Origin: Thuidium tamariscinum
Lineage: Eukaryota > Streptophyta > Bryopsida > Hypnales > Thuidiaceae
DNA: 64,000 nt
Assembly (NCBI GenBank): GCA_947034885.2
Contig: OX344751.2
Coordinates: 41,073,082 to 41,137,081 of the forward strand
Direction of reading: 5' to 3'
Position 1 is the stretch's first letter, and the number at the start of each line of letters is the position of its first letter. Shown one piece after another: positions 1 through 64,000 of the stretch. The notes beneath the pieces are model-generated. The model saw only the letters and a list, made by a program, of their open reading frames with translations, made no database searches and was not told where the DNA came from. The translations under genes were made by a program, and so were the position numbers.

Positions 1-2
1 AT

Positions 3-422
3 GTTTTACAATTGGATTATGGTGCTTTGACCACACCCATCATTTTATTACATTGTGAGTGGGTGAAGACCCACGATAGTCGAGGTAATTCTACATACAT
101 CAGGGACGACTCCGATTTCCTTCTGGTCCACTTTCGACACAAATTGCCGCGCTTGGCGGAGCCCTTCATTTTTGCGAGCCAAGCCACACAAGTTTTCTTT
201 TCTGACGTAGTAGAAAGACCTGGCTGGAAAGTAGTCTTACGTAGAGAGGCAAGAGCAAGACGGGAAGTCATAGATACTACAGACGCCTTTATAACTACTA
301 CAGTAGAGACAACAGGCCTAACAGCTCCTCGGAGGTTGCCGATCCTCCCGCAGTCAGTGAATCTAGTCGGGGCCATAGAATTATCACAGGAGAATAACTT
401 ATTAGCTCAGGAAGGTTATTAG
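3..422 (+). CDS. CACTA (En/Spm) transposase C-terminal part, DUF4216-like, cut by window edge
   Basis: The frame is open from base 3 to a TAG at 420-422 and continues upstream of the window, so only about 139 residues are seen. The order Y-G-A-L near the start, a W-V hydrophobic segment, then P-F-I-F-A-S-Q-A-T-Q-V-F-F and P-G-W-K-V-V-L-R matches the DUF4216 domain at the C-terminal side of plant CACTA transposases, where the usual form is F-V-L-A-S-Q-A-Q-Q-V-F-Y followed by W-H-V-V. The domain's function is unknown; such proteins mobilise CACTA elements in the nucleus. No stop or frameshift occurs in the visible part. The match is from memory of the family, not a search. Confidence 0.65.
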   Translation, partial: VLQLDYGALTTPIILLHCEWVKTHDSRGNSTYIRDDSDFLLVHFRHKLPRLAEPFIFASQATQVFFSDVVERPGWKVVLRREARARREVIDTTDAFITTTVETTGLTAPRRLPILPQSVNLVGAIELSQENNLLAQEGY

Positions 423-1377
423 GTATTAGCGGTAGATTTGAATCGCATGACTATACCAAATTACCAATGTACACCTATGGCGGGTGTAGTTTTGCTGAAT
501 CCTTGGGTACCTTAAAACCCTAAACCCAAACTTCAATTTGCATGCTTAAACATCTTTCAGCACTTTAGACCTTGGTATTCAGGGCAGTCTCTCAAAAGTT
601 GAACATGAGTCGCAAAGAAGTTGAGAATGAGTTGCATAGAAGTTATACAGTCCCAAGTGCAACTACAGTTGAAATGTAGTATACCTCCAGTTGAATTGGA
701 GTTGAATCGAAGTAGTTATTAGGAGGTCTTCATTGGAAGTGTGAGAGAATGTGCAATTACCTACCTTTGTCAAACTTTGTCATCATGTGTCTTGAATTGC
801 AGTTGCAATTCCAAGTTAGTCTGAAGATTGAGGAATTTGGTGATTTGATACTGAAAACAACGTCATGGTAGATGGTCTTGTTCAATATCTACGACGATTT
901 CTTGAAAACAATGTCATTATGCAATGCATTCTCTAGACGCATCGTCAGACCTACAGTCTTCATATTAAGAATGAGTCACGGTAAGATGTTCTTGAAGCCC
1001 AACTGAAGAGTTATTCCTCAGTTGCACCATATCAGGCCCAACCTCACCGATGACCACTGGACGAAGGTCGAACTTGCCTTCAGGGATTTGAACAAACAAA
1101 GACAACAAATGTTCACGGAGATGAATTAATTGTAAGAATGTTGAATCCTTATGAGCAAGCGACATTCAGTTTTCGATGTTTAGGGGTGATTGTTTGCTAT
1201 GTCTACCACTAATTTCCATGTGTGTGTGAACCACATATATGTGAACTCATCATTGTAGGTATAGTGCAACCCTTCCAAGTTTGCAGAATCGTTGTGTTAC
1301 TAGTATTGGACCCCTAAACGGAACTGCAGTCATTTTGTAGTCGCAATCCAGTAACTAGGTAAATGAATACCATCCAC
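423..1377. other. Non-coding stretch, probably 3' flank of the CACTA element
   Basis: No convincing gene is seen. Between 600 and 720 there are short repeated words related to GTTGAATTGGAGTTGAA, of the kind found in CACTA subterminal regions. A telomere-like ACCCTAAACCC occurs near 518-530 as a single copy. A short open frame at 965-1165 (minus) shows no family resemblance. Confidence 0.4.
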
Positions 1378-1443
1378 CACTATAACAAAATATGGTCTGA
1401 AAAAACCGTAGTCATTTTTTACTACGGTTTTTTCAGACCACGT
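1378..1443 (+). mobile_element. CACTA-type terminus with subterminal hairpin
   Basis: The sequence CACTATAACAAAATATGG at 1378-1395 has the CACTA start that defines this superfamily. It runs into an inverted repeat: TGGTCTGAAAAAACCGTAGT at about 1393-1412 is repeated in reverse complement at about 1421-1440 around an 8-10 base loop. CACTA elements commonly carry such a hairpin just inside their ends. It is oriented as a left end, so it is not the right end expected for the transposase frame at 3-422. I found no matching right end. Confidence 0.5.
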
Positions 1444-1758
1444 TTTTCTCTAGTGCACGTTAGCACGTTTGGCTTCCCGTCTTTTCCATGGGGAAAAAAT
1501 GCAACAAAAGAAATCCCCAAGTCATTTTTGAGTACTAGGAGAGTCAGCCACATTCTCAAAATTTGACTGCGCTTGTCTTCTCAATGACTCTGACAGCCAC
1601 GTCACCGCAAATGCACCCTAAACCAAAGGAGAAATGGAAATGAAGTTCAGTCTTCGTCAATACATCATCCTCCAGTCATATCCATAACTAAAGAATGACT
1701 TAGACACTGCCGGTACCTTACAGATGGTGCAATTACAAAGTAGGTAGTCATTCTTCAA
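1444..1758. other. Non-coding stretch
   Basis: No gene is seen. A short frame at 1363-1566 only reads through the CACTA hairpin. The stretch lies downstream of the TPR-kinase gene on the minus strand and could include its old 3' untranslated region. Confidence 0.3.
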
Positions 1759-3061
1759 TCAAAGCGGACAAGCAGTCATTTCGGACCTCAATTTCTTGTA
1801 GTGCTTGTGATCTAATTGCTCAATGTTTACACGTGTCAATAATGTCTTAGCATTGTTAGGCATAAGCTTATCAAGGAGTTCATCAAAAAGCTCATCAACC
1901 TTGTTGTTGACATTCTCCAATTCAATTGCATACTTGACTATCAATCACTTAACAACCCTACAAATCTTCAAACTAAATGCAATATTATCTTGAAGTTCAT
2001 TCGCTATGTTCAAATCTTTCAATGCATTTGCATATTTGTCTATTAATTTCTAAAGTCCTTCCTAATGACTCTACTAAGTGAGCACATCATTAAGCTAAAG
2101 TTCAATAGCCTTGTTGAAGTCTTCTAATGCATATGCATACTTGTCGATCATTCTCTGAACATCCCCATACCATTGCAAAGTGAATGCATCATTAGGTTCA
2201 AGTTCATTAGCCTTGTTCAAGTCCTCTAATGCATTTATATACTTGCCTATCATTCTCTTAACTTCCCTATGATTTCAAAATATTCAAGCATCATTAGGTT
2301 GAATTTCATTAGCTTTATTGAAGTCTGCAAATGCAGTTACATACATGCCCATCAATCGCTTGACTTCTCTAGGCCTCTTTAATGTCAAAGTGTTGTTAGA
2401 CTGAAGTTCATTAGCCTTATTCAAAGTAAATACAATATTATCTTGAAATTCATCAATTATGTTCAAGTCATCTTAAGCATCTACATACATAACTATCATT
2501 CACTAAATTTCTCTATAACTCTACAAAGTGAATGCATCATTCAACTAAAGTTCAATAGGCTTGTTCAAGTCTTCTAATGCACCTACATACTTGGCCATCA
2601 TTCTCTAATTTCCCAATAACTCTATAAAATAAATCAGATTCAAGTTTATTGCCTTATTCAAGTCTTACATGCATCTTTGTACTTGCCCATCATCCTCAAA
2701 ACCTCTCTATACAATTTTAAAGGAAATGCATCATGAGGCTCAAATTTATTAGCCTTCTTTAAGTCCTCCAATGCATTTGCATACTTGCCCATCATTCTCT
2801 AAATAGACCTACACAACTTCAAAGTGATTGCAATATTTCGTTGAAAATCATTAGCCTTATTGAAATCCTTCAATACATTTCTATAGTCTATATTTGCCCA
2901 TCATTCTTTGAACATCCCCACGCCACTACTAAGTGAATGCATCATTATACTTCAATTCATTAGCCTAACTAAAGTCCTCCAACTTATCTTGAACATATTT
3001 GTCCATCGCTCTTTGAACATCTCCATGACAAGTTCATTAGGATCAAGTTCATTAGCCTTGT
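1759..3061 (-). pseudogene. Decayed 3' part of the TPR array
   Basis: On the minus strand this continues the 102-bp TPR repeats found upstream, recognisable by repeated versions of the codons for K-A-N-E-L and M-G-K-Y-A-D-A-L-E-D, but with many stops and frame changes. The open array ends because about 8 extra bases near 3083-3090 duplicate part of the K-Y-A-D-A coding sequence and shift the frame. Isolated open pieces remain at 2284-2466 and 1759-1944; the last ends in a tail unlike the repeats and may be the original C-terminus. Roughly ten degenerate copies are visible. Either the gene truly ends near 3062 or it is a pseudogene. Confidence 0.6.
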
Positions 3062-4986
3062 TCAAGTCCTCCAATGCATCTGCTGATCTGCATACTTGCC
3101 CATGAATGTCTTAACAGACCTACGCGACTTCAAAGTGAATGCATCATTAGGCTTGAGTTCATTAGCTTTGTTCAAGTCCTCCAATGCATCTACATACTTG
3201 CCCATCATTATCTTAACATCTCCACGCCACTTCAAAGTGGATGCATCATTAGGCTTGAGTTCGTTGGCCTTGTTCAAGTCCTCCAATGCATCTACATACT
3301 TGCCCATCATTCTCTTAACATCTCCACGCCACTTCAAAATGGATGCACCATTAAGCTTGAGTTCATTAGCCTTGTTCAAGTCCTCCAATGCATCTACATA
3401 CTTGCCCATCACTCTCTTAACAAACGCACGCGACATCAAAGTGAATACATCATTAGGCTCAAGTTCATTAGCCTTGTTCAAGTCCTCCAATGCATCTACA
3501 TCCTTGCCCATCGCTCTCTTAACATCTCCACGCCACCGCAAAGTAAATGCATCATTAGGCTTGAGTTCATTAGCCTTGTCCAAGTCCTCCAATGCATCTA
3601 CATACTTGCCCATCACTCTCTTAACATCTCCACGCCACTTCAAAGTAAATGCATCATTAGGTTCAATTTTATTGGCCTTGTTCAAGTCCTTCAATGCATC
3701 TACATCCTTGCCCATCACTCTCTTAACATCTCCACGCAACTTCAAAGTAAATGCATCATTAGGTTCAATTTCATTAGCCTTGTTCAAGTCCCCCAATGCA
3801 TTTGCATACTTGCCCATCATTTTCTTAACTTCTCCACGCCACTTCAAAGTGAATGCATCATTTGGTTTAAGTTCATTGGCCTTGTTTAAGTCCTCTAATG
3901 CATCTGTATATTTGCCCATCAATCTCTTAACATTTCCACACGACTTCAAAGTCAATGCATCATTAGGTTCAATTTCATTAGCCTTGTTCAAGTCCCCCAA
4001 TGCATTTGCATACTTGCCCATCATTTTCTTAACTTCTCCACGCCACTTCAAAGTGAATGCATCATTTGGTTCAAGTTCATTAGCCTTGTTCAAGTCCTCC
4101 AATGCATTTGTATACTTGCCCATCATTCCTTTAACACGTCCACGAAACTTCAAAATCATTGCATCATTAGGCTCAAGTTCATTAGCCTTGTTGAAGTCCT
4201 CCAATGCATCCGTATACTTGTTCATCAATCTCTTAACATCTCCACGCAACTTCAAAGTGAATGCATCATTAGGCTTGAGTTCATTGGCCTTATTCAAGTC
4301 CACCAATGCATTTGTATACCTGCCCATCATTCTTTGAACATCCCCATGCGACCTCAAAGTAAATGCATCATTAGGTTTGAGTTCATTAGCCTTGTTCAAA
4401 TCCTCCAATGCATCTACATATTTGCCCATCAGTCTTTGAACATCTCCACGCCGCTGCAAAGTGAATGCATCATTAGGCTTGAGTTCATTAGCCTTATTCA
4501 AATCCTCCAATGCATCTGCATATTTTCCCATCATTCTTTGAACATCTCCACGCTGATGCAAAGTGAATGCATCATTAGATTGAAGTTCATTGGCCTTGTT
4601 AAAGTCCTCCAATGCAAATGCATACTTGCCCATCATTCTTTGAACATCTCCACGCCACTTCAAAGTGAATGCATCATTAGACTGAAGTTCATTAGCCTTG
4701 TTGAAGTCCTCCAATGCATCTACATATTTGCCCATCAATCGCTTAATTTCACCACGCCTTTTTAATATCAAAGCATTATTGGGCTTAAGTTCTTCAACTT
4801 TGTTGAAATCCTCTAATGCATCTGTATACTTGCCCAATAGTCTCTTGACTTCCCCACACCTTATCAATGTCCAAACATCACTAGGTTCAAATTCAATAGC
4901 TTTGTTTAAGTCCTCCAATGCATCTACATACTTGTCGATCACTTTGTTAACTTTTTCACCAATCTGCAATGTCAAAGTCCCATTAA
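3062..4986 (-). CDS. Tandem TPR array: 18 intact 34-residue repeats, C-terminal half of a kinase-TPR protein
   Basis: Eighteen consecutive repeats of exactly 34 residues (102 bp) are open in one frame. Each has the pattern A-L-E-D-L-N-K-A-N-E-L-x-P-N-D-A-F-T-L followed by R-G-D-V-K-R-M-M-G-K-Y, which is a tetratricopeptide repeat (small residues and a Tyr at the usual positions, Pro-Asn before helix A). TPRs form superhelical protein-binding surfaces. There is no ATG at the start of the frame, and it lies on the same strand downstream of a kinase exon, so it should be the C-terminal part of that gene. Repeats 9-10 and 11-12 are nearly the same, suggesting a recent two-repeat duplication. The upstream edge is the TTAA junction of a MITE. 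The array ends after a small insertion near 3083-3090. Confidence 0.7.
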
Positions 4987-5870
4987 CTCTTTAGTGCCCG
5001 TAGTTGATTTGGGGGGCAAGCATAGTTCTTCAAGAAAGTGAATTTTGTGGCCACTCTAAGGATGTAATCTTAGATCAAACTGTATAAAGTATTTCCATAA
5101 AGGAGATTCTTCAACCTAACAATAAATCAAATTCATCCAACAGTACAAATTGCTATAAATAAGGTAAAAGGTCCATAAATCAACCTTTTAAGGACTAGAA
5201 TTGAATTTTGGGGAGGTGGAACATTTTTAAAAAAAAATTTAGTACATTTTTCTTGAGAGGCAAGTAGAATATGCATCTAACCCAAGTCATTTCATATTTT
5301 TTGAAGCTTTTTGAAATTAGTTACAAATTTTTGAAATTCACAAAAAATAGTCATCTGTGGTCATCAAAAGCAATACCCTTCTAAAATGTGCAGATTTGGT
5401 ACATTGAAGAAAGAAAAATGTACCTCTAAATCATATTTGATTTTAGAGCCTTGTTGGAATTTGAATTGTTTTGTTTAATACTCAAAAATCAATGACCTAA
5501 ATGACCCCTTAGAATTTGTGCTACATAAATTTCAATGCATAAATCTACTTTGGGAATTCATGAGATTACAAAGCAACTCTTATGCCTTGTCAAAACATCA
5601 AGATACAAAAAAATCTCACAAATTGGTTGATATTTTTTCATATTTTTGTTGAATACTTCCCATTTGAAGGTTCAGGCCATTTGACTTTACAACCTCATAG
5701 CTAATGCATTAGTGCTCCAATTATCTTGAAATTGGTTTTGTTTGAAGCACATGAAGACACTCTAATTGTGTTGCTCTTCAAGATTTTTGTGATCAAATGT
5801 ATTTGAACAATATTAGACCAAAAGTGCAAAAATCAACCCAAAAGTGGGCAACTGAGCACTAAAGGGTTAA
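4983..5870. mobile_element. piggyBac-type MITE inserted in the TPR array
   Basis: TTAA is present at 4983-4986 and again at 5867-5870. Inside, the left end reads CTCTTTAGTGCCC and the reverse complement of the right end reads CCCTTTAGTGCTC, so the 880-bp insert has short terminal inverted repeats and a TTAA duplication, as in piggyBac elements. Removing it and one TTAA joins the flanks in frame: the codons before it encode E-D-L-D-K-A-N-E-L-P and those after it N-G-T-L-T-L-Q-I-G-E-K, a continuous TPR stretch. It has no coding capacity. Confidence 0.8.
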
Positions 5871-5990
5871 GTGGAAGTTCATTTGCCTTATCCAAATCCT
5901 CCTATGCATCTTGATACTTGCCATCATTCCCCTAAGTTATGAACATTGTTTCAAAGTAGTGATAATATTTGAAAAATGATTGTCAATCTT
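5871..5990 (-). pseudogene. Decayed TPR repeat upstream of the MITE
   Basis: The minus strand carries one to two further TPR copies, with recognisable codons for M-M-x-K-Y-Q-D-A and E-D-L-D-K-A-N-E-L. Compared with the intact repeats there is a missing G in the M-G-K codons and a TAG in place of TTG before E-D-L. This piece shows that the TPR exon once extended toward the kinase exon and that its 5' part was already degraded or has degraded since the MITE arrived. Confidence 0.6.
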
Positions 5991-6630
5991 GTGAATACCC
6001 TCCAATCTATCATATTTTTACCTTAAATATAGGGTCTAAACCTCATTCTAGTCATCTTCTTTTAAAAGAATCTTCAATTTATAATTTTTGTGTAGGAGAT
6101 ATATGGTTATTATTTTCCATATAGAGGTACCAAGTCCATTGATACAAAAAGGATTTGTTGAGTATGAACTTTTATTTAAGTCTAAAATACATTTGAAGTA
6201 CAAAATTTGTTTGATTGAAGTATGAACAAAAATGACATGAATTTCAAGATAAGAAAACTATTTTTAATGGAATCTTGAAGTTTTTGCTTGGAAATTGCAA
6301 GCATACCTGGGATATAGAAGACGAATCTGCAATTTCCAAAGTATTGAAGTTACTTTCAAAATCTTACAATAGTTGCACACTACAAATTTTGATCTAAAAT
6401 GTATCATTTTGACTTTAAAGTGTAGTGTTCCATATTTCAATTTTGTTTGTTGTTGGGCAAATTTTTTTATTCCTACACACTACACTATGCTCCACATAAA
6501 TAATAAACATTAAAATTTCTATTTAGTATATATGATTGAATAGGATGAGGTTAAAAAATATGATTGTAAATCTACATATAATACATCTTTTCTAAAAGAA
6601 GACAAGTAAAATCTTTAGAAATTCAAAACC

Positions 6631-8457
6631 TTAAAAGTCCAAATACAAACCTGTCATTAGTACATACTTCACATACTTCAATTCTTTGCAAATGTCATCA
6701 AAAGTTGGACGACTTTGCGGCTTGGGATTCCAACATTTTTCAATCAAAGCTCGCAATTGAAAAGGACATTGAGTGGGAAGCTTTGGACGATCACCCTCCA
6801 ATATCATTGCCTTCATCTTTTTTGGATTGTTAATGTGTCCAAAAGGCTCTTCTCCAGTCAATACTTCATAGCACACCATTGCAAAGCTATAAATATCACA
6901 TTTGTGAGGATGCTTTGGTTCTGATGGATTACTCCCTTCAACATTCATTTGATTGCTTGCACTTTGAAGTTGTATCAACTCTGGTGCCATCCATCTACTA
7001 GTTCCAACATTCATTGTTTGCTCTGAATTTGTAGTGCTTCTTTTTTTGATTTTGGATACATTAAAGTCTGCCACCTTGGCTTGAATATATTCCAAATCCA
7101 TGCCAGGTGTCTTCACACTTTTGACAAGAATGTTGGACGACTTCAAGTCCCTATGCACAATTTCTTGTTCATGCAGGTACTTGCCTCCTTCTGCTATTTG
7201 GTGCATAATGTCAACTGCTTCCCAAATATTGAATGGAGGAGAATCATGATTCACTTCCAATCTACATTGCATTAATGTAAAGAGGTCTCCATCCATCAAT
7301 TCCATGAAAATAGAACACTTTCGTCTCTCTTGTGTGTAACAAAACATAGATGTGATGTTGGGATGGCAAAGTCGAGCAAGGATATCAACTTCTTTTAGAA
7401 ACTCCGGATTACTTTTTCCACGGAAAACCTTAACCGCAACTTCCATTTCCAACCACATGGCTTTGAATACAGTAGCTGAAGCCCCTTTTCCAATGGACAC
7501 CCCTTTCTCTGCCTTCTCAGAGATACTTCTCAATAATGTCAAATATTGAGAGAATTCCCATTTTGATTTTAGGATACTTGTGCTAGGCATTGGTGCCACT
7601 TGTAAAAGTCTTTGAAGCAAATAGCTTGCCAAATCCTTCTTGTCTCCATACAATGAAGGCAAGGTCAATGAAATTTTCTTCAAGAGATTTTCTTTGTCCA
7701 CATAGGCCTTTGTTTTGACAATTTCATTGATATCCTTGCTAATGTTTACCACTTGATCCAAGGTCAAACCTCTGGATGCTCCACATCTCTTGGACAAGGC
7801 AACTCGGCACAACTCCAAATGAAATCCCATGGATGAAACAAACTCTAACATGTTTACCGATGTCATTGCAACTGGTATCCATGCATCTTGGCTACATCCT
7901 TTAATGAATCTTTCAATTTCTGTGGCTACCACAAAAAGTAGCTTGGAGCTTAGTAGATGATTTCCCAACACTTTAGGTGCATATGATCCAATGTTTGTAG
8001 CACATAATGTATTTAAAAACACATTTGAACTTTCAATGACATCTTTGAGTTTATCGACAAGATATTGGCATTGTTCATTGTTGAATGCTTGTAGATGCAT
8101 CATTTGCACACGTTTTTTACAATCCAACAATTTTTTTGAGTATGTAGTCAAGTCCTTCTCAAGATTCTTATTGTCTCCTGTTCAGATTCATTGCATATTG
8201 TCAATATTCTTTAGTTGTCAAGAAAATTATAAAATCAACATATGAATACACTTATGGATAATGGCATTTATTTACTAACAATCACCTATAATTTGGCAAT
8301 AGATGATAATCATATATTCCTTAAGAAAGTAAGTAAGCACAACTATATCTTCTTGAAAACAAAAATAATAATGCAAAATAGAAATGGTAGGAGAATCACC
8401 TTCATAGTGCCTTGTTGATGAAGAAAGTAGACCATCCATACAATTTGGAATTGCCAT
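6631..8457 (-). CDS. Protein kinase (TKL-like) part of a kinase-TPR gene, two exons, DFN in place of DFG
   Basis: Exon 1 is 8457-8400 (ATG at 8457) and exon 2 is 8177-6651. The donor GAAG|GTGATT and acceptor GAACAG|GAGAC agree in phase, giving 528 codons plus one base. Residues 1 to about 240 form an alpha-helical region of unknown role. The kinase domain covers about 245-518: glycine loop G-K-G-A-S-A-T-V, V-A-V-K (Lys269), an alpha-C Glu near 282, H-R-D at 361-363, then A-D-F-N at 389-392 where D-F-G is usual, and A-P-E at 417-419. It looks like a Ser/Thr kinase of the plant TKL group. A donor ACAG|GTTTGT at 6651 leads toward the TPR array; if it is not used the frame stops at 6631. Catalysis is possible, since K, E, HRD and the DFN aspartate are kept. 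The downstream TPR exon is disrupted, so the whole gene may be non-functional. Confidence 0.75.
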
Positions 8458-9865
8458 GATTTAATATGCTTCCAATATCATATTGTCAAAAATTGTTTCT
8501 AAACTGCCACAATCAATCGCATGGTCTTAGTACTTAAAATCATTAAATATATCTACAATTGTTTACAAAATGTGATCAAACTGCTAAAATCAAATGATAA
8601 AATTAAGCAACATAGTCCATACACTAAGGAATATAAGAAAGCTATTCAAATTCTTGAAACCAAAAACTAAACACCTTAATACATCACAAGTAGATTGTCA
8701 AAAAATCCTAAACCTATTGAATTGAAACATTACTAGAAGGAAATCCTTTCCTATCTCCATGCTACTCTACTAGTACACTATTTCAATTCAAACCTAATAG
8801 TACACACTATTTTCAATGCACCATATTGATGTCAAAAATATTTTATCCAAATTTGATTTGCTAATGTAATTCCTTGCTCCAATGTTTTGCTACATATGCT
8901 ATAAAAGATGGTTTACTAAGTTACAACAACAATATAAACGAGATGCAAATACATTACATTCACTTCACTTTTATCAAATCAAATTTCTACCACCATTTAC
9001 ATTGAATAAAAACAATATAACTAAGAAATTACCTATCTACACCATTGCATGTTATATATGATTGCATTTAAAGGACATCCAGTAACTTGCCATACTTTAG
9101 TATTGACATTAGACTTTGAACCACAAGGATAAAATTGTCATTAAACAATACTTCCTACTTTTATACAACATAATTTCAATGTAAAAGTTTAGCATTATGA
9201 TATAGAATATTCTCAAACAGTATCCAAGCCATATGCATTTCAAGACTTTAAATGACATTAATAGCTCAAATCTCTCAAGGGCCTCCTCCAAAACTATCTC
9301 AAGATTATTGGTAAGCTAATTGAAGTAGAGACTAAGAAGTTTTATTAAGAAGTATTTAAATTATAAATCACTAGGAATTTAGAGATTGAAGAACCATAAC
9401 TTCAAAGTAGTTGAGTGGGAAGTTCTATTACAAACATGGATCATAGCATCATGAAAATTATGCAAGAAATTTGCATTTCCAAGTGCACTCCTTACTTAGA
9501 CTTCTTAACACTATTAAAGCTTAGTAATTGAAAGAACCAATCAATCACTTAATATCAATGCAATGTGGTCACAAATATAGTTCATAATCACCACATGTAA
9601 CATTCCAAGTGGCACTCAACAAAGTTGCTTGCATCAAAGTTGTGCTTTTAATTATAACAAGGCAAACTTCAATTTGCACCAATTTCAAAAAGACGTAGTA
9701 AATATCATAGTCCCCTCTCTACATTGCCTAATTTCCTCCCTCCTTAATCAAAAGTTTGTTCAAGTTCATTGATTAAATCATGCTTCTCAAAGAATCATTT
9801 GCATGTTCCCAAACAAAGCCTAGTGTGAAGCATTAGAGGAGTTTAAAGGTCTCCAAGAAACTATT
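8458..9865. other. AT-rich upstream region of the kinase gene
   Basis: No gene is recognised. The first few hundred bases upstream of 8457 would contain the promoter and 5' leader of the kinase gene, but I see no distinctive element. The only short frames lack coding character. Confidence 0.3.
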
Positions 9866-10781
9866 TTAACCCCTAAAGGCCCATTGTCCCCTTGGGGGAC
9901 AATTTGGAATTTGGACAGGTTCCGTAGACCTCAATTTTTAATGAATCATTTTGAAATTTTCTCATAAGATAGGAAAACTGATTATCTTTGTGGGAATATA
10001 ATTTTTATTTCAATTGGTGCTCGGGAGAAAAAGTTATACCACAAAAAGCCCAGATTTTAACTTAGTGGGCAGAAAAATAAACCCACAAAAACTTGAAATT
10101 TAAAATTTTAATTTTTTAATCTTATAGATTATATTTTTGGCTAGGTGTGAAGCTTTGATTCATTCCATTTGGATTAGTTATGTGAAAATTATGAACATTC
10201 TTGTTTTCGGGTAATTTTTGAAAAAAATACTTATTAGATTCATTTCTGAATGCAATTTTCACAATTTTTCAAAATAAATTACTTGAAAAGGTTAAATTTA
10301 CTCACTAGAACAATCTCACCGTTGAAATTATTGTGTTTTAATTCCATCTTAGAGTTATTAACAATGTAATTTTTCTTTCAATCTTGGATCTACCTCTACT
10401 TAATAATTTTTTAAAGAATGAAAATCAAGCATTTTTTAAAAAAAATTCCTAGACTTTCAGCTCAATTCCTAAATTCAAATTTTTTTTAATTCATAGTCCA
10501 TAGTGTAAAAAAATTCAACAAATGGCAATTAAAGTCATCTGAAATTGCAAGACAATGTTTAAGAAAACTATGTTTTCTAACTTTGAATGCTCATATCTTC
10601 CAATCTATACGGTCAAACTTCATGAAATTTTTACCACATGATCTCAAACAAACAAAGTAGAAGATCCTACAATTAGATTTTATAAAAACACTTTTTTTTT
10701 GGTCTTTTGGATGAATGCAGCAAAAATGGCAGTTGTGAGTGGTTTTTGACAGAAAAATGGCCTTGGGCCTTTAGGGGTTAA
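9866..10781. mobile_element. piggyBac-type MITE, full length
   Basis: TTAACCCCTAAAGGCCCA at 9866-9883 matches exactly the reverse complement of the right end at 10764-10781, an 18-bp inverted repeat including the TTAA target. The roughly 0.9-kb interior is AT-rich and non-coding. The terminus starts with the same TTAACCCCTAAAGG as the autonomous element at 46562-54134, which makes that element a candidate source of transposase. A partial relative of its right end lies at 35147-35293. Confidence 0.85.
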
Positions 10782-11095
10782 GGTTATTCCCTAAAACTGT
10801 TCTCAATGCTACAAACCAATCATTATTGGTCTACATTTTTGAATTTTTAAAAAACTTGAAAAAAATTTGAAACTTTTTAGAATGTATGAAAAAACTAAAA
10901 AATTATTTTAATTAAAATATTTGATAATAAATTAATACAATTAATATATTAATAATATCTAACTTGGCATTGCCTTGATCATGTTAGATCATTGATGTGG
11001 CAACATTCCTAACATTCCTATGATTTCAAAACAAGACTACAAGTCTAAAATATGAAGATACTTTTCCTAAGCAAATTCCATAGGAATTATTAATG

Positions 11096-11825
11096 TTGAA
11101 CCCTGAAATAGCGGGCCTATAACCACTGGTTTCAATTTTCTTTGTCCAATACTCATTCTGTTGCCAACATTATACTAGATGTGTATGAAAAATTTTATTT
11201 TTATTTTTTAGAAATGAGATTACATGTCTTTTGTATACCACAAAAAAATTTAGATTTTTTTTAGGGAAACTGATTTTATGAAGTTTTTTGAAGAAAAAGT
11301 GAAGAAAAAATCATATCAAATGGAAATTATCTCAAAAAATTTGAAAATTTCACATGTGTGTACATCATAGTGACAAACATGATGCTATAAACTCAATTTC
11401 TGTGTACTTCTGTAATTAGAATGCAATGAACATTAAAAATACAGCTAAAGTTCAAATTGCAATAAAATTTCAATTTTATGAAATTTTCCAAAATTCCAAT
11501 AGGAGCATAAACTAGAGTAGAGGACCTTCATTTTTTAGTTGGACTCAATCTCAAAAAATGTTTATTTCAAGGAGAAATTGCAGATTTATTCAATTTTTGA
11601 AAATACACTAAAATGGCAAATTTTGCCATCCGTTTTTTGTAATTACTTCTCAACTACATGAAAACAAACATTATTTATATTAAAAACTCAATTGGACATT
11701 CTATATAACTCAACATAAAAGATCATTAAAAAAAGTGAATGAAAAAACTATTGTTTACCTCTCCTTCTAACCCTCTCTCTTCATCCAAACACCATGGAAT
11801 GGCATTCCTGGCGCTAAGGGGTTAA
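11096..11825. mobile_element. Probable diverged piggyBac-type MITE
   Basis: The right end at 11803-11825 reads, in reverse complement, TTAACCCCTTAGCGCC. The left end at 11096 reads TTGAACCCTGAAATAGCG, which fits the same terminus with a mutated TTAA and a small indel. The interior of about 0.7 kb is non-coding and AT-rich. The left boundary is uncertain. Confidence 0.45.
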
Positions 11826-14154
11826 TAGACATATCAATGATCAATTGAGAGGTGTTGAAGTAAAAAATTTTGATAAAATTACTAGCAAACTCCAAAAGTT
11901 AAGAGAAATGCTAACCAAGTGGTTGGTAATTACTACACCCTAATAATATTTTACAAAATATTCAAAGTTGAGAATGTAAGATAGCTTATATTTAACACTA
12001 AACTCTCCTTCAATGACTTATATTGAAGCAAAAAATGTCACAAATTTCTTTGATTGCTTTTTGTAAAGTTGTGATTTTGGATCATGCAAGCATTCATTTA
12101 AGGTCTTGTTTTTGGTATTACAAAATGGTATATGTTGCAATTAGGTGCTTCTACCTTATAATGTGTATGAAATGATATCCTTCAACAATACTAATAAAAT
12201 TGATTAAAACAAAACTATAAAATAAAATAAAATATGGACAATGCTTCATATGCTATAGTGATTCACTATGTAATAATTTTACTAAAATATTAATATGTTA
12301 TTATATTTTATCAACTAATACACTATATTTATTAAGTGCTATCTACTCATATGATGCTTTACTTCAATATAGGATGCCCAAAATGTACTAAAGTCTACTA
12401 ATTAATGTTGAAAATATACCCTTGTAAAGTGAGCAAAAAAAGAGATACATCAAATGTAATCAAAACATACTTCAACCAACTTCAAGCTAAATCCATAAAA
12501 TGCTAAAAACATTGCAACTAAAATATAAACTTGGCTATGGTAAGAATATCTTAAATTACAAATTGTTGAGTCCTTGCAAGAAAAAGTTACTAATTCAAAT
12601 TCAAAAATAGCCATAATATTCAAATACTCTAACTTTTGGAATAAATTTTTAGAAAATAAAATAAAATATAGATCATTTATACTACACTATGGGCACATGT
12701 GGAAGTTGTAGGCAGTCTTCTATTTTTTTTAAATCACTTGTGAAATTGTGTAATTTTAATAAAAGTCTTTATATTCTAATTTGAACTTCAAATTTTTATT
12801 TTTGAATCAAATACAATTCTAGGACCCTCAAAAATGGCCAAGGTAGATATCCAATTGAGGTCTAATTAAAAATAGTAAACTAATATTTTAAGAAAAAAAT
12901 CAACATTTAAAATTATTACTTGTACCTTCACTTCAAGTTTCATAGAAAATGGACAAATGAAGCAAAAGTTGTGAGATAAAACTACATGTCTAGGGTCAAG
13001 GGGACAAAAAGGAGGCAAAAGTTTTTTACAACCACCCTACCAATGGAAAATCCATGCTAATAAAAGCTATCTTTATGAACAAGTTGCAAAAGATTAAGAG
13101 ACGTAACAAGGAATATGAACTAGCTTGAATCAATTTTAAGTGCATTAATCCTACAAACAATGACGACAAGCAATTTCCTATACTCTTGTCAACAAAAAAA
13201 AACATGCATATAGTTTAACACACACTTGTAGGTGAAAATTCCAATTGTCAACAAGGCTCTATTTCTCATAGCTTCATACCTATGAAGGATAGAACATTGT
13301 CACACATTGAAAACTATAGGTCAAGTATAAGTATAATTCAAAACTATTATTCCAAATTAGGTAAAATGATCTATAACAACAATTCAACTCGAGGAGTTCA
13401 TTCCCTTATATATTTTGCATACACCTTCCAATAATGACCTATTTAATGGAGGGCTATCTATAAAATGACCTATTTAATGGAGGGCTATCTATAAAATGAC
13501 CTATTTATAACATAGAGGTGTTTTAGGGCACCCTATTTTACATATAATTTTATTTCTCACTTATACATAACCCTATTTTACATAAAATCTTATTTCTCAA
13601 TTTTTAAGCACCCTGTAGTAAATGTTATTTTTTACAAATTTTACATGGAATGAATATATTGAACCCTATTTTTTTTCACACATGGTTTCTAAAACTTTCG
13701 CCAATGATCTTCCCAAGCAATTCAAGGGACATGCACAAATAATGCAAAAAGAATTCATAATACAAGCTTTTCAACATTGCAAACACTGCTACATGCAATG
13801 CATTATTCCCTTAATGCTTTCACAAAGCAACACATTAGAATGTCATAATATACATATAGTATAGGCCAACCACAATTCTCCTACCAAAGCACCCTTTGTA
13901 GTTCCAAAAACAAATGCTCTAAAGGGAGAGACAAGAGTATAAGTCAAGACATCAACCTTCAATCTAGTAGGTAGGAACAATATTAAAGTAAACCTACAAA
14001 ACAAAGCGACAATTATCAAATTCTAGACTTTTCATACAAATAAGTAGAAAGAAATTAAGTCTTCAAACCTTAAACTTAACTGATGGTGTGTTTCACAAAA
14101 CATGCAAGCTCGTGTCATCCACAGTGACACCTTCATAATTGAGGTACCATTCGC
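11826..14154. other. AT-rich intergenic region with a small tandem repeat
   Basis: No gene is seen. At 13433-13508 a 31-bp unit beginning AATGACCTATTTAATGGAG is present in two full copies plus part of a third. The rest is simple AT-rich sequence; the frame at 13622-13864 shows no coding features. Confidence 0.35.
13433..13508. repeat. 31-bp tandem repeat, about 2.4 copies
   Basis: The word AATGACC starts at 13433, 13464 and 13495, a constant 31-bp spacing with almost no change between copies, indicating a recent slippage or unequal-exchange duplication. Confidence 0.8.
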
Positions 14155-14727
14155 GTGTTCATATGTGTATTATGTTCTGAAAAAGCTGGTCTAGACCCTG
14201 AACAAGTGATTCACATGCCGCTTTATCACCCTAAAATAAAACAATTGTTATGTAGAGACCAAAAACCCACGCCGTTTGTATGGTACATTACATCTAATTC
14301 ATTTGTCCAAGACAACGTAATCTTAAATCGCAAACTGGCTAAGTCCTACCCTGGAGAATCTACCCAACTGATTGAGACGTACAAACGGAGATCAACAAGT
14401 TGCAGAACAACTGATCAGAACTTGCTTGCCCAGTGTCAGACTGATTCAATCCTCACCAAGAATCGATTGACCGAGACAGACATCTCGATCCCAGCCATAC
14501 CGACAAGGATGCAAATGCAGCTACTCGTACCTGGAGGTGAGAATTCAGGAGCACGGAGCTTGCAGGTTTCTTTCCTAGTTGACTTCACGGCTCTGCAAGA
14601 GAGAAAATCAGCACAGATTAGGCACAGGTGTGTCACAGGGAAGGTAGAGTCCAAACATCCCTCATGGGAATCAATGAAGTGTTTACCTGAACTTCACCTG
14701 AATAATAAGAGAATTCCGTGGAGGTAA
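14155..14727 (+). CDS. Unrecognised 190-codon open frame, doubtful
   Basis: A single open frame in a stretch of clearly higher GC than its surroundings. The first ATG in frame is at 14215, giving about 170 codons; the earlier start would be GTG. I recognise no domain, signal peptide or membrane segment. The GC change suggests low-copy DNA, perhaps a remnant of a gene, since the next kilobases also hold a SEC14-like exon fragment. The opposite strand is open for 72 codons over the same place, so chance openness cannot be excluded. Confidence 0.2.
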   Translation: MFICVLCSEKAGLDPEQVIHMPLYHPKIKQLLCRDQKPTPFVWYITSNSFVQDNVILNRKLAKSYPGESTQLIETYKRRSTSCRTTDQNLLAQCQTDSILTKNRLTETDISIPAIPTRMQMQLLVPGGENSGARSLQVSFLVDFTALQERKSAQIRHRCVTGKVESKHPSWESMKCLPELHLNNKRIPWR

Positions 14728-16154
14728 AAATATGGCCATTACCTCATAGTAATCGATCACTATATGGGAATGCAGTTCCTCTTGGTAATGATATACTAAA
14801 TACTTTGTAGAAAAGAGTGTGAAAATCTTGGGAAACATTAACATACATTTTAACTATTGTACATTTTCATCTTATATTTAATTATAAAATATAATCTACA
14901 ATACATGTATAATACACTGTATTATATATTTTACAATACAGTATATATTTCTTGAACACATTGGAAGTAGAGACCATGAAATTATTCTAGAGAGACTTTG
15001 CCTTTTATACTTCACGAGAGTCTCACCAACGACAATGCTTATGGGATAATTTCTACAATAAAGAACCACATGGTAAAATCACATTTTTGGGGAAGTGTTT
15101 TAACATGTGGGAAAGATACAGAAATTTCCCTCTTCATGTGTTAAGTGTTTGTTGAACTCACACTTTACCACATAGTCAACTAATGAATTCATACTTTCCC
15201 CTTTCATGAACAGTACGTAGAAAATGGAAAAAATAATACACTGATGCTGCATCAGGCAAAGGTTCCTACTTCCGTGAGTATTCAAGACCGAGCATACCAC
15301 TTCCACAAACCAAAACCAAAACTCTTAACTTAGAACTCCAAGACCAAGCATGATGCGTAACGCCAGACGGCGAAACCGGTGACAAGTAACGCAACAACTC
15401 ACAATACAAGTTGCTCTCCTACACGCAATTTGGAGAGGGCTTCCAATTGTCGGCAAGCCCAAGACTTCACCTCGATTGACAAGCATCCGCGCGACCCACC
15501 AATCGAAATTCGCAGGAGAGCCCGAATCCGACCTTCGCGAGCGGGGCAGCGCCCGCTGCGTTCCTCAAGATTGCACGGGCCAAGTGCGTAGTGTAGCAAC
15601 GTAGGAGAACTAGGAAAGGGTTCCGCGGGCGGCTCTATCGGGAAGTTCGGCGTGCAAAGGACGGCACCAGCACTGCTACAGTAGGGCGTCCATGAAAAGT
15701 CTCCCCAATCGACCAATTCACGCGGCCTGGGCTCCACCTCATCTCAGCTAGCCAATTGCTGCAGACAGCTCTACAGGACCTTCCCCGCCCCCCAGTTGGC
15801 ACCCCGCTAGCCCCAGTTTACCGCCCGGCGTCCGTCGTCTCTTTCCTCATTACAATCAACTGGTAGAAGCAAAACCGTGTTGAAACTTGAAACACGGTAA
15901 GTGCACTGTAGCATCACTTCGCGGCCGGGTTCTTCAAATTCGCAGAGACGCGTTGCTAATGCCGTCCAGCTTACGTTGGATCCAGGAGAAGGTTCACCGA
16001 AAGAATTGAGTCTCTCATGACACTTGTGTGTATCGCGCGTGTTTTGAGGCTCATTATACTTCGTCGAAGCAGTTCCAATTCATTATATTTGTTTTTTTCA
16101 TTAGCTTAAACACTTCGGGTTTCACATATATAAGCATTGTATTATTGTTTGCAG
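14728..16154. other. GC-richer low-copy region without a recognised gene
   Basis: Between about 15360 and 15990 the sequence is GC-rich and gene-like, with short open frames on both strands (15399-15737 minus, 15379-15591 plus) but no recognisable protein. A strong donor-like ACACGGTAAGTG lies near 15894-15905. This could be the promoter and first non-coding exon of the SEC14-like remnant that follows, but that is inference. Confidence 0.3.
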
Positions 16155-16305
16155 ATTGTGAAGCCGTTTCTAGATATCAGAACAGCTCGCAAAGTGAAGT
16201 TCATGTACAGCAACGACGCGGCCTCCACGAAGCCGTTGAGCGAACTCTTTGATTCGAGGCAGATGGGGAAGTTGCTGAGCAGTGCCCATCCTGCTAAAGC
16301 ATTTC
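16155..16305 (+). pseudogene. SEC14/CRAL-TRIO-like exon fragment truncated by a MITE end
   Basis: After a clear acceptor TTGTTTGCAG at 16145-16154 the frame encodes I-V-K-P-F-L-D-I-R-T, then K-V-K-F-M-Y-S-N-D and later S-E-L-F-D-S-R-Q-M. This is the segment following the central strand in plant CRAL-TRIO (SEC14-like) lipid-binding proteins, where I-V-K-P-F-L-D-x-x-T and K-V-K-F-V-Y are usual. SEC14 proteins bind and transfer phosphoinositides and other lipids. The frame runs directly into TTAACCCATGAAGG at 16306, a piggyBac-like terminus. No neighbouring SEC14 exons were found in the window, so this looks like a gene fragment or relic. Confidence 0.55.
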
Positions 16306-16330
16306 TTAACCCATGAAGGCATAAATGTCA
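16306..16330. mobile_element. Putative left terminus of a piggyBac-type MITE
   Basis: TTAACCCATGAAGGCATAA resembles the termini of the other TTAA-bounded elements here (TTAACCCCTAAAGGCCC). It begins exactly where the SEC14-like exon frame is interrupted. I could not find a matching right end, so this rests on one end only. Confidence 0.35.
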
Positions 16331-19300
16331 AAGGTAGATGTTTTTGTGTCCAGTTAATGATACAAAAAATTTGGTTGTTATAAGGATTGAAGTCTAACTA
16401 TTCATCTTCAAAATTTTGTGTGAAAAAGGGAGATCTATCTACACTACTTTGATTTCCAATTAGTGCTTTGGGATTTAGGGTAAACCAATGATTCCCACAG
16501 TAACAAAATGGATGATACCCACAATCACCAATTCCTCCTATAAGGATTAATGAAGGAAGGTGCATTTTCTATATCTACTAAAATAAACTCAAACATTTTT
16601 TTTTTGCCTACAATAACACATGATCATCATTCAAAATGGGGTACATATATTTGGATCAAAAAGTAACACTTGAGCTAAGGTTGTCCCCATTTGTAATAAT
16701 AATATGAGAGGATGATTTAATTGAGAATAGTACAAAAGAACTCAAACATGGCACCAAACTCCATCTACCTCCAATTTGGATGCTCTAAAGAATTTCATCC
16801 TCTGTTTTTGTCAAACTCTAATTTAAGTACCATATTACATATACTTTATGATTACCAGTATTGATGATACGAAATATATACAATTTGAATATAGTATGAA
16901 AGCCTAGAAGATCTTAGCATCAATGAAAGTCACAATACAAAAATTGTTCTTTGTAAATGAAAAAGGGACTACAATAGCAATTCTATAATTTCCAATGAAT
17001 ATGTGACATGTAGGCTTCTACATCGCTCAATAGTATCACCAACAATCCACAACACTAGCACAATTCTTGAAGGACAAAATTTGACAAAGTCAAACATGGC
17101 TCAAATTTCTTAAAGAGGGCAAAATTTCATCCAAAGTTCTCTCACTAGTGAGAATCCCAATGTCACCAAGTTTACAACATGACTTATAAATTCCAATATT
17201 AGCATTTGGCATCTACATGGGGAATCACAATAAACTTTTGAGCAATTTTAGGAACTTCAATGAGTTCAATGAGGCTCTACTTGTCTCAAAGGCTTGGGAA
17301 GAAAAATTAAAGCCTACTACATTCAAATCTTCAACAAATTCATGGAAAGGAGTTTGAAGAGGAAAATAAATTGTAACCGCCTTTATTGATTGTTGGTACA
17401 CCTACAAGAATATTTTGAAATTTTACAATTTATTCACATTGTGTCCAAATAATACATCTTATAGTACGTTGAAATTTTTTTACTACTTTATAACTAATGT
17501 TTGATTATATTTAGCATTCTTGAATGCTATTAGTGTCAATTGTAGGTACACTTACTTTACATTAACTCCTAAAAGATCTAATCCATAGTGAAACCTTAAA
17601 AATATGATGTTTGAGCTAAATCTAGCCTTTCAAATTGTGTTCAAAGCTTAGACTTCCAGTTTTAGTATGTAAGATATTATGAATGATCTATGCATGAAAA
17701 AACTCAATCTATTTAGCGAAATATTGTTGTTATTATCATTTTGTAATAGAACATAGAACTAACTTGGTAAATATAGAAAAAAAATACAATTAAATCTTTA
17801 AATTATTTCAAGTGGTACATATAGCAATGAAGATTGGTGCAAAAATTTATCAATTATGTTTTTATAGTCAACATGCAAAATATCTTTGCCAATGAGCTTT
17901 AAGCCAAATGTTATCATGACTATAGAGCTAATTTTATTGCTTTAAATGATTGATAATTTTTTTTAAATATTTCTTCTTTGAGAAAGAATTTTTTTTAAGT
18001 TGATTTTTTCAAGAAAATTGATGGAATAATTGTAATTTAAAAAAGTAAAAGTGGCATAAAATTATATCAATTGTAGTTTCTATTAGAATGATATAATGGT
18101 TTTACATAAATTAAGGTTTCAATTAAAAAAATGTAATTTTATAATTTAAATTAAAATCCTTATAAGAGAAATTGACCAAAAAAAAATACAATGAGGTGTA
18201 ATTTGGATTTTGACACTTAGAGCTTTGAATTACAATAGTTTTTTTTTCTATTTTTTTGTTTGTTACTTTGAAAGTCACAATTAAAGTTGATATAGAAGCA
18301 TCTATTTTGGAGATGTAAGGATCTTTAATTCTAAAGTCAAAAGTGTCATTGGTGCCATTCAACAACTTTGCCTCTTCATTTGACAATGAATCTTGAATGG
18401 ATGATTTCAATCTATTTTTTGGTGCTTAGGAAATTTGGTGGTCTTGCTAACTCTTGAAGTTAGTTTGGATCATTTTTGGATTTTATGAGGGATTTAGTCG
18501 CCAAAACATGAAGTAGAAATGGATTGCCTTGTCATGTGTTTTGATTTTTAGGCCCTTTCTTTTTCCATGATTTAAATTAGCCCAATAAAATCATCTTTAT
18601 TACCAACATTTGTTTCTAACAAATGGAATACAGCTTACAAAGTCGAGTTTTCATTTCATTTTGAATTTTTGGAAGAATCTTAAAGTTGAATGAAAAACAA
18701 TAATTAAAAATTATGTACATAATACCATCATATTTAGAATGTTTATCATGTTGTAGTTATAGTGTCATTAATCATATTGAAAAAATAATTTATAAATAAA
18801 AATTTCAAACTTCCAAAACCTTCCTAGAAGATCCTAGTTCAAGTTTAATATTAATAATATTTATTATAGTCAATCCTTTCTTTTGCACTGCCCTTCAATT
18901 CAAAGGAACGATTAGATTCTTTTCCAAACACATGGATCCAAAGTTCTTCTATTTCAGAGAGTATAATTAAAAAATTCTAAACTCATGAATATGTAATGTG
19001 CAGTGAACATTTTGAGAGATGTTTTGGTTGTAATTATCATATTACCTTATTGATTTTTAAGATTAAAGGTTCATATTAGGATCCAAATAAAAAAATTGAA
19101 ATTTAGCAAGAGTTGAAATTTAGATGTTTTCAAAATGAAATTTAGCAATAGTTGATATTGATACCTATTTTTTTTAAATGTACAAAAAAAATTGATTTTA
19201 GAAATAATATATTCTTGCCTAAAATAAAAAAATGTATCATATTACTATTACTAGTATGAAATACCATCATGAGAAACTACACCCATAATTAAGTTGTAAA

Positions 19301-20919
19301 TAAGCACATGAATAGAATTCCTATCATTAAACAAACTTAAATTTTTTTAGAGTCCTATTGGCATTTGAAAGAAGATTTCAAGTTTTGTATGCATGTCTTT
19401 CAAGAATATCTTACAAATACCATACTTAGTGGTTATATTTAACATTTCCAAATAATAAATTAAAGTTGAAAATATTGATTTGGTAGATGATAAAAAATAA
19501 AAAGATGTTTTTTTTTCATACAAATAAAAAATGAAATTCCAAATTATATATTGTTACGAGTGTTTTTTTTTCCAACCTTAATTACAGAAGATGGTGAGTT
19601 ATAAATTTTCAAAGCAATTATAATTAGGCCAAGGAAAATTGACTTCCTTATTGACTTGTTTTTTATCCATGCAAAAAACATTCAATTTTTTTAATATATC
19701 ATATATGACAAAATTTTCCAAATTTCAAATTCATATTTGCAATCAAAGATCCTAAATTAGCTCTAGAATATTTAGTAAGTAGATCAAATTTTGTCTATTC
19801 TCTAACAAAATGATGTAGAATATTCCACATCATTTGATCTTTTGGATGATATCATGTGGAACACATCATATTAGTAGCTAAGATAGAACCACCTATACTT
19901 GATCATTTAAGCAATTTTAGAACAACTAAAGAACAATTTGAGGTAGTAGAAAGCTTTCTCATGTAGAAAGATAAGAAATTTTGAGATTTGTAATTTTTTG
20001 TAATTTTTTTGGTGAAATTGAGAATACTACGAACTTTAGGAGCTAAAAGTGTTTTGAATCTATAGTTGATGTCTAGAGTCTTCCAATTTGGCTCATAGCC
20101 AAATTGCTTTGCCACCTACTACTTCTATACACTTTGGGACAATTTTGGACATTCGTCATGACTTTACGTGTTCTAACCTTGAGAAAAGAATGTAAACACA
20201 CATTCTAGATTAAGTGCCTACTTTAGTCTCAGATAATGCACTCTATAAGTTGCCCATGACTCATTCATCTAGAATAGGTAGTTCTATCTTATAAAGACAC
20301 TTGGAAAATTTAATATGAAAATTGAACTAGAAAATGTATAGCATTGTAGCAAAAGAATAAAAGAATTTGTCAATAACTTAATGATCATACAATTAGTTAA
20401 GCAAATAGAAGATGTAGTTAGTGATTCAATGTATTGAGTTGATAATTGGAATATGTTATTGTGTACTAATAGAACACAACCAAGAGAAAAGAAAACCCAT
20501 TTATAATCCATCCATCCATCTATACCTTTAAGATAGGCTACTTGGTTTGTTTTGTTTATTTTGTTGAGATCTCTTGAATTAGGTGTTCTTTGATAAAGCC
20601 CTTGGTGAGGGAAGGGTGCATAGGATTTAGTTGGTGGTGTCTGGACCTACAGTAGAAAAGTTATGGTTTTTTAAAATTGTTTTGGAATTAAAAAATTACT
20701 AATAATTTTTATTTTTTTGGTTATGACAATGGCACAGGAAAATACTAATATATGTTAAATTTAATGAAGTTTCTAACTAACTAATTATTAAGAGCAAGTG
20801 AAGGTACAAGTAAAGAAGAGAAATTAATTATTTTCTCCATAACAAAGTTTGAGGTCTGACTTCATTCTAGTGCTAAAGCCTACTTTTATTTCTCCACTGT
20901 GTGTGGATGAATTTAGTAG
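16331..20919. other. Long AT-rich intergenic region
   Basis: About 4.6 kb of strongly AT-rich sequence in which I see no gene, RNA or well-bounded repeat. Short frames such as 18123-18410 (minus) and 20284-20511 (minus) are low-complexity and lack family features. Old, unrecognisable transposon sequence is the likeliest content. Confidence 0.35.
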
Positions 20920-21420
20920 ATGAGGGCTCCTAAGAAGAAAAGGCAACCCCCTTCTTTAGTAGATTCTAAAACTTTTTCTCCAAAAGCTACTGAATGCTAT
21001 GCTGTGGAGGTGAAAAAATACAAAATTTACACATCACAAAATAGGGGGTATTTTTTACATTTCCGTTTACACGAGGCAATAAGCAGGTGGCCATCATCAT
21101 TGCTGTTCCCAAAATTGACCCCAGCCTCTCATGTTCAAACAGTGTAGATTATAGATTCCTTCAGCAAGGGGGTGGTAGGTGTGCCGGACGGAGTTCCACT
21201 GCAGAGTGCAGACGTCACAGATGACGGAAGGATTCTCTCGGATGAATAGTAGTCATCCAAACGGGGGGTGAATTTCCTGGCCGCCTTCTCCTTCAGCTGA
21301 CTCCTCACAACGTCAGCTTTCTCGTGCCGTCGCTGTTTGTCCATTCCAATCCTGTCACCGTTCTTCATAAATTCCGACTCTCCTGGCAAATTGGTCGACC
21401 CAGCTTCGACAGAGACCGGT
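20920..21420. other. Two short coding-like frames of unknown nature
   Basis: On the plus strand 20920-21147 begins M-R-A-P-K-K-K-R-Q, a basic patch like a nuclear localisation signal, but nothing else is recognisable. On the minus strand a frame of about 95 codons ending at 21135 encodes a charged stretch with K-Q-R-R-H-E-K-A-D and K-E-K-A-A-R-K-F-T-P-R-L-D-D-Y-Y, followed by Ser/Thr/Pro-rich sequence. The minus frame has coding-like composition and could be the last exon of a lost gene. Neither has a supported start or neighbouring exons. Confidence 0.25.
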
Positions 21421-21860
21421 CGGTTTCACCACGCGCATTCGGTTTGAGCAGAGTTTTTTTTTTTTTTTTTTTTTATAAATTCTTGTTTCCGTAACGAAAT
21501 TCTCATTCCTTTCTCAGATTCGATGCAATCACTGTCTCGGGAATCCAGGGATGCGCGGCGACGGTTAAGTAGCGGATTATGATACAACTCCTATGCTCTT
21601 TCTGTCTTAGAGGAGATTAGAGAAGCAGATTACGGGAACGCTCATATTTAATTTCACCTTCGTAAATTGGCGAGTGTAGCTGGTGCTCTGTTTTCAGGGT
21701 TTTGAGAGTTGGAGCTGCGTTGTGGAGATTTGGCGATTTGTGCTTGAGTCGGTCGCAGAAGAATCGGAAAGTTTGTTGGAATTCGAGTGGTGTCTTTCTG
21801 GTTTTTGCTTAGGTGCAAAGGTCAGCTTCCTCTTATGGTTGTGGCGGTTTAGGAGCCAGT
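21421..21860 (+). promoter_or_regulatory. Presumed promoter and 5' leader of CNX2
   Basis: This stretch precedes the CNX2 start codon. It holds an uninterrupted run of about 20 T at 21457-21474 and then GC-richer sequence typical of a transcribed leader. A frame open at 21683-21988 overlaps the first exon out of register and is not the gene product. No defined TATA box was identified. Confidence 0.35.
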
Positions 21861-24800
21861 ATGAGATGGGCACAATGGATTGCTCTGTCCTCCGCGCGTG
21901 CGTCCCGATCGCTCACAAGCTCCACCACGCCGGGTGTTTGCGGATTCCATGTAGGTGTTCACCATTCACTTCGCTTTTAAATAAATAACCTGTGCTTGGA
22001 ATTCAGATACAGAGAGTAGTTTGAGGATTTTAATAGCGTTGTCGATGTCGTGGTTTAAAGTTTGCAGAGTGATTGAAATTAGTTGTAGTCCTTCTAATTG
22101 ACGAAATGACGTAGTCAAGGGGTTGCGAGCGAGCTAAGTTTTGTGCATTAGGGGATGCCGGGGACCTGGAACCCTAATTGCCGAATGGAAGCTCGGAGGG
22201 TAAGAATCTACCTGGAAAAGTTCTGGGTGTTGTGATGTTCTGTAGGTTTTGGATTGACAAGAATGTTCTAGGTTTGAGGTTTTGAATTCTCAATTGAGAT
22301 ATTTGACGTGTTGCTAAGTTTGAATTACTGGTACTAGCAGGGGTCTTTAGGCGCAGCTGCAATCTTCAATAGACAGGGGTACGTCGTACCTTTTCATGCT
22401 TTGGCTGTACAAGAGAACGAAACGCAAGTGTTAGACGATGACCGCCAAGATGTGGATACTAATTTTCTCACCAGTGAAAACGTTCGTTCACAAATCTCAA
22501 GAAATGCAACAAGCACTGAAGAAGGTGTGAAGCTCTTCTTTCTGGCAAGTGCGCAATTTTTCTGGTTCACCTTGGTCAGCTGGAGTTCAGCACTCTGAAA
22601 GACTGGCTCAGGACTTGTGGAATTAACTTAACTAAAATTTAACTAACTCTAGATTATTTTGTTTTATCTAGACAATCAAACTCCTATCATCCTTACGAAA
22701 ATGAATTATTTCATTTTGGGGTATAATAGACTTCAATTCTCACTGAAAAATTAAAGAATTTGAGGTGTTTAGGAGTCATTCTATTTACTCCCTAGGATTT
22801 TTCTATCAGTAGTTTAGGATTGAGCAGCTCCGTTGACATCCCATTGGCTTCTTGACGTTGGACCTACATTATTTCGGACACTGATTTGACCTGAAATTAC
22901 TTAAATTCGAGTTCTTGCTGCAGGTTTAAAAGTGATGCTTACGTTTTGCGTGCTTTCCTTTTCTTTTTCAGCCTTTTCCGGAAGCTCGTCAGCTCTCGAA
23001 GCAGACTTACTTAATCCGAGGAGAGATGTTGAAGGAAGACACCGAGTATCAGACATGCTGATCGACTCGCATGGAAGGAGGCATAACTATCTCAGAATCT
23101 CACTCACCGAGCGCTGCAACCTTCGCTGCAATTACTGTATGCCTGCGGAAGGTGTGGAGTTGACACCAAACGCTGCACTGCTCTCTCAGAATGAGATCAT
23201 CCGAATTGCACGCACTTTTGTTGCAGGTGGGGTTGATAAGATACGGCTCACAGGCGGGGAGCCAAGTATCAGGTCGGATATTGAGGAAATATGCGAGCAG
23301 TTGAGTAGCCTACCAGGTCTTAAATACTTGGCTATGACTTCCAATGGCATTGTTTTGACGCGGAAACTGCCTCGATTGCAGGCGGCTGGGTTGAATCAGC
23401 TAAACATTAGTCTAGACACATTGGTGCCAGCCAAGTTCGAGCTCCTTACCAGACGGAAAGGGCATCATAAAGTCCTACAATCCATTGACACAGCGTTGGG
23501 ATTGGGGTTCTCACCAGTGAAGGTATGACATCTGTCTGTTGTGAACTCTGTTTTTTTGCCAGTTTGCTTGCAATTTCGAAAGCAGCGAGTTTTAAGCCTT
23601 GAAGGACCATAAAGCTTAAATTGGGTTTCATGTTTCTTAGCACTTTGGAGTAGGTCACATTGAGACCTTCTTCTGTTCAATTATGTCGTCAGAGTACCCT
23701 TCACGGTGAAATGATTTTCTGTAATTGTTCTGAACATTCATGGTATTTTCACAATTGTTTTGGCAAGCTGGGGCAACTCGATCTCGTAGTGTTATGGACT
23801 GTCTTTTATTTTCCATTTGCTATGGTTGCACAGGTAAATACAGTCATAATGAGAGGTCTCAATGAAGATGAGATCCTAGATTTTGTTGAGTTGACGCGCG
23901 AGAAACCTATCAACGTCCGGTTTATAGAGTTCATGCCTTTTGATGGTAATGTTTGGAATTCTAAGAAGCTGGTTTCATACATGGAGATGATGCACACGAT
24001 TGTAAGTCCTTTAACATCCTTTGCATATTCAGTAGTCAGTGTTGTAGCAGGTTTTCAAATTGCTTTTGATTAATCGGAACTTCCTCAAGTCTACGATGCC
24101 TCATGGTTTAGGCGTTGAAGTCGCTACCGGTAATAGGGAGAACGTTACACTGTGTCGCTGTTTGCTATTCATTGTGATGAAATCTTTTGAAGCTATATTT
24201 TTGATGTTTTGAGGACTGACGCCTTGGAAATTGTGTCCCAGAAGAGAAAGTTTCCAAGTATATACAGGTTGAAAGACCACCCTACCGACACAGCTAAGAA
24301 TTTTCGGGTGGAGGGACACCAAGGCTCGGTGTCTTTCATCACCTCGATGACGCAGCATTTCTGCTCGGGCTGCAATCGGTTACGGCTCATGGCTGACGGC
24401 AACCTCAAAGTCTGCCTGTTTGGTCCCTCAGAGGTGGGCCTTATACCGATGATTATGTATATTCAAAGCTGTTTGATTTGTTATTCTCATCACTCTATTC
24501 AACCTCTCAAGAAGAATCTTTCCAAGTTAAAGTGAGAAAGCCGTTGTTACCAGTCTGATGTTGTACACCTGTCAGCCAATTATTTGACATTTAATGGGAA
24601 CTAAGCATATTATATCAGATACTATGGGAGGCTTGTAAAGCATGATTCAAAAATGTCTGTATTCGAGCAAGCAAAGTTTACCGTAGGGACCAATAGCTTA
24701 TATTGTTCGGAATTGGAAGTGTGCGTGTGGGATTTAAAACGGAATCAATTAACTGGCTTGAACCACATCTAATTTCGTTAAGTTGTATGCTTGTGGTGGT

Positions 24801-25107
24801 CTTCAGGTTAGTTTACGAGATGCAATTCGCAGTGGTATGGAGGAACCAGAATTGCAGCAGGTTATTAGTGATGCGGTATGTGAACATGCCTAACCTCCTC
24901 TTGTTCCTACTTCTGTAGTTTGCGAACTTTGGGTGGGACGACAGTACATACTTTTGCTTTCACACCGAGTTAAAAATCTTGGTTGAAAACCTACACCACT
25001 AACAGTGGGGTTTGATTCCGTAGGTTAAACGAAAGAAGGCCGCACATGCAGGCATGTTTGAGTTGGCACGGACGCAGAATAGGCCCATGGTTCACATCGG
25101 CGGGTGA
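21861..25107 (+). CDS. CNX2: GTP 3',8-cyclase, molybdenum cofactor biosynthesis (CNX2/MoaA), seven exons
   Basis: Exons: 21861-21950, 22341-22524, 22972-23522, 23834-24001, 24242-24433, 24807-24875, 25024-25107. All junctions agree in phase and give 445 residues. CNX2 is a radical-SAM enzyme that converts GTP to the precursor of cyclic pyranopterin monophosphate, the first step of molybdenum cofactor synthesis, in plant mitochondria. The first exon encodes an Arg/Ser/Thr-rich presequence ([16 protein letters not shown]) fitting mitochondrial import. Exon 3 carries the SAM cluster motif C-N-L-R-C-N-Y-C and the G-G-E-P motif (L-T-G-G-E-P). Exon 5 carries the second iron-sulfur motif [10 protein letters not shown] with a third Cys 13 residues on. 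The chain ends in the G-G tail typical of MoaA. Length and order match the Arabidopsis protein, and nothing looks broken. Confidence 0.93.
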
Positions 25108-26564
25108 TGCGACACGTATGTATCGTAAGGTTTGAATCACTGCTTCAGTCAGAATTGAACATTAGTGCTTGTTAAAGTATGCTTTGTTTTGTTTCTTGCT
25201 ATCAGCCAATTTTCTGTAATTCTCAATTTCGTAGTTTTTGTGTGAATGACAGGTTGGGAAGTGTTAAATATAAGAGTTTTTTCACATATCGAAGACATCC
25301 GACTTGTCAAGCAGCAGAAGCTGCTATAGTGCAAACATGTACGTTTCACTTTCTCTGCATTCTCTACATGTAAAATGGAGAGTTATGATGGGGTATATGC
25401 TTTTTGCAGGCATTTATGCTGTATCAGGCCAACAATTTCATCTTATTTGCTGATGTATTTCAGGTCATCAGTATCAGATTTGCCGCATCGCTGTATACTA
25501 GCAGCATTGGCGTTGTTCTACCCCTGGTTTACTTACTCCAGTACTTCATCACAATAGTTACAAAAGAATTTTTGATTGAAATTTCTGAGTGTTTAGAATA
25601 TCTATTAATCGACATGCTGCCGAGATGCATGTATTTTATCTGCCACCGGTAATGTATTGTATTGGGAGATTCGAATTTAGAAACTGAGATGTAATCTTAG
25701 TGCCTGAGCATGTTATTGTGTTTGGCCAGCTTTTACAAAGTTTGAAGGACTGGATAGCGACTGCAGTTGTTATGAAAGATTGTCACTTGACTGTGTTTAC
25801 TGAAACTAGAAATCCTTGCATTCGCTTTTAATCGTTTAAACTCCCAAAGCTGCTCTACGACTCAAAAATGTCAGCATTAAATCCTCCTTAATTAGGAAAA
25901 TTTTCTACAATATTTTTTCGTTTCATAGATCTTGGAGATTTGAAGAGGCCTTCATTTTCTAGGAACTAATTGCTTTCACCAACCAATAAATGTTAATCAA
26001 TTTTCTGCTTCATATGATTACTCCTACTCATCTATCATCATCCTTGTAACTAAACCATTTAGGTACGCTAATTTAATACCAAGTGGTGGTAGTTAGTTTT
26101 CTTGGACATGTCTCTTTTACTAATTGGCATCATATTTTTTTATATTATTTTTTAATTTCTATGAATTTTCAAAGTAATCAATCTTAAAAGTACAAAACCA
26201 CCCATATGTAGGTTCTTTGAGCATCCAAAATATATTATTAAATTATACAAAAATATATCTTTAATCACCTCTCTAGAATTGTATTACCTTCAAAATTATT
26301 TTCTTAAATTTGTAAGGATGGGCTAATCTCCATGGAAATCATCCTTTTTGAAACAATGCAAATTATGTATTGTAAGAAATTCAAAATTATTTATTGAAGA
26401 CCAAACTAGTAATCATGACCTTCCTCATTTTGAATAAAAATCCAACAATGAACAATGGCACTTTTATCTAAATTACATGCAAAATTCATTTGCCATCTAT
26501 TAGGCATTTAATGTTTGTAGCAGCATTACAAGGTTAAACCAAGCTATTTGAATCACCTTCCTTA
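25108..26564. other. 3' region of CNX2 and AT-rich spacer
   Basis: The first few hundred bases should hold the CNX2 3' untranslated region. A frame at 25404-25652 encodes a hydrophobic stretch but has no other gene signs. Beyond about 25.9 kb the sequence becomes AT-rich spacer. Confidence 0.35.
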
Positions 26565-27219
26565 TTAATCTCTAAATGCCCAAGGCCTGTTTTGAGCTTT
26601 TTGGAATTTGATTTAAGTTGAACAAAATGACAACATTTTGATAAGTTGTATCAATTTTTTTTAATTATAATTGTACGAATTCAAACTAGACATGTTAGAG
26701 ATTGCATAGAAAAAGAAAACACAATAATAACACTTATGGAGTAAAAAGATTATAATGTTTGACCATGAGGGTGTTAAAATTACAAAAGTGATGTAAAGTG
26801 TTTCTATCCTCTTTTGGCAAGTTAAATCTAAAAAGTTGGTAACCAAAATAATATGAGGTGAAAGGGCCTAATATACATAACTCCATTTAATTTATGGCTC
26901 CTCAAAATCTAATCTACAATTTTTGTAAATGAATTTTGAATGTGATTTTTTCTCTAAGATTTAGTGTATTTGAGGCTCATTTTCAAGAGCTCTCAATACT
27001 ATAGAAAGTCAAGATTGCAAGGGGTATCCTTGTACAAAATCTTGTATAGAAAAATTACTATCATTCACTTTCCACATTGGATTTTTGACACTAAAACTAA
27101 ACTTCTAGAAGAACTTTTTAGAAATATAAACTACTAAAAATAGAAACTTGGTTAGGTTTTATTTAACTTCAAAGTTTTGCAAACACCACATTTGGGTGCT
27201 CTGGGCAGTTAAGGATTAA
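26565..27219. mobile_element. piggyBac-type MITE
   Basis: The left end TTAATCTCTAAATGCCCA at 26565-26582 pairs with the reverse complement of the right end, TTAATCCTTAACTGCCCA, at 27202-27219. Both are flanked by TTAA. The 655-bp interior is non-coding. Its right 200 bp (from about 27021) are clearly related to 41431-41625, so these two belong to one subfamily whose right end contains a T-T-T-G-G-G-T-G-C word. Confidence 0.7.
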
Positions 27220-28785
27220 TGAGGATTTAAAGTTAAATCGTCAATCGAATTGCATCATTTGAAAGTTTTTTGAGCAACATTAGTCCATGCAATTGTCATT
27301 TATTAAAAATTGTGAATGGACTTCCTAATTAATTGTTTTCCATTTGCATTGTTTCCCTAATTTTTTTGCATTTCATTTTCACTTTGATGGTATAGGAATA
27401 TAGAATTTGATCTAAGGTAGAGTTGGAAATTACTCCATATTAGGTTTGTTTATCTTATTATTACAAGAAGTTGGTTGGCAACTTTTAAATCCATTGATCC
27501 ATCTTAAATCTCCAACAAATATAATATTCATGAATATTTACAAATTGCTTGTGTGGCAATCAACTGCAAGATGAAAACGATTGCTTTATATTATTTTCAA
27601 ATTTATCAACTAATTTAGGTTACATAGCTAACAATGAATAATAAAGATTGATAAATCCCCTACTTCGGCTTGGATAAAATTGGTAAAATGTTGACCCAAC
27701 CCACCCCCTAAAATTTCATTGATGTTCCCATTTGTTCATATATATATAATAATTTTTTAAAAATTAATTAAAATTTTTTTTCTCTCTCGTTGACGTTCAA
27801 GCCAAGTTAGTCTCCAGCACTATGGTAGAGGTCCCTATTGTTGCCCCCCCCCACCCTCTATTAACAACAAATAGAGTATTCTATACCAAAAAAGATTAGA
27901 ATAAATTTTTGTTTTCTTTTTGGAATGTATGTTTTTATACTTTTTCAAGGTTTGAATGAATAAGTTAATAACATATAAGTGAACATAAATGTAGGAAGTA
28001 ATTAGTGGAAAAGTGTTCTTGAATGATTGAAATTGGATGACTCTAGATGTTTGTTATAGGTCAAGTCCAACTTTTGCCTTCCAAAATTCATAATAATTTC
28101 AATTCAAGAGATAAAATTACCAAAATTTTTGCAATCCCAATTATTTCTATCAATGCATCTCTGAAAACATTTGCTTTGCCTTGCACTACCCTAGATTACA
28201 TGTTCTTATTTTATCGGTTATGGGTACTTCCACCATAACTCTTCTAAAAAAAAATTCCACTGCCCCAACTCACTTATTCACCAACTGACCATCGCCACTA
28301 TTATCCATCTCATCCATCCCAACCTCATTCATCCAACGCCCTCTTCGTCGGTCTCCTTCGTGTTCTTCGTCGTACTCTGCCTCTGCCGTTGCAGTGTTTG
28401 AACATTGCCGAAGTCCTCTCCCCAGAGTCCGTGAACTTGACGCTCTAAATTTGGACTCCGTTATATCACGCATCTCCCGCATTACTGTCGCGACGGAAAT
28501 CTTACTGACGAGCATCGGATCTGAGCTTCAGCTGCATCCACGCAATTTCTCACATTGGAGGTATACATCGCAATCCCCATTGCTCTTCTCGAGTTTCGCT
28601 CAGCCCGGGGTGTGTCAACATTGCTTGAATGTGAACGTCTGGATCTCACGTTTAGATCGAGTGCATTGAGGTTGAGTGCGGTTTTGAATTGGACTCAACC
28701 TCAATGCAGTGAATTGGAAATGCGCATTGAGCTTTGGGGTTTGTTGAGCTCTTGCAGGTCGAATTTCGTGTGACGGTCGTCCAAG
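27220..28785. other. Spacer and presumed promoter of the RGP-like gene
   Basis: From 27220 to about 28260 the sequence is AT-rich and empty, with a run of C near 27844-27856. From 28270 it turns GC-richer toward the RGP-like start, which fits a promoter and 5' leader. The short frames there (28270-28515 minus, 28394-28669 plus) have no recognisable product. Confidence 0.35.
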
Positions 28786-29766
28786 ATGGTGAAGCCCGTG
28801 GCCAATGTCGACCTTGAGGAGGTGGATGTGGTGGTGGCGGCTTTGAATCCCGACTTAGGCTACCTTACTCCCTGGTTGGAGCTTCTGCGGGGTTGTCACT
28901 TGATTGTGGTGCAGGGGAAAGACTTTGCATCTCCGATCCGCTTGCCGGAAGGGTTTCAAGACGTCGAGGTTTACACTCGCTCCTCGATCCTGGAGCTTTT
29001 AGGTCCTGAGCTTTTCGGGAAGCTGAAACTCACCGGGGATGCTTGCCGGAGCTTCGGTTACCTGGTCTCAAAGCGGCGCTATGTTTTCACAATGGAAGCC
29101 GGTTGCGTTCCGGCGGTCGATCCGGAGGGTTACGTCGTCAACCCCGTCGTGGAGCATCTTGTGAACCTCAAGACGCCTGCGGCGCCTTTCTTCTTCAACA
29201 CGTTGTACGATCCTTTCCGCGTGGGCGCCGATTTCGTACGTGGCTACCCGTTCAGCTTGCGTGAGGGAGTGCCGACAGCGATCTCGCAAGGCTCCTGGTT
29301 GAGCAGCTCTTCGTCACGGTATGTGGATGCGGTGCTTACCGTGCCGAAGAACGTGCTGTTCACGTTCAGCGGGATCAATCTTGCGTTTGACAGGCATCGC
29401 GTCGGGCCGCTCATGTTTCAGCCACCGCAAATTGGCGACGCCGGGGAGCTTTGGGCGGGGTTGTGTTGCAAGACGATCTGTGATTACTATCCTTGGGGAA
29501 TCAAAACGGGCTTACCCTACGTTTCTCGCAACGAGAAAGGTGAGTTAGGGCAAGGGGAAGGGGATAGGTTGGAATTGATTGCGCAGTTTTTTCATACGAC
29601 GCGGTTGAGTGGCAATCCACTGGACGTCGAGGGCTGTTATCTTGAGTTGGCGGAGCAAGTGGCGGTGAAGTTGTCGTCTGCAGATCCAATCTTCAAGGAG
29701 GTGGCATTGTCTATGGAGGCTTGGATTCTAGCGTGGAAGAAGCTTGGACATCCCTCTAGCGCTTGA
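28786..29766 (+). CDS. RGP: Reversibly glycosylated polypeptide / UDP-arabinopyranose mutase-like protein, divergent, lacking DXD
   Basis: An intronless frame of 326 codons opening with ATG in AAGATGG. It matches the plant RGP/UAM family, which interconverts UDP-arabinopyranose and UDP-arabinofuranose at the cytosolic face of the Golgi, over its whole length: P-F-F-F-N-T-L-Y-D-P-F-R at 134-145, G-A-D-F-V-R-G-Y-P-F-S-L-R-E-G at 147-161, and N-L-A-F-D-R at 198-203. Arg152 sits where the reversibly glycosylated Arg158 lies in Arabidopsis RGP1. The usual I-D-D-D-C is replaced by M-E-A-G-C at 103-107 and V-Q-D-G-D by V-Q-G-K-D at 42-46. The loop after the G-x-W-L motif is shortened and Ser-rich. 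Usual family length is about 340-365. The frame is intact, but mutase activity is doubtful; it may be a non-catalytic paralogue, as some class members act in heteromeric complexes, or an intronless retrocopy. Confidence 0.85.
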   Translation: MVKPVANVDLEEVDVVVAALNPDLGYLTPWLELLRGCHLIVVQGKDFASPIRLPEGFQDVEVYTRSSILELLGPELFGKLKLTGDACRSFGYLVSKRRYVFTMEAGCVPAVDPEGYVVNPVVEHLVNLKTPAAPFFFNTLYDPFRVGADFVRGYPFSLREGVPTAISQGSWLSSSSSRYVDAVLTVPKNVLFTFSGINLAFDRHRVGPLMFQPPQIGDAGELWAGLCCKTICDYYPWGIKTGLPYVSRNEKGELGQGEGDRLELIAQFFHTTRLSGNPLDVEGCYLELAEQVAVKLSSADPIFKEVALSMEAWILAWKKLGHPSSA

Positions 29767-31321
29767 AGATGCTTCATAGCTAATATCTGCAAGCAATTTG
29801 GTGACGCTTATTGTTTTTTTCAAGCATGTCGCTTCAATGCATTTCAAGCATTTCTAGGGTGACAGTCTGCAGTTCTCGATGGCTCCTGAATCTGCACATT
29901 GTTCCTTATTAGAACGGGAGTATTGATTCAAAGTCCCGATCACTAGTTTCTAACAGAATGGCTTCGAGGCTTGGTTCATAGTCCTCAAAGGTAATCAATT
30001 TTCAATGAACTCGATTTTAGGAGTTGTTGACGCTTCTCGTGTTTATCAAGTGTTTTGCTTCTCTTGAACCGTAGTTCTGAGTTTGACAGGCCGAATTTGC
30101 CGAATTTGGAATTACTGATGTGAATTGAATGTGATAGGCCGTCATTATGCTCATGCCTGAACACAAGTGTTTGTTAATCCTTATCATGAGCACCTCATGC
30201 ATGTTCAAAGGTATCCTGTTATTCTCTAACAAATGCATGAACATGTCCTCCAAAGTTGCAAAACTAGCATGGCCTGCATCTCCAAATTCGTCCCTTTCGT
30301 GAATGCGATCTTGATGTACAGACAGCATAACATGTCAATCCAGAAATCTTGTACAAATGCAGATCGGGGCCACTTTTGGGAGATGGACTGTTTTGGGTAT
30401 GCCTGCTAATGTTTGGCAATTGTGTCAAGAAAAATGCTACAGACTGTTTTGATTTTGATGTTTGAGGGACAGCAGAGGACAAATCATCTTGCTAAATGAT
30501 GCGTTGAGCCTCTCCAAATACGAAATGGACATCCATTCATCCCATGATTTCTAATGTAAATTCACTGTGCATGAAATTTCATTTGCAAATTGGGGTTTAG
30601 AGATTTTCAAACTTACTGACGTGCGGATTTGGATTTCCTTGACATCAGAACTAAACCCAGCCTTGCAAAACATTGTTCTTTCTCCGACTGGAGTTAACCT
30701 CTTGAACCTAGTCCATCAAAGAGAAGGACACAGTTTCACTCGCCTAGACGGTGATGGCCATCGCAGGCTCCCAATGCTGGCTGTCCTCCAGTTTTGGACG
30801 TTGTGGAGGACGCTGGATGCGCGCGTTCGACCCTTGTAGGACGGCTTCATCGTCACTAACTATGCAGGCCTGCGCCGTCGCACTTGTGGGCATTCTCAAA
30901 CGTAGAGCTGCAAACAAAAGCAAAAGATACAAGGTTTGAGTAGCTTGCATTTCATGGTGTATGTTTACCAATTTGTGGCCTTCTCAAATTCAATGCCGCA
31001 GCGATTTAGAACGCCGAGTTTTCATTAGGATGTAACCAAAATTAATCCAGACAACCTCTCGATCCGACACAAGATCAGAGCCGATATTGTTAATCAACAC
31101 TGGTCATGCTGTTCTCCCTTCGATCTCCAAGTTTGAAGGTAGAATTATTTTTCAGTGTGATTTGGTTGTGTACTTCAGAAGAGGAGTCTTCAGTACTTCG
31201 ATAAGATTGAAGACACAGTGAGGGTGCTCAATGAATGAATCAGATCGAGGCCATGGTGATTGGGAGAAATTGCCGAAGGCAAGACTGAAGATGGTCATTT
31301 TGAACGCAAAGAATTCGCGGC
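29767..31321. other. Low-copy spacer downstream of the RGP-like gene
   Basis: Base composition is more balanced than in the deep intergenic parts, but no gene is recognised. The minus-strand frame at 30017-30328 has some coding-like character without a family resemblance. The 3' end of the RGP-like transcript should lie in the first few hundred bases. Confidence 0.3.
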
Positions 31322-31330
31322 TTTTAGGAC

Positions 31331-31587
31331 GCAGGACGCTAAATCCTCCATTCGAAGTGGGCCCAGCAGGGTAAATTTTGGGTTCTCCGGGGTAAAAGTG
31401 AAAAAAACCCTCCTATTTGGGGCCATGTCCAGAGTATATTTAAGACTACTCCTCGCTAATTTAGGGTCATTGATTGCAAGCATGAATTCCGAATTTGCAA
31501 AAAAAAAAAATTCTTGCATTTTGCATTTTCCCATGAGGTAAATCCACCCCACTTGGCCCACTTCAAATTGAGGATTTAGCATCCTGC
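31331..31587. mobile_element. Mutator-type MITE with perfect 9-bp target duplication
   Basis: A 257-bp element. The left end GCAGGACGCTAAATCCTC and the reverse complement of the right end GCAGGATGCTAAATCCTC begin inverted repeats of nearly 50 bp with a few mismatches. TTTTAGGAC flanks both sides exactly (31322-31330 and 31588-31596). A 9-bp duplication with long inverted repeats is the mark of Mutator-like elements. There is no coding capacity. The core, with a GAATTTGCAAAAAA word, is related to the element at 37899-38134. Confidence 0.88.
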
Positions 31588-31596
31588 TTTTAGGAC

Positions 31597-32634
31597 TTAC
31601 TAACACAAACCTATAGTAGTGTAACATTGATTGAACTTAGGAGAAAATGGATTAGATGAAAAATATTTTGGACTTGGGGGTAAACTCCTGATTCAATAGA
31701 AAATGGTAGGAGGTAAAAAAATAGGGTCAATTTAAATCATTGTAGGAAAATTTTATATTTTTTGTAGATGTACAATAGCATTGGTAATATTTTTTGGTTG
31801 GGTTTATATATAAAATAGGGTGGGGTGATTGCACGAAACACCTATACTATTTGTTGCGATTTGCAATAATAGTCTTGATTTTTTTTGGAGTACTATTAAA
31901 TTAGAATTTTTTTTTAATTTAAGAAAAAATATGATTTATATATGCACCTTTAAAATGAAGGTACCCACGCAAGGAATTGTACAGAAAAATTCTCCAAGTA
32001 GGAAAACTTGAAAAGTGCCAAACCTCAAGAAAATACATACCTTCATGTTTTAATTAGGGAAAAATAGTAAAAGTAAGTAAATACAAAAAATAAAAAGTGC
32101 ACATTTGCAACAACTTTATGGAGATGGTCATTCACCAAAAAAATCACCAAAATAATATTTTATATATTTCAAAATACAAGCTAAATGAAGCTCACTTTGT
32201 AGACTTCTACACTACATAAAATTAACTATTTAAGAAAATCCTTCCTTAGAAAGCTAGAAGTCTACTAGGAGATAATCTCATCTAAATTTTATCTTAAAAT
32301 AATTTAAAAAAAGGTACTCCTTAGTACAAAAATCCTCCAAATTGTCATTTGTGACATTCAACCACTAATACTATTTTAATATCAAACTATTTTTTAAAAT
32401 TATGAAAAAATTACATAAGGGGTATGATAGTCATGAGTATTTTTTCTAGAAATCTTGAGTCATTTGGAGCAAAAATGCAAAATTTAAGGTAAGAAAACAG
32501 ATCAACATGAGACTTGTGACAGAAAATAGTACAAGTGTTTCATGCAATCACCCAGTGGCAAGAAATTCCTCATTTTTTTAGCAGTAGAAAAAAAAACAGG
32601 AAGCCAAATTTTTAATTCCCCTATAAGTGCTTAC
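31597..32634. other. AT-rich spacer
   Basis: No gene or bounded element is seen; only short low-complexity frames. Confidence 0.35.
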
Positions 32635-32636
32635 TA

Positions 32637-32949
32637 GATGGGAAATTTCGTTAAAATGGCGCCATTTCGTTAAATTGGCGCTTTTGAGCAGTTTAGACTG
32701 CGCGGTCTGAACCGTTTTTTCTATCCTAGGATCTACACCTGTACTGGATTTTGAAAATCTACAACTCTCCTAGATTTCTGAAATCTATACCAATCCTAGA
32801 TTTTTTAGGTTGTTTGGTCTAATATCTATGCTTGTCATAGATTTCAGAAATCTAAAAGTGTCCTAGATATTAGCAATGTATACTTGTCCTAGATGTCAAG
32901 GTGTGAAAATGGCATGTGGAATACCGCCATTTTAACGAAATTCCCTATC
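32637..32949. mobile_element. MITE with TA target duplication
   Basis: The 313-bp stretch begins GATGGGAAATTTCGTTAAAA and its other end, in reverse complement, begins GATAGGGAATTTCGTTAAAA, and both continue ATGGCG. TA flanks both ends (32635-32636 and 32950-32951). A 2-bp TA target points to the Tc1/mariner group, although the terminus is not the classic Stowaway one. The interior repeats the word CCTAGAT about five times in related contexts. Confidence 0.7.
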
Positions 32950-32951
32950 TA

Positions 32952-34030
32952 GGTTCAATCTAACATTTGATAGCTTTGGTAACTAGGCTATAAGTTTATT
33001 TAATATGTTGTCTAAATTTGAATTAGGTGTCTTTAGGGTGGTGGGAAATGAATTGGCATAATGGCTTGGCAATTCTATAGAGTTGTCAAGGTTTAGGGTA
33101 TTTCCACCAGATTCTCTAGCATACATTGCAAATTTTCAATTGTTGGTTTCTGAGTTTCTAGACATACAACTATTTCTTGAAGGTTGCGCCAAAGTCATGT
33201 GGGATTTTGTAATCTTTTTGTAATTCATGTCTAGGAGTTTGGGGTTCAAGTCAAAATTCCTAATGGGTTGTTGATTCATCATGGCAATTGTACTAATTGA
33301 AGATTTTCTAATTGCGCCTTACTACCACCAATGTCCTTATGAGATTCATTGTTTAGGGTGTACAAAATTTATTGCTTCCGGTAAGTTACATATCTACAAT
33401 GTTTGTCTTTGATTTCTTTTCAATTTAGGATTCAGGTTGCATTCTTGACACCTTGTGCATGTTGTGGGTTTAAGGCATCTTTTATGGTTTTGGTTTTGAT
33501 TTCAGACATGCAATGCTTAGGGTGTGAGAAGGTTGGACAAGGGTCAAAGGTTTTGGAATTGTTCTCCAATTTGTGCTTAGGGTTTAGGGTTGAGGTCAAA
33601 TCTATTTTTAGCTGTGTTTATTCATCATGCTAATTCAAGATTTCTTAATTTCTTTCACTATTGGATTAGGATTGAGCTTCTAGCTTTACAATGCACTTCA
33701 ATTTTGTATTGAAAATGTAGAATTTGACAATCCTACAAGGATTTAGTACTGCAACTTTCGGTAAATTATATGCTTTCCAATACCTGCATTCATTTGCTTT
33801 CAATTATTATGCATATTGCATGCCTTATACGTCCTTCAGGGGTTTGGTTTTGATTTGGTTAAGAGTGTGTTTAGGATGTGAGAAGGGGGGCTTGGGGCCT
33901 TGGGTTTCAAAATCCTTCTCCAATTTTTGTCTACGGTTTAGGATTTAGGTGAAATCTAAGGACGGGTTGCTAACTTTGTTGATTCATCATGTTGTTTTAA
34001 ACCATCTTTTTGAATTTATGGTATTTTCGA
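32952..34030. repeat. Degenerate tandem repeat, unit about 350-360 bp
   Basis: The phrase GTTGATTCATCATG and its variants recur near 33270, 33617 and 33977. Preceding words such as TTAGGGTTTAGG with AGGTCAAATCTA, and GTGTGAGAAGG, recur with similar spacing. Three diverged copies are visible, with no open frame conserved between them, so this is an old satellite-like or transposon-derived array. Confidence 0.55.
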
Positions 34031-34718
34031 GAAGGATTGGAGCTTGCAGTGCCTTCTTCCTAATGATAGATGACGAAGTGCTCCTTTTGCTGCACTCTCA
34101 ATTGATGATCTTTGTAAACTAAGTGAAACTTTGGAGGACAATTACCAAGAGTGCCTCCTATAGTAGCATCATGATGGCATCCACCAAAAACACCCAATTA
34201 GACATTCTTGCACTTAGCCAAGTGCACTCATTACACACTCAGTTTGGGCTTCAAAATAAATTTTTGAAAAACTTTGGTACCCCCTAAATTTCAAAAAAAT
34301 TTAATTTTCTATTCTATCCTTCTATATTGTTTTAGCTCATGTTTTTCATTTTTTAGAGATTCTAATTTCCATTTCTTTGAAAAAAATAAAATTTGAATAA
34401 TGAAATATTCATTAATTAATATTTTTTCTCGGATTTAGTTTTAATTCACAATGTACATATTACTGTAACTTGATCATTGCACATTTTTTATGCAAACCTC
34501 TTACTAGTACTTGAATAGTGTTTGCAAGCACTTCTATAAGCATTCACCATAATAGTATGAAATGGTAGACAAAATATTACCACTTCATTTTTTATTTATT
34601 CAAAGATGTAGTACACAAACTTTGTACACTACCACATTTCCACACAAACATCAAAACCACACATACTACCCACACTAAATCATTGTTCTCTTCCACATTA
34701 ATATGTGCTTCTCTTTCT

Positions 34719-35147
34719 TCACAGCAATTCTTCCTCAGGTGTCTCCACTACTCGTACAAAGGATTTTGTGTATTCCTCTCTTTCTGTTCCCACAGTTCCA
34801 TGCATGTCTTCATCAATGCTTGGTTCTACTATTGGAGGTTTACTTGGAGGAAGGACGGAATCCACTGCTTCCTCCAATACAGCATTAGCAACCAACGCCA
34901 ATTGTCCTCCAGATATTATTGGAGACAACGAAGCGGGTTCCAAGATTGAAGTAACTAAGTGGTAAATGAATTGTCCTCCTTCTTCGATGCGTTGATATCG
35001 AACATGCTCCCTATCATAGAAAAATTCATCTCGATCCTCTATATAATTTTCGTCCCCAACATTGGTATATGTTGACAATGCTGATACAAGTTCCATAGTT
35101 GTTGATGCAGGTTCCATAGTTGTTGACAATGTTGATACAGGTTCCAC
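34719..35147 (-). other. Coding-like fragment next to a MITE end, product unknown
   Basis: The minus strand is open for 142 codons. The protein is acidic, with E-D-R-D-E-F-F-Y-D-R-E-H-V-R-Y and a C-terminal V-E-T-P-E-E-E-L-L before a stop. Its first residues come from a short DNA repeat (GGTTCCATAGTTGTTGA). It starts exactly where sequence related to a MITE right end begins (35147), so the true 5' part is missing. It may be the 3' end of a gene or a captured gene fragment. Confidence 0.3.
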
Positions 35148-35293
35148 ATGATTTCAAACAAGTAATTTAGAAGATCCTATGGTTAGATTTTAATAAAATT
35201 GCTTTCTTTTGTTTTTTTGGGAAGAAGTAGCAAACATGGCAGGTTCGAGTGGTTTTCAAGCTAGAAAATGCCTCAGTCTTTTAAAGGTTAACC
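35147..35293. mobile_element. Right-end fragment of a piggyBac-type MITE
   Basis: These 147 bp match 10637-10781 of the full-length MITE: CCACATGAT at the start, shared AGAAGATCCTA and AGTGGTTTT words, and an end of AAAGGTTAA with TTAA at 35290-35293. The left part is absent, so the copy is truncated. Confidence 0.6.
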
Positions 35294-37205
35294 TCTAACT
35301 AAAAAATGATTGGGAATATTTTGAAAGCACCAATAAAAAACTTAGAGCCCCTCATCACAATTCCTGACTATAATTTGTAAATGATTAAAACAATTCACTT
35401 CGCATTTCTATTCCTATAACAATAATGACATTCTAATCATTGTAATTATCATTCCATATCTACATCATTATCAATCATTATATTCCAAATGATTTGCCAA
35501 TTAAATTGTATTGTCAAAATACTGATAATGTTTAATTTTAATTAATAGAGCAAAAGGTGAACCCTAAAAGTGAGAACCTTTCATTCTGTTGAATACATCC
35601 AACAATTATTTGAACCTAACAGATAAAACTACTTTCATCTTTGATTCTAAAAAGTTCTTTTCGAATAGTCGATATAAAATAGAAGTCTTCACCTTGAGCT
35701 TGTAGTACTATTCGCAAAAGGGTTTCAACTTCTAATTACCATTCACAATCTCAGTTGTGATACCAATTTGTAGAAAAGCTGCACACAACAAGAGACCTAT
35801 TAAAAAAGGTACATTAGAATGCCACCAATAAACAAATGTCATCAATGAGCACTTTTTTTGAACGTGGTCACTTATGACAAATCCCTATTCAAAATATATG
35901 TATAATTAGTAATATAGTGGCTAACTCAATGTTTCTGTTCTCACAAATATATTAAACGTACACTTCATGACATAAAAATCTAAATAAATATCATATAAGT
36001 ACACTTAGAATTCATATAAAAGTAAAAAGCTTATAGTGATGTCCTTTCATTTCAGAAAGTTCCTTACAGTAAGGATGAATGCCCAAGTCCTGCATGGAAT
36101 TACAACTCTAAATGCTTGTTCATTACATCTTCTCTAACATAACTATGTATATCCTTGCAATACTCCATGTTGATAAATGTTTTTAAAGTTTTGTTCTCTA
36201 CCTTTTTCTAAATCTTAGAGGAATTTGAAAATGCAAAAATCATGTATGTGCATTTAATGGAATAGGAGTAGATTGAATGCAAAATACTTTCTTGCATTGC
36301 ATTTCAAAATATGTGGACTTTGAATTCTAATTATCAATATTTTAGTGCACATACATGTCAAAACGAAATGGTCCTACAAAAGTTATGACAATTTCATTTT
36401 CATTGGAGGTGTTTTTTCCAACTTATAAAACAACAATTATTGGTCCAAAGACACTTCATGCCTTTTATTGGTTTTGAAAGCTTCATCTTGAATAACTTTC
36501 ACAATTTAAAGAATAGTTCATTTACAAGACAAGGCATACATTTGTTTTTCAATGATTCTTTATATATTTGTGAATAAATCCACAAACTGCTCAAAAATCC
36601 AATGTGGTGGCCGAAGGTTCGTGACACACTTCATACATGTACTTGTTGTTGAATCTTCTAATGAATTTAATGAATTTAATACAACTATTATAGTTTTTTT
36701 ATCAACCATGTTTCCAAATTTTTTGTGATATTTCTAATCAATATGCACATTTATGGTTCTTTAAATGTTCATTCTCTCATGGCTCTAGAACTAACTCTAC
36801 CTTATTTTCTTTTCCTTCTTTTCATCAATAGTGTTGTCCACCCTCATTTTCGAGGCTTCAAATTCATTAGGAAGTATTTTGTCAAATAAAAGTATCGATT
36901 GTCAAAACACAAATGACATTATTGTAGCTTTGTTGAGTTTTAACAATAGGAAGCTCTAGCAACAAAAAAATAGGAAGCTGCAACGACAAGAAGATGGATT
37001 ACACCAAAGTTATTGAAGCCACCTAATCGAAGTTTTAGTTTACGGTAGAAGGCTCTTAAATGGAGTGGGTAGAAATATTGTGCATTATAGCTCGGGCACC
37101 ATTTTAGAGCCCTAAGTCCTTTCAACTTCAAATTTTGTTAACTAATTCAAGAAACCTCAGAAAAATATGAAACGACTTGGGTAAGATGTCAATTGTACTT
37201 GTAAA
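35294..37205. other. AT-rich spacer
   Basis: Nothing recognisable as a gene, RNA or bounded repeat is seen. The frame at 36940-37131 (minus) has no family features. Confidence 0.35.
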
Positions 37206-37520
37206 GGAAATTTTACTGAAAAATATTTTTACAAGTTCTACCTTCCTGAAATTCTGTTTCAGCCCTAAGATGGTCCATTATTTTCAAAATTTTAATGAAA
37301 AATATTTTAAAAAGTTCTTCCTTCCCAAAATTATGTTTCAGCCCTTAGATGGTCCATTATTTTCAAAATTTTAATGAAAAATATTTTTAAAAGTTCTTCC
37401 TTCCCAAAATTATGTTTCAGCCCTTAGATGGTCCATTATTTTCAAAATTTTAATGAAAAATATTTTTAAAAGTTCTTCCTTCCCAAAATTATGTTTCAGC
37501 CCTTAGATGGTCCATTATAG
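37206..37520. repeat. 79-bp tandem repeat, about four copies
   Basis: The word GATGGTCCATTAT occurs at 37269, 37348, 37427 and 37506, a constant 79-bp spacing. The last three copies are almost identical and the first is more diverged. The unit contains TTATGTTTCAGCCCTTAGATG and an AT-rich half. The array ends abruptly at 37518, where a different sequence begins. Confidence 0.9.
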
Positions 37521-37898
37521 GACCTCGTACCTTAGTGAGGTGAGAACTGTGCGTTTGCACGAACAAGCTAAAAGCACTACCATTCCCATACCAAAACATT
37601 CTGGAGAAAGAAGAATACCATCACAGGGAGAAATACAAGAAAGTGAAGTTAAACCAAAAGGGGTTCTTGTGCTTCGTCAAACAAGGTAAACTCATTTATT
37701 TTACCATCTCATTTGCTAGTTCCTTGCACTATCAGCTACATCATTCAAAAATTCTGCGCAAATAAACGAGTTGCAAGTTTCGACTTAAAAAACAAACCCT
37801 CCCCCAAATCTTCTCACGTACTGACACTTGTGCTGCTGCAGATTCTGTTGCTACCGTCCCGTTTCTTGATCCTGCATTTACAAGTTACCTATTCTCGG

Positions 37899-38134
37899 GC
37901 AGGGAGAACTGACCCCCTCGCTCGGCCACTTGGGTAAAACGTTGTAATTTTTTATTTTTCACACAAATTTTTTTTGCAAATTTTGAATTCATATTTGAGA
38001 TCAGAGACCGCAAATTAGCTAGGGGGTGATGAAAATAGGGGTGATCACGGCCCAAACTAGGGGGCTTTTTGTTTTGATTGCACCTTTGGTAAAACATGGT
38101 AAGGCCGAGCGAGGGGGCCAATCCACCCAGATCC
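37899..38134. mobile_element. Mutator-type MITE, second family member
   Basis: The 236-bp element has inverted ends that share CCCCCTCGCTCGGCC, 11 to 15 bases inside each terminus. TATTCTCGG (37890-37898) and TATTCTCAG (38135-38143) flank it as a 9-bp duplication with one difference. The core, in reverse complement, resembles the core of the element at 31331-31587. It is non-coding. Confidence 0.65.
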
Positions 38135-38143
38135 TATTCTCAG

Positions 38144-39594
38144 TGAACATAATTCAGAAATAATTACCATATCAAACAAACAAGTTCAGCTAAATGTTTG
38201 TACACCAAGGATTTTAAGAGGGTGCCGGAAGATACCTGCTTCTCCCGTTCCTAAAACCGCCTTCTCACAGTCCAAGTGACCTCGCTGCGCACGAGTCAGA
38301 GCATCCGGCTTACACAAGGAGAAGTTCCTTCCCTTCAGCAGGTTGCCACTTCGGGACCTGAGGCAGTCCACAATCTGCCGCAGTCAGTGAATATGCCCTG
38401 CCTTACACCAAAGTAATTGCGCACCCTTCGCTTGCGAGTCCAGTTCTCGCCCATCGGACATTTCAGGTCGACATGAACCGTGGCATGAGTAGCAGACTAG
38501 AGCAGTGACGAAGCTGGAGTGACGAGGTGCAGTGAGTTGCAGCAAGCGAGCGAAAACGGGGCGCCCCTTCCTCAATCGAACTTGCGCATGGCGCGCGTCC
38601 TCACAACTTTGGGTATGAATTCGAAGTCACAGTATGGGTCGGCTTGGCTGCTTACACTGAGTTGAGCTTGAACTTATTTACAACCCTCCGTCAGCACTCT
38701 CCCAAGATGTTCTACAGAGCCCTAATTTACTTCAATTAATCAAGTTACTCTTTTACGTCTAGTTCAAATTAACGCTCAGTTCAAGTTGACGCTCAGCTGG
38801 CTCCAAAACTTGTCATCGAAGTGCACGGTAATCTCACAGCACAATGTTGACAGCCATAGTGGCAGTTCTCGGTAATCACTGGGGCCCGGTTCATAACCTC
38901 GAATATGACTCTTACAAGGTCATCACTGGCGGCACTATTGATCGCAATGTACATGTCTGGAGTGCTGAGACAGGCGACGAAATTTCTTGACAGATCGACC
39001 ACAATCTAAGCAGGCAAGGCAACCGTCGGCTAAAGGTTCCCTACATTTAAAAGAAAGCAGAAGGAGGTCGTACAATTCGCTTTGCAAATCGCAGCACAAG
39101 TTTGCTAATAAGCAGACCCAGAACTTCAATTCTCATTTCTTGCTGTACCCCCTCACGGGTTGAAGCACCCACCGGATAATCATAGTAAGAAGGAGAAGAA
39201 AATAGGGGCAGAATGAAAGCTCCTAGTCAGAAGAGTGATCCTGGAATTGAACTACACTAACATTCTACAACAGCATTGACCGCTCACCCATTTCAGTGTT
39301 TGACTACTCAGTTTGGAGGTTGCTCAAGAGAACAAGAATGTCACGACAAAAGACCAGATGAAGGACCAACAACGCATCAAGAAGGGGAGCCAGCAAGCAA
39401 AAACAATTACCCAACGAAGAAGATGACGGGATCCAGGTAAGACTTCCTCAATCGACTCTAAACCGCAGGAACTTTTTATTCCCGAGTTTCACGGAAGTTC
39501 AGGTTTTGAAGTCGCCGCGTTGATCGCACTACGGGAACTCTGAGAACAGCCGTTCACGTGGTGGTGGGTGGGTAGAATCAAACTCTTGAAATCA
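38144..39594. other. GC-richer low-copy region containing the WD40 fragment
   Basis: Apart from the WD40 fragment, no protein is recognised. The composition and the splice-like sites near 39298 and 39437 suggest a transcribed but degenerate or non-coding locus. Confidence 0.3.
38844..38990 (+). pseudogene. WD40-repeat gene fragment
   Basis: From an ATG at 38844 to a TGA the frame encodes 48 residues. After G-N-H-W-G-P-V-H-N-L-E-Y-D, S-Y-K-V-I-T-G-G-T and N-V-H-V-W-S-A-E-T-G form one WD40 blade: G-H at the start, a hydrophobic core, then a W-S ending like W-D. No further blade follows in frame and no complete gene was found. A plausible exon lies at 39299-39436, open between TTTCAG and a GTAAGA donor, but it shows no WD40 pattern. 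Most likely a relic of a WD40 gene. Confidence 0.45.
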
Positions 39595-39696
39595 ACAGTG
39601 CACGTCCCCGGTCGGGGACGTGCACTGTACACAGCCTCACGCAAAGTAAGAGAATCTGTGAACAGTGCACGTCCCCGGCCGGGGACGTGCACTGTT
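39595..39696. repeat. Pair of long GC-rich palindromes
   Basis: 39661-39696 is a perfect 36-bp palindrome, each half AACAGTGCACGTCCCCGG. 39595-39628 is the same palindrome with one central mismatch (34 bp). They are 32 bp apart. Each half holds an ACGT core (GCACGTC). They could be binding sites for a dimeric regulator, a cruciform-forming pair, or the remains of a duplicated short inverted element. Confidence 0.9.
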
Positions 39697-40444
39697 CCGC
39701 CAAAGTGTTCAACCTAAAGCACGGAAGCAGCACGGGAAAGCTCCCTCGCCAACAAACCCAGAAAAATTCGTAGGAAAAAGACATTCAGCACAAGAAGGAG
39801 AAGCTCGTAAAGCCACCCACCAGCACTTTTGCGACTGGAAGGAAATCTCTTCCTCGTTGTCGAGCTGGGGCGATTAGGGCAGTTCCAGCAGCAGCGTGCG
39901 ATCTAGGCAATGGAAAACCAGAATGCGGTTAGCGTAAGTGGAGGGTTGATCTCAAGTGAACTTTGAATTTTATGGTAATCCGAATAGAGCAAGTACTCAC
40001 CTCGGGCTTCCGTGACCAAACCGGGGCACTTCTCTCCTCGCTTCAGGTCATGGAGAGAAACGAATTTGTTTCTGTGATTTCACCTCCTCGAAGCGCCTCG
40101 CCTCCGAAGAAAACAGTCCTCGGTTACCTCGAAAACTGTAGCACAGGATGCGCCCTGAGTTAGTGTCGTGGAAGTTGGTGTCTTGAATTCGCGGCTTGAG
40201 GATTAGGGTTTCGTGAGTTCAGGTAAGGGTTTCTGCGCGGGAGACGCTGGACTGGATTGATCTCAGACCAGGTTCGGGGTTGAGTATTGGCTTAGGTACC
40301 CCAAACTGCCACTTTTTGGGTACGATGGCGAGTTTTGCTAAAATGCGCAATATTCCTTTAGAATGCTGTGACATTCCATTAAAACACTGCAAAATATGTC
40401 AAAATTGACACACAAATACCTCCTTCTTAATGACATTCAACGTG
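39697..40444. other. Promoter-like or first-exon-like region, no protein recognised
   Basis: The words GATTAGGGTTTCG and GAGTTCAGGTAAGG near 40200-40225 look like a plant 5' leader with a splice donor on the plus strand. An ATG at 39910 opens a very short frame with an in-frame GTAAGT. If a gene started here its later exons would be interrupted by the transposon at 40448. Confidence 0.3.
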
Positions 40445-41211
40445 TTAAGGTATGTTCCCACTTGTGCTTAAGTTTACAACTAAGCAGAAGTACTAGTGGC
40501 CGCTGGCAGAGGTTTGTATCACGGAGAGGAGGGTGCAGGTTTGGTCCGGCTACAGCAGTGGTTCAGCATGGCTATTAAGGTGTACAGCTGTGTGTATACG
40601 TTCTATACATCTGTTGCAAGTCGTGTATTGTGCGGATCATGTGTGATGACGCCTGTGGTGGGGTTTCGTTGTTTTTTGGATCCAGTAGCTTCAAAAGCTA
40701 ATTCAAGAAGATTATGAAATTTATAGAAAAACATCATTGTTCATAACTTTCCCATAATAAATGCAAATGGATTCAATCAAAGCTTTTGTGTAGATAAAAA
40801 ATATGATGCAAGAAAAAAAATTCTTTCTTCACAAATTCAAATGAATTTGTTCTATAGTCCAATAGTCATTGGTTTGAGCTTATTTGGGCAAAAATTTTGT
40901 TTGTTATAATTATATGGTAATTTTTTTTTAACAATTTTCTTGTAAAGTACTCCATATTATATAAGAGAACGTAGTAACAATTTAAAAACCATGAACTTGT
41001 GAGAAGAAAAATTATAATAAACTTTGTACTTTTGGATTTAAACTATTTTTATGGTTTGGCTAAAGTAAAATAAATTGAGTAATATGGAAAAATAAAATGT
41101 AAATGAAACACCCTCAAAGTACCCTAAGCTCATGCCTCGTGTAGTTATTGACACATCAATTTTTGTGCTTTAAAGTAGCATTATCATAAAACTACACTAA
41201 CGACTTTTAGG

Positions 41212-41425
41212 GGAATTAGTGTACTTAGTAACCTAAAATATATTTTCACAATATTACATGCATGTCATTAAGTGAACTAACCTTATTTGGAAGGATTAGT
41301 GCACTTAGTGACATAAAATATATTTTCTCAATATCATGTGTCATTAAGTGTATTAACTTCTTGTGGGAGGGGTTAGTGCACTTAGTGACATAAATTATAC
41401 TTTCTCAATATGACATATGTGTCAT
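41212..41425. repeat. About 75-80-bp tandem repeat, 2.7 copies
   Basis: The phrase TTAGTGCACTTAGTGACATAAA, or a close variant, starts near 41218, 41296 and 41372. Each is followed by TTTTCTCAATAT and a GTCATTAAGTG-like word. Copies differ by substitutions and small indels. Confidence 0.75.
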
Positions 41426-41430
41426 GGGTA

Positions 41431-41625
41431 CCCTTGCACTGAATCTTATATAGAAAAATCATAATTGTTCATTTTCAGAATTGGACTACTGATGCTAGAA
41501 CTAGACTTCAAAAAAAATCTTCCAAAAATATAAACTACTAAAAATAGAAATTGGATAAGATTTTATTTAACTTCAAAGTTTTTTCAACACCACTTTTGGG
41601 TGCCTTGGACATTTAGGGGTTAAAA
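41431..41625. mobile_element. piggyBac-type MITE, right part
   Basis: The sequence parallels 27021-27219, sharing ATATAAACTACTAAAAATAG and AACTTCAAAGTTTT words, and ends GGACATTTAGGGGTTAA with TTAA at 41622-41625. The left end was not found. It may lie further left within the Harbinger-like element or have been lost. Confidence 0.6.
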
Positions 41626-42530
41626 AACAACATCAAATTTTTATCTCTTGAAAAAATAATTTATGAAGAATTTTTTTTGCAATGTAGACTATAAGGAAAA
41701 AAAATAAAAGCTCCATTTGTAGTGGATTGCCCCAAATTATTATGTTGCCATATAATGCAATTTTGGCATGTGGGGATTAAACTTACGAGTGTGAATTGTA
41801 ATTCATGCTAAAAAAATTATGTAATGGTGCAATTCATTTCCATGGAAGGGTTACAAATCAAAAGACACATTCATTTGTCAATGCGTTTTAAAAAAGAGAA
41901 TAAGATAAAAGAAAAAAACACATTTATACTTGTATAACTTGTTTATTTTCATTGTTGGTTAGAAAACACATCAAAGCCAATGTAGTTTGCTCTTTAGCTA
42001 TCATTTCATATCTAATAGCCTTTTGGGAGAAGCTTCACATCTTGGAACAAATTTAAGTAGATTTTCCTAAAAAATAAAACGAAATTGACATCAAATTGGA
42101 GTTGTTTCATATTTTTTGGACCTTCACAGAATTAATTTCAATTTTTTGAAGTTGAAACGTAGTGGTTATTTTTGTAAAAATAAAAATAAAAATTTTAAAA
42201 ATAAAAAAATAAAAGACTGGCAAGGCGTGGTAGGGCGTGGCGGAGACTTGTGCGCAGGAAGGATAGCATTACAAACAGCGCCACTGGTGAACCACTCACG
42301 CCCCGCCACATGTCATGGCGGATGGTGAATGGCATGTTGTATGTCTGGTATGTGCGCTGTACCATATTCTTACAACGTTCCGTATTACCCAAGCACCTAC
42401 TCCTGCTCCAGAGTACCCCTCTCTATAGGATCGATTTCCACTGTTCCTTGGCATGGCTCTGATATTCGTGCTCTTCCCATTTTGTGCACAAAACAACGGA
42501 AAACTAAGCACAAGTGGGAACATACCTTTA

Positions 42531-42868
42531 GGCAAATGTTCATTTTGACAAGATTTTTTAAAATTTATACGAAGTGCATCAAAAGATTAAGTAGAAAATG
42601 AGTGAATTTAAGCCAGTTTTGAGAACATTCGTGGACTTTATTTTTGTCCGAGCCTGAAAGGGGTTTCAATTTCAAATGTTATGGTAAGAGAATCCATAAC
42701 CGATAAATTTGGTTCATTTGGGTTTTAGGTAAGAGGAATAGAAAGCAATCATTCATGGTTGACCAGTGTGCCCTGTGCTCATGCCTCAGTTATAGCAGAA
42801 GTAAAAGTAATTTTCTAGTTCTTGAAAACCACAAAAACTTTGAAATTCAATAACTTACTTGCCAGAAG
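42531..42868. other. Region upstream of the unidentified 236-codon frame, possible exon
   Basis: After a TTTTAG acceptor near 42729 a short open stretch encodes H-S-W-L-T-S-V-P-C-A-H-A-S-V-I. This faintly recalls the end of a SWIM zinc finger, but the first C-x-C pair is missing. It may be an exon of the gene that continues at about 42866. No other gene is seen. Confidence 0.25.
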
Positions 42869-43579
42869 TTGGAATGCCACAAAATCAAGCCCATGCATCC
42901 CTCCTTGTTGAGAGCATTCTTACGGTACCATCTCGATGTGGTTATGGCAACAATGCCCAATCCAGAGCGGAGAGGGTATTTTGGACCTCGAAAAGATCGA
43001 CCACATCAAGCAAAATCACGAAGAGTGATTGGAGGGAGGAATAGAGACGTAAGTATCCAAATGGCACGTGAAACAGTAGGGCCTGCAAGCGATGATCCTT
43101 TTCCTCCATTCAATCCAGAAAATGATGTTGTTATAGGGCAATTTGTAGCTCTTCAAGTGGAATTGACGGAAGTAAGAGTAGGAGTACCTTTCTATCTAGC
43201 AAAGGTGTTGGAGATAGGTAAAGGAAATTGGGCCAAGAAGATGAAAGTCTTGTGGTATCGGCCTAGTATGAAATCAGGAGCACGAGATGAAGCAGGAAGT
43301 CACAAAGTGAGGTATACTAATTGCATGGAGTCAGCATGGGAACCATCAGGTGAAAACATGGATTGGGTTGAAAAAGAAAGTGCCATATATTCATGGGTGG
43401 ATGTCTCTCGTCGAGGGCGAAGTGGTAATATAATACAATCCAACATTACAGTGTATGGAGTGCAAACAGAAAAGACAGTGATCATTTTGGCAGATGCTAA
43501 ACCCCATCTTCTAGAGTATTTGGCAAAGCAAATCGAAGACTTGGACTACGGCCGTCTAGAAAATGATTGGAATGCGTAG
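42869..43579 (+). CDS. Unidentified protein C-terminal region (about 236 codons), possible BAH/Tudor-like module
   Basis: A long, clean frame with coding-like composition in AT-rich surroundings, ending TAG at 43577-43579. An acceptor TTGCCAG just upstream (about 42865) suggests it is a terminal exon. The N-terminal third is basic (R-R-G-Y-F-G-P-R-K-D-R). The middle reads I-G-Q-F-V-A-L-Q-V, then P-F-Y-L-A-K-V-L-E-I and M-K-V-L-W-Y-R-P, and later Y-S-W-V-D. A strand-rich segment with V-A-L, then L-A-K-V and V-L-W-Y recalls small barrel modules such as BAH or Tudor-like folds, but I cannot name the family. It could be the tail of a transposon protein or of a host gene. Confidence 0.5.
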   Translation: MECHKIKPMHPSLLRAFLRYHLDVVMATMPNPERRGYFGPRKDRPHQAKSRRVIGGRNRDVSIQMARETVGPASDDPFPPFNPENDVVIGQFVALQVELTEVRVGVPFYLAKVLEIGKGNWAKKMKVLWYRPSMKSGARDEAGSHKVRYTNCMESAWEPSGENMDWVEKESAIYSWVDVSRRGRSGNIIQSNITVYGVQTEKTVIILADAKPHLLEYLAKQIEDLDYGRLENDWNA

Positions 43580-44862
43580 TGGAGAAGTAGTAGTCAAGCA
43601 TTACGTTGTTGATGTAGTAGTTCTTTGTATTCAAGTACAAACTACAGAGTAAAGTGGCTTATAATTAGTTTGGAGAGAAAAATGTACAAGATTTTCTTCA
43701 ATTAATACTAAGTTTTGATGTATATTCCAAGCGTTCATTGAACTTTTTCTACTACAAGGACTACTTGATTTTTTTGACATTCCCCCCTCCCCCTATTATT
43801 TGAAATTGTTCATTTTAGATGGTAAGAAAGCCAAGTGCAATGTCACCCCCCCCCCCCAAGTGCAAGAATGTCTAATTGGGTGTTCAAAGCCTTCATCATT
43901 GGATTGCTCCTCAATAGCCTAATTGTGCTCCCTAAAGTGCAATGGTAGTTTTTTGAGTCTCTTGTTTCAGTGGCTACAAGTCACTTGAAATTTATCATTG
44001 CTGCAACTTGTGTTGTAGTACATATATACATCTTGAGGCTATTAGTTACCCTAAACCGCATGTTAGATTAGCACCTCACGAGGGATTGAATGGTATTAGA
44101 ACAGTCTTGAATTTAAACCTACAGGTTCTCACTTTTGAAATGCACTTGACCAGAGGCAGTTGTGTTTGTAAACACTTTCATTTAAAATTTCTATTTATTT
44201 TTGTATATGTATGTAACTACATTCATCTTCTATCAAATTCTCAGTTTCTCACTGCCTTGGATTGTATGCTATATTACTATAGGACAATTTATGCATTTGT
44301 ATTTGTTTGTCTCAAAATGGTGAGATATATATTGAGTGCTAGTTTTTGAAATGGTCCACTACTATAGCTTGTTCTTAGAGAGAATTAGACATTTTCAAGC
44401 GGTAACTTTTGCTTTCAACATGTTTGCTTTCACAGTATATTACAAGTCTTTTCAAAACTACTTAATTTTTGAATATAGAAAAAAAATAGAGTGCCCAAGA
44501 ATAGGCCCTCTAAGATTTTACAAAAAAAAAATAAGGGTATAGAAAAATATGCACTAGTAGTTTTTAATCTAATAATAGGGAGAAGAAAAAATATGAAAAG
44601 GAATAAATCCCCCCCCTTCATTAAATACCCCATTATTGCACGTGGTTTTAAATTGCGAAGGAGAATTTATCCCCTGAGATTTTGGATGAAAAATATTTTG
44701 GATGAAAACATGATTGTTTTTGTGACATTGGGTTGCGATAGGGATTGTGACCATCTATACTTAATATAATAGAATACTACATTAATGTTGGCAATGGTCA
44801 CACTGGCAAAGTATGATGAGTTGAAATTTTGGCTTGGCAATTCAGCACTTGTTATTTGTTGT
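43580..44862. other. AT-rich spacer with a poly-C run
   Basis: The 3' region of the preceding frame, then AT-rich sequence. A run of about 14 C lies at 43845-43858. The word AACACCCAATTAGACATTC, in reverse complement near 43860-43880, also occurs at 34188 in the opposite orientation. No gene is seen. Confidence 0.35.
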
Positions 44863-45054
44863 GATTGCTATTGCAATAAGGTAAACTACCTTGTTGCAAT
44901 TAGAATTGGAGCAAGCCCATTGTGGGCAAAATTGCATTAGTGGTGTACCGATTTGAGAACTTGACTATACATTATCATTACAATCTTGCCCACAATAGAC
45001 TTACTCCAATTCTAACTGCAATGGGGTAGTTTACCTTACAAACAATAGCAATAG
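44863..45054. repeat. Long imperfect inverted repeat (hairpin), arms about 72 bp
   Basis: The left arm (44863-44933) and the reverse complement of the right arm (about 44983-45054) agree over about 72 bp at roughly 85 percent. They share AAGGTAAACTACC, TTAGAATTGGAG and ATTGTGGGCAA. The loop is about 50 bp. A transcript would fold into a long stem resembling a miRNA-type or hairpin-siRNA precursor; it could equally be a foldback MITE. No clear target duplication was seen. Confidence 0.75.
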
Positions 45055-45165
45055 GATACATAGATCCAATTGTCTTTCTAGTGAAAAAAGACTTATTAAT
45101 GGAATCACTTGAACTACTAGGTGGATTGATCTTAAATATTGTTGGTTGAAGTTAAAACTTTTTTT

Positions 45166-45910
45166 TTATCCCCTAATGACCGGTACTTTCAAAAATGGCT
45201 AAAATTGTCAAGAACTTGAGGGATATGTTCACTCATTTTTTCTTGAAATTGGATAGAATAGAACCTTAGGATCTTGTAGTTTACATTGTAAGTAAGCACC
45301 TCAACAAAAGCCAAATTATTTGATTGCACAACTTATTGTAAATATTTAGGTTTGAAATTTTATTTGGAGTTATAGAAAAATAAGGCAACTCACTTTGAAA
45401 GAGCATATCTTAGTGAGAATATTTGTAAATGATGACCTTTTTTTTATTGAAAGATAAGAAAGTTGAAAATACTCACCAAAAATTTCACAGCTTACATTCT
45501 AGTCATTTTGCAATTTTTGGCAAGAGTGGAGCTTGTAATTTATATATTGGTTACTAAAATGAGAATAGTGTTTGTATGAATAACAAAAATGGGCATGCTT
45601 GTCTTTTCCTTGACTTCCTTAGATTTATCCTTTATGAAGTGAGCAACAATGGCATTGGTTGGCTACTTTTTCAATCTATGTTCAAATTGAACTAAAAGAA
45701 CATGAAACATCAATCATACTACAACATTGAATTTTTTCAAATTTCACAAAGTGGAATTTTGCTCAAAACTTGATGAAACCACCACCATTAGATTTATAAT
45801 GCAATATTTTTTTTTTTTTTTTTTTTTTTCAATCAAAATTTGAAAACAAGAAGGTCAGTAAAGAAGGATAATGACCCAAATATGGTCACTTGGGTCATTA
45901 AGGGGGTTAA
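45166..45910. mobile_element. piggyBac-type MITE, left TTAA mutated
   Basis: The right end, in reverse complement, reads TTAACCCCCTTAATGACC with TTAA at 45907-45910. The left end reads TTATCCCCTAATGACC, so the termini match apart from one change in the TTAA and a small indel. The 745-bp interior is non-coding and contains a run of about 24 T at 45809-45830. Confidence 0.65.
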
Positions 45911-46561
45911 ATATTTGTCGTACACCTTGTTTTATTACCCTATATGAAGGATTGAATTAGCACTCAAGTGCTGAAATTGAATTTTTACATCATATTTTCA
46001 AGGATCCATCTCACCTCATAGTAGTTTTAAGATGACATGTGGCACTAGTTTACAAAAAATGACTTAAATTCAAGCTAAATATTCTTGACCTTCATATAGG
46101 GTAATCCATATGAACTCAACTCAAGAAGAAAAAATCTTTAGATTACTAGTTACTAACTTACTATAGAATTGCAAGATATTTTGCTAGTAAGCTTGATTAG
46201 TATGTTGACAAATTGTTGTGGTACATGTGGTTTATATGTGCTTATGTAATACAACAATTTACTTCATTGTTGTCATTTATAAAGTTTTCAACATCTTTGT
46301 AGTACTTCTTTCATCTATTTCTGTAATTGCTGGATTTGTGATGCAATTTTCCTTCAATATTTTCTCTCAATTTATTCCTTCTACCAATAAATAAATTTTT
46401 TTTTTAATAAGTTGCTATAAGCAATTGGTTGTACATTTGTACATGGGCTTTTGTAGTAACAATAGTTTGGAGTGTCAAATTGTATGATCTCCATGTTGAA
46501 CTTTTGAATATTTCCCACTTGATCCCATTCATAGATTAGAACTTTGTAGTGTAACAATGTA
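45911..46561. other. AT-rich spacer between two piggyBac-type elements
   Basis: About 650 bp of AT-rich sequence with no recognisable gene. Confidence 0.4.
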
Positions 46562-47346
46562 TTAACCCCTAAAGGTTTTGGGAGCGGTTTTGGCAAAAGT
46601 AGTCAAAATAGGGGTGTTTGTGGAATGTGAAGAGTGGACAAGAATCAACAATTTTTTTTGGACCACCAACCGTAAGATCTTGAACTTGACTTCATTGTGA
46701 AGACACCTACCAATTTTCAACCGCTAATTCTTTGAATTGAGTGAGATCTAATAGTTCAAAGTTGGAATTTATTTTTTTCTCACTGTAAAAATCCCGGGCA
46801 GCTGCACTTAGAATGCCAAATTCCTCATCTATACTATTCCATTTTCATTGTAACTCTTTAGATTGCATTGCCCATACAAGTTAGGAGCATGCTCAAAAAA
46901 TTTGAAAGTCATTACATTCTTAGAACATTAGAAAAACAACATGATTGTAGGCATAGGTTTCAAAAAAGTAGTATACACTAGCATTTTTTCCATTGTCAAA
47001 TTGGAACTTCTAAAGAGTTTGGATCAAAAATTTGAACGGTGGAGGCAATGATGTATGCATACTTCATCATTAGGGATTGTTATCTATGCACAATTTGAAA
47101 ATCTCAAAATTTGGCATCACAAATTTAGCCACAGCCTTCTATGTCTGTTTCAGGTCTTTGGGCACCCCTCAAATGCTGGACTTCAGAGTGCACATCGTGA
47201 GTCCACTCTTACTAATTCTGACAACAAAAATATTTCTACTCAAAATTATTATCTCCCCAACCTGGCCCTACTGTTGGACTCCCGCAGGCAGCAGCTGCCC
47301 CGCCAGGGTCGCCAACTTGCCAGCGGCTGGCCCCCGGCAGGGAAGC

Positions 47347-47580
47347 TGGCCCGGCCAGGAAAGCTGGGTTGGCTGGCCCGGCAGGGGAGCTGCCCCAGCC
47401 AGGAGAGCTGGGCTGGCTGGCCCGGCAGGGGAGCTTCCCCGGCCAGGAGAGTTGGGCTGGCTGGCCCGGCAGGGGAGCTGCCCCGCCAACCTGCCAGCGG
47501 CTGGCCCTGCCAGGGTTGACCAGCCAACAGCTGGCCCCGGCTGGGGAGCTGGGCTGGCCAGCCCTTTTACCAGCCTTTTT
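47347..47580. repeat. GC-rich 44-bp minisatellite inside the piggyBac element
   Basis: CTGGCCCGGCAGGGGAGCTG starts successive units at about 44-bp spacing, in three good copies followed by shorter degenerate ones. The sequence reads openly in several frames on both strands because of its composition, but these frames share no protein character. It contrasts sharply with the AT-rich surroundings. Confidence 0.8.
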
Positions 47581-47679
47581 GCCCAGTGGGGGTAGGTTTA
47601 GGGCTGAGTGTGGGGGGATGCCGTTCCAGTGGGCGGAACACTTGCCCACTGGTCATGCCATACTCCTTTAGGCCAGCCC

Positions 47680-47742
47680 AACTTCTTCATGCTCCAGGGA
47701 CTCTCATGCTCCAGGGACTATCATGCTCCAGGAACTCATTTT
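47680..47742. repeat. 17-bp tandem repeat inside the piggyBac element
   Basis: TCATGCTCCAGGGACT is repeated three times with one or two changes, at 47686, 47703 and 47720. Confidence 0.75.
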
Positions 47743-47912
47743 AGCACCTACAGTCCTTAGATTGGAATCCCTACAGAATAAAATTTGAGTAAGTCTTACG
47801 GAATATTTTGACATACAATCTTTCACCAAAAATTAACATTACTAGTACAAAAGATTTTTTTAAATTTTAAATGTCATAAAACACATATATAAAGTTCTAT
47901 AGTAAACTTGTA

Positions 47913-48175
47913 GAAGGGATAGGAAAAAAATCCATAGAGGGTGAGGAAATGACTCTCCAACATAGCCAAAAAAAATGGGAATGCAATAGATTTAGAAAAA
48001 GTATCAAAACAACTTAGAGAGGGGTAGGGAAATTATAGAGAAGGTGAGGAAATGACTCTACAACATAACAAAAAAAAATGGGAAGGCAATAGATTTCTTA
48101 GGGCCCAAAACAAACTTAGAGAAGGGTAGGGGAAAAAATAGAGAAGGTGAGGAATTAAGTCTACAACATAGCAAA
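47913..48175. repeat. Tandem repeat of about 100 bp next to the transposase 3' end
   Basis: The phrases AGAGGGTGAGGAAATGACTC, CAACATAGC and GGGAATGCAATAGATTT recur in three copies with a period of about 100 bp, the last shortened. The array lies just beyond the transposase stop codon and may be part of its 3' untranslated region. Confidence 0.75.
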
Positions 48176-48180
48176 TCACC

Positions 48181-51100
48181 TTATGGTCTTCGTGGGCGGT
48201 AGTTCCGTATTGCATTCTGGGGCCCATAGTGATACTCTTCAAAACATCCACGGTTCAAGCATAAGAACACGCGGTTGCATCTACGGCAGTAGAAGCTACA
48301 CTTTGTGTCCCCACACAGTAGGCATGGACGCCTCAAACGACTGGAAGTTGGCATGTGCGGGAGTGGGTCTTCTTCTTCATCCACATCAGTTCCTTGGCCA
48401 CGCCAATTTTGTGTGAGAGCATCACACAAGTCGGCCTTGAACTGCAAGTGAGTAATCGGTTTCTTCGGATGACGACGTTGACGCAAGGTCTCCAAATAGA
48501 TGACATACATATTGACCACCGTCGTGTCCAAAAGGAAGTAGAAAACTCGGTGCCACCACTTGTGTGACCTAGTCTGGCAAGAGTATGAGGCTCTAAGTTG
48601 ATCTGCCACATCCACCCCTCTCATGTGTGTGGTATACTCAAGGTGCATAGGAGAAGTCTGGATTGGGTCCCTTGTTGCCCCATTTCTACGTGGAACCGTC
48701 GGTACAGGCACACATGGAAAGCCAATAGGCAATGCATTCGTGGATAAGAGGAGCACTGGGCGTTTGTCCTTCCACATAACGCATGCAATGCCACGAGATT
48801 CATGCATTCTCCATTGTAATGTGCCTTGAGGTGAATTCCTCCAGTTTTGAACTACTTTCAATTCGGTTGGTAGGCCTACACGATTAGACCTCATTGTCCC
48901 CGTGGCATAAATTTCTTGTGTAGCCAACTCCGTAAATAATCCAATGCTAGAGAAATAGTTGTCTGTGACAACAACATGTCCCTTTCCCCCTTCGCCGTGC
49001 AACAATCTCATCACCACGTGGTGTGCCACATTAGCTTCTCCATGAACCACACCTGGTATTTCCTGTACTCCTTCATGGTTGGCCCCACAATAGATTTCAA
49101 AATTGTACACATATTTTGATACTGAATCTGCCAAGCACCAAACCTTTATGCCCCATTTCAATGGCTTCTTAGGCATATATTGCCTAGCAGGGCAATAGGA
49201 ACCCTTGTACCGTATCATCATCTCATCCACTGTAAGGTACTTCCCCAAAGACCACTCGCGCTTGAAACTATCCCTAATTCCATTTGCAAGCCACCGCACT
49301 TGCCCCATCTTGTCATAACCGGGCATATCTCTTTGCCCAACATAGTTTGAAGGATTCGTGACATGAAGGCATCTTGTGATCTCTGTGAACCTCAACCTAG
49401 ATAGAATTTTGGAAATCCGAGGACAATGGAAAAAAGAGCCTTCTTTGCTCCAATATGTCTTCATGTTTGGTTGCTTCTTCAATCCCATATAGATACGAGC
49501 CGCCAAATAGGCCTTCAAAGTTTGAATTGTAATAGGCAACCATCCTTCTCCCCCCCTTGTTTTCCCATGCTCATCCGGTGTAGTCGCATAACGATTAGTC
49601 TCTATCACTATTTTCCGCAATACAGTGTTTGGCCAAAACAATGTAAACAATTGCATAAATGTAGGCATCCTGCGAAAAAATGTTGTAGGACCCCGTGCAC
49701 CTTCAAATGTTCTCGGCTCTGGATCATAGGTGAAATTGGATTGTGACCATGTTGCATTACGGAACCTATGCTTCACACCCTCTGGATTATTCGGATCTCC
49801 TCCATCATCACTTTCATCCCCATCATATGCATCGTCAATGTCAGGCAAAGCATTCAACATTGAAGCACCTTCATGCGCACTCCTTGCTGGAACCCTCCCT
49901 CTGAATTGCAACCTTGAAGAGTTGGCATGATGAGGTATGGAACTAGGACCTTCTTCATCAAAATTGTAGCTCTCTTCATTTCTCCACTCCGGTTGAAAAG
50001 GGGGGACACCAAATACGTGGTCCTGCCTAAAACCACCATCATAAGTTTCTTGACATATCCAACCAAAAAATCTTCAAATTTTGAGAAAACAAGTTCATAA
50101 CATTTCACTTCATTTTGATAACATGGTGGACGACAAAAAAAACTCAATTGGTAAATTGAGACATTAGAATGACAAGATGACATTTTCACAGTGAGAAATA
50201 AAGTAGGTGTTGTAATTATATATGCTTTTTCACTAGGATTTGACTCAATGTAGAGCTATCATTATGTAAACATTGAAATTGCAAGGTTGCAAATAAAAAT
50301 TTGTAGTGTAAAATTCCTATCTATAGGAAGGATTTACATCTTTATAAAAACTCCATGAATTGCAATTGTTCATTGATTGAGATATCATTCATTGGAATTT
50401 TACATAAAGATTTATTTTTTCACTCTAATAGTTCTAAAAAATAAAATGAAAGATTCATAATCACACCAACTAAATATAAATGTATAAAGAACATGGATTT
50501 GGACCTATTTTGATCCGAGGACAATGAAGTTTGTATGTCAAAATAACTTCTTCCTAGGACGTTGTAGTGTCTCATTTCTTTTGTTACCAAAAAGTACATG
50601 TTCACTAGGATCAACACTTAGAAGCTTCATGAACTTTAGGGGTTGGATGAATTGACAATCTTATGTTTTCCACGTCTTATAATTTATTAGATTTTTGATT
50701 GATTGAAGTTCTATTCATTATAATTTGACCTCTTCAATATATTCTTCATTTGATCTCAATAGGCTTTCCAAAAAAATATAAATATATGAAGAACATCTAT
50801 ACATACTGATCTATGAATTTTTTTTCTAAATGTTTTCAAATTTTGTTGAAAATGGTAGTCTTTATTATATCCTTCCAAAAGGCTTTCCAAAAAAAGGTAG
50901 AAAATTCATTTTTACATCAAAAATATAAATAGGTGAAGAACATCTATACATATTGATCTATGAATTTTTTTTTCTAAATGTTTTCAAATTCTCCACATAC
51001 TTGTTGAAAATGGTAGTCTTTATTATATCCTTCCAAAAGGCTTTCCAAAAAAAGGTAGAAAATTCATTTTTACATCAAAAATATAAATAGGTGAAGAACA

Positions 51101-53110
51101 TCTATACATATTGATCTATGAAATTTTTTTTCTAAATGTTTTCAAATTCTCCACATACTTGTTGAAAATGGTAGTCTTTATTATATCCTTCCAAAAGGCT
51201 TTCCAAAAAAAGGTAAAAAATTCAAAATGCTAGCTAACTTCGAAATGCTAGCTAACTACTCAAAAAATGCCCAACAATACAGGGTGGGTTCTAGTTCACT
51301 AACCTATTGGATAATCCTAAACTGCCGTCCCCGGCAACAACCCCTTCTTGGCCTTGTTGAAAGTTATCTTCCGCCTGCTGTTGGTTCTGCCCACTGAAGC
51401 GCTCCACATTCAAATCTGGGAAGTCAACCGGTCCTCCTTCCATGCCACGCGGGAACGGCCTGCCACACGGGAACGGCTAGACCATTGGATTCCCTGCGTT
51501 GCCTCCCCCCATGCAGACGCGGGCTACCGTCTCCCGCAACGGTCAGAAAGCCCAGCGTCGATCGGATTTTCGGAAGGAGCGCTGATCGGATTTTCGGAAG
51601 GAGCTCCCTGGCTTGCAACCTGAGCACCACTGTTCCTCTTCGGCCGCAACTTCCTCGCCTCTCGGTGTCTTTGAGTGAAGGAAGCTTGGCTGTGCAGAAG
51701 CTCTGGAGGCCAACTTGCTGCTCCCATATAGTAATCACGTTCATCTTCTTCTGATTCGGAAGAATCACCCTCGCAAGATGATGGTCGTGGTTGTGCCCAC
51801 CCATCTTGTTGTTCTTGGCTTTCCACCAAGTCAAGATCTAGTTCACCAATAGGCATGTCTGTGGGGACTTCCGTAGGACAAGGATCTTGTGGTGCATCAC
51901 TACTACTGGAGGAGTTTGTATCGACAGGTGAGACGTCGCCTACAGTTTGCCCAATTTCCGGACATGCTGGCTGGAGTCGGTCACTCCGCCGTGGAGGAAG
52001 GTCCTCCTTTGCTAGCTGCCAACAAAAGCAAGGTGAGGTCAGTCATCTTCTTCATTTGTTTTTGAAAGCTCTGGATTCATTACTGAAGCAAACACAGTAT
52101 AAGCACAATGGTCTGATGGTCTTACCCATTTCCCTTTCTCGAAGCGTGCTTTCCTCGGCATTTTCTTCGTGGCAAGTTTGATTGCTTGTAGTAGGGAAAT
52201 CAGGCCACACTTGTTCCTTGACGAGTGTAGGAATGAGTGGGTGAAACTGGCGCCGTTGACACCACCCTAAGTACCTCGCTGCTTGTCTATAGAAGTGGTG
52301 ACGATAGTTTGCGGGTAGAGGATTTGCAGGCCACCTTGTTGTACCTCGTGGAACTGGTAGAGAACGCAAGTGCTTTGGATTTACCAAAGCCACCACCTTA
52401 GATGCTTGTGCAGATGATGCTCCTTCGTACTGAACGAGAAGTTCAAAAAGCTGATCTACAACCGAACTTGCATATTCACGGTCCTCCTGTATTGCGCCTT
52501 GTAAGGTAGAATCGATAAGTCTGAACTCTCTTCCTAACTGGCAGGTTGAAACTCTTGTATCGATCTGAAGTTGCAGCCGTTGAGAGAAGTGCGATCCACC
52601 CACGGCGCCACTGCTGGGAGCTTGACTCGGACCTCCACTAGCGCCGCAGTTCAAGTCGGTGCTGCTGGTACTGAACCTGCCGTCCCTGCTGCCGCGCTCC
52701 CCGTCCCTGCTGAAGCCGCCGTCCCTCCTGCCTAACTCCCCGTCCCTGCTGTCGAAGTGTTGCTGCCGCTGGTCTTCTTCAACTGCTCCTGCTCCATCGA
52801 TGAAGCTTGGACATGAGAGCTTTCGCTTTCTTGCTCCTCCCTCGCTACTTTGGAGATCCGGATCTGGATCCTTCGTCCCATCTCCGATGGCACCTGCCCA
52901 TGCAGACACAGACCGCCTCTCTTCCCGAATCTTTGTCCCCACTGTTGTTGCACCTCTAGATGAACACATAGATTGCCTCTCCACCTCGACTGGTTCTTGA
53001 GGAATTGTTATCTGCACGGGTATGTTTGCATCTAGAGACATGTTACAATGCCTATTGGATTGTGAATTGTGTGGAATGCTGGGGAAGTGTTTGTGGAATT
53101 GAGTCTTCAT
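48181..53110 (-). CDS. piggyBac transposase with long N-terminal extension, three exons
   Basis: Proposed exons are 53110-52126 (ATG at 53110 or 53041), 52011-51620 and 50022-48181. The junctions ATGG|GTAAGA to CAGCTAG|CA and CAG|GTTGCA to TTAGGCAG|GAC keep phase and give about 1049-1072 residues. The last exon is the transposase proper: the acid triad falls at L-T-V-D-E (Asp702 counting from 53041), V-V-T-D-N-Y-F (Asp790) and G-V-D-V-A-D-Q-L (Asp907, Asp910). The C-terminal Cys/His-rich domain (about 1003-1034) begins C-L-L-C and is followed by C-R-R-C. The second exon supplies an acidic run typical of piggyBac N-termini (D-S-S-E-S-E-E-D-E-R). The first exon is Arg/Gly/Asp/Ser-rich, then has an unrecognised helical region. 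Known piggyBac transposases are about 550-650 residues, so the extension is unusual. It could instead be a separate protein joined only by my splice choice. Confidence 0.8.
50761..51240. repeat. 158-bp tandem repeat in transposase intron 2
   Basis: GGCTTTCCAAAAAA begins at 50761, 50881, 51039 and 51198. The last two intervals are 158-159 bp and these copies are almost identical, while the first unit is shortened to about 120 bp. The array lies wholly in the proposed intron between the second and third transposase exons. Confidence 0.9.
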
Positions 53111-54134
53111 TGTGTAGGAGTAATGACTAAGCGGCAAGGAGAGTGAGACAGGTTTTTCTGATTCCAAATATTTTGGAAGTTGTGCTCTTGCTTGTGGGAT
53201 GATGTGCTGAATTTCAGATTTAGTTCTTCCATATAATTGATCTTGTTTAGTTAGGCTAGAAATGAGTCGCCAAAATTGAATTTTGTTCTGTCAAAAAATA
53301 TTGTGAGATCACTGTGCATCTGAGATCATGGTCCCAAATTGATATTTGTGAGATCACTGTGAATCTGAGATCATGGTGAAGAATTGATGTCTAAAATTGT
53401 AGGTGTAAGCTATATTTAGTTTAGGTCATATCTCATTGAATGTTGCTACTTCTAATTTCTTGAATTCCCATGAGCAAGTCTTGGTTACAATTATGCCATG
53501 ATTTCAGCTTTGAAGCAGTACATCAAGAGGAATAAAATGTTGTATAGTGAATATGAAATTGTCATATTTTTGTTGTCAAAAATTTAGCCCAAAATATTGC
53601 ATTTGTAATTTATCATTCATAAGTCCAGGGTGCAGGCAAGATTGAGTTTGTAAACAAGACAGTAGGGCCCCATTTGCAGTTGGCCGTTATTGCTTCAACC
53701 CATGGTGAAGACTGGCACTTCCTATGTTCTACTTGGCCATGCTCTGCAGCTACCCTGACGAAATTTGAGAGTGTTATAAATGAGGACAAGCTCAAGACTG
53801 ACACAGAAAAAAGAGCAACGGGAACCCATTCTTGAGTGAACTCAAACCCCCTGCCTTGAACTCTGCCCCTGGCCCTTAGGGCAAGCTTACAGAAATTTAG
53901 CCTTAGTGTAAATTGTGGTGCCCATGCTGCCCTCTGAGTAGACAAAAGTACTTATCCTTGAATAACTTTTTTGATATGAATCAGAAAGGATTGAGAATTG
54001 TTGCGTCTGAAAGCTACTCCTCGACCACTCTTCCTATTAAAATTTCATACCCAAATTCTCAATATTCTACTAGTACTGGCCTGACCAAAAAAGCTATGTT
54101 TCCAAAAAACGTTGTTTGGTCCTTTAGGGGTTAA

Positions 54135-55165
54135 ATATTATATGATTCCAATGAAGCCATGCTTATATATTCTATCACATATATATTCAATATTTGCCTT
54201 TATTACCCCTTGCATGGAGTGTCATTTTGATTGCTTTGTACGGAAAACTCATGAAATTGTAGAAAGAACATTATTGTATATTATTATGAAGTTGTTTGTA
54301 TTTGATTGTGAGTTTTAAAATTTTATTATGTTTGAAAGTCATATTCATGTTCGTTTCAGTTTTAACTTTTATTAGAGTAAGCCTCACTGAAAATGGGCAA
54401 CTATATTTAGATGCAATGCTTCACAACTGAATTATAGAATTGGTTTCTTTGGTTTAAAACAATCCAATGGAAGACTATAAATTGTTACAACACATTTGCA
54501 CAATTCAACAAATTTTATTAGTGTTAATAAATCTTGAACTTTCGATAATTCTTTATAAACGACGAGAATAGACAAATTGTTATTACAGGCAAATTCTGCG
54601 GTAATTTATCTTCACGAAACGTAGATATAAGTGCTTAGTTCTTTGAACACCACTGCAAAGAGGTGGTCATTTTTTTGGTCAGAATTCAATGAGTAAGAGT
54701 CCACGGTGCCGAGCACAGTTACATCTTGTTGAGGCAGAAATGAGGAAATGGGCCCTGATGAATCATCTCAGTTCAAGCACAAACTCTTTCAGCAGTGCAG
54801 TGCAGACCACTCAGCGTTGATTTTCGAATACGGTTTGAGCCGATGCATTTCTTCGTGTAACCAAAACCAATCTTGTCTGTGTCAAAGGTCTTCTATAAAA
54901 ATTGACCAACTGCACATTCAAGTTTCAAGTTCACTTTTAAACTTCCTCTTCTGAATCTTGTCTATCTCAGTCTAAGTGCGGATAAGGTAGGAACCTTTGC
55001 TTGATAGTCTCGAAGTTCTGAACCACCAAGGTTTTGTTCTGTTACTCAACTGGACATCTATACAATTAAAGGGATGACATCAAATAAACCCATCAGCTCC
55101 TCCAAAATTTTGCCGCACTTGAAACATCTCCAGTGGGTGAACAAGCGCAGGCTGTCTTAAACAAT
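54135..55165. other. Spacer downstream of TONSOKU
   Basis: About 1 kb between the piggyBac element and the TONSOKU stop codon, presumably including the TONSOKU 3' untranslated region. The frame at 54748-54954 has no recognisable product. Confidence 0.35.
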
Positions 55166-58100
55166 TTAAGTCGCTATGTACATACCTACTCCCAGACAAG
55201 TTTTCTTGTTGCAACACATACCTGGTGCAATTCTCGCCTGTAGAAAATAAAAAAATCTTTACAAAACTAACATGTGAGTCACCGATCAGTGACAGGGCCT
55301 GCCCCTACCTGACAAGTGACGCAGCTAGTAATCAAGGAAGTGCATTCCCTTCCACCCTGCATCACGAAGTGTGCTTTGCCCAGAAACTCTCGTCTTGCAG
55401 CTCTTCCACCATGACACCATGCATCCCACAACCGCTTCAAACCCTCTCTGCTCAGACCGTTCCCAGTCAAATTCAAGCACTGAAGCCCACGAGCCGCTCG
55501 AATCCTAACCACAAGCTCCTCAATCACATGATCATCCACTTTTGAATCCGAGACAGACGCCTCCCCTACTGCTTTGTCGAAAGTGCAGAGAAAATCGTCG
55601 TCGAGTTGAGTGGTTTCGTTGAGCAAGTCTAAATGCCCGTAATGCAGATCAAAAGCGGGAAGCTCAATCTGCTGACGAGGAATTTCCTTGCCGTGCAGAT
55701 TTGTGTTCTCAACAAAGACCTGCGCTTTCTGATCTGGACATCCAGTTGTGGGATGCTCCATGTCACCTTCAGCAGCAGAATGCAGCCCAGATTCTGGGCT
55801 CTTGAGGACTAGATCGCTTTGGTGATTTTCCAGGTCTGCCGAATCAGGATGAGGATCTCCAAAGGGCTGGTCTTCATTGAGAGCGGGATTCGAAGCTAAC
55901 GGAACGTGCTCAGCTGCATGATAACCGATGTCCACATTTCTTGGAGGTTCAAGCTCTGGATCGTCCGTCGCGGCTCGCAATTCGGTGCCCTCAAGTTCGA
56001 AGTTTCCAGCCACGTGAAGTTCCCAGAGAACGGAGTTTCCTGCTGACTCGAAGGTTCTTTGAATTAGTTGAGAATTAGAAATGTAGTACGTTAAGACTCA
56101 ACTGAAAGTGAATGGCAAAAGATCTTTCAGTATCTCATTATAGTATGTAGTGGATTGAACTGAAGCTAACCCTCACACCCAACTCCCCGTGCGAACAGTT
56201 GATTTTCCAGTTGGGACTACTAAATTTCGAGATTCTGAAAATTCATATCCGAAAGATTTAGGTCAGGCTTTGGAAGATAATATGGCCAAAAAGAATTAAC
56301 AAACCAACCTTGAAGTGACTGCAGAAGGTGAAGGACATCGCTCTGACCAATGCAGCAATTATTCAAACTAAGAGACTTCAATCGCCATCCTCCTTGACGA
56401 AGAGCAAGTGACAAAACTTCTGAAGCCTGCAGGTACAGAAGAAAACATGTTTATAACCAAAGAACATTAAAAAGGAAATCCTTATAAGAAACAAGAAAAG
56501 GTAAGGAATAAGTTGGTGCTTCTCTTCAAAGTTTGAAGGAATTTTTTAAAAAAACGCATTTGACCCAGACCTGTTCATTAAGCTGATTATTGCTCAGGTT
56601 CAGTGTCGAAAGCCCATGAATAATTGACATTTCGTGGCATACTTCTACAGCTGGTTCTCGACTCAATCCACATGAGGAAATGTCAATATTCAGGAGCTGA
56701 ACCTTGGTTCCCATCAAGGCCCTGCACATGACCTGTGCACCGTGCTGTAGAAAAGCAAACTGAACTTTCAGAATAGTAAATGGAATCACAGATCGAAATA
56801 CGCTTAAGTGCACCACATGGTTACTGAATAACATTGCTGACAACATATTGAATAGAAAAAAAGGCGCTTACATTTTGGACTTCGCATCCTGCCATGTTAA
56901 GAAAAGAGAGACTAGAGGACTTCATTAACAAAGTAGCAGCCAGCACACCCTTCTCATCAAGCTCAATCCCGCGTAGGTCAAGTTCTGTGAAACTGAAATG
57001 CAATGAAAAGTTTATGAGGTCGCGTATACTTGTACAGAGCTCTATCTCTTGGGAACGTTCATGCATACCTTCATTTATTACACTTGTCAACTCCTTTGAA
57101 AATAATCACTATGTCATGTCCACGTACTCCTCGGACCATTCATGAGGATATTATGAAATACGATGTGTGTAATTGCTCACATGAGGTCACATCAAAGATG
57201 ATAAGAGGTGTACCTTGGAAGTTCAGAAAGCTTTTGAACTAGAATAGATAGGGCACTGCCTCCGATAGGGTTGTTGTGACCTGCATTTCAAGATAAATAC
57301 ATTTGACATAAATAAACGAGCATCCACATTGTATTACTTGCCAGAACTTTGAAAGTTGACCGAGGTGTAAATTGCAAATTCGAACATTCTTGGTACTTGG
57401 GTGGATAAGGACAAGGACTTAGAGCAAAAAAATATCCCACCAATGCAGAGTTTCACAAGAGAGGACTCTGGCCGTAGAGAACTGCTAATCTGCAGTATAG
57501 AGCGTGTAGTAAGTCCACATCTCTCAATCTCCAAAGTTGCCAAAGCTGCCATACCGACATCGACAACTCGTTAAACGAAGCAGGAGAGAACAGTTAAACA
57601 GTAATCTTGATGATGTTCTTATTGAATAATTCCTGAAGCCAGAGTAACATTTGATGAAATAATTTGAGTAGCTGAGAATATTACCTTTACTCTGTGTCAG
57701 GATAGCTGCCAGATTCCTTCCAGCAGCATCCGTCAGGCGGTTACCCGATAACTTGAGTACTTCCAAACGAGACAGAGTCACATGACATTTAGCAATCTAC
57801 ACAGGGAAAATACGAAGTTCATTCAGTGCGACAAGGACGTAGACACAAGACAGAAAGACCGACTTTCAATATTCAGAAACAAGATAAGACACAAAAACAT
57901 CTAATGCTGGAGAACATATCAGTAGATTTTGATACGACGCACTTGGGATGATAACGTTCGGGATACCTCTCCTCTAAGAGAACCAAAACAACGCCTTAAC
58001 AACCTGACATTCCTGACAGGTGAGAAGCAGCATGACCTACAAAATCTGTAGCAATGAAAGAGGTTACCTGCATGAGAGCACCTGCTCCCAACTGATTCAT

Positions 58101-61100
58101 GTGAAGGTCTAAGGTAAGCCCTAAATCGCTCTGATTGGTGGCAGCTATCATCTCTTGTATTGCATTCATTGATGCATTACCTGTTTAGAATAGCAACTTA
58201 GTAGTCAAACGGAGCGCAGATCGAGTGCAAAGAAGCACCAGAGTCTGCTTAAAGATTCATTGGAGCGTTAACATTCGCTTCAAAAGTTTCTTCTGATATC
58301 CATTATTCGTGAAGCCGATACTGAGAAAGAACGTCTCTGAATTGGTGAGCTCTGGTCGATACTGTCGTAAGGTTTATCATACTTCAGTGGAATAAGATCG
58401 ACATGAGCAAAAAAATGGTTATCGGTTGCTCAATACCTCAGACACTATGGGGGCAAACCTTAAACTACGATAGAATCAAAGACCTACGAAGAGTAACAAA
58501 AAGCACTTACCAAGAAGATTATGAGACAAGTCCAAAGAAGAAAGTGCGTCATTTTCTTGCAAGGCATCTATCAAAGGCCTAACAGATACATCTTGTAGGT
58601 CACAATTGGAGGCATCAACCTCCTCATAGGATCCCTGTCAGCAAGTTGGATCTCAATTACTCAGTATTCAAGAGAGATGTACAAATAATTTGCAAGTCTA
58701 GCATAGGATACATAGCGTCTAGAAACTCAAGAGAAGTTGAATTGATGTACCTTAAGAAGCTTAAGCTTAGGAAAAAGTGCAGGGTTAACACAAGTACTGG
58801 CAGCAATACAGTGTGCCTCATACCGCTCCACAACAGGGATGGCCACCCAACCTGAATCCTCCCAATTCCTAAATTTCAGTTCCTTGACTGCTCTACAGTA
58901 GCCCTTAATTCCTCATGGCAGGCAGCCACATGCATCTGGGTAAGCTTATTGCCCTCCTCTACATTGAAGTCAACTCCTAGCAAGTTGCTCAGCTTCGGCA
59001 ACGTTCTGCAGAGAAAAGACTCGACACATTCTAAATGAACTCCATGAAGGAAACTTCTTCTGAACCTGGGTCATAGAACAGACACACCTGGAACACAAAG
59101 GACTTGGAGTCTACCTTGAATTATAGCATCAACACTGTCGTCAGAGGTCAAATCAGTCAAAACTTCCTCAACAATCTGGACTGGCTTAAGAGTGCTGCCT
59201 TTGAACTCCAGCCTCTGCACCACTGGTTTTTTGGCTGTTCACATTACGTATTCATCCAAATCAATATAATAATCATTGGTTCATGCCGTCATTCCAGACT
59301 GTGGAGTAAACATGAAGCAGCATTAGAGTAGTAATTTTCTTTTTCATTTCTACAACAGAGGCCCAGAGGAGAAAAGAAGTCAGGATAATAACTCCAGTCT
59401 ATGGCCATAGCAGACTTCCTTGGGCATCACCCATCCCAGTATTATTCCAACCTCTGGCGCTTAACTTCAGAGATGTCATGGGAAGTAGTTTCCTAGCCTT
59501 CGATAAGAAAATGTAACGTAAGCACACGTCACACGTCTAAGGCAGATTTCGAAGTCTTTTGAAAACCCCCGAGGGGGAAAAACAAGGGGGGGCAACCCAG
59601 ACACAAGAATTTCGAAGTCTTTTGAAAATTCTTGGGCAAACCCAAGCAACAGTTTTAATAAATCTTGGAATTTTTATTACCGAAGCTGACATAGCAGCCA
59701 ACCTATCCAAATTCGTAACATCTGATTAGAATTACCTGTTGTGCTGTCGCATGTGTAGAGGCGAATAATCTCCCCCATTAGCCACCCGATTGTTCTCTTT
59801 GCTTCAAGTTCAGAATGCCTGATGATCACTCGTAGGGACTGTCCATTGATGTTGACAGGGACAATTAAAGGTGCCTTGACAACACTCAAAAGAATTGATC
59901 AGGACACTGCAATACATAACAAACGAATAACAAGCCATATGCGGAGACAATCAAGATTTTCTAAACCCTAAACAAAGCTCTTGCTATTCAAAGTCGAATT
60001 AAGAATAGAACAGCGAGTAATACTCTGCACTAACACATAGGAACTCACCTGCGTCAAGCTAGAAGGGGCTAGTGTGTCGCTGTCGTGTAAAGCAGCACCA
60101 TCATGATGAGTCGAAGTGGATTTTCTTGCTTCGCCTCGAGACCCTGGGGAACCTCGAGCAGGTTGACCGCTTGCTAATAAATTAACCATATCTCCAGCAC
60201 CTTCGTTTCCACACCGTACCTTCAGATCGTCAGGTGGTGATTCATCATTCAAATCTTCGACTTTTCTACGAGGATCAGGTTGAACCACTCCACCACGTTG
60301 TGCTGAATTATTATTTCTAATCTTCTTACTATTGAGAGAATTAGCATTCTTATGCTGAATATCCTTATCTTGCGTTAGTCTAGAATGCTTCGGGGTAGTT
60401 GTTTTCTTGATCGCTGCAGCCTTGCATGATATCAAAATGGATTCCAGTGGTTCATCATCGGAGCTGAGATTAAGGGTCTCCTCGGCTGGTCTCTTGTTTT
60501 TTTGCCCACTTGGAGGCCGTACCTTCGGTGCACTGGTGCTCTTGACGGCTGATCGACTGGATTTTCTTTTAGGACTTGGAAGTACAGCTCCAGCAGATTC
60601 TTCACTCTCTTCATCAGATACCACAATCCTCGATCGTTTTCGAATATCTGGTGGTTGTGATTTTCGTGCCACACCAGGGTGTTTTTTTGATATGTTTTCT
60701 GGGTCGCCACTTCTTGTGCTACGTGCGTTATCCGGTGAAGGTGTCCAGGCATGCAGCGGCACTTCATCATCAACATCCATAACCTGGGTTTCAGCATCTT
60801 TTTCAGTTTCATCGTCTGTCTCTGGGCATACATCGTCAGCGTCCTCCTCAATCTCGGGATCTTCCTTGAGTAGCTTAAGCCTATTAATCTTAGCTTCCAC
60901 ATTCCTGAAATGTGATCAACAAATCTCTCGGGTCATGACATGTACTTCACATATTTGTGCAACTAATTGTGGAGTGACGACTTGCAGTTCAAAAACTCCA
61001 TTGGGAGACTTCAATTTTGAGATGCATAATTTGACCTACCATTCACCATGTAATTTCAATAAAATCACAAAAGATTTTAGCACCCCATCTTTCTTACTAA

Positions 61101-63826
61101 TATACAAATAAATCAAGGAATAGAGCTGTCTTGATGACGTTAAGGCAGTGAACATTCCTAAAACGCACCAAACTATTTTACCAAATAGTTAGAGCTTAGA
61201 GAGCCACCTAACCTTGCTTCGCTGGTATCGTCAAAGCGAACAACATAGCAATAGTGCATATTGTCCAAGGCCTTAATCTGAAGATCAAGGTGATGGGAGT
61301 CTCCACCCTGTTTTATGATGCTGCCATTCAAGTCAAGAACAGTCAAAACATACAGTTTCTAAAATATTGGGGCTGAAGATGCAGGCTCAAATTTTGAGGA
61401 ATAAAACCAACAGATTGACCCTACACTCTCCAAATTGATGTTTAGACTCTAAAAATGGGAATATACTCTTACTCATAAGCTTGTTTATACGCTTTTAAAG
61501 CACCCCTGTAATCACCAGAGGAATCCAAACTATTTCCGTAGTTGATTAAAGCGACAGCTTGCCCCTGCCACAGGAAAATCTCAGTCGAAAGTACCATTAC
61601 AATCAGAGTGCAATGAAATCAAAAACTGTGCACAGTTAGTGCACCGCCACAACGGTCAGTTCAAATCTATATATGCTGATAGGTCAGGCTACATTTTGGC
61701 AGATAGGTTCATGACGCAGGCAGATAGGTCTAATCACTACATGAAGGCAGGCAAAGTGTCCTGCTGATACATGGTTACAGTCGGTCAAGAAGCTACCCAC
61801 CTCCTCATGATGCACGCGCTCGCACACCTTGAAGCTTTTATGATGCCATTTCTTAGCCTTCTCATAGTTGCAAAGACTATCATAAGATTCACCAACAATA
61901 TCAAATGCATCTCCCATCTTCTCTTGATCTCCAAGGGTGACCACCACTTTCTTTAATCTTTTGGCAAGCCTCAAGTGCTGCACAGATCAGGGTGACGAGG
62001 AAAAAGTCACCGACAAAGACTCCGTTATCATCGAACTGCCATCGAGCCCACTAGTAGTTTGTAGTAACAAGAAATTTGTAGTATGCAGCGAAGACAAAAG
62101 GCTAGAGACAATATTACCTTACCAAATGACCATCACAGCATACCACCAAACATAAGTATTGAAGGAAAAAATAATGTGGAGGCATAAAAGATACATTAGA
62201 TACTAGGAGAAATTCCTGCTGCTTATCGTCTGGTTATATCACGAATACACGACACCAAGTATCCTTTCCTCGACCCTCTACAGAAATGGGTAGAAAGGAA
62301 CGGTACCTCTTCCCAATACTGCAGTTCATAGGCCTTCCCGATCATCTCCTTCAGAAATTTAAACTCTTGCAGACAGAGGATTCTCTCTGAAGTCGTGCCC
62401 CGAGCTGCCTCCACAAGTCTTTGCATGTCTTTATGCTTTGCCAAATGCTCATTAAATACTGCCAATTTAGGTATAGCTGCCTCTACAACTTCTTTATTTG
62501 TCTCTACTGTTTTCATCAAGACGTCCTCGTCCTGCAATTTTCTAACAATCCCGAGCGCAAGGTTGTAGCAATTCATTGAATCTTCATAGTGACGCTGTTT
62601 GAAGTGAATATCGCCCAGATTGATCAAACCTTTGACCTCTCCTTGAGGGTGCGGAAGTGCTCGGCAAATCTCAATGTCTTTTAGAATATGGGTCATTGCT
62701 GGACTCCACTGGCGCTTCTCAGCATACAGACGCCCCAAGTTATGGTGCACTCGGGTCCTTGCTGCATCGTATTGCCCAACCTCTTCTTCGTCACAAATTC
62801 TAAGTCCACGATTCAACAATCTTCGAGCTTCCAATGGCTCATCGGTGATCATCTTCAATGTACCGAGGTTGTTAAACGCATCAACTAGCTCAACTACAAA
62901 ATTAGAGGAGCCTGGCACAGGGTTGACTCTCAATTTGTTAGCAAGGTCCATGGCCTTGCTTAAATATTCCTTTGCTTTTGGCAATGCCAATACATCATCT
63001 TTCAACTCGAGCATGTCCATGTATGTGCGTCCTAGCTGAGTGTAAGCCCTTTGCTGCTCAACCAGATTATCTGCTTTCAAAGCAAGATCCAGATGCCGTT
63101 CCTACCAGCAGAAATATAAGTTAGTCGAACTCCTCATGACAATTGCACCCGGCCTGAACTGTCCTTGAAATCGGTAATGAGAAGTAAATGAATTGCTAGC
63201 CACTGGCCTAGCTTCCTACAGAGACGAAACAGCAGAGACACTTCATAAAACATACCCAAAGGACCAGATGCCGGCCATTAGATCACTTCCCTTGCTTTGA
63301 ATGGTTCCATGTGAATGATTCAGCTTAAACATTTAATCCAGTAAAAAATGAATCCGGCAAATTTGCTGCGATTGTAACAAACTTTTAGAAAAGAATAAAT
63401 GTTCAAGAAAAATTAAGACTCGAAGGGATTATCAGAAATTGTTTCTTAAGAAAGTCATGTTCTAACCACCAGTGACTGAATTACGGCACTATCTCATTGT
63501 AAGCGAAATCGGAAAGTGGTTGGTCAAAACCGTACCTGGTAGTGCAGAGCTTCACTATAGTCTCCAAGGCGATGGTAAATTTCGCCAAGACATTGGCAAG
63601 TGGGCATCAAATTCAGAAGAGGGCCTTCATCCTGTCGTTTCACAGAAATGTCGTAATCTAAACGAAACCAGGTTAAGGCGTCCACATAATCGCCACGGTC
63701 CTTGAAAGCATGGCCAATTTGATTCGCCCAGCGAGCCTCCTCTTCGCGATCTCCATTTTCTTTGGCATTCCTGTAGCAAGCTTTCATGCCGTCGGGTCCA
63801 TCCATCTTCGCGTTCTTTCTCCCCAT
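55166..63826 (-). CDS. TSK: TONSOKU/BRU1/MGO3 (TSK), LGN-TPR plus LRR genome-maintenance protein, 19 exons
   Basis: Exons (minus): 63826-63536, 63101-62307, 61977-61801, 61564-61473, 61320-61213, 60904-60049, 59874-59736, 59234-59115, 58887-58751, 58634-58511, 58180-58068, 57796-57685, 57545-57441, 57280-57214, 56992-56872, 56744-56571, 56426-56309, 56039-55309, 55237-55166. All junctions agree in phase and give about 1483 residues. TONSOKU acts in the nucleus in replication-coupled repair and inheritance of chromatin state. N-terminal LGN/TPR repeats open with [10 protein letters not shown] and [12 protein letters not shown] large acidic, Lys/Ser-rich exon (60904-60049) follows, then a beta-rich segment, then leucine-rich repeats such as L-D-L-S-H-N-L-L and L-K-L-S-G-N-R-L. 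The Arabidopsis protein has 1311 residues; the extra length lies in the middle and in exon 18, whose first 150 residues are an acidic insertion. The start of exon 8 and the last exon are the least certain. Confidence 0.93.
59396..59498 (-). ncRNA. 5S-rRNA-like sequence in a TONSOKU intron (5S pseudogene or 5S-derived SINE)
   Basis: On the minus strand TCCCATGACATCTCTGAAGT is followed by TAAGCGCCAGAGG and then TACTGGGATGGGTGATGCCC with GGAAGTCTGCTATGG. This parallels the plant 5S rRNA order CCCATCAGAACTCCGAAGTTAAGC, then TACTAGGATGGGTGACC, then GGGAAGTCC. The match covers about 85-100 bases, including the internal promoter boxes, but has too many differences for a functional 5S gene. It lies in the intron between the seventh and eighth exons, in the same direction as the gene. 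It is either an old 5S pseudogene or the head of a 5S-derived SINE. Confidence 0.6.
59543..59640. repeat. Short direct repeats in the same TONSOKU intron
   Basis: ATTTCGAAGTCTTTTGAAAA occurs twice, near 59547 and 59609, about 62 bp apart, with a C- and G-run segment between them. The pair lies just upstream, in the minus direction, of the 5S-like sequence and may mark the boundary of an inserted element. Confidence 0.6.
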
Positions 63827-64000
63827 GGCGCTCCACTTCACAACCAGAACCTTCACGACCCACAAAAACGGTGGAGGAAGAAGATCTCAAACCAGTGAAC
63901 GTCTACGAAAGTTCACATCTTAACCGAGCTACTACGAAATCCAATAAAGGTAATGGTAACACACACCTAAAATGCAACACCTTGAACAGTTTTGCATGAG
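63827..64000 (-). promoter_or_regulatory. 5' leader / promoter edge of TONSOKU
   Basis: The minus-strand sequence upstream of the TONSOKU ATG reaches the window edge. An in-frame open stretch before the ATG lacks an upstream ATG, and the M-G-R-K start matches the M-G-R start of the Arabidopsis protein, so 63826 is preferred. No specific promoter element was identified. Confidence 0.4.

Follow-up and report, generated by a model that had tools for sequence, protein, structure and literature searches.

A probable two-gene piggyBac element in decay, member of a large lineage resident in the moss Thuidium tamariscinum

The piggyBac transposon is widely used in genome engineering and has been studied mainly in animals. 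In Trichoplusia ni, the piggyBac element has TTAA and short C-rich inverted ends, and its transposase is presumably the protein solved in PDB entries 6x67 and 6x68. The moss element described here resembles this system in its Asp-triad catalytic domain, its tail rich in Cys and His, and its short, C-rich inverted ends with TTAA, but differs in chain length (594 residues in T. ni versus about 855 predicted here) and adds a three-exon gene and a second conserved frame. The transposase of piggyBat (9c0f) is the best solved-structure match to the catalytic exon (E=4.4e-26); its chain has 578 residues, and no part of the match resembles ORF1. A transposase accompanied by a second conserved protein is known from PIF/Harbinger elements; the moss element may resemble them in this two-protein arrangement, but both transposase family and target site are different.

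PiggyBac elements have also been annotated in plants. The C-Fern table contains 1,230 PiggyBac entries (PMC6890710), and the superfamily appears in a list of those common to all groups studied (PMC4438587), in a list of plant DNA transposon superfamilies (PMC10794571) and in a statement ascribing it to 'insects, fungi and plants' (PMC10813416). The relevant parts of these sources use the same superfamily label as we do, but give counts or lists without element anatomy or a second gene. For the piggyBac transposase, the corresponding part of another source describes an N-terminal disordered region (PMC9499001). Our element likewise has a long non-catalytic stretch before the core, with an acidic, low-complexity exon 2, but this stretch is longer in the moss element, comprising about 240 residues ahead of exon 3. 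In a literature search that covered few subscription journals and did not query the two-gene form by name, we recognised no description of autonomous piggyBac elements in moss. Core, ends and plant superfamily label are known, whereas the second frame, the gene structure and the host appear unusual. In the following, we analyze a 64,000-nucleotide stretch of the T. tamariscinum genome (the window), which very probably harbors a two-gene piggyBac element, decayed in this copy, that belongs to a large, moss-resident lineage.

Element boundaries and catalytic exon

The element spans positions 46562-54134 (7,573 bp), with TTAA bounding each edge. As a preliminary description of the window had reported, its ends form a 14-bp inverted repeat including the TTAA: TTAACCCCTAAAGG begins at 46562 and its reverse complement finishes at 54134, with 14 of 14 bases paired. 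The same description had proposed to look in related genomes for other copies with these ends; a search of the T. tamariscinum genome itself (19 contigs, 363 Mb; the window sits on contig C3) yielded two more full-length copies with identical ends, measuring 7,764 bp (contig C7) and 7,795 bp (contig C9). The features of the ends and of the catalytic exon are as follows.

46562-46575, plus strand: left end, TTAA (46562-46565) and 10-bp terminal inverted repeat CCCCTAAAGG; matching end in L051 and L052, flanks unrelated
54121-54134, minus strand: right end, inverted repeat and TTAA (54131-54134)
48181-50026, minus strand: transposase exon 3, encoding the DDE/D catalytic domain and, at the C-terminus, the Cys/His domain, with the stop codon at 48181-48183; by PF13843 and PDB matches
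49225-49227, minus strand: catalytic Asp 1 (LTVDEMM), aligned to the PDB matches
48961-48963, minus strand: catalytic Asp 2 (VVTDNYF), aligned to the PDB matches
48601-48612, minus strand: catalytic Asp 3 (48612-48610) and fourth conserved Asp (48603-48601) in RGVDVADQ, aligned to the PDB matches
48229-48324, minus strand: C-terminal Cys/His-rich stretch, with seven Cys and a single His, numbered within the 630-residue frame

A profile search with the last exon, also proposed earlier, matched the 630-residue stop-to-stop frame of exon 3 to PF13843 (DDE_Tnp_1_7; E=1.9e-78, 264.7 bits, cut-off 22.4). Among solved structures, two piggyBac-type transposases were recovered, namely the piggyBat entry and 6x67 (E=5.2e-25). 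The Asp triad noted before could be placed codon by codon, together with the fourth Asp, and the Cys/His domain was confirmed by counting its residues (C584, C587, C592, C596, C599, C605, C610 and H615 in the 630-residue frame). Across related copies, exon 3 exhibited dN/dS values of 0.05-0.20 in 27 of 28 estimable pairs, with 17 of 45 pairs giving no estimate; in this comparison and that of the ORF1 domain below, dS was saturated (above 1) in most pairs. On the sequence evidence of catalytic-domain homology, Asp triad, TTAA edges, inverted repeats and Cys/His tail, the element is a member of the piggyBac superfamily. GC-rich repeats with a 44-bp period lie at 47333-47564, within the element and downstream of the gene.

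Transposase gene model and the overlapping second frame

A spliced gene of piggyBac type in a plant genome had been proposed for this locus, and this assignment is supported. Its architecture had been drawn as a transposase of about 1,050 residues with an unusual N-terminal extension, spliced at 52126/52011 and 51620/50022, for which comparison with copies and relatives leads to a different model (slashes within sequences below mark splice sites):

52127-53041, minus strand: ORF1, likely starting with the Met at 53041 and running up to the donor of exon 1; open in the three near-identical copies
52127-52450, minus strand: conserved domain within ORF1, about 110 residues long (NYRHHFYRQA..LGW.ER.QFH..I...IK..VWPD), from the alignment of relatives
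52126-52161, minus strand: transposase exon 1, MPRKARFEKGKW, in a frame different from that of ORF1 and overlapping the ORF1 end; MPR...F.K.KW-type start in relatives
52016-52125, minus strand: intron 1, GTAAGA ... GGCAG
51304-52015, minus strand: transposase exon 2, both edges revised by comparison with copies and relatives; donor GTTAGT at 51303
51524-51526, minus strand: premature TAG in exon 2 of the window copy, CAG in both sister copies
51506, minus strand: one nucleotide missing relative to both sister copies, frame shifted
50027-51303, minus strand: intron 2, revised; contains tandem 158-bp repeats (50843-51224)

Two frames cross the exon 1 donor, frame A containing the conserved ORF1 domain and frame B opening with MPRxxxFxKGKW at 52161 and joining exon 2 at 52015. 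The donor that follows 52126 has counterparts in relatives, ATGG/GT being present in all eight that were fetched separately, seven reading GTAAG and one GTACA (two of the eight carry stops in the ORF1 match and were excluded from the alignment); in a fourteenth sequence, L006, the exon 1 donor was not found. In the window and in all six relatives for which exon 2 was fetched, exon 2 opens with LA[KS][DE] behind an AG/CT acceptor, and frame B continues into it in phase. After splicing, frame A would reach a stop 4-11 codons past the donor, both in six relatives and in the window, where ORF1 would end 11 codons on (ASKGGPSSTAE, stop). Because of this comparison of acceptor and frame, we assigned the transposase start to 52161 and the domain to a separate ORF1. 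The supposed N-terminal extension would accordingly be a separate overlapping frame, and the acceptor AG ends at 52016, so that exon 2 starts at 52015 rather than 52011. The MPR...F.K.KW start was seen in 11 of 13 sequences, one of which (L070) has an internal stop, and near variants occur in L004 (MSRRARFEKGKW, MS for MP) and L005 (MPRRACFEKRKS, ending KRKS). When 30 codons upstream of the ATG were examined, 6 of the 13 sequences contained a stop.

The second junction was revised to 51304/50026. In both sister copies, exon 2 is open up to the GTTAGT donor, and the distal donor could be aligned to GTTAGT in L004 and to GTGGGT in both L005 and L077. L077 also retains frame and motifs across distal exon 2; the tail of this exon diverges fast, and for L078 no alignment of it was obtained. 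The 51303 donor leaves two bases, which fit the acceptor after 50027, and TTTCAG/G is found at the exon 3 acceptor position in L012, L013, L014 and L016. Outside the three near-identical copies, exon 2 open frames measured 205-313 residues in 19 of 30 matches and were shorter in the other 11. The sister copies imply transposases of 855 (12 + 229 + 1 + 613; C7) and 863 residues (C9) in place of about 1,050. In sum, a transposase starting at 52161, encoded by three exons and comprising about 855 residues when unbroken, is supported by comparison of the predicted frames. The 158-bp repeats of intron 2 are the site of gap differences between the three element copies.

The ORF1 domain is 52-59% identical to that of six relatives. 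Its dN/dS amounted to 0.11-0.25 in 19 of 21 pairs and 0.50 in one close pair, with one pair lacking an estimate, suggesting that the domain is under purifying selection. No credible relative of it emerged from PDB (best 5e2g, E 0.39) or Pfam, where one of seven members matched an amino acid permease N-terminus at E 0.047. Searches of NCBIfam and, at gathering scores, of Rfam gave no matches. In the genome, ORF1 had 106 matches. Among the best 51 ORF1/exon 1 matches (E up to 4.2e-25), 43 had a listed exon 3 match no more than 10 kb away and eight had none, proximity being judged against listed exon 3 matches only (70 scored of 840 candidates). Four weak matches of 32-38% identity (C2:24894925, C3:8512432, C6:22763639, C2:45072604) are located about 2 kb ahead of transposases that are 49-50% identical to that of the window. 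Because these matches precede such divergent transposases, ORF1 seems to be old in the lineage. A separate, weak match to the ORF1 domain (35%; C1:49389330-49389572) resides in an open frame of 945 residues that is not close to any listed transposase match, possibly representing an unscored element or another gene with an ORF1 domain.

The two frames could also be read as parts of one protein. In related copies, alternative splicing or +1 frameshifting at GGGAAAATGG might fuse ORF1 to the transposase, giving about 1,150 residues. The frames overlap by about 35 bases and ORF1 is conserved up to the donor, as such a fusion would predict, but the conserved ATG and the upstream stops described above suggest an independent start, and we consider this arrangement unlikely. 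Still less plausible is a functional window copy whose single fusion product of about 1,050 residues is composed of ORF1 domain, short exon 2 and catalytic exon, and in which acceptor 52012 and donor 51619 splice out the breaks. Its sites are all GT/AG and in frame in the window copy, where exon 3 is open, unlike in the sister copies. However, the relatives read AG/CTCGC where the window reads AG/CTAGC, the CTAG acceptor being absent in six of six (CTCG or CTTG), and preserve the MPR start in frame B; L004, L005 and L077 retain the downstream donor of exon 2; and the GCAG acceptor of exon 3, present in the two sisters and L004, is missing in four of seven sequences.

Recent copies and their decay

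The decayed two-gene element favored here can be compared directly with its sister copies. The window copy diverges from them by 0.66-0.69%, and pairwise differences among the three amounted to 50/7,549, 52/7,573 and 42/7,725 aligned bases. TTAA occurs at both edges in all three, as it does in the 932-bp element L079. A query that joined both flanks of the main element revealed no filled/empty site pair in this one genome; it returned its own two flanks and three partial matches of 70-71% running across the join.

Each near-identical copy carries at least one nonsense codon, and none has an intact transposase gene. The window copy had been described as apparently intact, with no breaks in its exons, but the revised exon 2 contains the CAG>TAG change at 51526-51524 and the one-nucleotide deletion at 51506. 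In each sister copy, one TAG is found inside exon 3, both at Trp codons of the window copy, while ORF1 is open in all three. In the three-copy alignment, C>T/G>A changes account for 60 of 71 substituted columns, the other 11 being other changes, and they affect 13 of 352 CG, 25 of 501 CHG and 22 of 2,407 CHH sites. This excess and its context pattern match the deamination expected of methylated plant cytosines. The window copy and its sisters appear to show the silencing and breakage of a transposon close to the present day.

Domestication of a piggyBac-derived gene by the host would account for the spliced gene and conserved domains, but it is highly improbable given that TTAA and inverted repeats bound several recent copies at different sites, all three of which are decaying. 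Equally remote is an origin of the three copies by segmental duplication instead of transposition, which near identity across 7.6 kb might suggest, since the similarity breaks off at TTAA on either side and the flanking DNA is unrelated.

A large lineage with dependent elements

Exact 14-mer ends of the decayed two-gene element are abundant in the genome (4,286 + 4,240, in total 8,526), as compared to 0 + 2 for a reversed control. Exon 3 had at least 71 matches (70 scored of 840 candidates), 27 of them listed without a stop in the matched stretch, and the left and right ends had 37 and at least 40 matches, respectively, the latter scored from 1,888 candidates. When the first 100 ends in the list were paired, 20 adjacent pairs in convergent orientation fell within 12 kb, and 16 of the 20 measured 915-939 bp. 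The window itself contains an insertion in this size range:

9866-10781, no strand assigned: second piggyBac-type insertion, 916-bp non-autonomous (MITE-like), TTAA and 18-bp inverted end

A genome search with this 916-bp element, whose TTAA ends match those of the main element, returned 7,228 first-look candidates, 40 of which were scored; the 41 listed matches comprise the element itself, 39 at 86-90% identity and one short match at 70%. With the autonomous element, L079 shares 192 bp at 73% at the right end and 143 bp at 70% close to the left end, and this subterminal sharing ties the non-autonomous class of about 0.93 kb to the lineage. For the 916-bp element in the window, the subterminal tie is weaker (z 3.3 and 4.0; one of these comparisons scored higher than any of 300 shuffles). 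Elsewhere in the window, Pfam matches mark host-type genes, namely TPR proteins (3062-4975 and 62223-63080), a protein kinase (6631-8151), a radical SAM piece (22932-23528) and a reversibly glycosylated polypeptide (28786-29766). In agreement with a moss host, an Lhca3-like exon had its four best PDB matches in chains from the moss Physcomitrium (6l35, 7xqp, 7ksq and 8htu; 342-344 bits), ahead of 9lut (331 bits) and a 'photosystem I chlorophyll a/b-binding protein 3-1' chain (316 bits), while an Lhcb exon was not discriminating.

A sister subfamily, L024, L025, L027 and L028, has the ends ACTTTAGGGGTTAA and pairwise differences of 33-46 in about 4,590 bases (0.7-1.0%); genes of this open subfamily lie near C1:40.67 Mb, C8:18.52 Mb and C3:6.09 Mb. 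Here, exon 2 and exon 3 form a single 951-residue frame, which is kept in three of the four copies (L024, L025, L028), indicating either a gain of intron 2 in the lineage of the window copy or its loss in that of the subfamily. The ORF1 matches of this subfamily, covering residues 203-312 only, are free of stops in the same three copies and contain two in the L027 locus. By sequence, the subfamily of L024, L025 and L028 may provide a transposase source elsewhere in the genome. The potentially active plant lineage envisaged at the outset therefore stands in part: the lineage is recent and its activity via other copies is possible, with three of four subfamily copies open, but the window copy is broken.

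As in the piggyBac family, the transposase would pair both ends and cut at TTAA through hairpins, leading to scarless excision and reinsertion at another TTAA. By analogy with the second protein of PIF/Harbinger elements, our guess is that ORF1 could act as a helper binding element DNA or transposase. The window copy would have moved recently and then been silenced by cytosine methylation, losing its transposase gene via the C>T change and the one-nucleotide deletion, and should now be mobile only with enzyme supplied by another copy. More tentatively, we propose a plant lineage in which two genes lie in overlapping frames, one for the transposase (about 855 residues) and one, ORF1, for an orphan protein aiding transposition; via other copies, this lineage may have been active in moss until very recently and driven thousands of non-autonomous elements.

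If true, a two-gene lineage would make it testable whether some piggyBac elements require a helper protein. Likewise, with its recent copies, a second conserved gene and dependent elements numbering in the thousands, such a plant lineage would, if borne out, be a natural source of plant-adapted enzymes.
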